A DNA stretch of 64,000 bases, taken from NCBI GenBank assembly GCA_025526935.1, contig JAHLKD010000049.1, positions 1 through 64,000 on the forward strand. The letters are read 5' to 3'. Each line of letters opens with the position of its first letter. The first letter of the stretch is position 1. A program made the position numbers and the translations under genes. Positions 1 to 64,000 of this stretch are shown here, piece by piece. The notes below the pieces were generated by a model, which was given only the letters and a program-made list of their open reading frames with translations, ran no database searches and was not told where the DNA came from. Source of the DNA: Cladochytrium replicatum (lineage: Eukaryota > Chytridiomycota > Chytridiomycetes > Cladochytriales > Cladochytriaceae).

Positions 1-3000
1 CGGCATCGGACAGTGTGGTGTGGTCTCATCAAAGATATATGATTTTGACATCGGTGTTTTGGTCGGTTTGATGTTGGTACCCCATAAATTCGCTTCTTCG
101 AGAATCTTCTTTACGTACAATGCATTGCTAAGGAAATATCCTTCCGTTGTCTGCAATAACTCCATTTTCAGAATCCATTTCGCCTTCGAAGTACTGCCTA
201 CTGTGAACGAAGTTTCCAAATCGGTCTGAAACCGATGATATGCGTTTGGATCTGTGGAAAATTGTAGTATATCATCGACATGAACGGTAGTGTGTTCGCG
301 GGTATATTTGTTGGATTGTATCGCCAGAAATGACCAGATGTCTGCAATATTCCGCACGAAACCAACACTGAGATATTGTTTCCAAAGAGTTTTGTACCAT
401 TCTCGAGCTGCCTGGTGTAGACCGTACAGACTTTTGAATAAGTCTGCAGACGATGGGTCGATTCTGGAAATCTACTCGTCCGAAACCATGAGGGAGTTCG
501 ACGTAGTTTCTCTTCTTCCAGTATCGCATTGAGATATGCACCCTTGATATCAAACTGGAATATGATCATGCCGACTAATGCTGCTAATGCCAATCAGAAA
601 ACGGATCGTGGACGTTTTCGTAACTGGAAGAATAGGTTTCATCGAAATCCAATCCTTCAATCTGTGAAAATCCTCGTACGACCCAACGTGCTTTGAATCG
701 AGTAATATTGCCATGTTTCGTCAAGCTTATATGTTGAAAACCCATTTGGCCCGATAATAAATTCCGTCCATCAGGTAAAAAACGTTTCGGCCCAAGTATT
801 GTTGCCGACTATTGTGTAACTTCCTCCTTCATCGCCGCTACCAGAATGGAGCCTCATCGGATCGTGATAAAGGCCTCACGAAGAGTCTTTGTGCAGTCCG
901 TATATTTCCATTCGCAATTGGTTGTGTTGGATATGAGGGAATCGGCCTTCAGGGTCCAATCGATATTAGGAACGGACCGGGTAAACAAGGGAATTTGTTT
1001 CCTTTTGGCGTTCGACAAATTTGCAACTTGCTTGACGTTTTCGTTTTCTTGCTGCATATGCTTCGTCGACATCTTCCTCCAATGAATTGAAGATCACTTT
1101 CGAGTTGTGCATCATATCCTCTACAGGAGATACGGAAGACAAATTCGGAGATTCTTCAGTATGGATTGTGGAGTCGATAAATCAGCATGTGGATCATAAT
1201 CAGCATCGTCTGGGTCATCATCGTCTAGTCCATGTAAATGTTCAACAACATGCATGTCACCCGGCTTCTTCTAAGCGGTAATAATATGGGGTCCGTCGTT
1301 TATATCCTCATCGATTTCTTCGTCTGCAACGGTAGAAATCGGGAAATTGTCTGAGACAAACTCAACAGTCGTCTCTTGCACCCCCTGATCCCCGGTTGGT
1401 ATTTGATCAACATCGAAATATGTCCCGGCCTTCAGTGGATATTGTACCGTAAGATCGTCGAGTAACTGTCGGGTAGGATTATAACCAACAAAAACTCCCT
1501 CGTGGAACGTAACATGGAAGTATTCGCCTATTGTGTTTGTCCGAAAATTGAGTGCTATGACGATCTTCAGGTCTTCACCCTTGTATCCGAGAAACAGACC
1601 TAGTTCAGACTTGTCTCGGATTCTGCGCGCCAACCTTTGTTCGTGTGAGATCCACAAACTAACGAGTGTTCCAAAGGCGTGGATAGTTGCCAAATCTATC
1701 CGCTTGTCAAGGTAAGCACAGTACGGAATCGCATTCACAGCTGAATGGAAAGTAGCGTTCTTGACGACCGCAGCGTATAGGATGGAGAGTTGCACGAATT
1801 GAAGTGTTCGTGGTAGTCCAGCTTGTAGCAGCATCGCGTCCGACATATACTTGATCGATTGTATATTCCGCTCTGATAGACCATCGAGTTCCTTTACTGA
1901 CGGAGGAGCTGGGTGGACGCGGATGCGAGGAATCTTGGTATTGCACCATTGGATCAACCGTTTAGTAATCAATTCTCCTGAATCGGAACGTAGTTCAGCA
2001 ACGTGTAATGGGTGATTGCGATTTTCCACATCAGCGATATGTCGAATCATACTATCCACCGCATCACTCTTTCGATTCAGGAAGTAGATTGTGATGAAAC
2101 GAGGTTGTTCGTCGACAATGATCTGCCAATATCTCTTCTTCTGTCCGTCGTAGATTAAACGTACGACATCGGAAAACAGACGGAAAAGTTTCCTCGGAGC
2201 TCGACTTATTGTAGAATAAATCGGCTTCTGCTTCAGCTTCGTGCGACTACAGACCAAACAATTCTGCATAATTGATTTGTTGACAAGATTGAATGCATCC
2301 GGTTCAACCTTGGGCATTTTGATGTTGAGCTTCTCTGCCGTTCGAAAGATTGTCCGTAAGTGGATGTGACCAAACTGCTGGTGTAACTTTGCAAGTTCGT
2401 GTACTGTCACTGGCGATAAGTTGGTGCTCACTCCAACTGTATCTTGAGATGCTCGTTGACATTCATCATCGTTCGTTTGACGAATGTTGTTGTCTGACAT
2501 TACATCGAGACCCATCGCGTGAGAAGATCGTACACCGGACGTAAAGTCCATCGACTGATCGAGACCTTCTGCGGATACCGCTACTGCTTTAGCTCGTTGA
2601 GCAATCACATGCCGCGGTTGGTGAGTTCCGACGGTACTAACATCAGCATAGAGATAGTACAAATCTCTTTCCCGTCGCCCAATAATAACGTGTTCATCCG
2701 TATCACCATGCGTGAGGATAACCTTGTCTTTGGTGAAACTCACAATGTCCCCGGAGTCTCCAATGATACTACACACTGATGCAAGTGTGTCTTCGAGATC
2801 AGGAACATAAAGTGCGTTGTGTATTATCTTAATTCGCCCATTGGGTAAAACTACAGATACATCTCCAAAACCACAAACTGGAATTGTATGACTATCCGCT
2901 AGTTCCACCACGTCCTCGTCATTCGTATACGTCAGCGAACTAAAGGCATGACGATTAGGTGTCATCCAAACAGTTGCGCCTGTATCAAGCAAACCCACAC

Positions 3001-4453
3001 GATCCTTTGCTTGAACATGTACACGGACAACCTTCTGTGCCGAGTGTGCGTTCACTATCGAAAACATATTTCCGATGTATGTGTCAGCATCTTTATCAAC
3101 AGAAGTAGGTTGGGTAAGGTCAAAGATTACCTTCTTGGTCAACACCGGTTTGGCGGTAGATTCGTCCTCCGACGAATCATCACCTGCATCGCCACAGCTG
3201 GCAATGAATGCACGAAAATCCGTGTCTAAACAAAGACTCTTTGCAGTGAGATAGCGTTTACACGCCGACTGCTTGTGTCCTCGTTTGCCACAGAAATTGC
3301 ATGTGAGATCTGTCTTCTTTGCAGAAGAAGATGTGGACGACCTGGAGTCCTGCGACTGCCTGGTCCGAGTGGAACTGCTACTCCCACCGCTACTGCCTGA
3401 GCCACCCGAGGCACCCTGCTTACGGCATTGAGCATTGGTGTGAGATGAGTTCGGATGCAAGGTACAAATATCCTCCGACTTCGCAACCTTGGCTTTCGCT
3501 TTCGCCTTCGCTTTCTTCGCCTTTTGCCTTCATGGCCTTCTTTGTCCCATTCGGCCCACCGGCATCCATGGTGACGTTGAGTGGACCAATTGGTTGAGGT
3601 CGGTCAAGATATTTGACACTGTTTCGAAAGTAATGCGTTGGCTTTTGGTGGAATGGTCGCGGAGCATTCGGATTTGCAGCATCAATTGGATCTTGTATTA
3701 ACGCCGGTTCCCATTCGGCATACGCAGAAGTGATCATTTTTCCGAGAAAAGGTACGAGGGTCCGTAGTTCAATTGTCTGCATCGTGATTTTTGCGACTAA
3801 CCGGTTTAGTAGATCCTTGATTACGAGTTCGTCCGGTAAAGAGTTCAGTTTGAGTTCGAATAACTCAGTGAGGTCGGTCCACAAACTGCTGAACGCTTTC
3901 TGCCGACTGACCGTTCGTACATTTCAGATCTACACAGCCGTTGCTCCCACATAGACGATTCGATCGGAGCTTGTCTGCCAGCACTGAAAATTCGGCGAAG
4001 TCCATCGACTTTGCCTTTTGCTGACGCATAAGCTCTGACTCGATTCATGTCGCGTTTTGGGAAACATTCGCATAGAATTCCAACTGCGACGTTATTGTCC
4101 GCTTGTTGTGCACGGTAATCTTGCATCTCAGCACGATATTGCGTACGTAAGTGACTGTTGTGTGTGACGATCGCCAAATGTTCACGTAGTTCTGCTTCCC
4201 ATTGTGCTCGTGCTTCGTTAGCAGCTCCGCCAGCAGCTCCGGCGATGACTATCGGACGCTGTGGGCGATTTCCTTCCGCCTCGTAATTCGGATATCAGGA
4301 AGAGCCATTGGTTCTTGGAGAAGCATAGTGCCAGCGCCGCCACGTAAGTTTGCGTAAGTCTGCACTTGTTCCATGTACAGATCGAAATCCTGCAGCGTTT
4401 TACCGGTGAATGGCTTCGGCCGCGAAGATGTGGTCATTCGATCCTGAACCCAT
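1..4453 (-). pseudogene. gag-pol polyprotein of Copia-A copy 1, frame-broken
   Basis: The start equivalent to the complete copy is the ATG at 4453. A 729-residue open stretch (1271-3460) covers the zinc knuckle (CNFCGKRGHKQSAC), aspartic protease (DTGAT), GAG-pre-integrase and integrase core. The gag part (3460-4453) is split over three frames. The RT part (1-1270) is split by many one-base insertions and deletions compared with the complete copy, for example an extra T in a run near 780 and a missing C near 815. The gag breaks could be mutations or residual sequencing errors; the dense RT indels look more like the latter. Confidence 0.85.
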
Positions 4454-4504
4454 CTTGTCGTTGTTGTCCAAAGAAATGTGTTAAGCAACGATTCGTAACT
4501 ATTG

Positions 4505-5099
4505 TGTTGAACAAAGCTGTGGTCTGGATCCTCAGGTTGTGTGTTGCTAATTCACGGGTTAATGTTTCTAAGAGATGAATAAAGAAGATTGCGAGTCACA
4601 AGTACTAGCGCAAGAGAATGCTCCTTGTGTGTATCGCCACAGGCTCCTTAAATAAGTGTACTGTCGTTTTGGCTTTTCCTTCCGGAAGATCTGGATCGAA
4701 GCGATAAGGTTTGACTCTTCTTCTCACAGGCGTAGCGAAGCATAATCATGCTAAGCTGTGCGTGAGATCTAGCTCTCCTCAACAGGATTGTTCTCACACA
4801 TGATTCCCACGAACGCGTTAATCATATGTAAACCTTTGCTGTGATCTGATCCGGGCTTCACTTCTACAAGTGGATGATAGAAAAGTAATGACAGTTTACT
4901 ATACCTATGGCCGCAATAAATATAACCCATGAAGAAATAACCGGAGGTATCCAAACTCGTAATAGATCATCATCTATATGCTTTAGTTCAATAGTTAGAA
5001 ATGTTGCTCAGTGAAGAGTGACATTTCTGTATATCGGGCGTTTGTGTTTTGTACTATCAATGACTGGATTGGCCAAGTCCATCAATCGAATACTTAACA
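4505..5099 (-). repeat. Copia-A 5' LTR (copy 1)
   Basis: 595-bp LTR read on the minus strand, beginning TGTTAAGTATT and ending GTTCAACA, as in the other copies. The bases outside it are TTTTC on the plus strand (5100-5104). It separates copy 1 from the Copia-B fragment. Confidence 0.92.
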
Positions 5100-6469
5100 T
5101 TTTCAACATCTGCGATGTGTCTTAGCATACTATCAGAGGCTTCGCTCTTTCGTTGCAAGAAGTAGATTGTGATGTGAGAACTGTATTCATCTACGATAAT
5201 CTGCCAGTGACCTATTGTTTTGCCATTTCGGACAATTGGTACTGCATCAGTATGTAGGCGATATAATTTCCTCAGTGCTGGACTTAGCTTTGAGTAAATT
5301 GGAGTTTGTACAGCCTTAGTCTGATTGCAAATTATGCAGTTCTGTAAAATAGACGAGTTAACAAATCAAGTGCATCACTCCTGACTTTGGGCAGTTTCTT
5401 TCCCAGAGAATGTAAAGTTTGCAGATTTTCCGCAATGTATGTGACCAAATTGCTGGTGTAATCTAGCTAATTGTTGATGGCACAGCTGAAACGTTGTTTA
5501 CTCCATTATCAGCCATTGTTGGGAGTACAGACTTAATGTTGCAGATGAAGCTCCGTCTAAAACTTCACCCCCTAATTTCTAGTTTTGTTAGAATCTTTTG
5601 GGAAAACATTTGTTGTCCTTCACTGTGTCAAACCTTACACCAGACGTGGTTGTCTGCTGCTCTTGGGCAGTGTTTGTAGTGGTACAAGGTAAAACATTCT
5701 GTTTGCCAACAGAGAGTGCAGAATTAGAAAGATTCGTCAAAATAGCTGCACCTATTTTGGAAGAGTGTTTAAGGAATGGATTAGTAGTATCCAAACTTCC
5801 ATGAAGATAATATAAACCTCCACGTCTTAAACCAATGGTAACACATTGTTCAGTTCCTTTGTTTGACAAATACACTTTGTCTTTGGTAATACTGACTATA
5901 TCACCTTCATCCCCGATGATGCTATAGACAGATATAAGTGTATCCTCTAAATCGGGAACAAAAATGGCATTTTGAAGTGTTTTATTGAACCATTTGACAA
6001 AACAAGTGCAATATCTCCATAGCCTTTAATAGGAATGGATGATTGTCTGCCAAGTAAACATCTCCTGCATCATTAACGTAAAATAAATTCTTGAATGCAT
6101 GTCTGTCTGGAGTCATCCAAGCAGAAGCACCAGAGTCAATCAACCGAGAGGTTTGGCATTTACGTGTAGATTGCAGTTGGTACTCTTCAATGCTGTGATA
6201 ATAGAGGGATGTGTAAAATCCACACTATTATTAGCTTTGAGATTGAAGAGAAGGATTTGATTGATTGTACCTTGCTGGAAGGTTCTGATTCCTGAGAATC
6301 GATATCCATGTTCTGGGATGTTGAGAGGAAGCACGAGATGCTTTTATCTGTTTCCATTCCTCATCATTCAAACTTTTGGCTAGTTTGCGTTTCCTGCAGA
6401 AATTCTGCTTGTGGTTGTCGAAGTTTGTTTGAGGGCGATGTGATTTGATCATTTTAGTGCTGCTGATCT
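5100..6469 (-). mobile_element. Copia-B retrotransposon, internal fragment
   Basis: Divergent relative of Copia-A on the same strand. Aligning by eye, 5100-5470 matches the integrase core and pre-integrase segment of Copia-A, and 5500-6130 the protease side, all broken by frameshifts. A zinc-knuckle relic (HKQNFCRKRKLAK) lies near 6380, only a short distance from the LTR, so most of gag is missing. The left end is cut by the copy 1 LTR at 5099/5100. Not intact in any frame; clearly old. Confidence 0.8.
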
Positions 6470-7083
6470 GGGACTTGCGCTAGAGATAGTCCTCAGGTTG
6501 ATCTGTGTAGGTGCAGAGTTTCGTGTTTCTCCAATCACGCTCTCGCGCCACAGCCACCCGAAATCTCATATCGCCACAGGCTCTTTGAATTGTGCAAACA
6601 ATTCAAATATACTGTCGTTTCGGCTTTTATAATTAACCTGTGGCTATAGATATATGGAAATATCTAATAAAACATTATTCTCTCGAAGAGAGATAGATCC
6701 CATTGATCGTTCACAATAAGCATTGTGAGCAGAACATGAAGATTAGCTATAATCTTGTCTACAATGACATGTTCTCTATGAGAAATAGTATGTAGTACCT
6801 TGCATTATATCATACGAGATGTACTCGAGTATGATATAATGTCGTCAGCAAACTGATTAGCATCACATTCTTTCTCAACGCGTGATCACTCGCAGAACTC
6901 TACTAGATTCCAATGAGTAAAGGAGGATGTCTTCATGACCAATAGTTAGAAATGCCAGTTCTTTCATGTAATGTATGATTACGCATGAACTTGTCCCAGA
7001 CGTCTCTGTAAGGCTATTTCCCCTCAGTGTCGGTATGGATGAAGACTGGAGTAGCTAGTTCCATATATGTGCATGCATCAACA
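6470..7083 (-). repeat. Copia-B 5' LTR
   Basis: Read on the minus strand it begins TGTTGATGCATGCAC at 7083, directly against Copia-A copy 2. It shares short blocks with the Copia-A LTR (TTTCTAACTATTG; CCTGTGGCGATA; CAACCTGAGGA). The inner boundary near 6470 is approximate. A second partial copy is at 15171-15495. It contains a 13-bp perfect inverted repeat (6803-6815/6829-6841) and a 10-bp one near 6583-6606. Confidence 0.75.
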
Positions 7084-10000
7084 TGCCGAATGGGAACCGG
7101 CGTTAATACAAGATCCAATTGATGCTGCAAATCCAATGCTCCCCGACCATTCCACCAAAAGCCAACGCATTACTTCGAAACAGTGTCAAATATCTTGACC
7201 GACCTGTCCAACTCAATGTCACCATGGATGCCGGTGGGCCGAATGGGACAAAGAAGGCCATGAAGGCAAAGGCGAAGAAGCGAAGGCGAAAGCGAAAGCC
7301 AAGGTGCGAAGTCGGAGGATATTTGTACCTTGCATCCAACTTCTCACACCAATGCTCAATGCCGTAAGCAGGGTGCCTCGGTGGCTCAGCAGTAGCGGTG
7401 GAGTAGCAGTTCCACTCGACCAGGCAGTCGCAGGACTCCAGGTCGTCCACATCTTCTTCTGCAAAGAAGACAGATCTCACATGCAATTCTCTGTGGCAAA
7501 CGAGGACACAAGCAGTCGCGTGTAAACGCTATCTCACTGCAAAGAGTCTTTGTTTAGACACGGATTTTCGTGCATTCATTGCCAGCCGTGGCGATGCAGG
7601 TGATGATTCGTCGGAGGACGAATCTACGCCAAACCGGTGTTGACCAAGAAGGTAATCTTTGACCTTACCCAACCTACTTCTGTTGATAAGATGCTGACAC
7701 ATACATCGGAAATATGTTTTGATAGTGAACGCACACTCGGCACAGAAGGTTGTCCGTGTACATGTTCAAGCAAAGGATCGTGTGGGTTTGCTTGATACAG
7801 GCGCAACTGTTTGGATGACACCTAATCGTCATGCCTTTAGTTCGCTGACTATACGAATGACGAGGACGTGGTGGAACTAGCGGATAGTCATACAATTCCA
7901 GTTTGTGGTTTTGGAGATGTATCTGTAGTTTTACCCCAATGGGCGAATTAAGATAATACACAACGCACTTTATGTTCCTGATCTCGAAGACACACTTGCA
8001 TCAGTGTGTAGTATCATTGGAGACTCCGGGACATTGTGAGTTTCACCAAAGACAAGGTTATCCTCACGCATGGTGATACGGATGAACACGTTATTATGGG
8101 CGACGGAAAGAGATTTGTACTATCTCTATGCTGATGTTAGTACCGTCGGAACTCACCACCCGCATGTGATTGCTCAACGAGCTAAAGCAGTAGCGGTATC
8201 CGCAGAAGGTCTCGATCAGTCGATGGACTTACGTCCGGTGTACGATCTTCTCACGCGATGGGTCTCGATGTAATGTCAGACAACATTCGTCAAGAACGAT
8301 GATGAATGTCAACGAGCATCTCAGATACAGTTGGAGTGAGCACCAACTTATCGCCAGTGACAGTACACGAACTTGCAAAGTTACACCAGCATTTGGTCAC
8401 ATCCACTTACGGACATCTTTCGAACGGCAGAGAAGCTCAACATCAAAATGCCCAAGGTTGAACCGGATGCATTCAATCTTGTCAACAAATCAATTATGCA
8501 GAATTGTTTGGTCTGTAGTCGCACGAAGCTGAAGCAGAAGCCGATTTATTCTACAATAAGTCGAGCTCCGAGGAAACTTTTCCGTCTGTTTTCCGATGTC
8601 GTACGTTTAATCTACGACGGACGAAAAGAGATATTGGCAGATCATTGTCGACGAACACCTCGTTTCATCACAATCTACTTCCTGAATCGAAAGAGTGATG
8701 CGGTGGATAGTATGATTCGACATATCGCTGATGTGGAAATCGCAATCACCCATTACACGTTGCTGAACTACGTTCCGATTCAGGAGAATTGATTACTAAA
8801 CGGTTGATCCAATGGTGCAATACCAAGATTTCCTCGCATCCGCGTCCACCCCAGCTCCTCCGTCAGTAAAGGAACTCGATGGTCTATCAGAGGCGGAATA
8901 TACAATCGATCAAGTATATGTCGGACGCGATGCTGCTACTAAGCTGGACTACCACGAACACTTCAATTCGTGCAACTCTCCATCCTATACGCTGCGGTCG
9001 TCAAGAACGCTACTTTCCATTCAGCTGTGAATGCGATTCCGCTACTGTGCTTACCTTGACAAGCGGATAGATTTGGCACTATCCACGCCTTTGGAACACT
9101 CGTTAGTTTGTGGATCTCACACGAACAAAGGTTGGCGCGCAGAATCCGAGACAAGTCTGAACTAGGTCTGTTTCTCGGATACAAGGGTGAAGACCCTGAA
9201 GATCGTCATAGCACTCAATTTTCGGACAAACACAATAGCGAATACTTCCATGTTACGTTCCACGAGGGAGTTTTTGTTGGTTATAATCCTACCCGACAGT
9301 TACTCGACGATCTACGGTACAATATCCACTGAAGGCCGGGACATATTTCGATGTTGATCAAATACCAACCGGGGATCAGGGGTGCAAGAGACGACTGTTG
9401 AGTTTGTCTCAGACAATTTCCCGATTTCTACCGTTGCAGACGAAGAAATCGATGAGGATATAACGACGACCCCATATATTACCGCTTAGAAGAAGCCGGT
9501 GACATGCATGTTGTTGAACATTTACATGGACTAGACGATGATGACCCAGACGATGCTGATTATGATCCAAATGCTGATTTATCGACTCCACAATCCATTA
9601 CTGAAGAATCTCCGAATTTGTCTTCCGTATCTCCTGTAGAGGAATATGATGCACAACTCGAAAGTGATCTTCAATTCATTGGAGAAGATGTCGACGAAGC
9701 GTATGCAGCAAGAAAACGAAAACGTCAAGCAAGTGCAAATTTGTCGAACGCCAAAAGGAAACAAAATTCCTTGTTTACCCGGTCCGTTCCTAATATCGAT
9801 TGGACCCTGAAGGCCGATTCCTCATATCCAACACAACCAATTGCGAATGGAAATATACGGACTGCACCAAAGACTCTTCGTGAGGCTTTATCACGATCCG
9901 ATGAGGCTCCATTCTGGTTAGCGGCGATGAAGGAGGAAGTTACACAACTAGTCGGCAACAATACTTGGGCCGAAACGTTTTTACCTGATGGACGGAATTT

Positions 10001-11510
10001 ATTATCGGGCAAATGGGTTTTCACATATAAGCTTGACGAACATGGCAATATTACTCGATTCAAAGCAGGTTGGGTCGTACGAGGATTTTCACAGATTGAA
10101 GGATTGGATTTCGATGAAACCTATTCTCCAGTTACGAAAACGTCCACGATCCGTTTTCTGATTGCATTAGCAGCATTAGTCGGCATGATCATATTCCAGT
10201 TTGATATCAAGGGTGCATATCTCAATGCAATACTGGAAGAAGAGAACTACGTCGAACTCCCTCATAGGTTTCGGACGAGTAGATTTCCGAATCGACCCAT
10301 TGTCTGCAGACTTATCAAAAGTCTGTACGGTCTACACCAGGCAGCTCGAGAATGGTACAAAACTCTTTGGAAACAATATCTCAGTGTTGGTTTCGTGCGG
10401 AATATTGCAGACATCTGTCATTTCTGGCGATACAATCCAACAAATAATACCCGCGAACACACTACCGTTCATGTCGATGATATACTACATTTTTCCACAG
10501 ATCCAAACGCATATCATCGGTTTCAGACCGATTTGGAAACTTCGTTCACAGTAGGCAGTACTTCGAAGGCGAAATGGATTCTGAAAATGGAGTTATTGCA
10601 GACAACGGAAGGATATTTCCTTAGCAATGCATTGTACGTAAAGAAGATTCTCGAAGAAGCGAATTTATGGGGTACCAACATCAAACCGACCAAAACACCG
10701 ATGTCAAAATCATATATCTTTGATGAGACCACACCAACACTGTCCGATGCCGAGGCAACACAATTTCGATCAATGTTAATGAAGATATCGTACGTGGCGA
10801 CTAAGACACGACCGGATATTTCATACGCAGTCAATATTTTGGCACAACATCAGATTGATCCTCGACAGTCAGAATCAAAGGCTCTCTATCGATTACAACG
10901 ATATTTACTCGGTACTTGGGATTACGGTTTATACTTGGGATTACGGTTTACACTATACACGGACTGGTATCACGTCTCCGATGCTAAGACCCGACGGTCT
11001 CTACATGTTTGATTCGGCTAACAACCCACAAGGTTATGCCGATGCAGACTGGGCGGGCGATGCAGATAGATACTCACGAACCGGTTACGTGGTAATGTTC
11101 GCTAATGCGGCAATCAGTTGGCAGTCGATTCGACAACAGACTATTGCAGCCTCGTCGTCGGAAGCCGAACTGTATGCGCTGAACGAACTATCGCGTGAGA
11201 TGAAGTGGATGAAAAATCTTATGACGGGTATTGGAATTACGTCGTTCAATCCGCTCCGTTTATGGCAAGACAATCAATCCACCGAGTCTATCGCAAACAA
11301 TCTGTTCAACAACAAACGGACCAACACATGGACGTTCGCGAGAGATTTGTGAATCTCCAAGTTGAACAGAAACATCAGGAGTTACACCATATGGATACTT
11401 CTGATATGATCGCGGACATCTTAACTAAACCTCTTGGAAGTAAATTATACCTTAAACACAGGGGCTCGTTGGGGCTAGTCAGTCAGTCTTCACTTAATAT
11501 ACTATCTTGA
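7084..11510 (+). pseudogene. gag-pol of Copia-A copy 2, frame-broken
   Basis: Covers late gag through RNase H. From 7084 to about 9480 it differs from the complete copy almost only by single-base deletions every few tens of bases, with very few substitutions. From about 9480 it is nearly identical, giving a 502-residue open RT stretch (9504-11012) with FDIKGAYLNA and VHVDDIL. A 19-bp tandem duplication at 10913-10950 then shifts the frame before RNase H. The RNase H part continues in another frame (from 10855) with YADADWAGD. The same one-base deletion near the end as in the complete copy moves the C-terminus (DMIADILTKPLG) to a third frame, ending at 11510. Confidence 0.88.
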
Positions 11511-11637
11511 ACGACCGGCTGGCGATGTCCATACAACTCACCTTTATTTCAATAGAATATCAACTTCAGCATTTACAGAAAGTTATGATCGGTTGAGTGA
11601 TACTCTCGGTTGTACCTATCTAATGACTGAGGGGGTG

Positions 11638-12236
11638 TGTTAAGTATTTCGATTGATGGACTTGGCCAATCCAGTCATTGATAGTACAAAAACACAAACG
11701 CCCGATATACAGAAATGTCACTCTTCACTGAGCAACATTTCTAACTATTGAACTAAAGCATATAGATGATGATCTATTACGAGTTTGGATACCTCCGGTT
11801 ATTTCTTCATGGGTTATATTTATTGCAGCCATAGGTATAGTAAACTGTCATTACTTTTCTATCATCCACTTGTAGAAGTGAAGCCCGGATCAGATCACAG
11901 CAAAGGTTTACATATGATTAACGCGTTCGTGGGAATCATGTGTGAGAACAATCCTGTTGAGGAGAGCTAGATCTCACGCACAGCTTAGCATGATTATGCT
12001 TCGCTACGCCTGTGAGAAGAAGAGTCAAACCTTATCGCTTCAATCCAGATCTTCCGGAAGGAAAAGCCAAAACGACAGTACACTTATTTAAGGAGCCTGT
12101 GGCGATACACACAAGGAGCATTCTCTTGCGCTAGTACTTGTGACTCGCAATCTTCTTTATTCATCTCTTAGAAACATTAACCCGTGAATTAGCAACACAC
12201 ACAACCTGAGGATCCAGACCACAGCTTTGTTCAACA
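11638..12236 (+). repeat. Copia-A 3' LTR (copy 2)
   Basis: 599-bp LTR, TGTTAAG to TTCAACA, preceded by the purine-rich tract GAGGGGGTG. It is directly followed at 12237 by an inverted internal Copia-A fragment. Confidence 0.93.
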
Positions 12237-14256
12237 TCCGCTTGTCAAGGTAAGCACAGTACGGAATCGCATTCACAGCTGAATGGAAAGTAGCGTTCTT
12301 GACGACCGCAGCGTATAGGATGGAGAGTTGCACGAATTGAAGTGTTCGTGGTAGTCCAGCTTGTAGCAGCATCGCGTCCGACATATACTTGATCGATTGT
12401 ATATTCCGCTCTGATAGACCATCGAGTTCCTTTACTGACGGAGGAGCTGGGTGGGTGCGGATGCGAGGAATCTTGGTATTGCACCATTGGATCAACCGTT
12501 TCGTAATCAATTCTCCTGAATCGGAACGTAGTTCAGCAACGTGTAATGGGTGATTTCGATTCTCCACATCAGCGATATGTCGAATCATACTATCCACCGC
12601 ATCACTCTTTCGATTCAGGAAGTAGATTGTGATGAAACGAGGTTGTTCGTCGACAATGATCTGCCAATATCTCTTTTTCTGTCCGTCGCAGACTAAATGT
12701 ACGACATCGGAAAATAGACGGAAAAGTTTCCTCACAGCTCGACTTATTGTAGAATAAATCGGCTTCTGCTTCAGCTTTGTGCGACTACAGACCAAACAAT
12801 TCTGCATAATTGATTTGTTGACAAGATTGAATGCATCCGGTTCAACTTTGGGCATTTTGATGTTGAGCTTCTCTGCCGTTTGAAAGATCGTCCGTAAGTG
12901 GATGTGACCAAACTGCTGGTGAAACTTTGCAAGTTTGTGCACTGTCACTGGCGATAAGTTGGTGCTCACTCCAACTGTATCTTGAGATGCTCGTTGACAT
13001 TCATCATCATTCGTTTGACGACTGCTGTTGTCTGACATTACATCGAGACTCATCGCGTAAGAAGATCGTACACCGGACGTAAAGTCCATCAACTGATCGA
13101 GATCTTCTGCGGATACCGCTACTGCTTTAGCTCGTTGAGCAATCACATGCTGCAGTCGGTGAGTTCCGACGGTACTAACATCAGCATAGAGATAGTACAA
13201 ATCTCTTTCCCGTCGCCCAATAATAACGTGTTCATCCGTATCACCATGCGTGAGGATAACCTTGTCTTTGGTGAAACTCACAATGTCCCCGGAGTCTCCA
13301 ATGATACTACACACTGATGCAAGTGTGTCTTCGAGATCAGGAACATAAAGTGCGTTGTGTATTATCTTAATTCGCCCATTGGGTAAAACTACAGATACAT
13401 CTCCAAAACCACAAACTGGAATTGTATGACTATCCGCTAGTTCCACCACGTCCTCGTCATTCGTATACGTCAGCGAACTAAAGGCATGACGATTAGGTGT
13501 CATCCAAACAGTTGCGCCTGTATCAAGCAAACCCACACGATCCTTTGCTTGAACATGTACACGGACAACCTTCTGTGCCGAGTGTGCGTTCACTATCGAA
13601 AACATATTTCTGATGTATGTGTCAGCATCTTCATCAACAGAAGTAGGTTGGACAAGGTCAAAGATTACCTTCTTGGTCAACACCGGTTTGGCGGTTGACT
13701 CGTCCTCCGACGAATCATCGCCTGCATCGCCACGGCTGGCAATGAATGCATAAAAATCCGTGTTTAAACAAAGACTCTTTGCAGTGAGATAGTGTTTACA
13801 CGCCGACTGCTTGTGTCCTCGTTTGCCACAGAAGTTGCATGTGAGATCTGTCTTCTTTGCAGAAGAAGATGTGGATGACCTGGAGTCCTGCGACTGCCTG
13901 GTCCGAGTGGAACTGCTACTCCCACCGCTACTGCCTGAGCCACCCGAGGCACCCTGCTTACAGCATTGAGCATTGGCGTGAGACGAGTTCGGATGCAAGG
14001 TACAAATATCCTCCGACTTCGCAACCTTGGCTTTCGCTTTCGCCTTCGCTTTCTTCGCCTTTGCCTTCATGGCCTTCTTTGTCCCATTAGGCCCACCGGC
14101 ATCCATGGTGACGTTGAGTTGACCAATTGGTTGAGGTCGGTCAAGATATTTGATACTGTTTCAAAGTAATGCGTTGGCTTTTGGTGGAATGGTCGCAGAG
14201 TATTCGGATTTGCAGCATCAATTGGATCTTGTATTAACGCCGGTTCCCATTCGGCA
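12237..14256 (-). pseudogene. Copia-A fragment, copy 3 (gag end to mid-integrase)
   Basis: Internal Copia-A piece without LTRs, on the minus strand. It runs from late gag (14256) through a Lys/Ala-rich linker, zinc knuckle, DTGAT protease, pre-integrase and part of the integrase. It stops at the junction with the copy 2 LTR. A 649-residue frame is open from 14106 and runs 26 residues into antisense LTR sequence, ending at 12157, so the ORF is a chance fusion. Substitutions against the complete copy (for example R to H and G to S changes) are scattered, so this copy is older than copies 1, 2 and 4. Confidence 0.87.
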
Positions 14257-14730
14257 ACTAGCTTGCTGTCAGAGTTAAGTCAGTCGATCAACCCCTGAAG
14301 AACAAATCTTGGGCCGCATTCATCACGATTTGTTTGACAGTTGCTGATGAAGTCCTCCGAGTCGTAGCTGTGGCCGCTCGCTTCGTATGTCTGAAGCAGG
14401 ACAGAGTCCGTCGATGAGCAAATAGTCAGCATCCCCTTTAGTACCACGTCGCGCCGGTTTCTTTGAAGGAGCTGTCGATTTGACATCTGTCGATTTGACA
14501 TCAAGGCCAACTTCTGCTTCTTCCACTTCAGAACCCAATGCCAGAGATGTTTCAGGTGCAGTCACAGGTTCTGCACTTGATTCTCTTTCAGATGATGGTC
14601 TGGATTTTTTTAACGCTCGCTTCTTTGTAGTTCGAGGCATGGTGTTTGTACTCTTTGTCGTGGGAAGATACTGGCCCGGTGTTCTTAGCCGGAATGTTAC
14701 AGGAATGTATGCTATAATACTTCCCTGACA
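14257..14730 (-). mobile_element. hAT-like DNA transposon, 5' end with N-terminal ORF
   Basis: On the minus strand a terminus-like CAGGGAAGTATTA starts at about 14730, and 90 bases later an ORF opens (14640-14323). The peptide is Lys/Ser/Pro-rich (start MPRTTKKRALKKSRPSS) and becomes ordered near KGDADYLLID. That layout resembles the low-complexity N-termini of fungal hAT transposases. No catalytic domain is present because the copy 3 junction cuts it at 14256. Identity as hAT is inference from the CAGGG end and from a second, clearer hAT fragment at 51421. It could be another DNA transposon or a host gene fragment. Confidence 0.42.
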
Positions 14731-14847
14731 CTATAGTTTTCTACCCGATCTGAAAATAATAATAAGCTAGGGAAGAAACTGGCTAGTAACATTGATAGAG
14801 AGGTTAGTTGTATTGGGTAGAGATAACTGAAGTACGTCAATGAGTTG

Positions 14848-15025
14848 AGAAAGTGTCCGGGTGGACAGAAAATACATGCCTCGATGTCTGTTGTGATGCA
14901 AAATTGTTTGATACATACAAAACTTATATTGCGTCTTCTTGGAAAGTGTCCGCGTGGACAGAAAGAACAATAGCTTTGTTTTAGATTCTCTATCACATCG
15001 GGTTTTACTCGGGTCTGACTTTTGA
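14848..15025. repeat. Unclassified dispersed repeat, unit 1
   Basis: Contains two direct units of AAAGTGTCCG(G/C)GTGGACAGAAA (about 14852 and 14943). The stretch 14943-15025 recurs in inverted orientation at 49411-49490, including GACCCGAGTAAAACC and AGCTATTGTTCTTTCTGTCC. The core GTCCACGCGGAC is a near-palindrome. No coding potential recognised. Confidence 0.7.
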
Positions 15026-15170
15026 CCCGAGAAGGGTTTTCCTACTGGACCCGATACCCGACCCGGATCCGACCCGAAAATTTTCCATGAAAACCTGGCA
15101 CTCGGGTCGGGTACATTTAGTCAATGGACCCGGACCCGACCTGAAAGACCCTAAAACCCGCCGATCCTTA
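15001..15170. repeat. Degenerate ACCCG-rich repeat array
   Basis: About ten degenerate copies of (G)ACCCG in both orientations (GACCCGA, CGGGTC) in 170 bases. Subterminal regions of some hAT elements carry such motifs, so it may be the other end of a DNA transposon; I cannot show this from the window. Confidence 0.55.
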
Positions 15171-15495
15171 CTGCTCACAATGGTTATTGTGAACAATCTC
15201 TGGGATCTATATCTCTCTATTCGAGAGAATAAGGTTTATATTAGATATTCCTATCAATCTATAGTCACAGGTTAATTATAAAGCCGAAACGACAGTATAT
15301 TTGAATTGTTTGCACAATTCAAAGAGCCTGTGGTGATATGAGATTTCGGGTGGCTGTGGCGCAGGAGCGTGATTGGAGAAACACGAAACTCTGCACATAC
15401 ACAGATCAACCTGAGGACTATCTCTAGCAGAAGTCCCAGATCAGCAGCACTTAAACTGATCAAATCACATCGCCCTCAAACCAAATTTCGACAGG
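15171..15495 (+). repeat. Copia-B LTR, 3' part plus leader
   Basis: Inverted homologue of about 6430-6740: shares CTGCTCACAATG, the 10-bp stem TTTGAATTGT/ACAATTCAAA, CAACCTGAGGACTATCTCTAG and, beyond the LTR, ATCAAATCACATCGCCCTC. It ends where LINE sequence begins. Confidence 0.75.
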
Positions 15496-16347
15496 GGTGT
15501 GTCTGATGCTCGGCGCTGTGCTAACTTTCGCACTTCAGCTAATGGTTTAGATTTTGATCCTCAGTCTTTAGCCAATATGCTGATCATTTTGCTAGTGTCT
15601 ACAATGCTCAGGCTGCTGACCTGGTTTCACCTTCAATTGTTCTGTGTGATTTTCAGCTGCCATTGGATGTTGAAGCTTTTGTTCTAGGTTTTTGGGGCTG
15701 CCCTCTAGGCATGTATCTCACGTGTGTCTAATGCCAAGCTTCCTTGGGTTGCTGCTTTTTTAGATATTCAAGCAGCTTATGACACCACAAATTGTCCAAT
15801 TCTTTGGCCTGAGCTTCTTTCTAGGGGAGTACCATTGCCATTTGTTTTTGTTTTGAAGTCGCTGTTTGATTTTTGTTCTTCCAGGGTGGTTGTTGCAAAT
15901 TGTTTTTCAGATGCTTTTGATTTGTTTAGAGGTTTGTTTCAAGGTTCTGTGCTCAGTCCACTTCTCTATACACTTTCCTTGATCCTCTACCTGGGCTCCT
16001 CCAATCATTTGCCCCACCTATAACACTCTTTCATCCTGCCAAATCACAATATAATCTTTTTTATTTGCAGATAATTTAGCATTGTTTGCACTTACTTTGG
16101 ATGCTATGCAGGTTCTTCTCTCTGTTTGTGACCAGTTTGCCAAAGCTCGTGGTTTTTCTTTTGCTCCTTTGAAGTCTGTGATTCTCACAAGAATCTCCAT
16201 TCCTGCTAATTTGCCTGTGCTTCTTCATGGTCAAACTCTGCCTGTCAAGCCTTCATTTCGTTATCTGGGTTGCTTTTTTGGAGATACTGGATTTGATGTT
16301 TCACTGACTATTTCCCATCGACTTGCCAAAGCGCGTGCAGCTTCCTT
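15496..16347 (+). mobile_element. Non-LTR retrotransposon (LINE-A) fragment, reverse transcriptase
   Basis: Broken reverse transcriptase of the LINE type. Recognisable blocks are YADHFASVYN (about 15575), FLDIQAAYDT (15760), RGLFQGSVLSPLLYT (15930), LFADNLALFA (16064) and a thumb-like FRYLGCFFGDTGF (16258). A deletion near 15705 removes the segment before FLDIQ. The catalytic FADD box reads FADN. Ends abruptly at a Copia-A LTR at 16348. A longer related copy is at 49730-51420 on the other strand. Confidence 0.85.
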
Positions 16348-16741
16348 TGTTAAGTATTTCGATTGATGGACTTGGCCAATCCAGTCATTGATAGTACAAA
16401 AACACAAACGCCCGATATACAGAAATGTCACTCTTCACTGAGCAACATTTCTAACTATTGAACTAAAGCATATAGATGATGATCTATTACGAGTTTGGAT
16501 ACCTCCGGTTATTTCTTCATGGGTTATATTTATTGCAGCCATAGGTATAGTAAACTGTCATTACTTTTCTATCATCCACTTGCAGAAGTGAAGCCCGGAT
16601 CAGATCACAGCAAAGGTTTACATATGATTAACGCGTTCGTGGGAATCATGTGTGAGAACAATCCTGTTGAGGAGAGCTAGATCTCACGCACAGCTTAGCA
16701 TGATTATGCTTCGCTACGCCTGTGAGAAGAAGAGTCAAACC
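16348..16741 (+). repeat. Copia-A LTR, first 394 bp only
   Basis: Starts TGTTAAG inside LINE-A and follows the LTR consensus to GAGTCAAACC, where the complete element's own LTR starts. The complete element therefore appears to have landed in an existing LTR, or the two were joined by recombination. Confidence 0.92.
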
Positions 16742-17340
16742 TGTTAAGTATTTCGATTGATGGACTTGGCCAATCCAGTCATTGATAGTACAAAAACACA
16801 AACGCCCGATATACAGAAATGTCACTCTTCACTGAGCAACATTTCTAACTATTGAACTAAAGCATATAGATGATGATCTATTACGAGTTTGGATACCTCC
16901 AGTTATTTCTTCATGGGTTATATTTATTGCGGCCATAGGTATAGTAAACTGTCATTACTTTTCTATCATCCACTTGCAGAAGTGAAGCCCGGATCAGATC
17001 ACAGCAAAGGTTTACATATGATTAACGCGTTCGTGGGAATCATGTGTGAGAACAATCCTGTTGAGGAGAGCTAGATCTCACGCACAGCTTAGCATGATTA
17101 TGCTTCGCTACGCCTGTGAGAAGAAGAGTCAAACCTTATCGCTTCGATCCAGATCTTCCGGAAGGAAAAGCCAAAACGACAGTACACTTATTTAAGGAGC
17201 CTGTGGCGATACACACAAGGAGCATTCTCTTGCGCTAGTACTTGTGACTCGCAATCTTCTTTATTCATCTCTTAGAAACATCAACCCGTGAATTAGCGAC
17301 ACACACAACCTGAGGATCCAGACCACAGCTTTGTTCAACA
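16742..17340 (+). repeat. Copia-A 5' LTR (copy 4)
   Basis: 599 bp, TGTTAAG to TTCAACA. A TATA-like TTATTTAAGG at 17188-17197 is the likely promoter core, which would put the transcript start in the last third of the LTR. Nearly identical to the copy 2 LTR. Confidence 0.94.
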
Positions 17341-17391
17341 CAATAGTTACGAATCGTTGCTTAACACATTTCTTCGGACAACAACGACAAG

Positions 17392-20300
17392 ATGGGTTCA
17401 GGATCGAATGACGCCACATCTTCGCGGCCGAAGCCATTCACCGGTAAAACGCTGCAGGATTTCGATCTGTACATGGAACAAGTGCAGACTTACGCAAACT
17501 TATGTGGCGGCGCTGGCACTATGCTTCTCCAAGAACCAATGGCTCTTCCTGATAATCCGAATTACGAGGCGGAAGGAAATCGCCCACAGCGTCCGATAGT
17601 CATCGCCGGAGCTGCTGGCGGAGCTGCTAACGAAGCACGAGCACAATGGGAAGCAGAACTACGTGAACATTTGGCGATCGTCACACACAACAGTCACTTA
17701 CGTACGCAATATCGTGCTGAGATGCAAGATTACCGTGCACAACAAGCGGACAATAACGTCGCAGTTGGAATTCTATGCGAATGTTTCCCAAAACGCGACA
17801 TGAATCGAGTCAGAGCTTATGCGTCAGCAAAAGGCAAAGTCGATGGACTTCGCCGAATTTTCAGTGCTGGCGGACAAGCTCCGATCGAATCGTCTATGTG
17901 GGAGCAACGGCTGGTAGATCTGAAATGTACGAACGGTCAGTCGGCAGAAAGCGTTCAGCAGTTTGTGACCGACCTCACTGAGTTATTCGAACTCAAACTG
18001 AACTCTTTACCGGACGAACTCGTAATCAAGGATCTACTAAACCGGTTAGTCGCAAAAATCACGATGCAGACAATTGAACTACGGACCCTCGTACCTTTTC
18101 TCGGAAAAATGATCACTTCTGCGTATGCCGAATGGGAACCGGCGTTAATACAAGATCCAATTGATGCTGCAAACCCGAATGCTCCGCGACCATTCCACCA
18201 AAAGCCAACGCATTACTTCGAAACAGTGTCAAATATCTTGACCGACCTAAACCAATTGGTCCAACTCAACGTCACCATGGATGCCGGTGGGCCGAATGGG
18301 ACAAAGAAGGCCATGAAGGCAAAGGCGAAGAAAGCGAAGGCGAAAGCGAAAGCCAAGGTTGCGAAGTCGGAGGATATTTGTACCTTGCATCCGAACTCAT
18401 CTCACACCAATGCTCAATGCCGTAAGCAGGGTGCCTCGGGTGGCTCAGGCAGTAGCGGTGGGAGTAGCAGTTCCACTCGGACCAGGCAGTCGCAGGACTC
18501 CAGGTCGTCCACATCTTCTTCTGCAAAGAAGACAGATCTCACATGCAATTTCTGTGGCAAACGAGGACACAAGCAGTCGGCGTGTAAACGCTATCTCACT
18601 GCAAAGAGTCTTTGTTTAGACACGGATTTTCGTGCATTCATTGCCAGCCGTGGCGATGCAGGTGATGATTCGTCGGAGGACGAATCTACCGCCAAACCGG
18701 TGTTGACCAAGAAGGTAATCTTTGACCTTACCCAACCTACTTCTGTTGATAAAGATGCTGACACATACATCGGAAATATGTTTTCGATAGTGAACGCACA
18801 CTCGGCACAGAAGGTTGTCCGTGTACATGTTCAAGCAAAGGATCGTGTGGGTTTGCTTGATACAGGCGCAACTGTTTGGATGACACCTAATCGTCATGCC
18901 TTTAGTTCGCTGACGTATACGAATGACGAGGACGTGGTGGAACTAGCGGATAGTCATACAATTCCAGTTTGTGGTTTTGGAGATGTATCTGTAGTTTTAC
19001 CCAATGGGCGAATTAAGATAATACACAACGCACTTTATGTTCCTGATCTCGAAGACACACTTGCATCAGTGTGTAGTATCATTGGAGACTCCGGGGACAT
19101 TGTGAGTTTCACCAAAGACAAGGTTATCCTCACGCATGGTGATACGGATGAACACGTTATTATTGGGCGACGGGAAAGAGATTTGTACTATCTCTATGCT
19201 GATGTTAGTACCGTCGGAACTCACCAACCGCGGCATGTGATTGCTCAACGAGCTAAAGCAGTAGCGGTATCCGCAGAAGGTCTCGATCAGTCGATGGACT
19301 TTACGTCCGGTGTACAATCTTCTCACGCGATGGGTCTCGATGTAATGTCAGACAACAACATTCGTCAAACGAACGATGATGAATGTCAACGAGCATCTCA
19401 AGATACAGTTGGAGTGAGCACCAACTTATCGCCAGTGACAGTACACGAACTTGCAAAGTTACACCAGCAGTTTGGTCACATCCACTTACGGACAATCTTT
19501 CGAACGGCAGAGAAGCTCAACATCAAAATGCCCAAGGTTGAACCGGATGCATTCAATCTTGTCAACAAATCAATTATGCAGAATTGTTTGGTCTGTAGTC
19601 GCACGAAGCTGAAGCAGAAGCCGATTTATTCTACAATAAGTCGAGCTCCGAGGAAACTTTTCCGTCTGTTTTCCGATGTCGTACGTTTAATCTACGACGG
19701 ACAGAAGAAGAGATATTGGCAGATCATTGTCGACAAACAACCTCGTTTCATCACAATCTACTTCCTGAATCGAAAGAGTGATGCGGTGGATAGTATGATT
19801 CGACATATCGCTGATGTGGAAAATCGCAATCACCCATTACACGTTGCTGAACTACGTTCCGATTCAGGAGAATTGATTACTAAACGGTTGATCCAATGGT
19901 GCAATACCAAGATTCCTCGCATCCGCGTCCACCCAGCTCCTCCGTCAGTAAAGGAACTCGATGGTCTATCAGAGCGGAATATACAATCGATCAAGTATAT
20001 GTCGGACGCGATGCTGCTACAAGCTGGACTACCACGAACACTTCAATTCGTGCAACTCTCCATCCTATACGCTGCGGTCGTCAAGAACGCTACTTTCCAT
20101 TCAGCTGTGAATGCGATTCCGTACTGTGCTTACCTTGACAAGCGGATAGATTTGGCAACTATCCACGCCTTTGGAACACTCGTTAGTTTGTGGATCTCAC
20201 ACGAACAAAGGTTGGCGCGCAGAATCCGAGACAAGTCTGAACTAGGTCTGTTTCTCGGATACAAGGGTGAAGACCTGAAGATCGTCATAGCACTCAATTT

Positions 20301-22416
20301 TCGGACAAACACAATAGGCGAATACTTCCATGTTACGTTCCACGAGGGAGTTTTTGTTGGTTATAATCCTACCCGACAGTTACTCGACGATCTTACGGTA
20401 CAATATCCACTGAAGGCCGGGACATATTTCGATGTTGATCAAATACCAACCGGGGATCAGGGGGTGCAAGAGACGACTGTTGAGTTTGTCTCAGACAATT
20501 TCCCGATTTCTACCGTTGCAGACGAAGAAATCGATGAGGATATAAACGACGACCCCATATATTACCGCTTAGAAGAAGCCGGTGACATGCATGTTGTTGA
20601 ACATTTACATGGACTAGACGATGATGACCCAGACGATGCTGATTATGATCCAAATGCTGATTTATCGACTCCACAATCCATTACTGAAGAATCTCCGAAT
20701 TTGTCTTCCGTATCTCCTGTAGAGGAATATGATGCACAACTCGAAAGTGATCTTCAATTCATTGGAGAAGATGTCGACGAAGCGTATGCAGCAAGAAAAC
20801 AAAAACGTCAAGCAAGTGCAAATTTGTCGAACGCCAAAAGGAAACAAAATTCCTTGTTTACCCGGTCCGTTCCTAATATCGATTGGACCCTGAAGGCCGA
20901 TTCCTCATATCCAACACAACCAATTGCGAATGGAAATATATGGACTGCACCAAAGACTCTTCGTGAGGCTTTATCACGATCCGATGAGGCTCCATTCTGG
21001 TTAGCGGCGATGAAGGAGGAAGTTACACAACTAGTCGGCAACAATACTTGGGCCGAAACGTTTTTACCTGATGGACGGAATTTATTATCGGGCAAATGGG
21101 TTTTCACATATAAGCTTGACGAACATGGCAATATTACTCGATTCAAAGCAGGTTGGGTCGTACGAGGATTTTCACAGATTGAAGGATTGGATTTCGATGA
21201 AACCTATTCTCCAGTTACGAAAACGTCCACGATCCGTTTTCTGATTGCATTAGCAGCATTAGTCGGCATGATCATATTCCAGTTTGATATCAAGGGTGCA
21301 TATCTCAATGCAATACTGGAAGAAGAGAACTACGTCGAACTCCCTCATGGTTTCGGACGAGTAGATTTCCGGAATCGACCCATCGTCTGCAGACTTATCA
21401 AAAGTCTGTACGGTCTACACCAGGCAGCTCGAGAATGGTACAAAACTCTTTGGAAACAATATCTCAGTGTTGGTTTCGTGCGGAATATTGCAGACATCTG
21501 TCATTTCTGGCGATACAATCCAACAAATAATACCCGCGAACACACTACCGTTCATGTCGATGATATACTACATTTTTCCACAGATCCAAACGCATATCAT
21601 CGGTTTCAGACCGATTTGGAAACTTCGTTCACAGTAGGCAGTACTTCGAAGGCGAAATGGATTCTGAAAATGGAGTTATTGCAGACAATGGAAGGATATT
21701 TCCTTAGCAATGCATTGTACGTAAAGAAGATTCTCGAAGAAGCGAATTTATGGGGTACCAACATCAAACCGACCAAAACACCGATGTCAAAATCATATAT
21801 CTTTGATGAGACCACACCAACACTGTCCGATGCCGAGGCAACACAATTTCGATCAATGTTAATGAAGATATCGTACGTGGCGACTAAGACACGACCGGAT
21901 ATTTCATACGCAGTCAATATTTTGGCACAACATCAGATTGATCCTCGACAGTCAGAATCAAAGGCTCTCTATCGATTACAACGATATTTACTCGGTACTT
22001 GGGATTACGGTTTACACTATACACGGACTGGTATCACGTCTCCGATGCTAAGACCCGACGGTCTCTACATGTTTGATTCGGCTAACAACCCACAAGGTTA
22101 TGCCGATGCAGACTGGGCGGGCGATGCAGATAGATACTCACGAACCGGTTACGTGGTAATGTTCGCTAATGCGGCAATCAGTTGGCAGTCGATTCGACAA
22201 CAGACTATTGCAGCCTCGTCGTCGGAAGCCGAACTGTATGCGCTGAACGAACTATCGCGTGAGATGAAGTGGATGAAAAATCTTATGACGGGTATTGGAA
22301 TTACGTCGTTCAATCCGCTCCGTTTATGGCAAGACAATCAATCCACCGAGTCTATCGCAAACAATCTGTTCAACAACAAACGGACCAACACATGGACGTT
22401 CGCGAGAGATTTGTGA
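17392..22416 (+). CDS. Copia gag-pol polyprotein (1674 aa), C-terminal frameshift
   Basis: Single long frame encoding the structural and enzymatic proteins of the element. In order: gag (about 1-330); Lys/Ala-rich and Gly/Ser linkers; CCHC zinc knuckle CNFCGKRGHKQSAC; aspartic protease LLDTGATVWMT; pre-integrase with CLVC; integrase core with Asp in LRSDSGE and Glu in GLSERN; reverse transcriptase with FDIKGAYLNA and VHVDDIL, where copia elements normally have YVDD; RNase H with YADADWAGD and SSSEAELYAL. The frame stops at 22416 because one base is missing in a run that should read ACCAAACAC. The expected continuation (HMDVRERF, then DMIADILTKPLG) is open in the next frame to 22574. Start chosen as the first ATG after the LTR, in a good context. 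Confidence 0.95.
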   Translation: MGSGSNDATSSRPKPFTGKTLQDFDLYMEQVQTYANLCGGAGTMLLQEPMALPDNPNYEAEGNRPQRPIVIAGAAGGAANEARAQWEAELREHLAIVTHNSHLRTQYRAEMQDYRAQQADNNVAVGILCECFPKRDMNRVRAYASAKGKVDGLRRIFSAGGQAPIESSMWEQRLVDLKCTNGQSAESVQQFVTDLTELFELKLNSLPDELVIKDLLNRLVAKITMQTIELRTLVPFLGKMITSAYAEWEPALIQDPIDAANPNAPRPFHQKPTHYFETVSNILTDLNQLVQLNVTMDAGGPNGTKKAMKAKAKKAKAKAKAKVAKSEDICTLHPNSSHTNAQCRKQGASGGSGSSGGSSSSTRTRQSQDSRSSTSSSAKKTDLTCNFCGKRGHKQSACKRYLTAKSLCLDTDFRAFIASRGDAGDDSSEDESTAKPVLTKKVIFDLTQPTSVDKDADTYIGNMFSIVNAHSAQKVVRVHVQAKDRVGLLDTGATVWMTPNRHAFSSLTYTNDEDVVELADSHTIPVCGFGDVSVVLPNGRIKIIHNALYVPDLEDTLASVCSIIGDSGDIVSFTKDKVILTHGDTDEHVIIGRRERDLYYLYADVSTVGTHQPRHVIAQRAKAVAVSAEGLDQSMDFTSGVQSSHAMGLDVMSDNNIRQTNDDECQRASQDTVGVSTNLSPVTVHELAKLHQQFGHIHLRTIFRTAEKLNIKMPKVEPDAFNLVNKSIMQNCLVCSRTKLKQKPIYSTISRAPRKLFRLFSDVVRLIYDGQKKRYWQIIVDKQPRFITIYFLNRKSDAVDSMIRHIADVENRNHPLHVAELRSDSGELITKRLIQWCNTKIPRIRVHPAPPSVKELDGLSERNIQSIKYMSDAMLLQAGLPRTLQFVQLSILYAAVVKNATFHSAVNAIPYCAYLDKRIDLATIHAFGTLVSLWISHEQRLARRIRDKSELGLFLGYKGEDLKIVIALNFRTNTIGEYFHVTFHEGVFVGYNPTRQLLDDLTVQYPLKAGTYFDVDQIPTGDQGVQETTVEFVSDNFPISTVADEEIDEDINDDPIYYRLEEAGDMHVVEHLHGLDDDDPDDADYDPNADLSTPQSITEESPNLSSVSPVEEYDAQLESDLQFIGEDVDEAYAARKQKRQASANLSNAKRKQNSLFTRSVPNIDWTLKADSSYPTQPIANGNIWTAPKTLREALSRSDEAPFWLAAMKEEVTQLVGNNTWAETFLPDGRNLLSGKWVFTYKLDEHGNITRFKAGWVVRGFSQIEGLDFDETYSPVTKTSTIRFLIALAALVGMIIFQFDIKGAYLNAILEEENYVELPHGFGRVDFRNRPIVCRLIKSLYGLHQAAREWYKTLWKQYLSVGFVRNIADICHFWRYNPTNNTREHTTVHVDDILHFSTDPNAYHRFQTDLETSFTVGSTSKAKWILKMELLQTMEGYFLSNALYVKKILEEANLWGTNIKPTKTPMSKSYIFDETTPTLSDAEATQFRSMLMKISYVATKTRPDISYAVNILAQHQIDPRQSESKALYRLQRYLLGTWDYGLHYTRTGITSPMLRPDGLYMFDSANNPQGYADADWAGDADRYSRTGYVVMFANAAISWQSIRQQTIAASSSEAELYALNELSREMKWMKNLMTGIGITSFNPLRLWQDNQSTESIANNLFNNKRTNTWTFARDL

Positions 22417-22692
22417 ATCTCCAAGTTGAACAGAAACATCAGGAGTTACACCATATGGATACTTCTGATATGATCGCGGACATCTTAACTAAACCTCTTG
22501 GAAGTAAATTATACCTTAAACACAGGGGCTCGTTGGGGCTAGTCAGTCAGTCTTCACTTAATATACTATCTTGAACGACCGGCTGGCGATGTCCATACAA
22601 CTCACCTTTATTTCAATAGAATATCAACTTCAGCATTTACAGAAAGTTATGATCGGTTGAGTGATACTCTCGGTTGTACCTATCTAATGACT

Positions 22693-22701
22693 GAGGGGGT
22701 G
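22693..22701 (+). other. Polypurine tract of Copia-A
   Basis: GAGGGGGTG immediately before the 3' LTR; the same string precedes the copy 2 LTR (11629-11637). It would prime plus-strand DNA synthesis. Confidence 0.8.
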
Positions 22702-23297
22702 TGTTAAGTATTTCGATTGATGGACTTGGCCAATCCAGTCATTGATAGTACAAAAACACAAACGCCCGATATACAGAAATGTCACTCTTCACTGAGCAAC
22801 ATTTCTAACTATTGAACTAAAGCATATAGATGATGATCTATTACGAGTTTGGATACCTCCGGTTATTTCTTCATGGGTTATATTTATTGCAGCCATAGGT
22901 ATAGTAAACTGTCATTACTTTTCTATCATCCACTTGTAGAAGTGAAGCCCGGATCAGATCACAGCAAAGGTTTACATATGATTAACGCGTTCGTGGGAAT
23001 CATGTGTGAGAACAATCCTGTTGAGGAGAGCTAGATCTCACGCACAGCTTAGCATGATTATGCTTCGCTACGCCTGTGAGAAGAAGAGTCAAACCTTATC
23101 GCTTCAATCCAGATCTTCCGGAAGGAAAAGCCAAAACGACAGTACACTTATTTAAGGAGCCTGTGGCGATACACACAAGGAGCATTCTCTTGCGCTAGTA
23201 CTTGTGACTCGCAATCTTCTTTATTCATCTCTGATTATCATTAACCCGTGAATCAATACATACAACCTAAGGATCCAGACCACAGCTTTGTTCAACA
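22702..23297 (+). repeat. Copia-A 3' LTR (copy 4), divergent tail
   Basis: 596 bp. It matches the 5' LTR closely up to about 23230, then a patch of about 50 bases (CTCTGATTATCATTAACCC onward) differs at many positions, before the shared end CCACAGCTTTGTTCAACA. The patch suggests gene conversion or recombination with an older LTR. Confidence 0.92.
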
Positions 23298-23619
23298 CTT
23301 CCTACTGGTGCAAAGTTATCTGCAACGTGTATATAATTTCCTTTGTATTGACACACAAGCCAAACAACTATTGAACAAGTAAAAGGAACAAAAATGTTTC
23401 ATTCATCAGATAGCAAACCCGCAAAATGCCTAGAGAACAAGAGAAATCAGAATTAAGGGAGAAAAATGGATATGTACAATGTACATCCAGGACGGTCCAG
23501 AATACTTCAAGGATTGACATAGTTCACAGACTACATGTTTGTGGTGGAGACAAAACCAGAGTGCTTTTCCGCAATGGGATCTTTGTTTGTGGTCATCAGA
23601 CCTGACATAGTCCAATTGT

Positions 23620-24771
23620 TCAGATACAGATTCTACACAGCGTGTTCCAAGTTGTCTGCGCCAGTGCTTTTGCGGTACTTGACACGAACATGAGGAATAT
23701 CCCCGATACAAAGATGATAGGCACCATCCAGTTCTAAAAGCAACAAGCAAAAGTTGGAGAGCGTGTGGACGTGCAGGAAGCATTTTGATGATGTGGGAAC
23801 ATGGCAGTGGTTCGGAGGGCATAGTAATTGTTGGTTCCTGCAGTGTTTTTGTCCTTGGCTGGCTTAGACTTTGCCAAAAGCGTAGTTACCCTTGGTCTCG
23901 TCGTGGCACCTTCAGTGCATGGATGGGGCACAGGGATTAGGCCAAGTAAATGACGTACAACGAATGGATGAGAGCTGTTGCCAGATCTTGAGTGGTGTTC
24001 TGCTCCAAATCGATCAGGAAAACAATTGTTGTTGTCTGGTGACCTGGAAACGCAGGAACCGTGAACACTGGGTAGCTGACCTTGTGAGTGGTGAATAATG
24101 GATAGTCAGGGATACCCCAAGATTGAGGTTCCCAGAGACAGAACTGCTCCTTGGTATGCAGGAAGAACCACCAGACTTTGCCAAAGCTTGAGCCATGGAT
24201 AAGATCTTCGACATGACCACTCTGAATATCTGTCACGAACACGATCACATTGTTGATGGCATTCTCAAGAGCAACTTTGGATGGATTGCCGTGCTGAAGG
24301 TTTGATTCTGCATCATTGACATTGGAGTTGGCACTGTTGATCCCAGCGCTGTCATTTTTGTGTGTTCAGAGACAGTGAGCGCACCTAGGTTTTGAACAAT
24401 CGTTTGCTCCTAGCGAAGTAGACTGACCCATCAGCGCATGCACTTTCAAGAAGAACCCACTGGATTGCTGCTCAGCCTAATCTGATCTGAATATAAAATG
24501 TTGATGCTCACAGTTCTGCGGGCTGTCCAGAAGGTTAACGTTAGTTGCTTCTTCGAGATCAGAACACCACGGTGTCCCAGGAGTCGTGGTTTTCATCTTT
24601 GAGGAGTTCCTGAGAGGGGAGTTTGCCTGATCGATCATATTTGAATTTAGTTGTAGATAGGATTGATGTGGGAATTGGAAGTGTGACGTAAATGTTCTTG
24701 AGAGATGTCACTCCTGTGACAGTGTATGACGCAGCGAAAGGCACAAGACCAAGCACAGAAATTTTAGACAT
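23620..24771 (-). CDS. Hypothetical multi-exon membrane protein
   Basis: Not recognised. A likely start is the ATG at 24771 (MSKISVLGLVPFAASY). The first exon has a hydrophobic N-terminus and a beta-rich segment (SLKNIYVTLPIPTSI). A middle exon (about 23940-24290) reads VIVFVTDIQSGHVEDL and ends with FLIDLEQNTTQDL. The last exon has a clear membrane segment, VPIIFVSGIFLMFVSST, and a short cytosolic tail ending at a TGA at 23620. The intron positions are not certain, and 24290-24560 has no convincing coding frame. Probably a secreted or surface protein anchored by one C-terminal helix; function unknown. Confidence 0.42.
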
Positions 24772-24849
24772 AGATCTTCGACTATGTACAACGATTGTAG
24801 TGCTGATCGAAGATGTCAAGAGGGAAGATCGCAAGATCGAGTGATGTCA

Positions 24850-25262
24850 AAGAGCACATTGTGCAATATATTTAACAATAATCAAGCTTTCCGATTCGGA
24901 CGCGTATCAGTACGATCGAAGTCCCAAACCTCGGTACCAATCGCCGATTCAGACCACAATTCCCAACGACATCCATTCCGTGAGTTGGCTGCAGAGGGCC
25001 CTTTGTGGACTTCAAACAAATAGCAACCGGTCTTAGATGCGAAAAACATCTCTAAACTGTCTACATTAGCCGAGCACTTGAGGAATTTAATGCTGAAAGG
25101 AAAAAATCTGAAACTTCCATTCTACTGTATCGGGATGATTAGGGGGAACGAGTATGGATCTAAGACAACGAAAAGAATGACATACGCATGACACACATCT
25201 CCAGAAAATATGCATCCAGACGTTCGTGTCCACCTGGCACGTGACCGTCCCCTCATTCCACA
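24850..25262. other. Intergenic, nothing recognised
   Basis: Between the divergent hypothetical gene and the VAMP7-like gene. Short ORFs here show no family motif. It presumably holds both promoters. Confidence 0.5.
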
Positions 25263-26163
25263 ATGGCCATCATCTACATGCTCGTTTCCCGCGGGACTAC
25301 CGTGCTCGCTGAATATGCAACCACTACCGGAAACTTTGCAACAATCACTGAGCACATTCTGGAGAAAATTCCAGAAGGGGACACAAAAATGACCTACATC
25401 TATGACCGGTAAACAGTCGTGCCATCTGCATTGTTGCACCTCAATGACAATATACAAAGGCATTTGTTCCACTACATTCAGAAAGATGGTATTGTGTACA
25501 TGTGCATGGCAGATGATGAATTTGGTAAGAGCCAAACGTATTGTGATTGGCGCTCCTTGAATCAAAGCTTACGCAAACGGTGAAATTTTTGGGATATGAA
25601 AATAGGGCGAAGGCTTCCTTTTGCTTTTCTTGAGGACATATCTAAGCGATTTGTTGCACAGTACGGATCATCCAGCTCCTCAGGGACGGGCACTGTGTAC
25701 GGAGTGAACGAATTCTCTCGAGTAATCGCGGCCCAAATGGTTTATTTTGAAACGAGTTCCTTTCTACAATAACTAAGAGCTTCATTCGGGGACAGGATTA
25801 CTACAACTCCGATCCTGGGGCGGACAAGATCCGACAGGTGCAGGGAGAGATTGCGCAAGTGAAGGGTGTAATGGTTCAAAATATAGGTGAGATTTAGATT
25901 TTTGATTTTCGAAATTGGACGCTAATTCTTCATCAGAACGAGTGCTGGAGCGCGGTGAGCGAATTGAAATTCTTGTCGACAAGACGGACACGCTCAATCA
26001 GGCATCTCTCGCCTTTAAAAAGCGATCGCACGTCCTGCATCAAGAAATGTCGTGGAAGAGCACGCAAACAATTGGTGCAATTGTGGGCGTTGTGGCTGTT
26101 ATACTGTACGCTTTGGTGTGCTTTGCCTGTGGTTTCCCTTTCTGGCAGAAGTGCCATGCGTAG
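25263..26163 (+). CDS. Longin-type R-SNARE, VAMP7-like
   Basis: Vesicle SNARE of the VAMP7 family, which pairs with Q-SNAREs to fuse endosomal or vacuolar vesicles. Exons read as 25263-25408, 25460-25524, 25606-25739, 25796-25886 and 25937-26163, all in phase, about 220 aa. The N-terminal longin domain starts MAIIYMLVSRGTTVLAEY and continues to FLEDISKRFVAQYG. The SNARE helix has the zero-layer arginine in ERGERIEILVDKTD. A C-terminal membrane anchor follows (IGAIVGVVAVILYALVCF) with a very short lumenal end. The first intron seems to end in AAG rather than CAG or TAG, and the third starts with a weak GTTTAT. Yeast Nyv1 and animal VAMP7 are the nearest functional comparisons; the domain layout leaves little doubt about the family. 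Confidence 0.93.
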
Positions 26164-26473
26164 CGAATCTTCTGGTATATCTTGCTCAATATTATACTAT
26201 TTTCACATCTCAACAATGTTGATGCCATTGTTTTAAGGGTTGGATCTGCCCAACAACCAGATAAGACCTGAGTTGACTGGTACCATAACAATAGTATAAA
26301 TATCTTTTTTAATAACTTTCCCCCCATGCACTGCCACACCGCCACCCCCTCCTATCACTCCGACTCTTTCATCAGCCTTTCCTTCGTCTGGTGGTACCAA
26401 AAACAACTTTCTCGTCTTCGTTCCTCTGCACGTCCGCTCGCTCGTCTGCTTCCACTTCCGCATTACACTCGAC

Positions 26474-28034
26474 ATGCCTTGCTGCGGAAGAGCCTCTTGG
26501 AAAGACGATGCGTTGCCTGGGCACCAGTTCAGTATGTTGTCTCGTGTTTCAATCTCTTTACGTGTTCGCTAACATTGATCCTTTTTTGCAGAGGATGTCG
26601 ATGTTGATGACTTTGTTGACCGCTCATGCCTCACACGTCTTCGCTACGGCTGGGTGTTCCTTGTTACTTTGAAAGCCGTCCTTATCTACATTGCCGACCT
26701 TGCAATTACAGTGCTTATGTTTGCTATCCTTGCATCTTCGACACCGGGTGAATGTAACACCGGAGCGAGCCTTGGAATAGGTTTGACGTTTCGATGCAGT
26801 ACTAAATCGTCTGATTCTGCCAGTAAGTTCTTGGTTCTAAGAACATGCCGGTCGATTCCTTATTTTTTCGTACTCTTTCAGTCTACGTATGGCGACCATA
26901 CATTATTCTGGCGTCCGTGTTGTTTTCCTTCTTGTTGCTCTTCCTTGACTGGCGGAAAGCCCTTGGAATCATAAAATCCGGATACATCGCCGAAGCTCTC
27001 ACATCCAGTATCGCCTCCCGCTATTACGTTCTTCGCTCCTACCCTCATTTCTGCTTCTTCCAAAAGCTGAAGCAGAGTCGAAAGATGAAGGATCAACTTA
27101 CGTTCTTCGTCTTCTTCATGTTGCGAGGTTTGTCAAATTGCATGGGTTGGTGTCTGCCTCTAACGTGCACACAGGATGGAAAAAGCTCATGTTTGCTGAG
27201 TTGCCACGTACATTCATCAATGCGTGGACCATCAAGGATATTCTTACCACAGCTCAGCTTACCTCTGTCGACAAGATCACTGGTCTTACATCACTTGATG
27301 CGTACTTGACCGCGTACAGAACACTTTTCACCAGCGATCTTGCAGTTGCAGCGACTCTTGCCTTGCAAACATTCACCGTCCTCATGTGGGCAATCTCATT
27401 CACGGGAATAGTTATCGCGTTTGTCATATATATTCCCTTGCTCTGCGAGATCAGAGGCAACCTCAAAGAATACTGTGTGCGAAAGGTGGATAAAAGGTAA
27501 GAAGCAGTAACTTCAACCAGCCGAAAATCCAATGACATTCTTTTCAGGTTGAACAGGATGCTTAAAGGCGATGACGACGGCTCGGCAGATTACCGCTCCA
27601 CAGTGTATGGTAGCGAGTATGATGCTCCAACGGGATTCACGAAGCCCTACGCTCACGGTTCCGCAGTGCGCTCAGCCTCGCCGCACCGAGAGTCGCAAAT
27701 GTCCGAAAGGACTTGGAACATGGGAAATGTTCCCGCCGGCTCATACGGCCAACACCCAGCTGTATTACACCATGCTGCGAGCTTCCCGCAAATGCACCAT
27801 ACCCAACAGCCGCTCTTGTACACGAACACAGCAGGAGCGTACAGCCAAGGGGCTACGGCCGCACCGGTCTTATATGCGGTTCCAGCGCGTGTTCCCACAC
27901 CACAGCAGCATGCTGGGTATTACGGATACGCGAATGCTCCACAAGCGAGACCAGGAACGCCTCAGCAGATGGTGATGGTGTCGCCGGCGCCGCAGCATAG
28001 TGCGTACGGCGGCCCACGATACGCTCAGCAATGA
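26474..28034 (+). CDS. Low-affinity K+ transporter, Kch1/Prm6 family
   Basis: Fungal plasma-membrane protein of the KCH family, which mediates K+ influx that supports Ca2+ signalling in yeast. The start MPCCGRASWKDD at 26474 is the first ATG; four short introns (near 26534, 26823, 27126 and 27500) join in phase. Family features visible: DFVDVDDF-type acidic N-terminus, several membrane helices (GWVFLVTLKAVLIYIADL; YIILASVLFSFLLLF), the hallmark DWRKALGIIKS, then SRYYVLRSYPHFCFFQKL, FFVFFMLRGWKKL and LPRTFINAW. The last exon adds a long cytosolic tail of about 160 residues rich in Tyr, His, Gln, Ala and Pro. This gene is the best single marker that the window is fungal. Confidence 0.9.
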
Positions 28035-28874
28035 GATTTAGAAGGGTTGGGGTCGATGATGTCCTGGCTACTAAGCATCTCTATTGAAGGAAGTGAGTTA
28101 GCACACTTGTTGCGTGATTCAGGAACACGGTTTTCGTCGTGATTGTGTCACAGTGAGCCTTTGCCATCATTGCGTTTATGGGAAAATTCTGGTTCTATTC
28201 GCCTTTTTATTATCGCTGTATTTTTTTAGTTGTCTTTGAATTTGTACCCGCATTTTTGCCGAATGTTCACCCTTTATGTTGTGAATGGACATTGCACCAG
28301 GACAAAAGTGCTCTTTTTGGTCTCCGGCTTATACTGATAGTGCTTATTCTCAGATTATGTGCACTCGGTCAATTTGAGTAATAAGAGTATGTTTTCCTTT
28401 TGCCTGGGGTGCAACCTTACCTGTTGATGTTTATGTGGCATTTGTGTGTGATTTCTCGTCTCTTCCCAACCCGGCCATCATTTTCTTCTCTCATATTCAT
28501 GTTCAGAACCTCTTGTTTATCCTTCCTTTGTCCATGGTTGGGTTGTCTTATTCCTCTATGAAGAGTGTTCAACATGGTTACTCATTTTACCAAAAAGGAT
28601 CGATTTTAGCAGCTTGACCAAAGGTGTCAGCATCACCACCGGCGAAACAGTGCGACATCATAGCACCTTGCAAAACAACCCTTGTATTACACTAGCGAAA
28701 CTCAGAAAGGCGGGAGGAGCAAAAGCAATAAAATCTAACAATCTAACACGATTATGCTTCAGCAATAAACGTCGGCGTGGAATCAACAGCTCCGTTCCAA
28801 AGATGACAAAATAACAAAACTAAACGCTCGACAATACTCAATGCTCTACCTTCCATCTACGAAGAGCTTCCTTT
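28035..28874. other. Intergenic between convergent genes
   Basis: 840 bases between two convergent gene ends. T-rich plus-strand stretches at 28170-28400 look like 3' UTR. No gene, repeat or RNA recognised. Confidence 0.55.
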
Positions 28875-29543
28875 TTATCTCCGATCGTAACGGTTCTGGT
28901 CATATCGACCCTGTTGACGTGGATCGTAGCCCTGTTGTTGAGGTGGCTGTCCGGGTCCCGGTCCGTATGTTGGCCGTCGCTGCTGCTGGGCTAGCTGAGG
29001 TTGGGCCACCTGCACTGGCTGAGGTTGCGGGGGTTGCTGAGAGCGACTGTAGGATTGCGGAGCCTGGCCGTAATTGTTCGGAGGCGATGCCTGTCGAAGA
29101 GGTGCGGCATTTTGGGCCATGGATGCACCGGGACCATGCTGTTGCTGAGACTGGCTCATGTATCCACCGGGGACCATACCCACAGGAGGAGTTGGTGAGT
29201 TCCTCGGAGGTCCATCCAGAGGGTGCATTCCTGCATGTCCACCAAGTCCACTTGGTCCCCCTGACGCGAGGCTGATGTGATCGGGCTCGTGGCCAATAGG
29301 ACCAAACTCTTCACGATGACCCTCGTCGAGATACTGCGGCTCTTGAGAGTATTTTTGCTCGTCTGGTGCTTTCTCCTTCGGTGCTGACTTTAGGTACATT
29401 TCGTAGTCCATCTGGTCGCGCTTCATTTTGCTCCTTGATGACATGCAGCCGGCAAGTGCGAGTCCACCGATGAGTACCAGTAGCCCACCAATGGATGCGG
29501 CTAGGTACAGGCCCTCTTTCGGATAGCCATTGACAGTAGACAT
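28875..29543 (-). CDS. Single-pass membrane protein with Gln/Pro-rich tail
   Basis: Intronless, about 222 aa, starting MSTVNGYPKEGLYL at 29543 (upstream codons have no ATG). A short N-terminus is followed by one membrane helix, LAASIGGLLVLIGGLALAGC, then a basic stop (SSRSKMKR) and a charged linker. The C-terminal half is low-complexity Gln/Pro/Gly/Tyr (SQQQHGPG, QQPPQPQPVQ, YDPRQQGRYDQ). The layout suggests a plasma-membrane or vacuolar protein with a disordered cytosolic tail. Not a recognised family. It converges on the Kch1 gene. Confidence 0.7.
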   Translation of the reverse strand: MSTVNGYPKEGLYLAASIGGLLVLIGGLALAGCMSSRSKMKRDQMDYEMYLKSAPKEKAPDEQKYSQEPQYLDEGHREEFGPIGHEPDHISLASGGPSGLGGHAGMHPLDGPPRNSPTPPVGMVPGGYMSQSQQQHGPGASMAQNAAPLRQASPPNNYGQAPQSYSRSQQPPQPQPVQVAQPQLAQQQRRPTYGPGPGQPPQQQGYDPRQQGRYDQNRYDRR

Positions 29544-29820
29544 CGCTGAGCTGTCACTTCGCTGTTCGTTGGAAAACACTGCACAATTTTTATTGTCACG
29601 TGATGGCTCCTTTGATGGACTTTACAAATTTTCACCATTGACTTTAGGCCATCGACATTGAAACTGATAACCGATACAATACAGTGTTCCACCACTAAAA
29701 GGTACTCAGGAAGCTGAAAGAAAAGCAAACTGTCAATGATCTGCCTCTCCACCAAAATCCACGGTCTTTAACACGAGCATGCCCCATACGAATCCCCTTC
29801 ATCCAATCGTTGCGCTACGT

Positions 29821-30292
29821 TTACTGTATTTGGGTCTCCTTCTTTTGCCACAGCGAAGGGCTTTCAATGATCTTCGTGAAAGAATGTGTGAAAGAAATGA
29901 ATAAAATGTAGATCGCCTGACGTATCTTGCGAACAAATGCATCTCTCACTCCAGCCTTAGTTTTAGCGCTCGGTTCAATGAAAAGCGTCCCTGCATTCTC
30001 GAATAGTCCTCCCCCTCCTTTCTCGTAACCTCCCGAGTGATTCCTTGTCACTCTTATTTCCAACAATCATTTTAATCACATCTCGAGTTCTGTAAACATA
30101 GTCGAATGTGATCGAATGTTTCACGGTTGGTTACATCATCGTACACTAAGTTATATTTTGAGAAAGTGGACAACGCAAAACAATTTATAGATCCTTACCG
30201 AGAATGATGTGCTGGGCTCCTCGATAGTATGATGAAGTCAGAGTACGGAACCGTTCTTGTCCAGCGGCATCCTTGAAATTCGCCATTGCAGA
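29821..30292 (-). pseudogene. Rab18-like small GTPase relic
   Basis: Remains of a Rab GTPase of the Rab18 type. Visible blocks, in order, are [20 protein letters not shown] (switch II, G3), VYDDVTNRETFDHI, IKMIVGNKSDKES (G4), REVTRKEGEDYSR, then GTLFIEPSAKTKAGVRDAF (G5) and IIESPSLWQKKE near the end. They lie in three frames, with a deletion between FDHI and VIKM. There is no P-loop exon (GxxxxGKS) upstream as far as 30950 that I can see. G4 and G5 are well kept, so the loss is recent or some breaks are sequence errors; the missing N-terminus argues for a real relic. Confidence 0.72.
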
Positions 30293-30437
30293 AGAATTTT
30301 AAGAAAATTTGTTTTCGTTTGGTGCTGCACACGACATGACTTGACGTTGGTTCAAACGTTGAAGTGAATACATAGTAAATAATAAATTGTCTCTGTAAAT
30401 AACTCAACCTGTAAACAAGGATTGAATGCAAAGAAAG

Positions 30438-30946
30438 CGATTAAATAGTAGCAGAAGAGCCGCTCGTTTGCTTCATGTTGCAATACTGGATTAGGCTCTC
30501 AGCTGCCCTCATATCATCAAGTGCAAGTTTGATTGCTTGGAAAGGCTACAAAGAAGTTAATGCAATTCATAAACATTTATATTGCTCTTAATACTCAAAA
30601 AACAACCCGCTCTTTACCTGCGAAGCCGTCCTGAAGCAGTTCATTATGAACAGACGCTATCCGTGGCTTTATGAAGAGCGTGGGTTTTACAAGCTGAACG
30701 ACTTTCACTCAGTGATCGAGTGTGTTGCTCCTGCACTTCGAAACGAAACAACGAACCGTGAGGCTCAATATTGCTCGGTTTTTTGTTCTTGCATACTGGA
30801 CAGGTGTGGGCATGTTCTTCAGAAGCATCAACTCCGGGAATGACAGATTGGCAGCCACCCGTTGAGCAGCTCATAGACCTGAATCTAGAGCTCACTTGAA
30901 TCACATTCGGTTTTGGAGCGTAATTAAGAGATGTAGACTTTGACAT
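30438..30946 (-). CDS. Hypothetical small cysteine protein
   Basis: Starts MSKSTSLNYAPKPNVIQVS at 30946. A possible metal site is formed by CSTGGC and CPVC, about 25 residues apart. A short intron is likely near 30560-30620 (donor GTAAAG, acceptor TTGTAG), and a last exon would then read PFQAIKLALDDMRAAE and end at about 30438. The middle junctions are uncertain. Family not recognised. Confidence 0.35.
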
Positions 30947-31184
30947 TTTTTTCAAAATCTATTATACCAATAATATCCACGGCATAAATGTGCTAATACT
31001 ACTGTTGCATAACAGAGATAGAGAACAAAACAGTGAAGACAAAGGTGGCGACATTATGCTGAAGTGAAATATGGGTTGTTCGCAAAACGCAAGCACAGAA
31101 AGATATTCAAATATTCAAGGAAGCCATCAAAAAACGTCTGAGCATGTATATGAGACTTCCCGCATTCGCTGGAAGATTTCGTAG

Positions 31185-32529
31185 ATGCCGAACTCATCGT
31201 TGACGTTGCTGTCCACAACGTTAACAAGGTACCACGTGTCGTTCACTCAACTGAGCGACTTAGATGCGATTCCAATTCATTTCCAATCAGCCAATCAGCG
31301 AAGTGGAAATTTGGCCCAAACAATTTCACAACGTAGTTTCTCGGCGCGACTACAGGTGCTCCCATCGGAAATACCCAGCTCGATGACCCGCTTCTCCGAC
31401 CATCTCTTTTTGAGCTCATCGCTCAGGACAAGATGCGTGAATTGCTCAAGCCCGCCCTATCGTATGCATTGCACAAATATGCACAAGCGAGACCCAACAA
31501 AACAACATTAGCTCTCGTGCGATGGCAGGATGAAGCCTTTGCTGTGCTCATGGCGATCGTGGAGCTTCACCATTTAATTTCATTCAGTGAGAATTTTCTT
31601 GATCCAATAGTCATTGCGTTGTTTACTGACCATATTTATAGGTGCATCCTCGCGGAGATGTTTTATGGGTTTAACAGGGCCCAAGTTTCGAAAAAATCCA
31701 ATGGAAAAGGGAAAGCAGCTTCGAGGCTTCCTGCATCGCAGATCATTGCTTCGAACTTTGCGGTAAGATCTCAATGAAATTCGAAATGTCCAGAGCGTTT
31801 ATGATTCCGCACAGGTTGCTTTGCCCTGCATAAGCGGAAAGCTTTCGGATCTGTATGGGGAGGGTTGGATCGAAGCCACTGCTGGCGCGGTGTCACCGCT
31901 GCTTGGTGATGATGATGATGAAACATATGAGGAACAGGATGACCCATTGGGTGGAGAAGATACTCTGGAGGTAGGGTTGCAAAATGCTTCTGCCCTGTGT
32001 AACGTAATGAATGCGGTGAATCCCAATCAGGCATCGCTTGCTGGGCCTGCACGTAAGAGATTTCGGAGAACTTTCCGCAAATTGTTCCCATTCTTGAATG
32101 GAATATTTCATGCCACAAATCTGGGATACCAAATCGGCTACCTCTATAGTCTCATGGATCATCATTCGCCATTGCTTCACCTTATTAGAATTCGAGTTGT
32201 CCGGATGGCGATGAAGGATATGGTGTGATTTTGGCTAAACTTACCTTATTCTGATGCTAGGATGAGGTGCATGGCAGCATGAGCAGTCAGCCAATACAGA
32301 AAGAATGAGAGCTGCTCGTTGGCAGCCCCATCCGGACGGACTCCAGTTCCAGAAGATCCGATCCTGTGTCCATTATGCTTGAAAAAGCGGACGAATGCGG
32401 CCATGCTGCCCACCGTTATGTATTTTGCTACCCATATTCCAATATGTAAGCGATCACGGTAGCTGCCCTGTTACTTTTGCCTTCGTGGAGATTGAGAAAC
32501 TTAGAAGAATTTACTCGGTTTCCGCGTGA
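31185..32529 (+). CDS. PEX12: Peroxin 12 (peroxisomal RING E3), C-terminus damaged
   Basis: Peroxisomal membrane RING protein that, with Pex2 and Pex10, forms the ubiquitin ligase recycling the import receptor Pex5. Family blocks are clear: PSLFELIAQDKMRELLKPAL, ENF then FYGFNRAQV across an intron at about 31590-31641, LPCISGKLSDLY, FPFLNGIFHATNLGYQIGYL and the PEX12 signature HHSPLLHLIRIRV. The 3' exon gives CPLCLKKRTNAAMLPT, but the next RING part needs two frame corrections within about 45 bases (32420-32450) to read YVFCYP and then SDHGSCPVTFAFVEIEKL to a TGA at 32529. So the second half of the RING-like domain is broken or mis-sequenced. The 5' exon is uncertain; MPNSSL at 31185 has no ATG and is only a guess. 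Confidence 0.8.
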
Positions 32530-34178
32530 TGATACATTACCGCCCAGGATAGTTTGATGCATTCTTGCCTTCCTGCACCAGTGTGCAACTTCTTGTGTCT
32601 ACTCCTCTTTTGATCAATGCAGCTCAAACCAATTGTTTTATTCAGTTTTGCAGTCCATCGAGGCTTGAATGCTAAATGCTGTGGGCTATATAAATTAGCG
32701 CAATTCGGCAGCATTATTTGGAACAGAAATCCGGCAACCAATAAATACACGGAGATGAAATGCATTAACATCTAACCACGCTTAATGTATGGAAAGAAAC
32801 ACAAAACAAACGGACGCAGATGCGGGCGAAACGCAAAATTCATTACGTTCCACAAGTCGCAATGATTGCAATGACCATACAGCAATCCGCAATAAACGCA
32901 CACACAAAATTAGAATGTGGTTGACGAATTTGACTCAGTGCATCTTGTAAAACCGAAAGAAAATTAAAGTAATATCTAAAATATTTGCTCGTGACGAACC
33001 AAAAACGCATTAATGCACCATGCGCATTGTTGGTCGTCATGGGAGGATGTTGCTGTTAGAGACTTGCCCGTTGATAGGGCAGGACCAGTTCAGTTAGAAA
33101 TATGATAGACACTTTGGTGGCGTTCCTTATTGGCGAGCTCGTTTGCCAACCATGCCGCTGCTCACTTCTATGTGCAAAACCTTAATGGATCCCAGTCTCC
33201 TCTCCGACGGATCGCCCTTCCACTCGGCGGAGAAAACTCCCCAACGTGGTGTTTGCAGCAACGAGTTCACTGATGGGGCGACCAAGAGAGCTGATCATGC
33301 AGTTGATCATCTAGCTCTTGCAATCCGATTGCTGGAGTTCATTGCGCATTGATTGAATGTTCAATTTAACCAAGCAAACCGCGAAGAACGAGGGATATTT
33401 TATTCTGATCTGTAAATGAAGAATAATATCTTAGGATTAAGCAGAGCAATCCAGTTTATGAGGTAGTTTGATTCATTGAAAGAGAAAGAGCAGGCGGAAT
33501 TAAAGTATGAGTAGGTAGTCCGGCCGTGTCAGGGTACAGCTACATTAAAGAGAAGGTTTTCAACATAGGAAACATTCATAAATACTAAGGCTTTAACTTA
33601 CCACTAGAAAAGTAGGCGTTTTGAACGTGCTATAAAGATCAAACTTCCGCAATTGGTTGAAGTATCACACTTCATATTTCCTACCACGTCGACCCGGCGA
33701 CTCAGCATTTAGGCCCAGTCCTGTCCTGACCTCCCGCACTGTTAAGTAAGAAACCAATTACATAAAATTCAGCTTTGTATTCGGTATGTTTACCCTGTTG
33801 GTACTTGGTATGACATGCACCAGACGTGGGGCGATGAAGAGAGAGCTGTAGTGGCCTTTGTTCTGGTAACGGTCGTAGTGGTGGTCGAGATAGTACGGGT
33901 TGCAAAGGTAACTAAAGTAGCCCTGGACGTTCTCGTTGATGCCGCTCTGGAGGTTGTCTTATTGCTTCCACACCAGCTCGACCCACCTCCAGTCCACAAG
34001 CTACCGTCCTATGCTGGGTACTTCCCCTTTTAGAGAGCCCCATTGGCCGGAGTGTAGATCGAGCTACATCCGCATTAGTATATACATTTGCATGACACCG
34101 GTTGACAACACCAGGGACAAACTAGCGGGCTGCGAATAGCATCATTCTTCTCTATTTCGATATCTTCCGTATGTTAGG
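32530..34178. other. Intergenic, no gene recognised
   Basis: 1.65 kb. Two patches look weakly coding (33117-33270 plus; 33780-33965 minus, with YFSYLCNPYYLDHHYDRYQN), but neither has a start, flanking exons or a known motif. They may be gene relics. Confidence 0.5.
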
Positions 34179-34624
34179 ATGTCCTTGAAGAGTGATGAAC
34201 CTGCCGCCCAAATTTATGCTCTGATAGCAAGATGGCAAACACTAAATCAATGCTGTTCGCGGGCTTGTCAGTGGATTGGCAATCAAAGCCAGGGGGTTTG
34301 GGAATCATTATGAACATAGAGCTTCAAAATATTCCACTCGTTTACACGGTCAATAAGGTGTCACAAGCTTCAGATTTTAGAACAGTTTTGATCAAAACTT
34401 CACGGCAAACCGGTCATTCAAAAGAGATCACGCATTTCGAGGATGAAGACTCGACTCGGATGTCAGATCCGGTCAGCTCTCCAATACGACCTACTTTGTG
34501 GGTATTTTCTGAGGATGTGAAAAGAACCCCTTCTCCTTTCACCTCAGCTTTTGAAAAGCTGGTCGAGCACATGAAGGTTCCCTCATACCCGGTCTACGTC
34601 ATTGACAATCAGAGAAGGTTATAA
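34179..34624 (+). CDS. Hypothetical protein
   Basis: Starts MSLKSDEPAAQIYALIARWQ and, after an apparent frame change near 34235-34300, continues in an open frame to the end VYVIDNQRRL at 34624. The change could be an intron or an indel. No domain recognised. The last 26 bases overlap the end of the convergent repeat-protein gene on the other strand. Confidence 0.33.
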
Positions 34625-36162
34625 ATGCAGTCCCTAGCCTTACAATGTGCAAGTATGCGGGGGAGTTGGACGTCCTGAGAACGATCTTGACAGGATCACG
34701 GCCTCCTTTCTCTGACGTGCTAGTTTTCGCAATCACGATCGGAATTCCGTTCTCGCCGACATTGATGCTCGAGTTGCTCGTTTCTACGTCAATGAGCTTC
34801 GATGCTTGGACTCGCGTCAGATTCACGTTTGCGTTCGATGTGTCCACCTTGAACTCCGACGCCTTTGCGTCTTCGATCGTGATCTTCCCGTTCGAAGTCT
34901 CGACCTTCAACGTTTCCGCACATTCCACTTCAGAAACGTGGACAGGTGAGTTCGAGCTCTCTAGAGAAATCTTCCGACCTTTCACGCGATCGGCCCTCAG
35001 CTTGGAATTGCTGGTTTCCGCCTTCAATTCAAAAGCGTTGACCTGCGACAAGTGCATGGTGGCATTGCTGGTCTTCAAAGTCACCGACGATCCTGATACA
35101 TTAGTCACGTCGATTTTGGCATTTGATGTCTTCGCTTTGATGTTGTTGAACGAATTGACATCCGAAATGGTGATCTTCGCGTTGGAGGTCTTGAACGTGG
35201 CGCTGGTCTGGATGCTTGGCCCGTCGCCGCCGAAGCGGAGACCTTCGAGATCGAAAGCGTAAATGTTGGCATTCGAAGTCTCCAAGACGATCTCCTCCAG
35301 TTCATGTGCGCCACCAAAGTTGATCGACGAATTGGTGGTCTTTAGGAACACGTTGTCCGGGAGCTGTCCGGTTGATACTCCCCGGTCGTCGACGCTGATT
35401 GATCCGTTACTTCCCTCCAAGGTAATGAAGCGCTGTCTCTTCGAGCCAGATGAAGAAGCTGCAGTCAACCCAGGAAGAGTTACGGTAACAGTCACTTTCA
35501 CAGCGATTGCAGATCCAACCCCAAAAGCTTGAGAAAGGAATTGAAGGAAGCCACCCTTCACTTTCCCGAAAGCCCCTGGGCGTACATCAGCAGAAGTCTC
35601 TGTTTTCAAAAGCTCTGAATCGAGCAAGATTCCGAATACACCAGGATGGCGGGTATCGATTACAGGAACGACATCCAAGTCTCCACGAGCATGAACCTGA
35701 ATTTCGATCCTTCCATGCGATGAAGGCTTCTCTGCGGTCTTCAGCACTATTGTCGATGACTTGGGATCACGCAAATCAGAAATGAAACATAATACGGATC
35801 AGGACATACCACGAGGAATCGTGATGTAGATGCTGCATGGACGAAAACACCGTTAGGATACTAAGAAGTTTTAGTAATGGATGATTTAGAGATGGCAAAT
35901 ACTCCATCACAGTACATACGTCTGCAGGCTCGTACAGGAAAACGTGGGGATTCTTCTGCTCGGGGTGCAGGCCGGTCCAATTGTTAATCACGTATTCGAA
36001 TGAGTTTTTAGACGAGCTTCCGCTTTTTTGCTCCGATTCACGTCCCGGAAACGGTGGGGGAACATCATCGTCAGATCGAGTTGGAAACGGAGGTGCGTGT
36101 GTATCATTTTCAGGGAATGGAGGGGCGGGTGTGTCGATGTCCATTTTCGTAGTTGCCGCCAT
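34599..36162 (-). CDS. TSNA-repeat beta-helix protein (DUF4097-like)
   Basis: The N-terminal exon (MAATTKMDIDTPAPPFPEN) has three APPFP-type acidic/Pro repeats and then NNWTGLHPEQ. After two short introns (near 35800-35920) a 370-residue exon begins. It has about a dozen imperfect repeats of 18-25 residues, each with T-S/T-N-A/S-x-I/V (LETSNANIYAF, FKTSNAKITI, AKTSNAKIDV, VETSNGKITI). Such regular strands form a right-handed beta-helix in DUF4097-type putative adhesins. No signal peptide or membrane helix is evident, so it is probably intracellular, and 'adhesin' should not be assumed. The intron before the repeat exon seems to end in AAG. Many fungal genomes have proteins of this layout; function unknown. 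Confidence 0.72.
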
Positions 36163-36164
36163 CG

Positions 36165-36746
36165 CTAGTTTGCTTTGCTGCTTAGCTGTTGGTTTTGTGG
36201 TGCTCGCTTTGATCCGTTGGGATCGCCAACGCTTTTTAGGTTGATGTGTGTGGCACGGACTGTGTCCGTGCCGTTGCACGGATGTTCAGGTGGCATTCGG
36301 GTGGACTCTCTAATACCATGACAAGTGGGCTGGCGGAGAACAAGGAGAAGATCATGCAATAGTTCATGCTTCACGTAAGAAACATTTCTTGAATCTTCAA
36401 ACAAGGAGGAAAACAAGAAATATCTCGAACATACGTATTGAATTGGAACATATTGGAATATGATCCTTCCAGCCGATTTGTTGGAATTAGTGGTCCCCAG
36501 CACAATGATGTGAATTATTCCACCAATCGAGGTGCGAGGATTGTTATGGCGAAAAGCGTTTCTGATCCATCTCTTCCCACTTCTGATATTCATCCCAAAG
36601 GTTATCTGAGCGGTTTCTTCTTGTTGCTCCTGCTTCTGCTCCTGAAACCTATCGGCCTCCCGCCTCTCATTTGCTTCGTTCAATTCATCGTCTCCAGCAA
36701 GCCTTCCCGCATTGTTCCCAAACCTCGAAGCTCTCTTTGCCTCCAT
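36165..36746 (-). CDS. Hypothetical coiled-coil protein
   Basis: Starts MEAKRASRFGNNAGRLAG at 36746, followed by a charged helix (NEANERREADRFQEQKQEQQ) likely to be a coiled coil. After that the same frame runs on with unconvincing composition. Another frame offers LWDEYQKWEEMDQKRF and a stop near 36543, which looks more protein-like and would need an intron or a one-base change. Boundaries therefore unsure; not recognised. Confidence 0.35.
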   Translation of the reverse strand: MEAKRASRFGNNAGRLAGDDELNEANERREADRFQEQKQEQQEETAQITFGMNIRSGKRWIRNAFRHNNPRTSIGGIIHIIVLGTTNSNKSAGRIIFQYVPIQYVCSRYFLFSSLFEDSRNVSYVKHELLHDLLLVLRQPTCHGIRESTRMPPEHPCNGTDTVRATHINLKSVGDPNGSKRAPQNQQLSSKAN

Positions 36747-36898
36747 TGTTGCTTCGATCGGCGCCGTATCCACTCATACACTCGTATGTCCTCAGTTTTT
36801 ATCGGTACTTTACGTTCGTGGCACCAGTCGTTTTATCCAACATACTTTGATTGAGAGACCAGCTCCGCAATCAAGGCCGAGTTCGGCAAATCAGCCTA

Positions 36899-37470
36899 GT
36901 TAAAGAATGGGATATCGATGCTCTCCTTATGAACATAGATATCCGCTTTCGGAATAGCGGCTGCTTCGGGAGGAGGATGTCCGTCCAACAGGGTAAAAGC
37001 CATTCGTGCGCACTTTTTAATGGTCGCGACTTTATCGCGATTCGACCTTATGGCACCTATGCAGTGAAAGGGCGACGGAATAGCCATAATTTTTGAGTTG
37101 AGTTTAAACCTAAAATTTGGATGCACTTAATGAGAACGAAGCTTGGATTAAACTTACGTATTGGTCATACCAATCTTGAAACTCTCGCAAAGTCCATTCG
37201 AACTTATGATCCCAATGTCACTAATGACTGCTATGCGAGGGCGGTATCCGCCGAAAATGGTGTGCGGAACTGCTGCTAATCCTGGTAGGTGGAGCTGCTC
37301 CACACTTTGAAAAGGCAATGTCAGGTAATTTGTTCAGATCATAGATTTGCTAGACTTACACTTCTACAGCTGTCACCACATCGATTCCAACAAATCGAGC
37401 GTCCACGTCCGCAAGAGATCCTTCATGGAACAGTTTCATGATCTGCCAATCCAATCGGAGCTTCAAAACC
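36899..37470 (-). pseudogene. HEN1-like small-RNA 2'-O-methyltransferase, degenerate
   Basis: HEN1 methylates the 3' terminal ribose of small RNAs. Blocks in family order on the minus strand: LFHEGSLADVDARFVGID, VVTAVEV, intron, VEQLHLPGLAAVPHTIFGGY, RPRIAVIS, HWDHKFEWTLREFQDW, then FHCIGAIRS and CARMAFTL, ending IDIPFFN at 36899. HEN1 binds metal through ExxEH plus the His of the HKFEWT block; here the first motif reads EVVEQ, so the first His is replaced by Gln. The usual STPN-EFN stretch between IAVIS and the HKFEWT block is missing, and the frame changes there and again before MAIPSP. The SAM-binding N-terminus is not visible upstream. Best read as a decaying gene. It lies head to head with cobT. 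Confidence 0.55.
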
Positions 37471-37998
37471 TTGGTACAAATCCAGATTCAATCTCTTCTC
37501 ATATAGAAACTGAAAGTCCAGCTGAGTTGGTTTCAAACGCTTTACTGCCAATCCAGCGAAAGAAAGTCAACATCTACCCGGACGAGCTTGGTGAAGCTTC
37601 CATCGTTGGTCAGAATCTCAAGCAAGGCCCATTCCACAACCAAGTTCACGCACTAGCACTCAAGCTCCAGTCAAGTGATGCAATCATAGGAGTGCAATTA
37701 CGTCAACTGGTGTTGAATATTTCAACGCAGTTTAAAACTGCGCAAGCTGTTTTGGCCATTCTGCTCCATACTGTAGGAGTGGGTGCGCACCCTTACCAGA
37801 GACCTTCGTTGTAGCCGCAGTGTGGTTGGTCGAGGTAAACACGATAGCCGCTTCCTTCTTCCGCCGGGTGCTGCATCGTGCTCGCCATAATATCCCGAGG
37901 GTATGAACTGACGTTGCCCCAGGCGCTGGTGCACAGCGTGTTTGCTGATTTTGCACGTGGCTTCAACGGAGGCAAGACTGAAGAACTGACGTAACACC

Positions 37999-39398
37999 AT
38001 GGACGACAGTGCGAAATGGTTGGCAGCCGCATGGGCCGAGATTGACATCAAGACAAAGCCGCAAAAGTCGCTAGGATTAATCGAGGACTGGGGTGCAAAG
38101 CTGGTTGTACTTAAGAAGTCGCTCAAGCCTCGGTGATGCTTTCTTTTGCTCGAGCTTGCAAGAGGCATGACTCATCGTAATCTTTGTCTCCAGAGTGTCC
38201 TCCGGAAAGGTCTTGCTTTTTGCTGCAGATCACGGACTTGCCGACGAGGATGTGAGCCCATTCCCGAAGCAGGTTACGCCGCAGATGCTGATCAACTTGA
38301 GCCTTGGTGGAGCTGCAATCAAGTATGCCCATTAGGGATTCGTACTGTTATCTGTTTATGATTCTGAATTTTGCTCTCAGTGCTTTCTGTAGAGCTTCGG
38401 GATTGGATCTCGAGGTGGATATGATTCACTCCAGACTTCTGACCAATCACTCATATCAAATCTGCACAATCAGGTCATTGATGTGGGTGTGGACAACGAC
38501 AAGGAGCTCGCAAACATTACTGTTGCAAAACATCCGCTTTCCGCTCACGGAACTCTGTCCTCTCTTCGTGGACCTGCAATGACTCCCGAGGAACTTGAGC
38601 ATGCTTTGGAACAAGGTCGCCAAGCTGTCCAGAGAGCTGTCGCCGCCAGTGCAGATCCCGATTCTCTTGCCATCGGAATCGGAGAGCTAGGTATCGGCAA
38701 CACCGGAACCGCAGCGTGCTTGCTGGCGGCGGAAAGCCGACTCCCCGCCGAAGAAGTTACCGGTTCCGGAACCGGCGCGGAAGGCGAGCGCCTCCGTCAC
38801 AAGATTGCGACCGTTGCTGCTGTCACGGATCCCGTGAACGGGCCGCACGCCGAGGCACTTGCGAAATGGCCCGACCTTGATTTCAAAGATGTTTTGCGCC
38901 GAATCGGTGGTCTCGAGATTGCGGCGATGGTTGGAGCTATCCGCGCCGCAATTTTGGAACACCATGTTCCGGTGCTCGTGGACGGTATTGTGACGCTTGC
39001 GGCGTACTTGTTTGCACTTCGCATCTCCGCACCTGAAGAAGCAGCGCTTCTCACTGTCGGTGCATTCCTTGCACATCAGCCTGATCAAAGCAACGGATCG
39101 GCCGCTCTTGAGCGCATTCGCATTGCGCAGAAAAGTGCGATCGATCAGTTTATTGCTTCGGATGGTCAGCCGAAGCCTTGGAATGGTCAGGAGCTTTGGA
39201 AGGCCGAACCCTTGTTCCAGGTTAGGATGCGTCTCGGTGAAGGGTAAGTGTTCCATGCTCTGCTGAATGTCTTTGATCCACTGACCAGTCCACAGAACTG
39301 GAGCAGCTCTGGCTTTTCCGACTTTGAAGGCCGCTGCTCATCTTGTGACTGATATGGCAACATTCGCCAGTGCCGGCGTAAGTGAAAGCAAAGAATGA
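37999..39398 (+). CDS. cobT: Nicotinate-nucleotide:dimethylbenzimidazole phosphoribosyltransferase
   Basis: CobT transfers phosphoribosyl from nicotinate mononucleotide to 5,6-dimethylbenzimidazole (or another base), making the lower-ligand nucleotide of cobamides. Five exons (37999-38132, 38194-38322, 38381-38414, 38474-39243, 39296-39398) join in phase to about 389 aa. Family motifs in order: [86 protein letters not shown]; and the C-terminal [14 protein letters not shown], which holds the catalytic Glu (Glu317 in Salmonella CobT). The SHxSxEPGH-like stretch is atypical ([10 protein letters not shown]), and about 25 extra residues precede MRLGEG. Canonical introns (GTAAGT, GTATGC; CAG acceptors) show it is a nuclear eukaryotic gene, not bacterial contamination. 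No targeting peptide is obvious. It is divergent from the HEN1-like relic. Confidence 0.92.
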
Positions 39399-39542
39399 AG
39401 GAAGTTTTAGAAAGCAATGATGATGAGAGGTCGAATCATTAAATTCTATGTGTTGTGATTCAACTTTTTTCAAATTATTAAACATAAATACCAATAAATT
39501 CAGTGTTTGTGGCAGTGTCGCTGCCCGAAACTTCACAACCAA

Positions 39543-40877
39543 ATGCCTTTGCAACGGCGGGTCTTTCGACCCGGGGACGCCCGCACTCTGGTTGGCATCC
39601 TGGCCTGGACATTCTTTGTAGAACCGGTCGTATCGCAGTCCACAACGGCTTCTCTTTCAAGTACCGTGTCGGCCATCTCTCCATCCCAAAGCCCACTATC
39701 TATTTGCAACAGCAACATCGAATGCTCTGAACGAAACAATGCGGCCCAGCCATTGTGCATTAATGCCCAATGCAGTTCCTATTCAGGCAATGCAAGTCAG
39801 CTCGTGGGCTCATATTGCACAACCGATCAAGAGTGTTCAACGAGTTGGAGACCACTTCTTGGCAACTCGTCTGCACCACCAAGTCCAGCGAACTTACGAT
39901 GTGTGAACGTAGCGGGCATTGGTCTACGGTGCGAGAGTTTAACGACCACAAATGTCGATGCTGCTTTCCCGTCAGTTACGGCAAGACTACCAACATTCAC
40001 AGCCATAGCAAGCGCAGACTCCAATGACGCAACGGTCTCGGGGCTCACAGTCGCAATTGCAGTCGTTAGCTCGCTGGTACTACTATGCATAATTTTCCAG
40101 CTCGGTTCGTGCATCCGAAGACGCAGAAAAAGACTACGAGAAGCGGAGGAACACGCCAATTACATGGCATCGTTACAGGATATGGCAATGACGGGTTTAG
40201 AAGGTCGGCAGTATACTCCAGAAACGTACAATCCCGAAGACCATATCCATACCGAGATGTATGCTGCAGCATTCCCGATTCTTCCTGCATACCCTGGAAC
40301 TCCACGACCATCTGCGCCGCCATCACGAGCACAAACACCCAGCGGAGTGACGGCGACCACACCACCTCAGAATCGCCCACCTTTACCAACTATGAATCAT
40401 CTGACATTGCCTGCAGAAGTGCCGGCCCCAGAACACCACGATAGCAGTTGTGAAGGCAGCAATACAGTTGAACAACCACCAATTGGCTCAACGTCGAGCC
40501 AAGAAGCACCTCTGGGATCTGCGTCGAGCAGAGAAGGGATACTCAACACTGCTGCAGGTGTCAGACCAGTCTCAGTCGTGCCTGATGTGATGCCACCACC
40601 ACCAACTTACGAAGTAGCAGTTATGACACCAGTTCAAGGAGGGATGATGGGAACTTCAACCGACGATATCCTTGACTCTGCGCTGACGTTGACGGTGGGA
40701 ACTCCGGTTGGATTTGGGGAGCGAATGGAGCAGGGTTTTGCAGGGTCGCCAGCTGATGCGTTTGTGAATCGAAGGAGCTCACTTGTGGTTTCGAACCGAG
40801 GCTCGAATCGCCAGACATTTAGACTTTCCAGTATCTCCAGCATAAATGAGGTGCCGCTTGAGCAGTTGACACGATGA
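39543..40877 (+). CDS. Single-pass membrane protein with Cys-rich ectodomain and PPxY tail
   Basis: Intronless, 444 aa from the ATG at 39543. N-terminal signal or anchor (TLVGILAWTFFVEPVV) with a Ser/Thr-rich stretch; ectodomain with about eight cysteines (ICNSNIECSE, LCINAQC, YCTTDQECS, LRCVN, LRCES); one membrane helix (VAIAVVSSLVLLCIIFQL) followed by RRRRKR. The cytosolic tail, about 260 residues, is Pro/Ser/Thr-rich and contains PPPPTYEV, a PPxY motif of the kind bound by WW domains of Nedd4/Rsp5 ubiquitin ligases. This fits a surface sensor or cargo adaptor whose turnover is controlled by ubiquitin; that role is inference. Not a recognised family. Confidence 0.72.
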   Translation: MPLQRRVFRPGDARTLVGILAWTFFVEPVVSQSTTASLSSTVSAISPSQSPLSICNSNIECSERNNAAQPLCINAQCSSYSGNASQLVGSYCTTDQECSTSWRPLLGNSSAPPSPANLRCVNVAGIGLRCESLTTTNVDAAFPSVTARLPTFTAIASADSNDATVSGLTVAIAVVSSLVLLCIIFQLGSCIRRRRKRLREAEEHANYMASLQDMAMTGLEGRQYTPETYNPEDHIHTEMYAAAFPILPAYPGTPRPSAPPSRAQTPSGVTATTPPQNRPPLPTMNHLTLPAEVPAPEHHDSSCEGSNTVEQPPIGSTSSQEAPLGSASSREGILNTAAGVRPVSVVPDVMPPPPTYEVAVMTPVQGGMMGTSTDDILDSALTLTVGTPVGFGERMEQGFAGSPADAFVNRRSSLVVSNRGSNRQTFRLSSISSINEVPLEQLTR

Positions 40878-41167
40878 AGCGATGAAGCGGTTTTTGCGTA
40901 TGATATTTTGTTTCCATTGCTGTGTTGTTTGCATACGTTCCGTTTTTTGCGAGCATCAGACATTAATAAATATTTATTCTCTGTTTCGTTGTCTGCCTGA
41001 CCTCACGCATGCTGTCTACCTCCCAGAGTAAGACTGTGCAAGCTGACGATCGCCAGGACTCTTGACGTTATGTTATCTCGCTTTAAATAGCTACAGCAGC
41101 TCCAGCTATCCCGGAGTTCCCCATGATTGAGATTCGCCTTTCATACTTAAAAATCGTTCATTTCAGA

Positions 41168-42858
41168 ATGCGGAGGGAAGACGATCTGAGGTCATTGACA
41201 AAAAGCGACGTGTGCGAGCTATTCGTGAAACCGTGGACGGAAGAAATGGATTGTCCCTCTGCCACGCTGCAGCGTGCATGGTACGTGAGCTCCACGCACG
41301 TGTCGTTACAGGAAGCGCATTTCACCTAGCCCTCACCAAGAATGAGGAGGCGAAATTTCTTGAGCCGATCAGAACTAGCCCCGGAAAACTCTTTGAAGTG
41401 CTTGAACGGGTGAGATCAGAGGAGAGCCAGGCTGTTGTTCCCGCAGATCAGGAGAACGTACATAAAATCATTCGGCAGACGATCACGTCCCCAAAAATGG
41501 ACCGTCGAATGTTTGATGTTTCCAGAGGGTGGATGTTTGGTGTCCTGGAGCGCAAAGTCGACAGCGTGGTTGACAAGGACAACAACGACTGGAAGCTGCC
41601 GTTGGCAATTATACATATGGACCAGAGAAACGCGGCTGGAGCCGAGGCAATCTTTCAAGAGGCGCTCAAAGTGCAATTGCGTGATCTTGGGCAATACCAC
41701 GATCACGCTTTGGTCACAACGGAGAACCTTGCAACTGTATACAAAAAGCTAGGAAAGCTCGACCTAGCGGAAAAGCTGTAAATCACCGTGCTAGATGCAC
41801 GGAGACGCTTGCTGGGGCCAAATCATCCGGGGAATATATCCACCATGAATCTTGGCCATTGTGATCCAAGAGCAGGGAAAATATGCCCAAGCCGAAGCAC
41901 TCAATGTTGCGTGTGTGGAACAGAATTGGCGGCTATATGGCGAGGATCACGAGGACACGATCCGTTCACTTAGCACACTTGGAGGGCTGTATACCGCCAG
42001 GGGAAGTATGGTCCCGCCGAACCATTTTCCGCACAGTCATAGCCTCACGCCGCAGAACTCTTGTTAACGATCATTCCTACACCTTAAACGCCATACAGGA
42101 CCTGGCATCGTTGTACGGGGATCAGAAAAATTGATCGCTATTTGCCTCGCTGCTCGAAGTCAGGCAGCGAATATTTGGTATTGTTCGTCCTCCTCATACG
42201 CTTGAATCCATAGAAGGCCTTGCATTGGCGTACCAAAAGAATTTCAAGTATGAGCAAGCCGAGTCGCTACATAGAACCTGTGTGTATGCCAATCGACTCA
42301 ATTTTGGCAACGATCATCCCACAACCCTTCGCGTGCTCAACAGCGTTGCGGCCTTTGGTTCAAGCAGAGAAAGAACGAGCAAGCTGAACAGCTGTACATC
42401 TCGTGTCTGGAATCCCAGCGCCGTTTTCTGGGTCCATCCGAGCACCCTGAGAACAGCCGCCAGCTTGTCGCTCGTTCACCAATCTCAAGGGAAGATAGAT
42501 GAAGCTGAGCCTCTGCTGCTGTCTGCAGTACAAATTCAGCGGGAAACGCTGGGCGAAAGTCATCCAGATACTCTTCGCGCCGCCGTCACCAGGTTGGCAA
42601 CATTGTATTATCAGCAGGAGAATTCGATCTTGCTGAACCGCTCATGGTATCGTCCATTGAAGCCAAGCGACGAATTCTGGAATCAGGGCATCCCGAACCA
42701 ATTGCAGCCGTTGGCTTCTTGTCAGAGATGTACAGAACACTGGGCAAGGTGGGAAGTCTCGTCAGCTTCTGACTGAAGCCTTGGCGCTTGCTAGTTCGAC
42801 TGCGGGAAGGAATCACCCTCTTGTTAGAGCAATAAAGGGACTGGTTGAAAAACTATGA
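41168..42858 (+). pseudogene. Kinesin-light-chain-type TPR gene, frame-broken
   Basis: Starts MRREDDLRSLTKSDVCELF at 41168 and shifts frame near 41290 into an open stretch ending at 41781 with the first TPR (ALVTTENLATVYKKLGKLDLAEKL). Further repeats of about 42 residues follow in changing frames: LLGPNHPGNISTM, EQGKYAQAEAL, LYGEDHEDTIRSLSTLGGLY, PHTLESIEGLALAYQKNFKYEQAESL, NDHPTTLRVLNSVA, GESHPDTLRAAVTRLATLYYQQ and a final AGRNHPLVRAIKGLVEKL at 42858. The HP.TL...LA..Y pattern is that of TPR_12/TPR_10. At least six frame changes and internal stops occur. Either a real pseudogene or a region with uncorrected indels. Confidence 0.75.
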
Positions 42859-43230
42859 AAATTTTGGGCGGGACCACAAACTTGCTTGCACATCTCGAAC
42901 CTCTTTCATGGTGTCTTGTGCCTCACCTGCCTGCTTCGATTCTGTGTATTATGTGATGATGACCTTGCTTCTTCGATTCTGATTGAGATCCAGTAATTTA
43001 AACATCGGATTTGCATGGCGGATACGGTCCCAAAGAACAAAGACGATCTGTGAGACATCTGCATCTGCCAGTCACATGCACAGTCGTTTCGATTTGAAAT
43101 GTTTTGAAAACATCGAATTGAAATGATGAAATTAATAAAATGCGTAGAGATTGTTCTCATCTGTGACGACTGCGCGATGGATTTAAAATAATCTTCGAGA
43201 CTGCTACAAACTCGACCCTTTTGTTCCAAT
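42859..43230. other. Intergenic, nothing recognised
   Basis: 372 bases between the TPR relic and the tail-anchored protein; AT-rich, no motif seen. Confidence 0.5.
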
Positions 43231-43835
43231 ATGTCAGCAAGTGGTAGTTCATTCTTCGAGCAAAACAGCTCCCGGCAATGCGAACTTGAAAGACCCCCCC
43301 CTGCGGCTTTAATGAATGCTCAAAGCTCGTCTATACCATCGAGCGCTTCGCAGACAGGAACCTCAACGATCATCGAGCTGGATCCACAAGCACCGCCAAT
43401 AGAGCTCGCTGAACAACCCTTCAGCTCCATCACAGGACCAGCCTATCCACCACAGGCCGCACGTATCACCGTGATTACACGGAACTCTTCAATACTGTCT
43501 GGAGATGCCACGAGCAGTGAGGGTGGGTCCACAATGCCTCTGGAACACGGTGATTCTTATTACGTTGTTCTAATCGAGGAGGATCCCAAGCCGCTTTTCT
43601 CACGTGCGTTACCACCTCAGATTTATAGAGATTGAACTAAGCAACATATTTTCTTGTAGGACGGGCATTTGTGTGCGGAGTGCGGCAGCAGCGTGAATCC
43701 AAGCGGTTGTGTTGCATCGGACCACGGGTGGCGATACTTATGTTTGTTGTTATGGCAACCGCCGCACTAGTTGCAACAATGTGGCTGACAGCACCCGAAA
43801 GGAGAGAAGTCGTAAAGTTTTTGGATTCTATGTAG
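43231..43835 (+). CDS. Small tail-anchored membrane protein
   Basis: Two exons (43231-43603, 43660-43835) joined in phase give 182 aa. The intron runs GTGCGT to TTGTAG. The first exon is Ser/Pro-rich and disordered (MSASGSSFFEQNSS), with PPIELAEQP and PAYPPQAARITVI. The second adds a basic stretch with CC (SKRLCCIGPR), one membrane helix (VAILMFVVMATAALVATMWL) and a short basic end. The CC next to the helix could be palmitoylated. Family not recognised. Confidence 0.7.
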
Positions 43836-44048
43836 AAGTCTTGTACATTACTAGTTAAATATCATAGCACAAGTTAGCATTTAAGCCGTTCGCAATGTTG
43901 ATACTTAATATCTGGATTTCAGAGCGGTTCTGCTTAATGCACTTCATTTCTACACATGGAGTGCGATTTTGTGAATTAGTTGGTGCGACGCACAGAGAAA
44001 GGGAAACGATCAAACTCAGGAAAGTAAAGTTTTTGAAGATCCACCAAA

Positions 44049-44988
44049 TCACTGTGATCTGGCCGCTGACTTCCGCTCCTCGGACGTCTCAACCATCTCT
44101 CCGTTCGGTCTCCGAAGAGTGATCACCTGATAAACGACCGCAATCTAAACACCAAATTAACCATTGTTCTTAAAATCCCAGTCCTTCAATTCAACTTACC
44201 ACGATTCCGGCAACCATTGGCGCGACACTCATGATAACCGCCCAAGTTCCCTCACGGTATGCCCACGGGGTCCTGGGGTAAGAGGCGCCCATTGTGGGAA
44301 CGAGGGTCAAGTTTCCAATCATCGGACCGGGGGTGAAATTTTTGCCAGTGTAGCCGGGCTTGTAGACTGCGTAAGTGTAGCAGTCAAAGTCATCTGGCTT
44401 AGTCACGAAAGTTCGCCCCGCGACGTTGATCCATGACAACAGCATCATTACGCCGTGAAGACCTTTCCACGACACGATCCTCCAGAAGATCTCGGACCAG
44501 CGGTTCCACGAGGCCGATTTGGTTGGTTTTCGGACGAGGATTCGTTGCTGGTGGAAGCCGATGGCGATGTAGCCGATGGACAGGCCCACGCCGACCCAGA
44601 GGAAAGACCAGAGCACACCAGTTGGTAGACCTATCCACGAAAAGGTAAGGTAATGAAAGGAGGAAAGAGCAAGCGTGATGCTAACCCGTGTTGTGGATCA
44701 ACAATGATGAGCCCATCGCCCAGATCATGAAGATGATGTAAAGACGTCCCATGAAAAAGTGCAACGGCTTAATCACTTCGAAGAGTCTGGTGACGAATGC
44801 CAGGAATCCTGCGATTGTGACCCCGTAGGCACACTGATTGGTTGGAACTTAGTTTGTTGGCTTTGGCATTCATGGACTCAAATACTTACCACCATGTGGA
44901 CAAAGTAGAATGGCTTCCAGCATGTTAGCTTAGAGTCGTGAAATGTGACCGTAAGGTCGTTGAGGGAATCGATCTGACTGAAATCCAT
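44049..44988 (-). CDS. Polytopic membrane protein, DUF2306/cytochrome b561-like layout
   Basis: Four exons (44988-44890, 44833-44686, 44630-44200, 44144-44049) join in phase, about 257 aa. Starts MDFSQIDSLNDLTVTFHD. Membrane segments include KPFYFVHMVCAYGVTIAGFL, FMGRLYIIFMIWAMGSSLLI, LWSFLWVGVGLSIGYIAIGF, SWKGLHGVMMLLSWINVAG and VIMSVAPMVAGIVIAVVYQ. Histidines sit near or at helix ends (FVHMV, LHFFMGR, LIHNTG, GLHGV), as in haem-binding b561-type or DUF2306 proteins, but the ligand set is not proven. The C-terminal tail is short and charged (EMVETSEERKS). The gene structure is reliable; function unknown. Confidence 0.72.
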
Positions 44989-45511
44989 TACTTGTTTGCT
45001 GAAGCGAAGAGGTCGGAATGAAATCGGGTGACAATTTTTGTTAGTCAGTTGTGCGAAGGTTGACGCTTCCCTTTTGTAACATTGTTTCAGGTAAGAATAT
45101 CCGTCGGTCGCGGTGCCGCGGTGCCGCGGTGGCCTTCCTCGTGATTTTTGAATGGGATCATGGTAGATCGGGGGTTATCCAGAAAATCTGCAGTCGGTCC
45201 CGCTCGTTGGCTCGCGGTTTTCTGTATATTTCATCAAAGAAGTCCGATGCAAAGTCATCCGTCATTCAAGATTCGATGCATTCATTGAGACTTTGAACAA
45301 AGAATGCCGCAACTATTGAATGGTCGGTCATTCACTCACAAAGTAATGGCAGGAACCGGCATTGGCAACTTTTTGACATTGCGGAAAATTAAGTTTCTCC
45401 GATCCACAAAGGGTATCGTGTTCAACTATCATAGATCGTAACCAAGCAAAACATGGTCCGACATTTAAAGTCGGTCAGAGACACGACATTCCTCAATTTT
45501 AATCTTTCAAT
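44989..45511. other. Intergenic, nothing recognised
   Basis: 523 bases. Contains a short tandem GGTGCCGC run at about 45111-45134 and no gene. Confidence 0.5.
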
Positions 45512-46555
45512 CTAATCCCAGATTCCCTCGGCTGTATCATCATCTGCTGCATACCAGCTGCTACTTCCGCGAGAGGGAGCCTGACGAGCCTGAGCAGGTT
45601 CATAATTCTTCATTAGCTGTTTCTGCATGGCTTTTGCCTTGTCAGTCTTGACAGCTTCGTTTAGAGTCGCATGCATCTGTGCTCTTCGGTGATCCCTCAG
45701 TCGAGCTTCAGTCTCCGAGTCCAGGGCAGCTTTTGCAGCTTTCTTCTTCTCTGCTTTGCGTTGATTCTCACGCTGCTTCTTTGTGAGACCTTCTGGTTGC
45801 TTCGAAGCAGACAAAGAAGCTGGCTTGGAGGTAGACCCCATGGTACCCCCAGAAATCCGGAGAGTTTTCGGTTCTGCTTATAAAAATAAGATCTCAATAG
45901 TTCGATTAGTGAGTTTGACCCTACTTGAATGCACGTCGACCATCCGCCATCCATCATCAAGTTCCACTTCGCTCGCGGAAAGCTCGTCCGCTGTCTTGTT
46001 TACTTTAAGCACACGGGCGTATTGCGGGTTCTCGTCATCGTCAGCGTCTAAATCAGGCACCCTCACCACGCCTCGATCCGATCGCGATTCGGAAGCGGAA
46101 TCCGGTGATACAGGCGTCCGTTGTGCGGGAACGGCGGTCGCTACGCCGGCATGCGAAACAGCCAGCGCTGGAATAGAAGCCTTGGCTGGGTTCTGCTTTC
46201 CCTTCCTTCCTGACTCAATCGGAGTCTGCTGCTTAGCGTTTCCCGGATGAGGTGAAGCGGGTTCACTGTGGCTTTCTAACCCTGCCGCCGGTGAAGCCTC
46301 CGTGGAGTTTTCATTTCTTAATGAGGCACTCTCAGCTCCAGAGGAAGCTTCTGCACCCTTATTCGCCTTCTTCTTCTGCTTCTTTTTTTTTGCTGACTTT
46401 GAGGCTGTGGATGGTGTATCGTCTTGTTTGAGGAAACGGGGAATAGTTCCTGGAGGCAAGAAGCGAGCGACGTTCGGTCGCTTCGACGGTTTGAAAGTCC
46501 ACCAGAAATAAGCGGAAACGACCACGATGAGACTGATCACGAAAGAGCCAGGCAT
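45512..46555 (-). CDS. N-terminally anchored Lys-rich coiled-coil protein
   Basis: Two exons. The first starts MPGSFVISLIVVVSAYFWW at 46555, an N-terminal membrane anchor. It is followed by a Lys-run (AKKKKQKKKANKG), an acidic/Ser linker and LDDGWRMVDVHSS. A roughly 50-base intron (about 45867-45916) leads to a second exon with LTKKQRENQRKAEKKKAAKA and LRDHRRAQM, a strongly charged helix, ending GTSSWYAADDD-like and EGIWD at 45512. Many fungi have unnamed ER proteins of this layout (anchor, K-rich region, DDGW, KKQR-helix). It may help at the ER/ribosome interface; that is only a guess. Divergent from LSM5, with 61 bases between the starts. Confidence 0.72.
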
Positions 46556-46616
46556 GGGAATATAAATTCAGTTCTTCAACCGATGGTGGCGCAGAACTGT
46601 AGGCAGGCTCACACAG

Positions 46617-47164
46617 ATGGCCGGACAGCTGCTCCCACTAGGTAAAATTGACTGTTGCAGAATGGAATGGGAGCTGAATGGATTGTTTTGTTAGAGCTGA
46701 TCGACAAGTGTATCGGGTCACGAATCTGGGTCATTCTGAAGAACGAGAGGGAGTTTACTGGAACTCTTCTGGGTTTTGATGAATATGTCAGTAAGTATTG
46801 CGTTGATGGGGAGGTTGCTGGCGACCATTGTGTTAAGGAGAACAGAGGAGACTCGTCTGTGCATTCTTTGATAACGGATTACGCTCAAATGACAGCCATG
46901 GTTTTGGAAAACGTAACTGAATAGTAAGTGTGCCTCCAAAATGCGTCACTTGCTTTCCTGTAGTGCTGATATATAGTTTTGGTTCCATTTAGCGAGTATT
47001 CACCTGAGGGTCGTCGCGAAACAAAGTTGGATCAGCTCCTTTTGAACGGCAACAACGTCTGCATGTTGATTCCTGGGGGAGAGTACGTTGGAAGTCTTAA
47101 GAAAAGTCTCGTCTGACGTGATCAACTGATATCAACCGTTTTCAGGGGACCTCCTCCATCGTAA
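46617..47164 (+). CDS. LSM5: U6 snRNA-associated Sm-like protein LSm5
   Basis: Subunit of the Lsm1-7 (mRNA decapping) and Lsm2-8 (U6 snRNP) heptameric rings. Five short exons starting MAGQLLPLE at 46617. Sm1 motif: [20 protein letters not shown], then [11 protein letters not shown]; after an intron [17 protein letters not shown]; Sm2 motif [15 protein letters not shown]. The protein is about 85-90 aa, normal for LSm5. The order VTEYEYSPEGR is typical of LSm5 rather than other LSm proteins. Introns have canonical GTAAGT, GTACGT and TTTAG or TTCAG ends. Confidence 0.93.
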
Positions 47165-47279
47165 AATGGGAAGGCTGTATACATGGTGTTGGTTGAGTTG
47201 AATCAATACAATTGTCTATCGTGCACGACTGTACAAACACCGCCAAAATCATCACCGCACAAAATCATGTGATTCAACA

Positions 47280-48482
47280 TCAACTCGAAGATGTTCTCGT
47301 GGATTGGCCTCTTGATCTCGTCAAAAAGACCAAGAGTACTACCGTGACACAACCCATGGTGACCGCCGATCGCAATAGGAAGTGCGTGAGAACAAATCTA
47401 CGTTGAAGAATCATGAGAACTCCTCTTGGTCCGTGTTCAGAAATGAGGGACCGGTCATCCACCACACGCATGTGCAATGGTTGTCGACAGGTTGGACAGC
47501 GGCGTCTAGATGACAGCACCTCATCTGTATCGTCGTCCGACCACACCCCGGGTTCGGCATTCCCCGCATTTGGTGCTACTGGTTCTGGGGGCATTGCTCC
47601 AGGAATCCGCACCTCTCCAACGTCAGTATCGTCCAATCTACGACTCCTGGATCCAAACAAGGAAAGAAGCAGTCTTGCAAGAATGGACCGTCGTCTCAGT
47701 CGGCGTTGCCATGGGTTCATTAGTAGCGGCCCCGTTCCATCTCTACTCACAGGTGCACTCTGCACCCACGCGAGCATGCACGCCGGATGTGCAAGGTGAT
47801 TGTTCCGACAAAAAGATTCGAGGTGAGAGAGATCTTCCTCGTTACCCAGTCCAACTCCCAGGCATATCCCACAATCTTCCGCCTTCACGTCATGGGGGTT
47901 TGAAGCTGCGTGTCCATGAATGGCTAAGACGTTGGGACCCAAGATCACTTGGATCATGAGCGCATGAAGAAGTTCGTCCGTGATCAAGCACATGGCGGTA
48001 TATATGGCGAAGCTCAAAAAGAACTGGCGCCTATTGGCTGAAAAGCCTGACTTGGTAGCGCGGGGAAGAACCTGGGCGACGTGAAATGAGTCCCTAACCA
48101 CACTCAAAATAAGTTTCTATGGTACCCTTGTGCCATATGCCGAAAATCGAAGCGACCAGTATGATAAAAGCAGATAGAAGAATGCAAACTTTTGTCGCTC
48201 CTCCTCTTCGACCTCCAAACCCGCCACGGGGTGAGTAGCTGCATCCATATCTCCGAAATGAGCGACCGGAAGCGCTCCTTGCAGCATCAACGAGGCCTTT
48301 GTCCAGGACCCGCAAGCATATCCAACCCCGCAGACACGATCTGCTAGCCAGACTGGGTCCACGAGACCCCACGGAGGAGAGCGGAATACCGGCACGAAAC
48401 CGCTGAAACCGAGTCCCGAAGACGCCGTGAACCAGCACAGCCGAAGAAACTCCACTGCTGTAGCTCGCGTTCGGGAAGTCAT
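47280..48482 (-). CDS. RING-H2 membrane protein with long internal RING loop
   Basis: Probable membrane-bound E3 ubiquitin ligase. The last exon (from about 48030 down to 47280) encodes a hydrophobic start (FFLSFAIYTAMCLITDELLHAL) and then CGICL. It continues with CRNNHLAHPAC (C-x3-H-x2-H-x2-C) and, after 93 residues rich in Arg, Asp, Pro and Ser, CPTCRQPL. A C-terminal membrane helix follows (SAVTMGCVTVVLLVFL). The ligand order fits RING-H2, but the last loop is about twice the usual maximum. An upstream exon with its own helix (CILLSAFIILVASIFGIW) splices in phase at the acceptor near 48033. Its start is uncertain: the only nearby ATG (48482) lies in another frame, so one more intron or an indel must be present. 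Confidence 0.7.
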
Positions 48483-48533
48483 TTGTGGCGGGGTTGTCCG
48501 CACGTGACAACCAAACGCGTTTCGTGTCTGCCG

Positions 48534-49049
48534 ATGACTACCACAGTTACAGCAACAGTGGGTCCTTCTACCATTCCAACCGCAACGCCTGGGACACCAC
48601 TACTCGTTCCAACAGACGACAGCACCGCATACGCAGGCTTACCAAACCTCGATTCCGACGTCAGCGCGCTTCTCATCACCATCGCGAAGTGGGCCGGCGT
48701 TGGCGTTGGCGGTGTGATCGTCGGATGCATACTGTACGCGTTCATCCTCCATCTCGTAAGACGCTGGCGTGGGCGTCGACGCGTAAAGTGCGCGACTCCT
48801 TCTTCCTCGGTCGCGTTGTCAAGGAACGGAACAGAGAATCACGGGCCGGCACCTGACGATCGGGAACAGGGCCACATCGATTCAGGAAATCGACCAGTAT
48901 TCATTCCTAGTCGCGCGAGAAGTCCGGACGCGCCATTTGAAGCAGCTTTCGTTGAAGTGCCGCTGACGCGGTGGTCTTTTGATGCACGACAGGAGAAGGA
49001 GGCTGGGAACTTTGGAGAAGAGCTGAAGCAGAGTGAAACGACAGTTTAA
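48534..49049 (+). CDS. Small single-pass membrane protein
   Basis: Intronless, 171 aa from MTTTVTATVGPSTIPTATPG at 48534. A Thr/Pro-rich N-terminus (probably O-glycosylated, outside), one helix (WAGVGVGGVIVGCILYAFIL), a basic stop (VRRWRGRRRVK) and a charged cytosolic tail. Signal peptide absent, so likely type III topology. Start lies 52 bases from the divergent RING gene start. Third protein in this island with the same Thr/Ser outside, one helix, RRR layout. Function unknown. Confidence 0.65.
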   Translation: MTTTVTATVGPSTIPTATPGTPLLVPTDDSTAYAGLPNLDSDVSALLITIAKWAGVGVGGVIVGCILYAFILHLVRRWRGRRRVKCATPSSSVALSRNGTENHGPAPDDREQGHIDSGNRPVFIPSRARSPDAPFEAAFVEVPLTRWSFDARQEKEAGNFGEELKQSETTV

Positions 49050-49410
49050 TTTGTTTTTATAGACCTAACAGAATGCAGCTGCTTCACATTTTGGCATTTT
49101 GACAATCACTGTAGAGATTTGTACATTATATGTTTATTGCATGACTTTGTAGTATTAGAATTTCAGTAGTATTCAATCAGGTTATTCAAAAAAATCACTA
49201 AGTAATAGAGTATGGGATATTGTTAAGTGTTATTGAGAGTGTTCCTATTGGCCTCATTTAATGACAGAAAACTTGTTCATGAAGCGCTATTGGGCTCTGA
49301 TACAAAAATAAAATGTTTGCTGAACAGCTAAAAATCTTCTGAGTTCTGCGTTGCCACAATGGTACCTCAGGATTCTACTACATACATTTAATCTAGTAGG
49401 ACAGAGTGCT
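49050..49410. other. AT-rich intergenic stretch
   Basis: No gene or repeat recognised; probably the 3' UTR of the preceding gene followed by the start of transposon-derived DNA. Confidence 0.5.
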
Positions 49411-49490
49411 CAGACCCGAGTAAAACCTTTTGTGATAAGAAAGCTTAAAGGAAGCTATTGTTCTTTCTGTCCACGCGGATACTTTCCACA
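49411..49490. repeat. Unclassified dispersed repeat, unit 2
   Basis: Inverted homologue of 14943-15025: GACCCGAGTAAAACC, then AGCTATTGTTCTTTCTGTCC and CACGCGGATACTTTCC. About 80 bases, one copy, next to a block of transposons as at the other site. Confidence 0.75.
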
Positions 49491-49520
49491 GGGTCTGCCA
49501 CAAGTCAAATTGTTTATTTG

Positions 49521-49690
49521 ATTTGTCAAATTTTATATGCACTTATTTGCGCAAGTCGAATCGAGGGTAGCTCCCTGATTTGCTCCAATCGGATTCGAGC
49601 AAATAGGGTCAACAATTTGTCAAATACATATGGTACCTACCTATTTGGCAAATGGGCCGCGCAAGGCTTGGGCGAATATTTGTCGAATTT
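49521..49690. repeat. Cluster of ATTTGnCAAAT palindromes
   Basis: ATTTGTCAAAT at 49521-49531 and 49615-49625, ATTTGGCAAAT at 49643-49653, a diverged ATTTGTCGAAT near 49677, and an 8-bp inverted repeat ATTTGCTC/GAGCAAAT at about 49578-49604. Probably transposon end or regulatory repeats; nature unknown. Confidence 0.6.
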
Positions 49691-49729
49691 TGTTGTCGTC
49701 ATATGTTTTCAGACCCCACACACAACATT

Positions 49730-51420
49730 AATACTCTCGTTTCTTTTTTTGACATTATTATTATTTATTTTTTAACAATATTTTTTGTTTATTTTGCACA
49801 TACAATGCATAACAAGAAACAACACCCAAAGTGCCTTACAAGATGGTCATGGCATAGGGAAGCGCGCAGCATAAGGAAAAGCAACAAAGAAAACAGAGAA
49901 AGTAAACTCAAACCTGTCCCGTCAGATACTGCCAAGGTGCCAAAAAAACAGGTGAGTAATAAATAATGAATAAGAAACGTTAAAGATCCACAAATACAGG
50001 GACAAAGAGGGAGTCTGGAGGAGAAACTTCTAATGGCAGACCCACACAGTAAAGCGCCAAATCTTATGAAGACAACGAAAAACAAGATACCACGCTGCAA
50101 GATTTGCTGGGTTGACAATGTGACGTGGACGAAGGCTATCAATTGCAACATCAAGCGGAAGTTGTAAAGCAGGAACAGGAACAGGAGGCAACAATAGGTC
50201 AAGACGCAAACATTCTGAAACATGAGATCTAGAGAGAGTTGCAGCGTGGCAGCGACAAAACTGCTTGTGGGGGTGATAGAACAAACGTCCAACACGATAC
50301 TGCAGAAGCCTCAAGATTGACGAAATAGGGAAGCATGGAGGAGCAATTGCTAGCGCATGAGGGTGGGCAGATGCAAGGGGAGCAAAGCTAGCAGCTATAG
50401 AACCATAGGCAGATGAGGCTACTTGGTGAAAGTTATTTGCAATAACATAAGACGGTTTGGGAATAACAACATTTGCAGCCAGGAAGAGGAAGTGATTGTT
50501 GAAAGGGACAGGAGAACAATGAAAGTGCTTTCCCTGGTGAAGAAAGAATGAAAACATAGAGTGAACCATATCAGGGGCATCATCATCCAACCAACGTTGA
50601 AACATCTGAAACTGCAGATATTGGAGCCGAAACTGAAGGTCAGGAAACTTACAAAACAGCAAAACCCCAGCAATTGAAGTGGAAAATGAAAGGCGAAGAA
50701 ATCGACACAAACTTTGGTGAATAAAAGTCCGAACTGGTTTGCAAACAGCAACAGAGGGAAGAATAAAATATAAACCAAATTCAAGCGTAGGTCGAATAAA
50801 AGACAAAAACAAATGACGAACCACAACCAGAGAATGAGAACAAAACATCCTTGAAAAAGAAAGCAAAGCAAAGGAAGCTGCACGCGCTTTGGCAAGTAGA
50901 TGGGAAATAGTCAGTGAAACCTCAAATCCAGTATCTCCAAAAAAGCAACCTAGATAACGGAATGAAGGCTTGACAGGCAGAGTTTGACCATGAAGAAGCA
51001 CAGGCAAATTAGCTGGAATGGGAATTCTTGTGAGAATCACAGACTTCAAAGGAGCAAAAGAGAAACCACGAGCTTGGGCAAACTGTTCACAAACAGAGAG
51101 AAGAACCTGCATAGCATCCAAAGTAAGTGCAAACAAGGCTAAATTATCTGCAAATAAAAAAGAACTATATTGTGATTTGGCAGGATGAAAGAGTGTTATA
51201 GGTGGGGCGAATGGTTGGAGGAGCCCAGGTAGAGGATCAAGTAAAGTGTATAGAGAAGTGGACTGAGAACAGAACCTTGAAACAAACCTCTAAACAAATC
51301 AAAAGCATCTGAAAAACAATTTGCAACAACCACTCTGGAAGAACAAAAATCAAACAGCGACTTCAAAACAAAAACAAATGGCAATGGTACTCCCCTAGAA
51401 AGAAGCTCAGCCCAAAGAAT
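49730..51420 (-). mobile_element. Non-LTR retrotransposon LINE-A, 5'-truncated copy
   Basis: Minus-strand LINE of the same family as 15496-16347. It begins in mid-reverse transcriptase at 51420 (5' truncation) with LLSRGVPLPFVFVLKSLFDF, GLFQGSVLSPLLYTL, then LFADNLALFAL and FRYLGCFFGDTGFEV, and ends with a C-terminal finger FCRCHAATLSRSHVSEC and a stop near 50030. Two open pieces (51196-51384 and 50030-51136) are split near 51140-51190. The FADD box is FADN, as in the other copy. The 3' end is approximate: A-rich sequence on the minus strand around 49735-49800 may be its tail. Confidence 0.85.
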
Positions 51421-52355
51421 GGTTCAACTATCAATGCTTTCATCGGACCCAGATGTTGATAGCATTTCAGACTATAGAGGTGGTCGAGGCGGCATAGAGA
51501 ACAATTACTATAAGGTTGATAATAGACTGTGAAGGTGCTTGGTTGTGAAATGCAAGTGGAGCCAGAAGGTCGACAAGACAGGATCAACAAAAAACTTCCT
51601 CTGGCATCTGATAAACCAGCATGGACGTATTGCCAGGCCTCTTGGACTGTTAGACACCGTCCCAAGGGACAACCAACATTGAATTTTGTCGCGCTGGACA
51701 AGGAGCAAGACTTTGTGTTCAATCCAGACGTAGCGTGGCGGTCAATTTTGGCCTGGATTGCTGCAGACAATCGGGCTTTTACTGTTGTGGAGAACGAGTT
51801 CTTTGTCAGCATGCTGAAGACTTTTCAGCCAAACAAAACACCAAAGACAGCAAAAACAGTGAAGCAAATGAGACGGATCTATATGATAGGCAGAAGGTTT
51901 GGTTCGCCTTCAAAAGTATCAATAACAGCTGATTGTTGGACATCAAAGAACCAGATTTCTTTTCTTGGAATTACTGCCCACTTCATCACAAAAGAATAGG
52001 AGCCACAGGACTTGCTGCTGCAGATGATTCTGATGGTTGGAAAGCATGAAGGCGTCGCCATGGCTAATCAGCTTGTCAAGTGTCTGGATGAATTTGGCAT
52101 GCTATCGGGTGAACGCTTATTGTGTATTACAACCGACAACGGTTCAAACAACTTTACGATGAGTGCTAAGCTGGAGACGCTATTGGAAGATAGGGATATT
52201 GCATGGTCTGCAGAAACTCAACACATGCAGTGTATGGCACACATTATCAATCTTGCAGCAAAAGATTTTATCGATACATTCAGGCCCGCAGGGGACACAG
52301 TCGCAACTGACGATAACTAGCAACAAAGGGTGAACAAGTTTCAAATTGCAGACGG
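51421..52355 (+). mobile_element. hAT-family transposase fragment
   Basis: Two open pieces (51529-51999 and 52012-52320) in the same element, separated by a stop at 52000. Blocks of the hAT RNase H-like core are clear: ITADCWTSKNQISFLGITAHFI (first catalytic Asp region, here split for length: ITADCWTS then FLGITAHFI), CLDEFGM, ITTDNGSNN (second Asp) and QCMAHIINLAAKDF. The BED finger, the C-terminal dimerisation domain and both ends are missing; it is cut by LINE sequence on both sides. Non-autonomous relic. Confidence 0.88.
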
Positions 52356-52361
52356 GGGATT

Positions 52362-55300
52362 TTTTTTTTGAACTTCATAATATGTATTTATTGTCCAACC
52401 AATACATATCACCCGCTGGTGCAAAATCCAAATACAAGTGTAAAAATACACGTAAATTGGCAGCACATGGGGAGCCGTGCGAGCCGTAGGAAAGTAAAAT
52501 ATTTCAAAACACTAAGGCATATCCAAATCAACAAACCAGACAAGATAGAATCAGGAGCGGGAGACAAAACTAGGTCATAACCAAGACAGTTTGACCAAAT
52601 GCGGTTAAGTGCACGAAGAACAAGAACCCACTGGGAAAAAGCAGGGGAAGGATATAAAGGCCATGGTGAAAGCATATCAATTGCAATGTCAAGAGGTAGT
52701 CGGGGATCGTCAGGCGGGCCCAAATCAAAACTAGCAGACAAACTAGCACGCAAATGTAGACACACAGAGACATGGGCACGCGACACTTCAGGGGCATCAT
52801 GGCAGTTCCTACAAAAAGGTCGGGGGTTTGGAACAGGCGGCCAAGCCGATATAGCAGGAACAAACGAAGACATACTGTTGGGAGATGTTGGTGTAGGGGT
52901 AGCAACAAAGCGTTGCGAAGTTTCAAATTGCGGACAGGGGCAAACGAAACTGCAATTGGTCCATTATGCGCAACAGCTAAAGACTGAAAATGCGACATCA
53001 ACGGATGAAGTGGGGGCACAACAGGCATAGGAGCAATGAGATCATTGTGACAAGCGGAAAAATAAGGAGATGAACCATAACCGACTGGAGACGACCAATA
53101 GAATTCCAACACAGCAGCTGGTAACAGTGGGCTGGAATCACTAGACCAGCGAGCAAGCATACGTGCCTGAAGGTACTTCAGCCTGAACTCAAAAGTAGGA
53201 ATTTGCGCTAACAGCAACAAACCAACCCGCGAAGTGGTATGGGCTAGCGAAAACAGACAACACAGGGCATGATAACAAAAATGCTCGAGTACCTGAAGCT
53301 GAGCAGTGGAAGGCCGAATAAGTGCTAAACCAAACTCAAGTGAAGGTCTAATAAAAGACAAAAACAACAACCTGGCAACACGAGGAGCAGACCCACCAAA
53401 GTACGAGACATAAGGTGCAAAAAGATGCAATGAGGCACGAGCTTTCTCTAAGCGATGATCAATAGTTGCAGCAAGATCAAACCCTGCAATAGTAAAATAA
53501 TGACCAAGGTATCTAAATGAAACCTCGACAGGGAGGGCAGAGCCATGAAGCTTCAAGGGGGTGGGTAACCGTTGAGAAGATAACACAGCACACTTTGAAG
53601 GTGAAAACACAAAATGAGAAGCTAAAGCAAAATCTTCACAAATTTTCAATGCACGTTGGGCTTGCTCAGGGGTGGCAGAAAACAAAGCTGTGTCATCAGC
53701 AAAAAACAACGAATTGAAAACAGGAGTGTTATAAGAAAACCTAGCAAGATGAGAGGATTCACGACGAAGGAGCTGTGCTAAAGGATTGATGAAAACTGAG
53801 TACAAGAACGGAGACAAAACAGAACCTTGAAAAAGACCTCGTGGAAGCAAAAACAAATCAGAAGCACGATTCTCTATAACAACCTGAGAAGAACAACGAT
53901 CAAACATACTCATCAAAACAGAGATCAAACGGTTTGGAATTCTGGGAAATTGATGAAGACGTTCCCACAAAAGAGGCCTATGTACAGTATCATACGCTGC
54001 TTTAATATCTAAGAAAGTAACACAATAAGGCAGAGCAGTGCAGGAAGCTCGTCGAAGGGTAGCATCTAATGCAAAAACACACTCAACACCTGAACGATTG
54101 GCCTGGAAACCAGCTTGGGCGGGGTCAAGTTTACCAACATAAGCTACAAGCATAGGAAGCAGGGTACGCTCAAAGAGTTTTCTATCAACATTGGTTAAAG
54201 TAATGGGGCGGGACTGACTAATATCACCAATGGAACCCTTATTCTTCCAAACAGGTAACAACAAGCCAGCATTCCAGGCAGAGGGCGACAAACCTGAACA
54301 GAAAATAGCGTTTGAACGTTGAACAAAAAGGATAGCAACATCAGAAGCTAACGGCTTAAATAACTCAGCTGGAATATGGTTTCGGCCAGGAGCAGAGTTG
54401 TTTGGGGAAGAACGAATAGCACAAACAAAGTCACTAACACTAACTGACACAGAATCATTCAGCGCATGTAGACGAACGTGTTCTGCACTGGCAGAGGATT
54501 GTGCAAACTGAGTCTGATAAACGGAGGCAAAGTGATTGCAATAATGAGATAAAGAGGCAAGATCAGACAATAAACCACTTGCAGCTGAGCGCCGTTGATG
54601 ACACCTACGCGTGGTGGAAAGAACTTTGCTAACCTCGGTTAAAGAACTAGGAGAAGAACTAAACATATTGTCGCCAGAAGCCTCTCGAGCTCGCTGAGAA
54701 AGAGACCAAGTACGAAAAGCTTTGACACGCTCACGCGATAGCCGGTCACGCTCCAAGCGGCAATACTCAACTAAAACAGGATCAGGATCATCACAGGAAG
54801 AAACAGCTAAATAGTGCTTATGAGCAAGTAAGTAGCTCCGTCGCAAGGCCACTAAATGCGGTGGCAACAATGGCAGGGCAGGGTGACAGCGGACTAAACT
54901 GGGGGGTCCAATGACACAAGCAGCACACGAAGTAACAAAGGACAAAATAATATCCAATGCAGAGTCAATACATCCCTGTGCAACATCCACAGACATTTGG
55001 GCAAAGGCGGGAGCTTCTAAAATTGGACTGAGCGCAGCATTGACATCAGCAAGGGTGGGATCAAAAAACAAATGTCCCACTTCCTCCATTGCTTGAAAGA
55101 CAGCATGTTCACGCAACAGATGAGCAGCCCAGCGCTTGTGGGGGGGTGCAGCAGAGGGAGCGCTGGCATTGGGAGGAGCAAAAGAAAAAACAGCTGTAAC
55201 CGGAAAATGGTCAGAAGCCCAAGGCATAAACTCGCCGTCAGCTAGACGACTATGAACTATGTAAGAAATAGGATCACATTGAAGCAGAGGATTGACAAAC

Positions 55301-56483
55301 AACAAATCGATAATGGAGTCACCATTGTGAGAAGAAAATGTGGGGTTATGACAGGAAGGGTGCTTAACTAGAGAGAAACTAGTGGCAGCAATAAATTGCT
55401 CAAACAACCTACCCCTACAATTTGAAGAATGATCACCAGTAGCTAAAAAACGGGCATTGAAATCGCCCAACAAAAGAACAGGGCACGGAGACGACGGGAC
55501 ATGTTGAGGAAGTGAAGCAATAAACTCTTCAAGGAAGGGGTCCTGAGCAATACCACACGGAGGCAAATAATACCCTCCAACCAAAAGCCCACGAAATGTA
55601 AACCATAGAGAGGTGCCACCATAACTAGAAACGAGACGGAAATCAGAAGCTCTACAAAGACTGCGATTGATCAAGACTCCCACACCAGCCCGTCGTGTAC
55701 CCGATGACCCAGGAGAAAAACGAGTGTCAAAAATCAAATCTGGGGAAGGCAGCGGGTCTAAAGGAAAAAGGTGTGTTTCAGTCAGGAGCAGAAAAAACAA
55801 TGTGATTTTGCGCACATAAAACGAAACAGTGAATCAAGAACTCCAAAGCTCAAATTGCGACAATTGAAGGTACCAACTCGAACACTAATCATTGACGAAG
55901 ATGGGTTGAGCGAGTGACGCGCAATCCCGCGGGCACTGTCCAGCACAGTTTCCTGAGCATCCATGGGGAGCTGACCACGGACATACAGGAAAATAGCAGG
56001 ATCAGTAACTGAACTGAGGATATGTGCATATCTCTTGTGGACAACTTCCCTGACCGCAGCCTCCCGCTGCTCCAAAGGCAGAGGAGAGGCTCGGCGAAGA
56101 AAGTCAGGGTTTGATTCGTCAGTGGAAGCTTCCTCGGAGTGGGGTCACGACCAGCAAGGGCAGTCCTGACAGCTTCTGTACGAGATTCAGCACTCAGTGT
56201 GGGGAGACTCTCAAGCACACGGGCACGGGCATTGGCAGCAGCAGCGGCATAAGTGCGTGGACCACGAGGTCCACGTGGGGCAGGTCGGCTAGACGGGGGG
56301 CGAGGGCCAGGAGCACCAGAGTTCCCAAGATCGTCCTGAATTGGAGGATTACCATGCAGTTGTCTAGGGAGAAGGCACACAGGCGCAGCCACATCATCAT
56401 GGCGGGAGACAGGGGCAACCGGAGGTGAAGGCGAAGGCAGCGGCCTCCCAAAGGCAAGCACGAGATCCTCGGCCATATCACAT
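52362..56483 (-). mobile_element. Non-LTR retrotransposon LINE-B, near full length
   Basis: 4.1-kb minus-strand element with a poly(A) tail (T-run at about 52361-52370 on the plus strand). The 5' edge directly abuts the poly(A) tail of another LINE-B 3' end (56484), so its 5' UTR is only a few bases long. The 3' UTR carries a 9-bp perfect stem (52380-52388/52401-52409) and GAGCCGTGCGAGCCGTAGG. Confidence 0.9.
52409..56476 (-). pseudogene. LINE-B polyprotein: endonuclease plus reverse transcriptase, three frameshifts
   Basis: Seems to be one long ORF starting MAEDLVLAFGRPLP at 56476. A Pro/Ala/Arg-rich N-terminus is followed by an apurinic-type endonuclease (VGTFNCRNL, LTETHLFP, LLLGDFNARF, ASDHFPV), the reverse transcriptase (FLDIKAAYDTVHRPLLW, RGLFQGSVLSPFLYS, LFFADDTALFS), and a C-terminal finger FCRNCHDAPEVSRAHVSVC. 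All core catalytic residues are present. The frame breaks are near 56130-56150, near 55800 (a T6 run that needs T7) and near 52815 (a T5 run that needs T6). At least two are in homopolymers, so the element may be active in reality and merely mis-sequenced. Confidence 0.88.
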
Positions 56484-56583
56484 TTTTTTTTTTGAACTTC
56501 ATAATATGTATTTCTTGTCCAACCAATACATATCACCCGCTGGTGCAAAATCCAAATAGAAATGTAAAAATACACGTAAATCA
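56484..56583 (-). repeat. LINE-B 3' end, about 100 bp
   Basis: Matches the 3' end of LINE-B (TTCAAAAAAA tail, stem 56504-56512/56525-56533, TTTTGCACCAGCGGGTG). A very short 5'-truncated insertion, or the older site into which LINE-B inserted. Confidence 0.85.
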
Positions 56584-56730
56584 TTTTTTTTTTTTTTGAA
56601 TGTTATAACATGTATTGACAATGCTTAATCAGTACATGTCACCCACGTGTACTTCAACCAAGATTTGGAATCTTCAGTACTTGGGGAGCCGTGCGAGCCG
56701 TAGGAAAGAGGAGCGAAGGCAATGGCGAAT
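56584..56730 (-). repeat. 3' end of a third, related LINE family
   Basis: Poly(A) on the minus strand (T14 at about 56584), a stem at 56608-56616/56631-56639 with changed but pairing bases, and the shared box GGGGAGCCGTGCGAGCCGTAGG at 56695-56715. About 147 bp. Confidence 0.78.
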
Positions 56731-56807
56731 CGAAGGAGGTGTGGCGCGGTACTTGCACGTGACACGATATTGCGAGAGATATATTTCGTAGGAAATTCGA
56801 ATCCAGT

Positions 56808-56880
56808 CCCCTATAGGATTCGAACCGCGGAGTTTAGCTTCGAAAAGTCGCATTCGTAGCCACTGAGCCACTATGAGGTC
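56808..56880 (-). pseudogene. tRNA-like sequence with intact box A and box B
   Basis: On the minus strand a perfect box A (TGGCTCAGTGG, 56870-56860) and box B (GGTTCGAATCC, 56826-56816) are 33 nt apart, the usual tRNA spacing. The acceptor and T stems do not pair properly, so this is a tRNA pseudogene or a SINE head rather than a working tRNA. A second, inverted TTCGAATCC lies at 56796-56804. Confidence 0.5.
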
Positions 56881-56891
56881 ATCACGACAAA

Positions 56892-56963
56892 GATCCCTTG
56901 GCGCAACGGTAGCGCGTCTGACTCCAGATCAGAAGGTTAAGTGTTCAAATCACTTAGGGGTCA
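56892..56963 (+). tRNA. tRNA-Trp (anticodon CCA)
   Basis: 72 nt, no intron. Acceptor stem GATCCCT/AGGGGTC (one T-G pair), D stem GCGC/GCGC, anticodon stem TCTGA/TCAGA around loop CTCCAGA (anticodon CCA), T stem AAGTG/CACTT with loop TTCAAAT, discriminator A. All four arms pair, so it should be functional. Confidence 0.93.
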
Positions 56964-57182
56964 AAATCTAGTAATAACATTAACTAATGATTGGTTTTAG
57001 TTTCTTCAATGGAGTAATATAAACTCCGAGAAGTATTATGTAAGAGTCCGCCAATATTTCTTTTCAGTGTCAGAAAAGAAAAGTGCTCGCCACTACCCTA
57101 TTACCAGTATCAAAAAACAAAAGTGGCCTGCTGTTCTGTAATTTAGGATAATATTTCGAAATTTAACTCAAACTCTGAGAAA

Positions 57183-57687
57183 ATGACCAGCAAGATACTC
57201 ACCAGTCGATACCGAAGGAATTATCGACCAAAAGATCTTCGATCATCTTCTGGATCCAACGAGCCAGACGACCCAGACAGAGAGTTTAGTCGAGGCATCA
57301 TCTTGAACTACTTTGGGCAAGCAGAGGAGACGTTCGCAGCTTAGATACCGCACCGTGAGTTCACTCACATTCGATAGCACCATGCATAATTTTGCTCAAC
57401 AGAAACACCAGGAAAGAGAAGAATCTTCTCAAGGTTTCACGACTGTCATTTTCTCAAAGGATCTTCGGCTGTCGTTGGGATTATCAAAGTTCGTGAATCT
57501 AGCGAGCGAATACAACATATTGGGGATCTGCGTCGCAATTCGGGCGTGCATTCAACCAGCCTCAGTGGACTACCTGCAGCATCACTACATCCGTTCAGGC
57601 GAGGTCCACTTCCCCAGTTGGATCAGACAGTCCGGAGAAATCTCCGATCGGGGTATCGAGCGAAACGGATGCACTTTCTGTAAATGA
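57183..57687 (+). CDS. Hypothetical short gene
   Basis: An ATG at 57183 opens MTSKILTSRYRRNYRPKDLR to a TAG at 57344. A downstream frame (57313-57687) carries LSLGLSKFVNLASEYNILGI and ends NGCTFCK. A possible 48-base intron (GTGAGT at 57355 to CAG at 57402) lies inside that frame. The two frames can be joined only by another, unseen splice. No family recognised. Confidence 0.25.
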
Positions 57688-57689
57688 AA

Positions 57690-58355
57690 TGATAGCCGCC
57701 CAGGCTCGGTTGTAGTACAAGGAAGCCGAAGCCGTCCTAAAACAAAATGTATGGGATGACAGACCAATGATGAAACCAGAGAACTGTGTTTTTATTATTA
57801 TGATCAGAGAAGAGCTCGAAGAAATCTGGATTGTTTTGGGTTTGGTTTAGGTGTAAATCCCCTCTAAAATTTTGTTTTCTCCCGATGTATGCAACAAAGG
57901 TAATTGGCCCACTTGTCTGTATTGAAGAAGCGTCATGAATACTTGACGAAAAAAGAAACAGCCTGCGATAGTTAGGCAAAAGCCAGCATCGCCAACCATA
58001 CACGATTAGCAAAAACACTCGTCGGATACAAACACCACGAACAGGACGAAAAATGAGAGTAGGTGAATACTGATGGGGGAGTCAAAAAATACATAAAAAG
58101 GATGAAGACACCCCAGTTCTCACCCGTAAAGTTCGACAATGTTCAGCTTCCGAACTGGTTCTACTATTCCCAATCATCGCATTTCCCAAAGAAAGGAGGA
58201 AGAAACTGCACGCCAGAAGGATGAACAAAATAAAATGGGACTGCCTTTTTAGATAGGATCCGAAGAACGAAAAATGAAATTTAAAAACGAGAGAACGAAG
58301 CAAAACAAACTGAGACCAATAGCGCAAACCAAAGCTGACCGTCTTTGAGTTTGAC
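57690..58355. other. 3' flank of the importin gene
   Basis: 666 bases with no gene recognised; AT-rich and probably includes the importin 3' UTR, which would lie leftward of 58356. Confidence 0.5.
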
Positions 58356-61300
58356 TTATGCTTGGTGCTTCTGCTGTGTCTTTGCGTGTGCTTGCTGCTG
58401 TGCTTGTTGTTGACCTTCCAAAACAAATTGCTGCTCGTTTGACGCAATGACACTTTCAATTCCCGTAGCAATTTGGGGGTCCGACTCTGCAACTTTGTGG
58501 GCAAGATCGAGAACCACTGGAATGCCATGGAAGTGCTGCCAGAGCTGTCTGAAGCGCTCGAAGGCATCGATGCTGTCAAGAACACTTTCACTGTACAAGT
58601 CTTCAGTTGTAAGCTCCTCCTCGAAATCGTCGTCATCATCGTCATCCTAAAGAACAATATGTTAAACATGAAGACCCCTGAATAAGCTGCAACTCACAAA
58701 GCCGGCAAGGAGTTGGCGGAAGTCGTCGTTAGGACCGTCCAAATCTCCGTCTTCGTCACCATCAGGGGCAGAGGGAACTCCACCTAATGGAATGTGTTAA
58801 TGTTACTTCTCCACCGCAGCAACATAAACTCACCACCATTGATAAACAATGATGATCCATACTCGTCGTCGTCATCGTCCTCGTCTTCCTGAGCTTTGAG
58901 CAGCGCCCGTTCTGACGTGGTCTTAGAACACTGCGTCAAATTTAAACCTGTCCGTACTCACCGCGCACTGCTGATGGGTAGCTCTGGAACAAGAAAATGC
59001 AGCCCTTGAACAAGTCGTTCCAGATAGATTGCACAAGAGGAGGAAGGGTGTCTGGTGAGAGGCCCAGAATTTCCACCAACGCAACAATCGACAGCTTCTT
59101 GTCGTGCACACGAACAAACATATTAAGATGTTTTAGCCACGCTTCAAAGAATTGCTGAGCAGCATTCATGTTGACCAAAATTTGAAGCGTCAACGCGGCG
59201 TTGTAGTAAAGAGCATTGATGACCTGGACATGACTCGGAATCAACAACAACGACTGAATATGAGAAAATATTGAGAGCCTACCACTTCCATATATCTGAC
59301 AATGGTGGGGCTGTACGAGCCATCCTCGCGAGTGTTATAGTCCTCCGAGAGCATTTGGAGACCGATTTTAATGAAGGTCTCGACATACTAAATATCCGCA
59401 GAATAGATTTGAGTGTTTATCGACAACGTAACTATCGGCTGACCTGATCAATGGCCCCGCGCAAGTTCAAAAGCATCGACTCCATCAAAGAAACGGCGTT
59501 CAGTTTGTGCTCCATAAGCGGTTGCTCCGGAGGTGGCCGAATGCACACCTAATTCAGTGTCAGCGTCAACAAGTGTTTAACAGGAATAAAAGCGATGGAG
59601 ACCACATACCTCCTTAATAATTTCGATGTAGGCAGGGATGAATGACCCAGTCTGATCTTCTAAGAAAATTTCCTTTCCATATGCCAGGTAGTTGTCCAGT
59701 GTGGGGAAAATGTCTTAAGGACACAAATTTAGAGCGTTGCAAGAGATGATTCCAACCGAAGCACCTGAGAAGTCGGTGTCGTAGTTCCCTTCTCGTGCTG
59801 CCCGAATAACCAAAGGTAGCATCGCACGGCTGTTTGGAGTGACAGCTTTCAGCGTGAAGGTGAAAAGCTCTAGAATTTCAAAGATGCACTCGTAAGCATC
59901 ATCTTTCTGCTCTTCCAGAGTGTACTGGATTGCTGGCATCACCGCAGTTTCAACGTTCAAGAACAAAACTTTGGTTTCTTCGGTCAGGTGCGTTGTCTGG
60001 ACAGGAATAATGAGGAGGGAGCGAATATTTGAGCTGCCAAACTTACGCCATCTGCAGTCAATCCGTAAAGCAGAGTGATCAAAGCCTTCAGCACTTCCGT
60101 CGCTGCATCAACTTTCTCGTAGACATCCGCATCACCAGCGGAGGCGTCAACTTCGCGCATCATGCGAATGTATGATTGAGACTACATTAAGGACGTATCA
60201 GCCGTATTTCCAGCAACCGAGGCAGAGTATAACTAACCAGCTGGTTGGCGAACTCCACTGCGAATGGTGCAATCTCGCCGGCAAAGTTCTCGACAAGAAG
60301 TTTCATTATGTCGGTAAGAACTGTCATCTCAATTTTGTTAGTTAACTCCAAAACAGCTGTAATAAACAACAAAGTTAGCGCACAATCCAGAAAAGACAAA
60401 ACAGTTCCATTACTCTGCATAATCTGGTTGATCGAAGCTTGTACAAGCGGTCGAGCTAACAAAGAACGTGAGTGAGTGAGCATAACATCTACTGACGTTT
60501 CGAAAATGACTAACCGTCATCAAACAAGACCATCACCTCCATACAAGTCGATGCTGCGATGCACACAGGAAGCTCGGGGTCCCTCATCCTCTCCTGAATT
60601 GTGAGGAAAGTTGCTTGCAGAATCTAGAACAAAGTGAGAAAATTCCCGGAGAGACATAGCGCTGCACTACACATACCTGGCTGTTTGAAAACTGGAACCC
60701 TTGAATGTCAGCAAACTTCTTCAAGGTATCACATGCCTAATCGAAAACGATTAACTGAGGAACTTCAGGACATCAGAAGGACTTTCCCTAGCTCGGAGAA
60801 TCTTGTGAGGGCTGTTCAAGTCAGGAAGAACGTGGGGAATCAAGATTCGTGCCTCGATTTCCTTCGAAATCGGCGATCGGTTGTCGGCGATTTCTTCGGC
60901 GAGTTCACCCAACATTGCAAGTGCACCGTCCTTCATCCGAACGTCCTTCTGATCCGGAGGTGCCGCATTGTATCTGAATTTCAAAAGCGTCAGCTCTCAT
61001 GTACATGGATTGGTTCCCAACACTCTTACCGATCCAAGATGCCAAAAACGAATTCCAAAACTGAGGTGAAAGTAGTTTTGAAGCGTCGGTGCACAATCTC
61101 CATGAGAAGGTATCCAACAGCGTTGGATGGGCTGCGAGAGGTCTCCTGGTAATCTAAACACAGACCAATTAATAGCTATGTAATAGTATTAAGTGCTCTA
61201 CTTACCGTATTTTGTGTGGATGTACTCCAAGGAATCATCTTCCCACAGCTCAACATCAGCCTCGGTGTAGCAGAGAGTTGGGAAGATGTATTTCACAATC

Positions 61301-62943
61301 ATAGTCTGCAAGTGCTGCTTGTATTGGCCCCATGCAACCTTGAATCGAACGCTGTTAAAAACAAGCCGGGTCAATCACAGCCAAAGTGGAGATAAGATCA
61401 TCGCACCAATCGGCGAGGAAGCTCGCCATGCATTCTTGAACCCGCTCGCTCATGAACTGTCCGTTCGCAAACAAGTTCATCTGTGTCAAGTAGACGTGGA
61501 CGATGTTCGGCAAGAACTCTTGCACAAACTGCTGAGACTCCTGCCATTGCACCACCTGGTGCTCGTACTTTCGAACCTTCTCCTGGTACGATGCCATCAG
61601 ACGAGCGGGGTCGACAGTTCCATCATTCTGAGGTTGAGTAGGTGGAGTAGGTTTTGATGCAGATCCAAACCTAGAAAAAAAGTAAATGAAAAATTACATC
61701 ACCTCCGATCAAATCCTTACAAGTTGAACAAGCGTTCGACGGCCCTGTACGCCCACTTCTTCGCTTTCCAGAAGGGGTGCTGGGAGATCTCGATCGACTC
61801 ATCTGGTGAAACGCCAGTCGACTTAAGGCTTGCTGGGGGAGCCTTTGAAATCATGGCAAGAAGAAGCTGACCCCAGTGAACCAAGTTCTGCTTCATGTAA
61901 GTCCCTGTAATATCCTGGGGAATTATTGAGCCTTCGTTTTTCCAAAACGATAAAAAGATCTGACGATACCTTGATTCCATTGTAGAAGGTTTTGAAAACA
62001 ATGCGCAACATGTCCATTGGCTGCTCTTCCTCCATACTGATGAGTGCACCACCAATGTGGAGCAAGATGGGGAACGTGAGCCCGACAATCTCCGGGAAGT
62101 GAGAGTCGAACCGCATGCCAATGCTGAAAACAGGTAACAATAAATATGATGGTCTCAAATCGTTCATACCAAAAGAGCATACTGAGTAACAGCAATCAAT
62201 TGGTACAAGCACAGAAGTCCGGTGTTAACAACGTCTCCATTTGTGTTCGCCATGTAGGAAGCGATCGCCGAGAGTACGGACTTGAATTCGCCGTCAACAG
62301 GCTTATCATCGCGGTTAGGGCCTTCGATAATATAGTCGCAGCTGATAATAGCTCGCAGCGCAAGGAGGAGGTTCGTTCTGTTTGCAAACCGGATATGTCA
62401 ACTGGTGAACCAAGTATATTCTCTCGGACACTTCCTCACCGAACCAGAGGTTTGCTCACAACTTGGATTGTTTCCAAGATTGAACCGCGGATCGCCACCT
62501 TGTCATTCGCGCTGACGGGAATAGATGATTGCTCGCGCACTCTCCAACCGCTTCGAACATGGTTCTTGAACAGAATACACCCTGAAATTAACCCCATTAG
62601 ACGCGATTCACTGATTCAGCAGGAGCTTCAGCACTCAAACAGCCCGTATTGAGTCGCAACTTTCGAATTAATGCACTTACCGGACTGCTTCACCGCCTCT
62701 GGGACATCGGGCGAGCGAATAATTTGTGTCAAAACCTGCAGACAGTTGTCGAGTTGCTTAAACTGCCGAGAAAACATATTCAAATGTTAGGCATGAGCGG
62801 TTTCTAATGCATGGCGTGAGGTAGCATGTCAATTTAACTCGTACGTTTTGAAGGTACGCATCGGCCTGCTTGCGAGTTTGGTCATCGGTGTTGCTGAACG
62901 ATGCCTGCAAGGCATTGAAGAGCTGCTGAACGTCCTCGTCCAT
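58356..62943 (-). CDS. Importin-7/8 family karyopherin (Nmd5/Sxm1-like)
   Basis: Nuclear import receptor that binds RanGTP and carries ribosomal proteins, histones, TFIIS and MAP kinases in yeast and animals. About 22 exons; starts MDEDVQQLFNALQASF at 62943 and ends QQKHQA at 58356. Recognisable in order: N-terminal HEAT repeats with GCILFKNHVRSGWR; PHW-like ITGTYMKQNLVHWGQLLL; KKWAYRAVERLFN; YTEADVELWEDDSLEYIHTK; MKDGALAMLGELAEEI; RARACDTLKKFA; GEIAPFAVEFANQL; MEHKLNAVSLMESMLLNLRG; INALYYNAALTLQILV; HDKKLSIVALVEI; an acidic loop (EDEDDDDDEYGS; DDDDDDDFEEEL); and DAFERFRQLWQ. Length near 1000 aa suits the family. Oddities: one extra T near 61353 breaks the frame after VIDPACF; the donor near 60786 reads GG instead of GT; the junction near 58930-58962 is not in phase with a clean AG; the acceptor near 59714 is AAG. 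Confidence 0.93.
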
Positions 62944-63261
62944 GATTGTAAAAAATCGACAGGGTCGTTTGCTAACCCCCGAGAATATGACGGGTTTGTC
63001 TTGAAAAAGTTTGGAAGAAAAGACACCACTTACCTTATTTGGTTAAATGTGGGGCTGTTAGAAACTATCAGTGTAGCTATTCAAACAACAGATGGGTTTA
63101 GGTGCTTTGGACTTTTATGCCAATGTTCGTCAATTCCCAAAGTAGAAAGATATCTACAACAAAGACTTGAATTAGGGAACCTTCGATATAGAGACATACT
63201 TCTAATGGCAAATTGCATCCTTATGCTGTGGGTTTTTACTAAATCTCATATTGTTTTGGTG
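62944..63261. other. Intergenic: importin promoter and IPMK 3' flank
   Basis: 318 bases between two co-directional minus-strand genes. No gene or motif recognised. Confidence 0.5.
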
Positions 63262-64000
63262 TCACATTTCTTGGAGAACATGTTCTCGAATCAGACGGCA
63301 CAGCGATCTTAAGCCCTTGATTGCCCCTTCGTCAGGCCCACTTTCATTCTCGTCAAGAAAATGGGAATGAGCAAAGTCAATTATCCGGACAACAGGAGAT
63401 GCGTTGTCTCCCAGCGTAATTTCACCCTCGTAAATAATGAGAACACTGCAAGCGTAAAACCGAGCTGCAGTTTTCTCCAATGATTCAATGATCTGCTCAA
63501 GCTGTGCGAGGACGGATCGTATGAAGCTTGTTCCAACCATTCGCCCGGTAGGAACAAACTGTGGATCGTCTATAACAGCTGGAGTGGATGGATCAGGAAT
63601 GGTAAAAATCGACTTGACGGCGTGGTTTAGGTCAGCGACAGTAAGTGACCTTCCCCATTTCCTTGAATACTCCACATATCTTCTTTCACCCGGTACGTAC
63701 ACCTTAAGATCGATTAGCAAGAATATCAGAAGTTGTCCGGCTATTTCGATACCTTAACACCGCAGATTCTCATTCCTGTTGCATGGGAGGTGTACTGCAG
63801 TGCCTGCCTCATCATCTTTTCTCGCTTTTCTGGCAAAGCGTGATCGTCATAGAGGCGAGTTCCCAGCTTTATGTCCGCAACGCAAGGATTCCGGAACGAC
63901 GTCAGCAAATTCTGAATTCGAACTCTCTGTGGTGTTACCCATCAGGTAAGTTAAGGATCAAGTACAGACGGGTCGTCTAGGGATTCGAACAAAAAATACA
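63262..64000 (-). CDS. Inositol polyphosphate multikinase (IPMK/Arg82-like), 5' end outside window
   Basis: Kinase that phosphorylates inositol tris/tetrakisphosphates to make IP5 precursors of pyrophosphates. The exon at 63911-63753 has the family signature PCVADIKLGTRLYDDHA (PxxxDxKxG) and then EKREKMMRQALQYTSHATG and MRICGVK. After a roughly 50-base intron the last exon (63702-63262) continues VYVPGERRYVEYSRKWGRSL, GTSFIRSVLAQLEQII, ARFYACSVLIIYEGE, the metal-binding IIDFAHSHF (DFG-like IDF) and GLRSLCRLIREHVLQEM. The DIKLGxxLYDxxA form points to IPMK rather than IP6 kinase. The upstream exon lies past 64000; the sequence CCTTAAC at about 63952 may be its branch site. The intron acceptor at 63703 is AAG. 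Confidence 0.88.

Follow-up and report, generated by a model that had tools for sequence, protein, structure and literature searches.

Gene Structure and Duplicate Copy

The window, that is, the whole stretch of 64,000 nucleotides that was analysed, belongs to contig C49; the genome comprises 50.5 Mb in 198 contigs. At positions 37999–39398 of its forward strand lies a nuclear CobT-type gene of five exons with a product of 389 amino acids. Both gene borders are exact, with the ATG at 37999 and the TGA ending at 39398, and the 389 codons contain neither a stop nor a frameshift. Exon 1 (37999–38132) encodes residues 1–44 and part of residue 45, including the region of the TKPQKSLG motif, and is followed by intron 1 (38133–38193; 61 nt, GTGATG..CTCCAG). 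Exon 2 (38194–38322) carries FAADHG, QVTPQM, and GGAAI, and intron 2 (38323–38380; 58 nt, GTATGC..TCTCAG) separates it from the 34-nt exon 3 (38381–38414). Intron 3 (38415–38473; 59 nt, GTGGAT..AATCAG) leads to exon 4 (38474–39243). After intron 4 (39244–39295; 52 nt, GTAAGT..CCACAG), exon 5 (39296–39398) opens with TGAALAFP and runs to the stop codon.

All four introns have GT..AG ends. By themselves these ends are weak evidence, because the same span holds 133 GT..AG pairs of 45–75 nt. None of the intron lengths is a multiple of three, so that every intron shifts the frame and is needed for the in-frame joining of the CobT sequence. An unspliced reading from exon 3 into exon 4 was ruled out, since the CobT frame switches there; the predicted structure of the unspliced frame alone has a pLDDT of 36.5. 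The predicted gene model rests on the reading frame, homology, and the paralogue rather than on the splice ends.

The paralogue lies on contig C17, the genome's one other PF02277 locus; all PF02277 matches outside the window come from this copy. Window positions 35214–42129 pair in pieces with G000:C17:216240-223500, the longest piece being 76.3% identical over 2975 columns, and the C17 locus is, as judged from this alignment, an old duplicate of the whole surrounding segment. Its CobT copy is decayed: 10 of the 12 exon indels are frame-shifting. Between the two copies the exons are 73.5–82.7% identical and the introns 52.2–62.7% (52.2, 58.6, 60.0, and 62.7% for introns 1 to 4). The 359 codons that could be compared give a dN of 0.108 and a dS of 0.661 (dN/dS about 0.16); purifying selection therefore acted on the gene for the greater part of its history after the duplication.

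Paired segments were seen in all five cases compared (window/C17, C10/C26, C11/C2, C88/C95, and C24/C25); their longest pieces share 76–81% DNA identity and extend into non-coding parts. At the level of sequence, this pattern suggests a hybrid, two subgenomes that have diverged, or an ancient duplication of the whole genome.

Family Membership, Conserved Residues and the Altered Motif

CobT family enzymes transfer the phosphoribose of nicotinate mononucleotide to a base, giving an alpha-riboside phosphate such as alpha-ribazole phosphate. The product of the window gene matches PF02277 (DBI_PRT) with 282.2 bits (E 7.4e-84; gathering cut-off 22.6). It scores below the cut-offs of the CobT equivalogs TIGR03160 (280.2 vs. 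319.3 bits) and NF000996 (275.1 vs. 306), and is therefore classed as a member of PF02277 rather than as an established CobT equivalog. Among proteins of solved structure, Thermus CobT matches best (E 1.5e-46). An alignment was made with 86 prokaryotic relatives, comprising the best 80 of 589 prokaryotic matches and six sequences from plasmids. Of the 69 columns in it with a conservation of 90% or more, the window protein keeps 57, among them Lys209, Asp269, His300, and Glu355. The last of these is the catalytic Glu of RLGEGTGA (codon 39239–39241), present in all 86 relatives and equivalent by alignment to E317 of Salmonella CobT. The preliminary description, made from the letters of the window, had proposed a five-exon CobT with the family's motif order and the catalytic Glu, and on both points it holds. 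On these data the window protein probably works like CobT.

The departures from the family cluster in one place. The SHxSxEPGH stretch is AHQPDQSNG here, with residues 300–307 (HQPDQSNG) encoded at 39074–39097. Four conserved residues are changed in it: S302P, E304Q, G306N, and H307G, at positions where the relatives have Ser in 78, Glu in 86, Gly in 79, and His in 85 of 86 sequences. The SxExGH motif is absent from both other forward frames. Directly behind the altered motif and before MRLGEG there is an insertion of 27 residues (315–341; 39119–39199), as seen in the alignment of relatives. The alteration of the motif had been noticed earlier, as had the insertion, then put at about 25 residues; both are real. 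AHQPDQSNG is identical in the window and C17 copies and the insertion is largely shared, so that neither is a sequencing error, and the motif changes are older than the duplication. Taken alone, the insertion has a dN of 0.07 and a dS of 0.42 against the C17 copy (25 codons only); on these few codons it behaves as coding sequence, and the codon pattern ruled out its reading as a missed intron. Further insertions of at least four residues relative to the 86 relatives are found at 158–161, 224–231, and 287–291.

An AlphaFold model was made of exon 4 only (256 of the 389 residues) and has a mean pLDDT of 88.3 and a pTM of 0.89. A Foldseek search of this model against the PDB returned 28 matches at E ≤ 0.001, all of them CobT or ArsAB, the top one being CobT 1j33 (E 1.0e-10). 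In the predicted model, exon 4 thus has the CobT fold. The 27-residue insertion prolongs the modelled helix after the motif and then forms a low-confidence loop.

It had also been proposed that the altered motif and the insertion might change the base specificity of the enzyme. The titles of PDB entries for base complexes of Salmonella CobT name S80, Q88, E174, L175, and E317 as mutated, and through the aligned Yersinia sequence we infer that these correspond to Phe68, Met76, Glu170, Leu171, and Glu355 here. Phe68 is found in 24, Met76 in 80, and Glu170 in 74 of the 86 relatives; Leu171 is rare, Met occupying this position in 85 of them, and is also the residue of Salmonella and Yersinia. The residues aligned with the pocket are ordinary save Leu171 and so give no strong pointer to a new base. 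Nor are we aware of any indication that the base is contacted by the altered motif or by the insertion. Of the earlier proposal, the structural changes stand, whereas the aligned base pocket does not bear out a changed specificity.

Pathway Partners Elsewhere in the Genome

Cobamide salvage or remodelling had been suggested for this organism, and of the partners named at the time CobS, MetH, methylmalonyl-CoA mutase, and cobalamin adenosyltransferase are present, along with CobU. The putative CobU gene lies on the reverse strand of contig C77 (58670–59552) and has two exons, encoding 273 amino acids with the P-loop GGARSGKS. It matches PF02283 with 146.1 bits (cut-off 27) and falls just below the NCBIfam equivalog cut-off (152.9 vs. 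161). An insertion of some tens of residues separates the halves of the Pfam profile at about residues 127–206 (G000:C77:58670-59473). The CobS gene, on the forward strand of contig C35 (75116–76120), has four exons, 273 codons, and the motif DGLSDMFDG. It reaches 158.3 bits against PF02654 (cut-off 23.2) and lies below the NCBIfam equivalog cut-offs (194.9 vs. 273; TIGR00317, 89.5 vs. 110). Our searches found no PDB relatives of CobS.

The search for CobC gave a less firm result. Among 13 His_Phos_1 stretches, a histidine phosphatase on C48 is the candidate: of its 12 NCBIfam matches the best is TIGR03162 (alpha-ribazole phosphatase), but the score, from hand-stitched pieces, is 61.2 bits, far below the cut-off of 162.9. 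The histidine phosphatases on C24 and C25 were rejected as CobC, as by eye their translated frames read as 6-phosphofructo-2-kinase/fructose-2,6-bisphosphatase.

The enzymes that handle and use the cofactor are encoded as well. Cobalamin adenosyltransferase occurs on C11 and C2, MeaB on C97 and C5, and methylmalonyl-CoA mutase in pieces on C26 with a second copy on C10. Five pieces on C15 represent the homocysteine, pterin, B12-binding, and activation domains of MetH, and CblC on C14 is a weak match (28 bits vs. a cut-off of 27). CobU, CobS, and the strong MetH match occur once each in the genome.

The profile searches read the genome exon by exon, and a gene in many small exons could therefore be missed. 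Within this scope the genome gave no match to BluB (TIGR02476, E ≤ 0.1), CbiZ (PF01955, E ≤ 1), or CbiB (PF03186, E ≤ 0.1). In the 14 control genomes the same profiles gave matches in 14 (above the cut-off in three), five, and eight, respectively.

Relatives and Eukaryotic Surroundings

A single-sequence search of genome contigs returned no relatives of the window protein; the prokaryotic relatives were found by an alignment-based search of these contigs. The best 80 of 589 share at most 38% identity with it in the best segment and 41% over aligned columns. In a tree of 87 rows, formed by the window protein and its 86 prokaryotic relatives with no eukaryotic CobT among them, the protein is the sole occupant of a branch of length 1.73 (median 0.35), and its neighbour is a group of 38 rows drawn from many phyla (support 98/86); the tree program cautions that so long a branch is placed with uncertainty. 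An AU test that grouped the protein with Bacteroidota was set aside, since the Bacteroidota rows form no clade in the tree. The nesting inside one bacterial clade that the preliminary description had set against its own proposal was not seen: the protein is not nested in any single bacterial phylum. In a plasmid collection, identities are at most 36.5% for CobT among the 40 matches listed, and at most 28.9% for CobU and 36.3% for CobS among the five matches listed for each. Of all 70 CobS plasmid records, 69 are under 60% identity and one, which is not among the five listed, falls in the 60–80% band.

The surroundings are eukaryotic. Of ten open reading frames of the window that were scanned, three matched a family, and the window holds pieces of Pex2/Pex12 and inositol polyphosphate kinase and also TPR proteins. 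The CobS gene lies near a Pus10 C-terminal domain and a gene of the 6-phosphogluconolactonase family. As far as these comparisons reach, the CobT gene is no recent bacterial import, because eukaryotic genes share its contig, none of the best 80 of 589 relatives is more than 38% identical to it, and its branch is long and solitary.

Several other features of the window and the genome were recorded. Just downstream of cobT, a gene at 39543–40877 (forward strand) encodes a product that starts like a signal peptide, has a single transmembrane-like stretch, and ends in a tail rich in Ser and Pro; its Pfam match is sub-threshold only, and a closely similar gene is present in the C17 duplicate. Several Ty1/copia-like elements occupy positions 1–24000, including a gag-pol frame at 17365–22413 (forward strand) that is open over 1683 codons and was named from its translation. 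On the reverse strand, long frames at 50033–55833 resemble, from their translation read by eye, a LINE-type endonuclease and reverse transcriptase, and the 50–56 kb region of the window shows a strong AT skew. A tRNA-Trp(CCA) gene lies at 56892–56963 (forward strand). PF03142 chitin synthase gave 73 stretches in the genome, many in contig pairs; the count alone is no proof of a fungus, because PF03142 also matches in four of the 14 prokaryotic control genomes. One open reading frame unites cytochrome b5, chitin synthase, and DEK_C domains, an arrangement that we take to be that of fungal class V/VII chitin synthases. This arrangement and the short introns fit a fungus, or possibly a close non-fungal opisthokont.

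Proposed Role and Alternative Explanations

The gene content makes it likely that the window gene is a nuclear CobT-type member of a genome-wide nucleotide-loop assembly pathway whose likeliest substrate is cobinamide. The order of the assembly steps is family knowledge from bacteria. Cobinamide, freed from broken or foreign cobamides, would receive an adenosyl group from the adenosyltransferase. CobU would phosphorylate it and then activate it by guanylylation with GTP. CobT, if expressed and active, would activate a base taken from the surroundings, and the membrane-bound CobS would couple the activated base to the activated cobinamide. A CobC-like phosphatase would finally take off the phosphate, and the finished product would serve MetH and the mutase. 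As the searches gave no BluB, the base would be either a purine or an imported compound (DMB or another). Cobinamide is the likeliest substrate in view of the presence of CobU and the failure to find CbiZ or CbiB. The genes, their introns, the conserved residues, and the earlier purifying selection are shown by the sequence; catalysis, expression, the flow through the pathway, and the origin of base and corrinoid are inferred. Against this explanation stand the loss of four motif residues, including Glu304, which all 86 relatives have, the equivalog scores of CobT, CobU, and CobS below the cut-offs, the low score of the hand-stitched CobC candidate, and the failure to find BluB, CbiZ, and CbiB.

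Remodelling was considered as an alternative, in which complete but unsuitable cobamides such as pseudocobalamin are imported, their tail is cut by an unrecognised enzyme, and the molecule is rebuilt with DMB. The presence of CobU does not decide between remodelling and salvage, because CobU would act after tail cleavage too. According to the main text of PMC4850488, the algae that use pseudocobalamin and DMB have a similar gene set, also with no identified CbiZ or CbiB. In the present genome neither enzyme was found by profile search and no tail-cutting candidate was seen, so that remodelling is possible but doubtful. The earlier suggestion of salvage or remodelling thus stands as far as the partner genes are concerned, and lacks CbiZ and CbiB for its second half.

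The protein might also be a drifted CobT relative that uses another base, or uses nicotinate mononucleotide in another pathway, its role in cobalamin assembly having gone. Such drift is what the lost Ser302, Glu304, Gly306, and His307 with the adjoining insertion, the long branch, and the sub-equivalog score would lead one to expect. The catalytic Glu and most conserved columns are nevertheless retained, and the genome encodes CobU and CobS, both with an established role in the pathway of CobT and both carrying their signature motifs; we regard this explanation as unlikely. It is quite unlikely, too, that a CobT devoid of SxExGH has as its base not DMB but a purine or a phenolic compound made or imported by the organism, which CobU and CobS would then attach to scavenged cobinamide to give a cobamide of its own. 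If this were true, the organism could supply its neighbours with that cobamide.

That the window gene is itself now decaying like the C17 copy, and is not expressed, appears very unlikely: the C17 copy does have ten frame-shifting indels in its exons, and the motif changes predate the duplication, but the window copy is intact throughout and the dN/dS stays low despite one of the two copies being decayed. It is extremely improbable that the gene stems from contaminating bacteria or was recently acquired from a single bacterial group: the CobT family is mainly prokaryotic, but the gene has four introns and lies on a eukaryotic contig, its whole segment has an old and decayed duplicate, the best 80 of 589 relatives resemble it at low identity, and in the tree it falls outside any single phylum.

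Comparison with Known Systems and Implications

The favoured reading, assembly of the nucleotide loop on scavenged cobinamide, can be set beside several known systems. With the bacterial CobT of Salmonella and Thermus (PF02277, TIGR03160) the window protein shares the motif order, the Glu, Lys209, Asp269, His300, and the fold of exon 4; it differs in the four introns, the loss of SxExGH, the 27-residue insertion, and Leu171 in place of the Met that 85 of the 86 aligned sequences carry. ArsAB, the CobT relative acting on phenolic bases, has the same fold, and ArsA matches the window protein at E 1.7e-30; in contrast to ArsAB there is one gene only here, and overall identity is closer to Thermus CobT.

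Helliwell et al. (2016; PMC4850488) reported, in the main text of their paper, that CobT, CobS, and CobC go with the remodelling of pseudocobalamin in algae that use it together with DMB, that the tail-cutting enzyme of this algal remodelling is likewise unknown, and that the top non-algal matches are in Aphanomyces and Sphaeroforma. The algal COBT/COBS/COBC systems described there (Chlamydomonas reinhardtii, Pavlova lutheri) share with the present genome nuclear CobT and CobS, B12-dependent enzymes, and the failure to find CbiZ and CbiB. Compared by gene content and not by sequence, the present organism differs in being a fungus-like heterotroph with CobU, a name absent from the main text of that paper.

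Orlowska et al. (2021; PMC8085122) found, as its main text relates, that 50 of 59 non-Dikarya fungi have B12-dependent enzymes, and called the fungal source of cobalamin an open question. The MetH, methylmalonyl-CoA mutase, MeaB, adenosyltransferase, and CblC families are common to these early-branching fungi and the present genome; CobT, CobS, and CobU, present here, are absent from the main text of that survey, which names eight families. The available text of another survey (PMC10406608) mentions cobalamin gene loss just in passing. By title and abstract, with subscription papers and automatic annotation outside the scope of the search, no report of fungal CobT, CobS, or CobU was found. What is new here is not the kind of CobT but its host and how complete the CobU/CobT/CobS set is.

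Fungi were long held to be non-users of B12; genome surveys since 2021 count early-branching fungi among the users. Because CobT and the other tail-attaching enzymes are encoded, the present organism may be able to complete or mend B12 starting from fragments, without a need for the whole vitamin. The altered CobT raises the question of how far a motif with Glu in 86 and His in 85 of 86 relatives can change under continuing selection. A nucleus-encoded CobU/CobT/CobS set makes the source of fungal cobalamin directly testable, and it would place a heterotrophic eukaryote among the organisms that may trade corrinoid fragments and lower ligands in freshwater and soil habitats.
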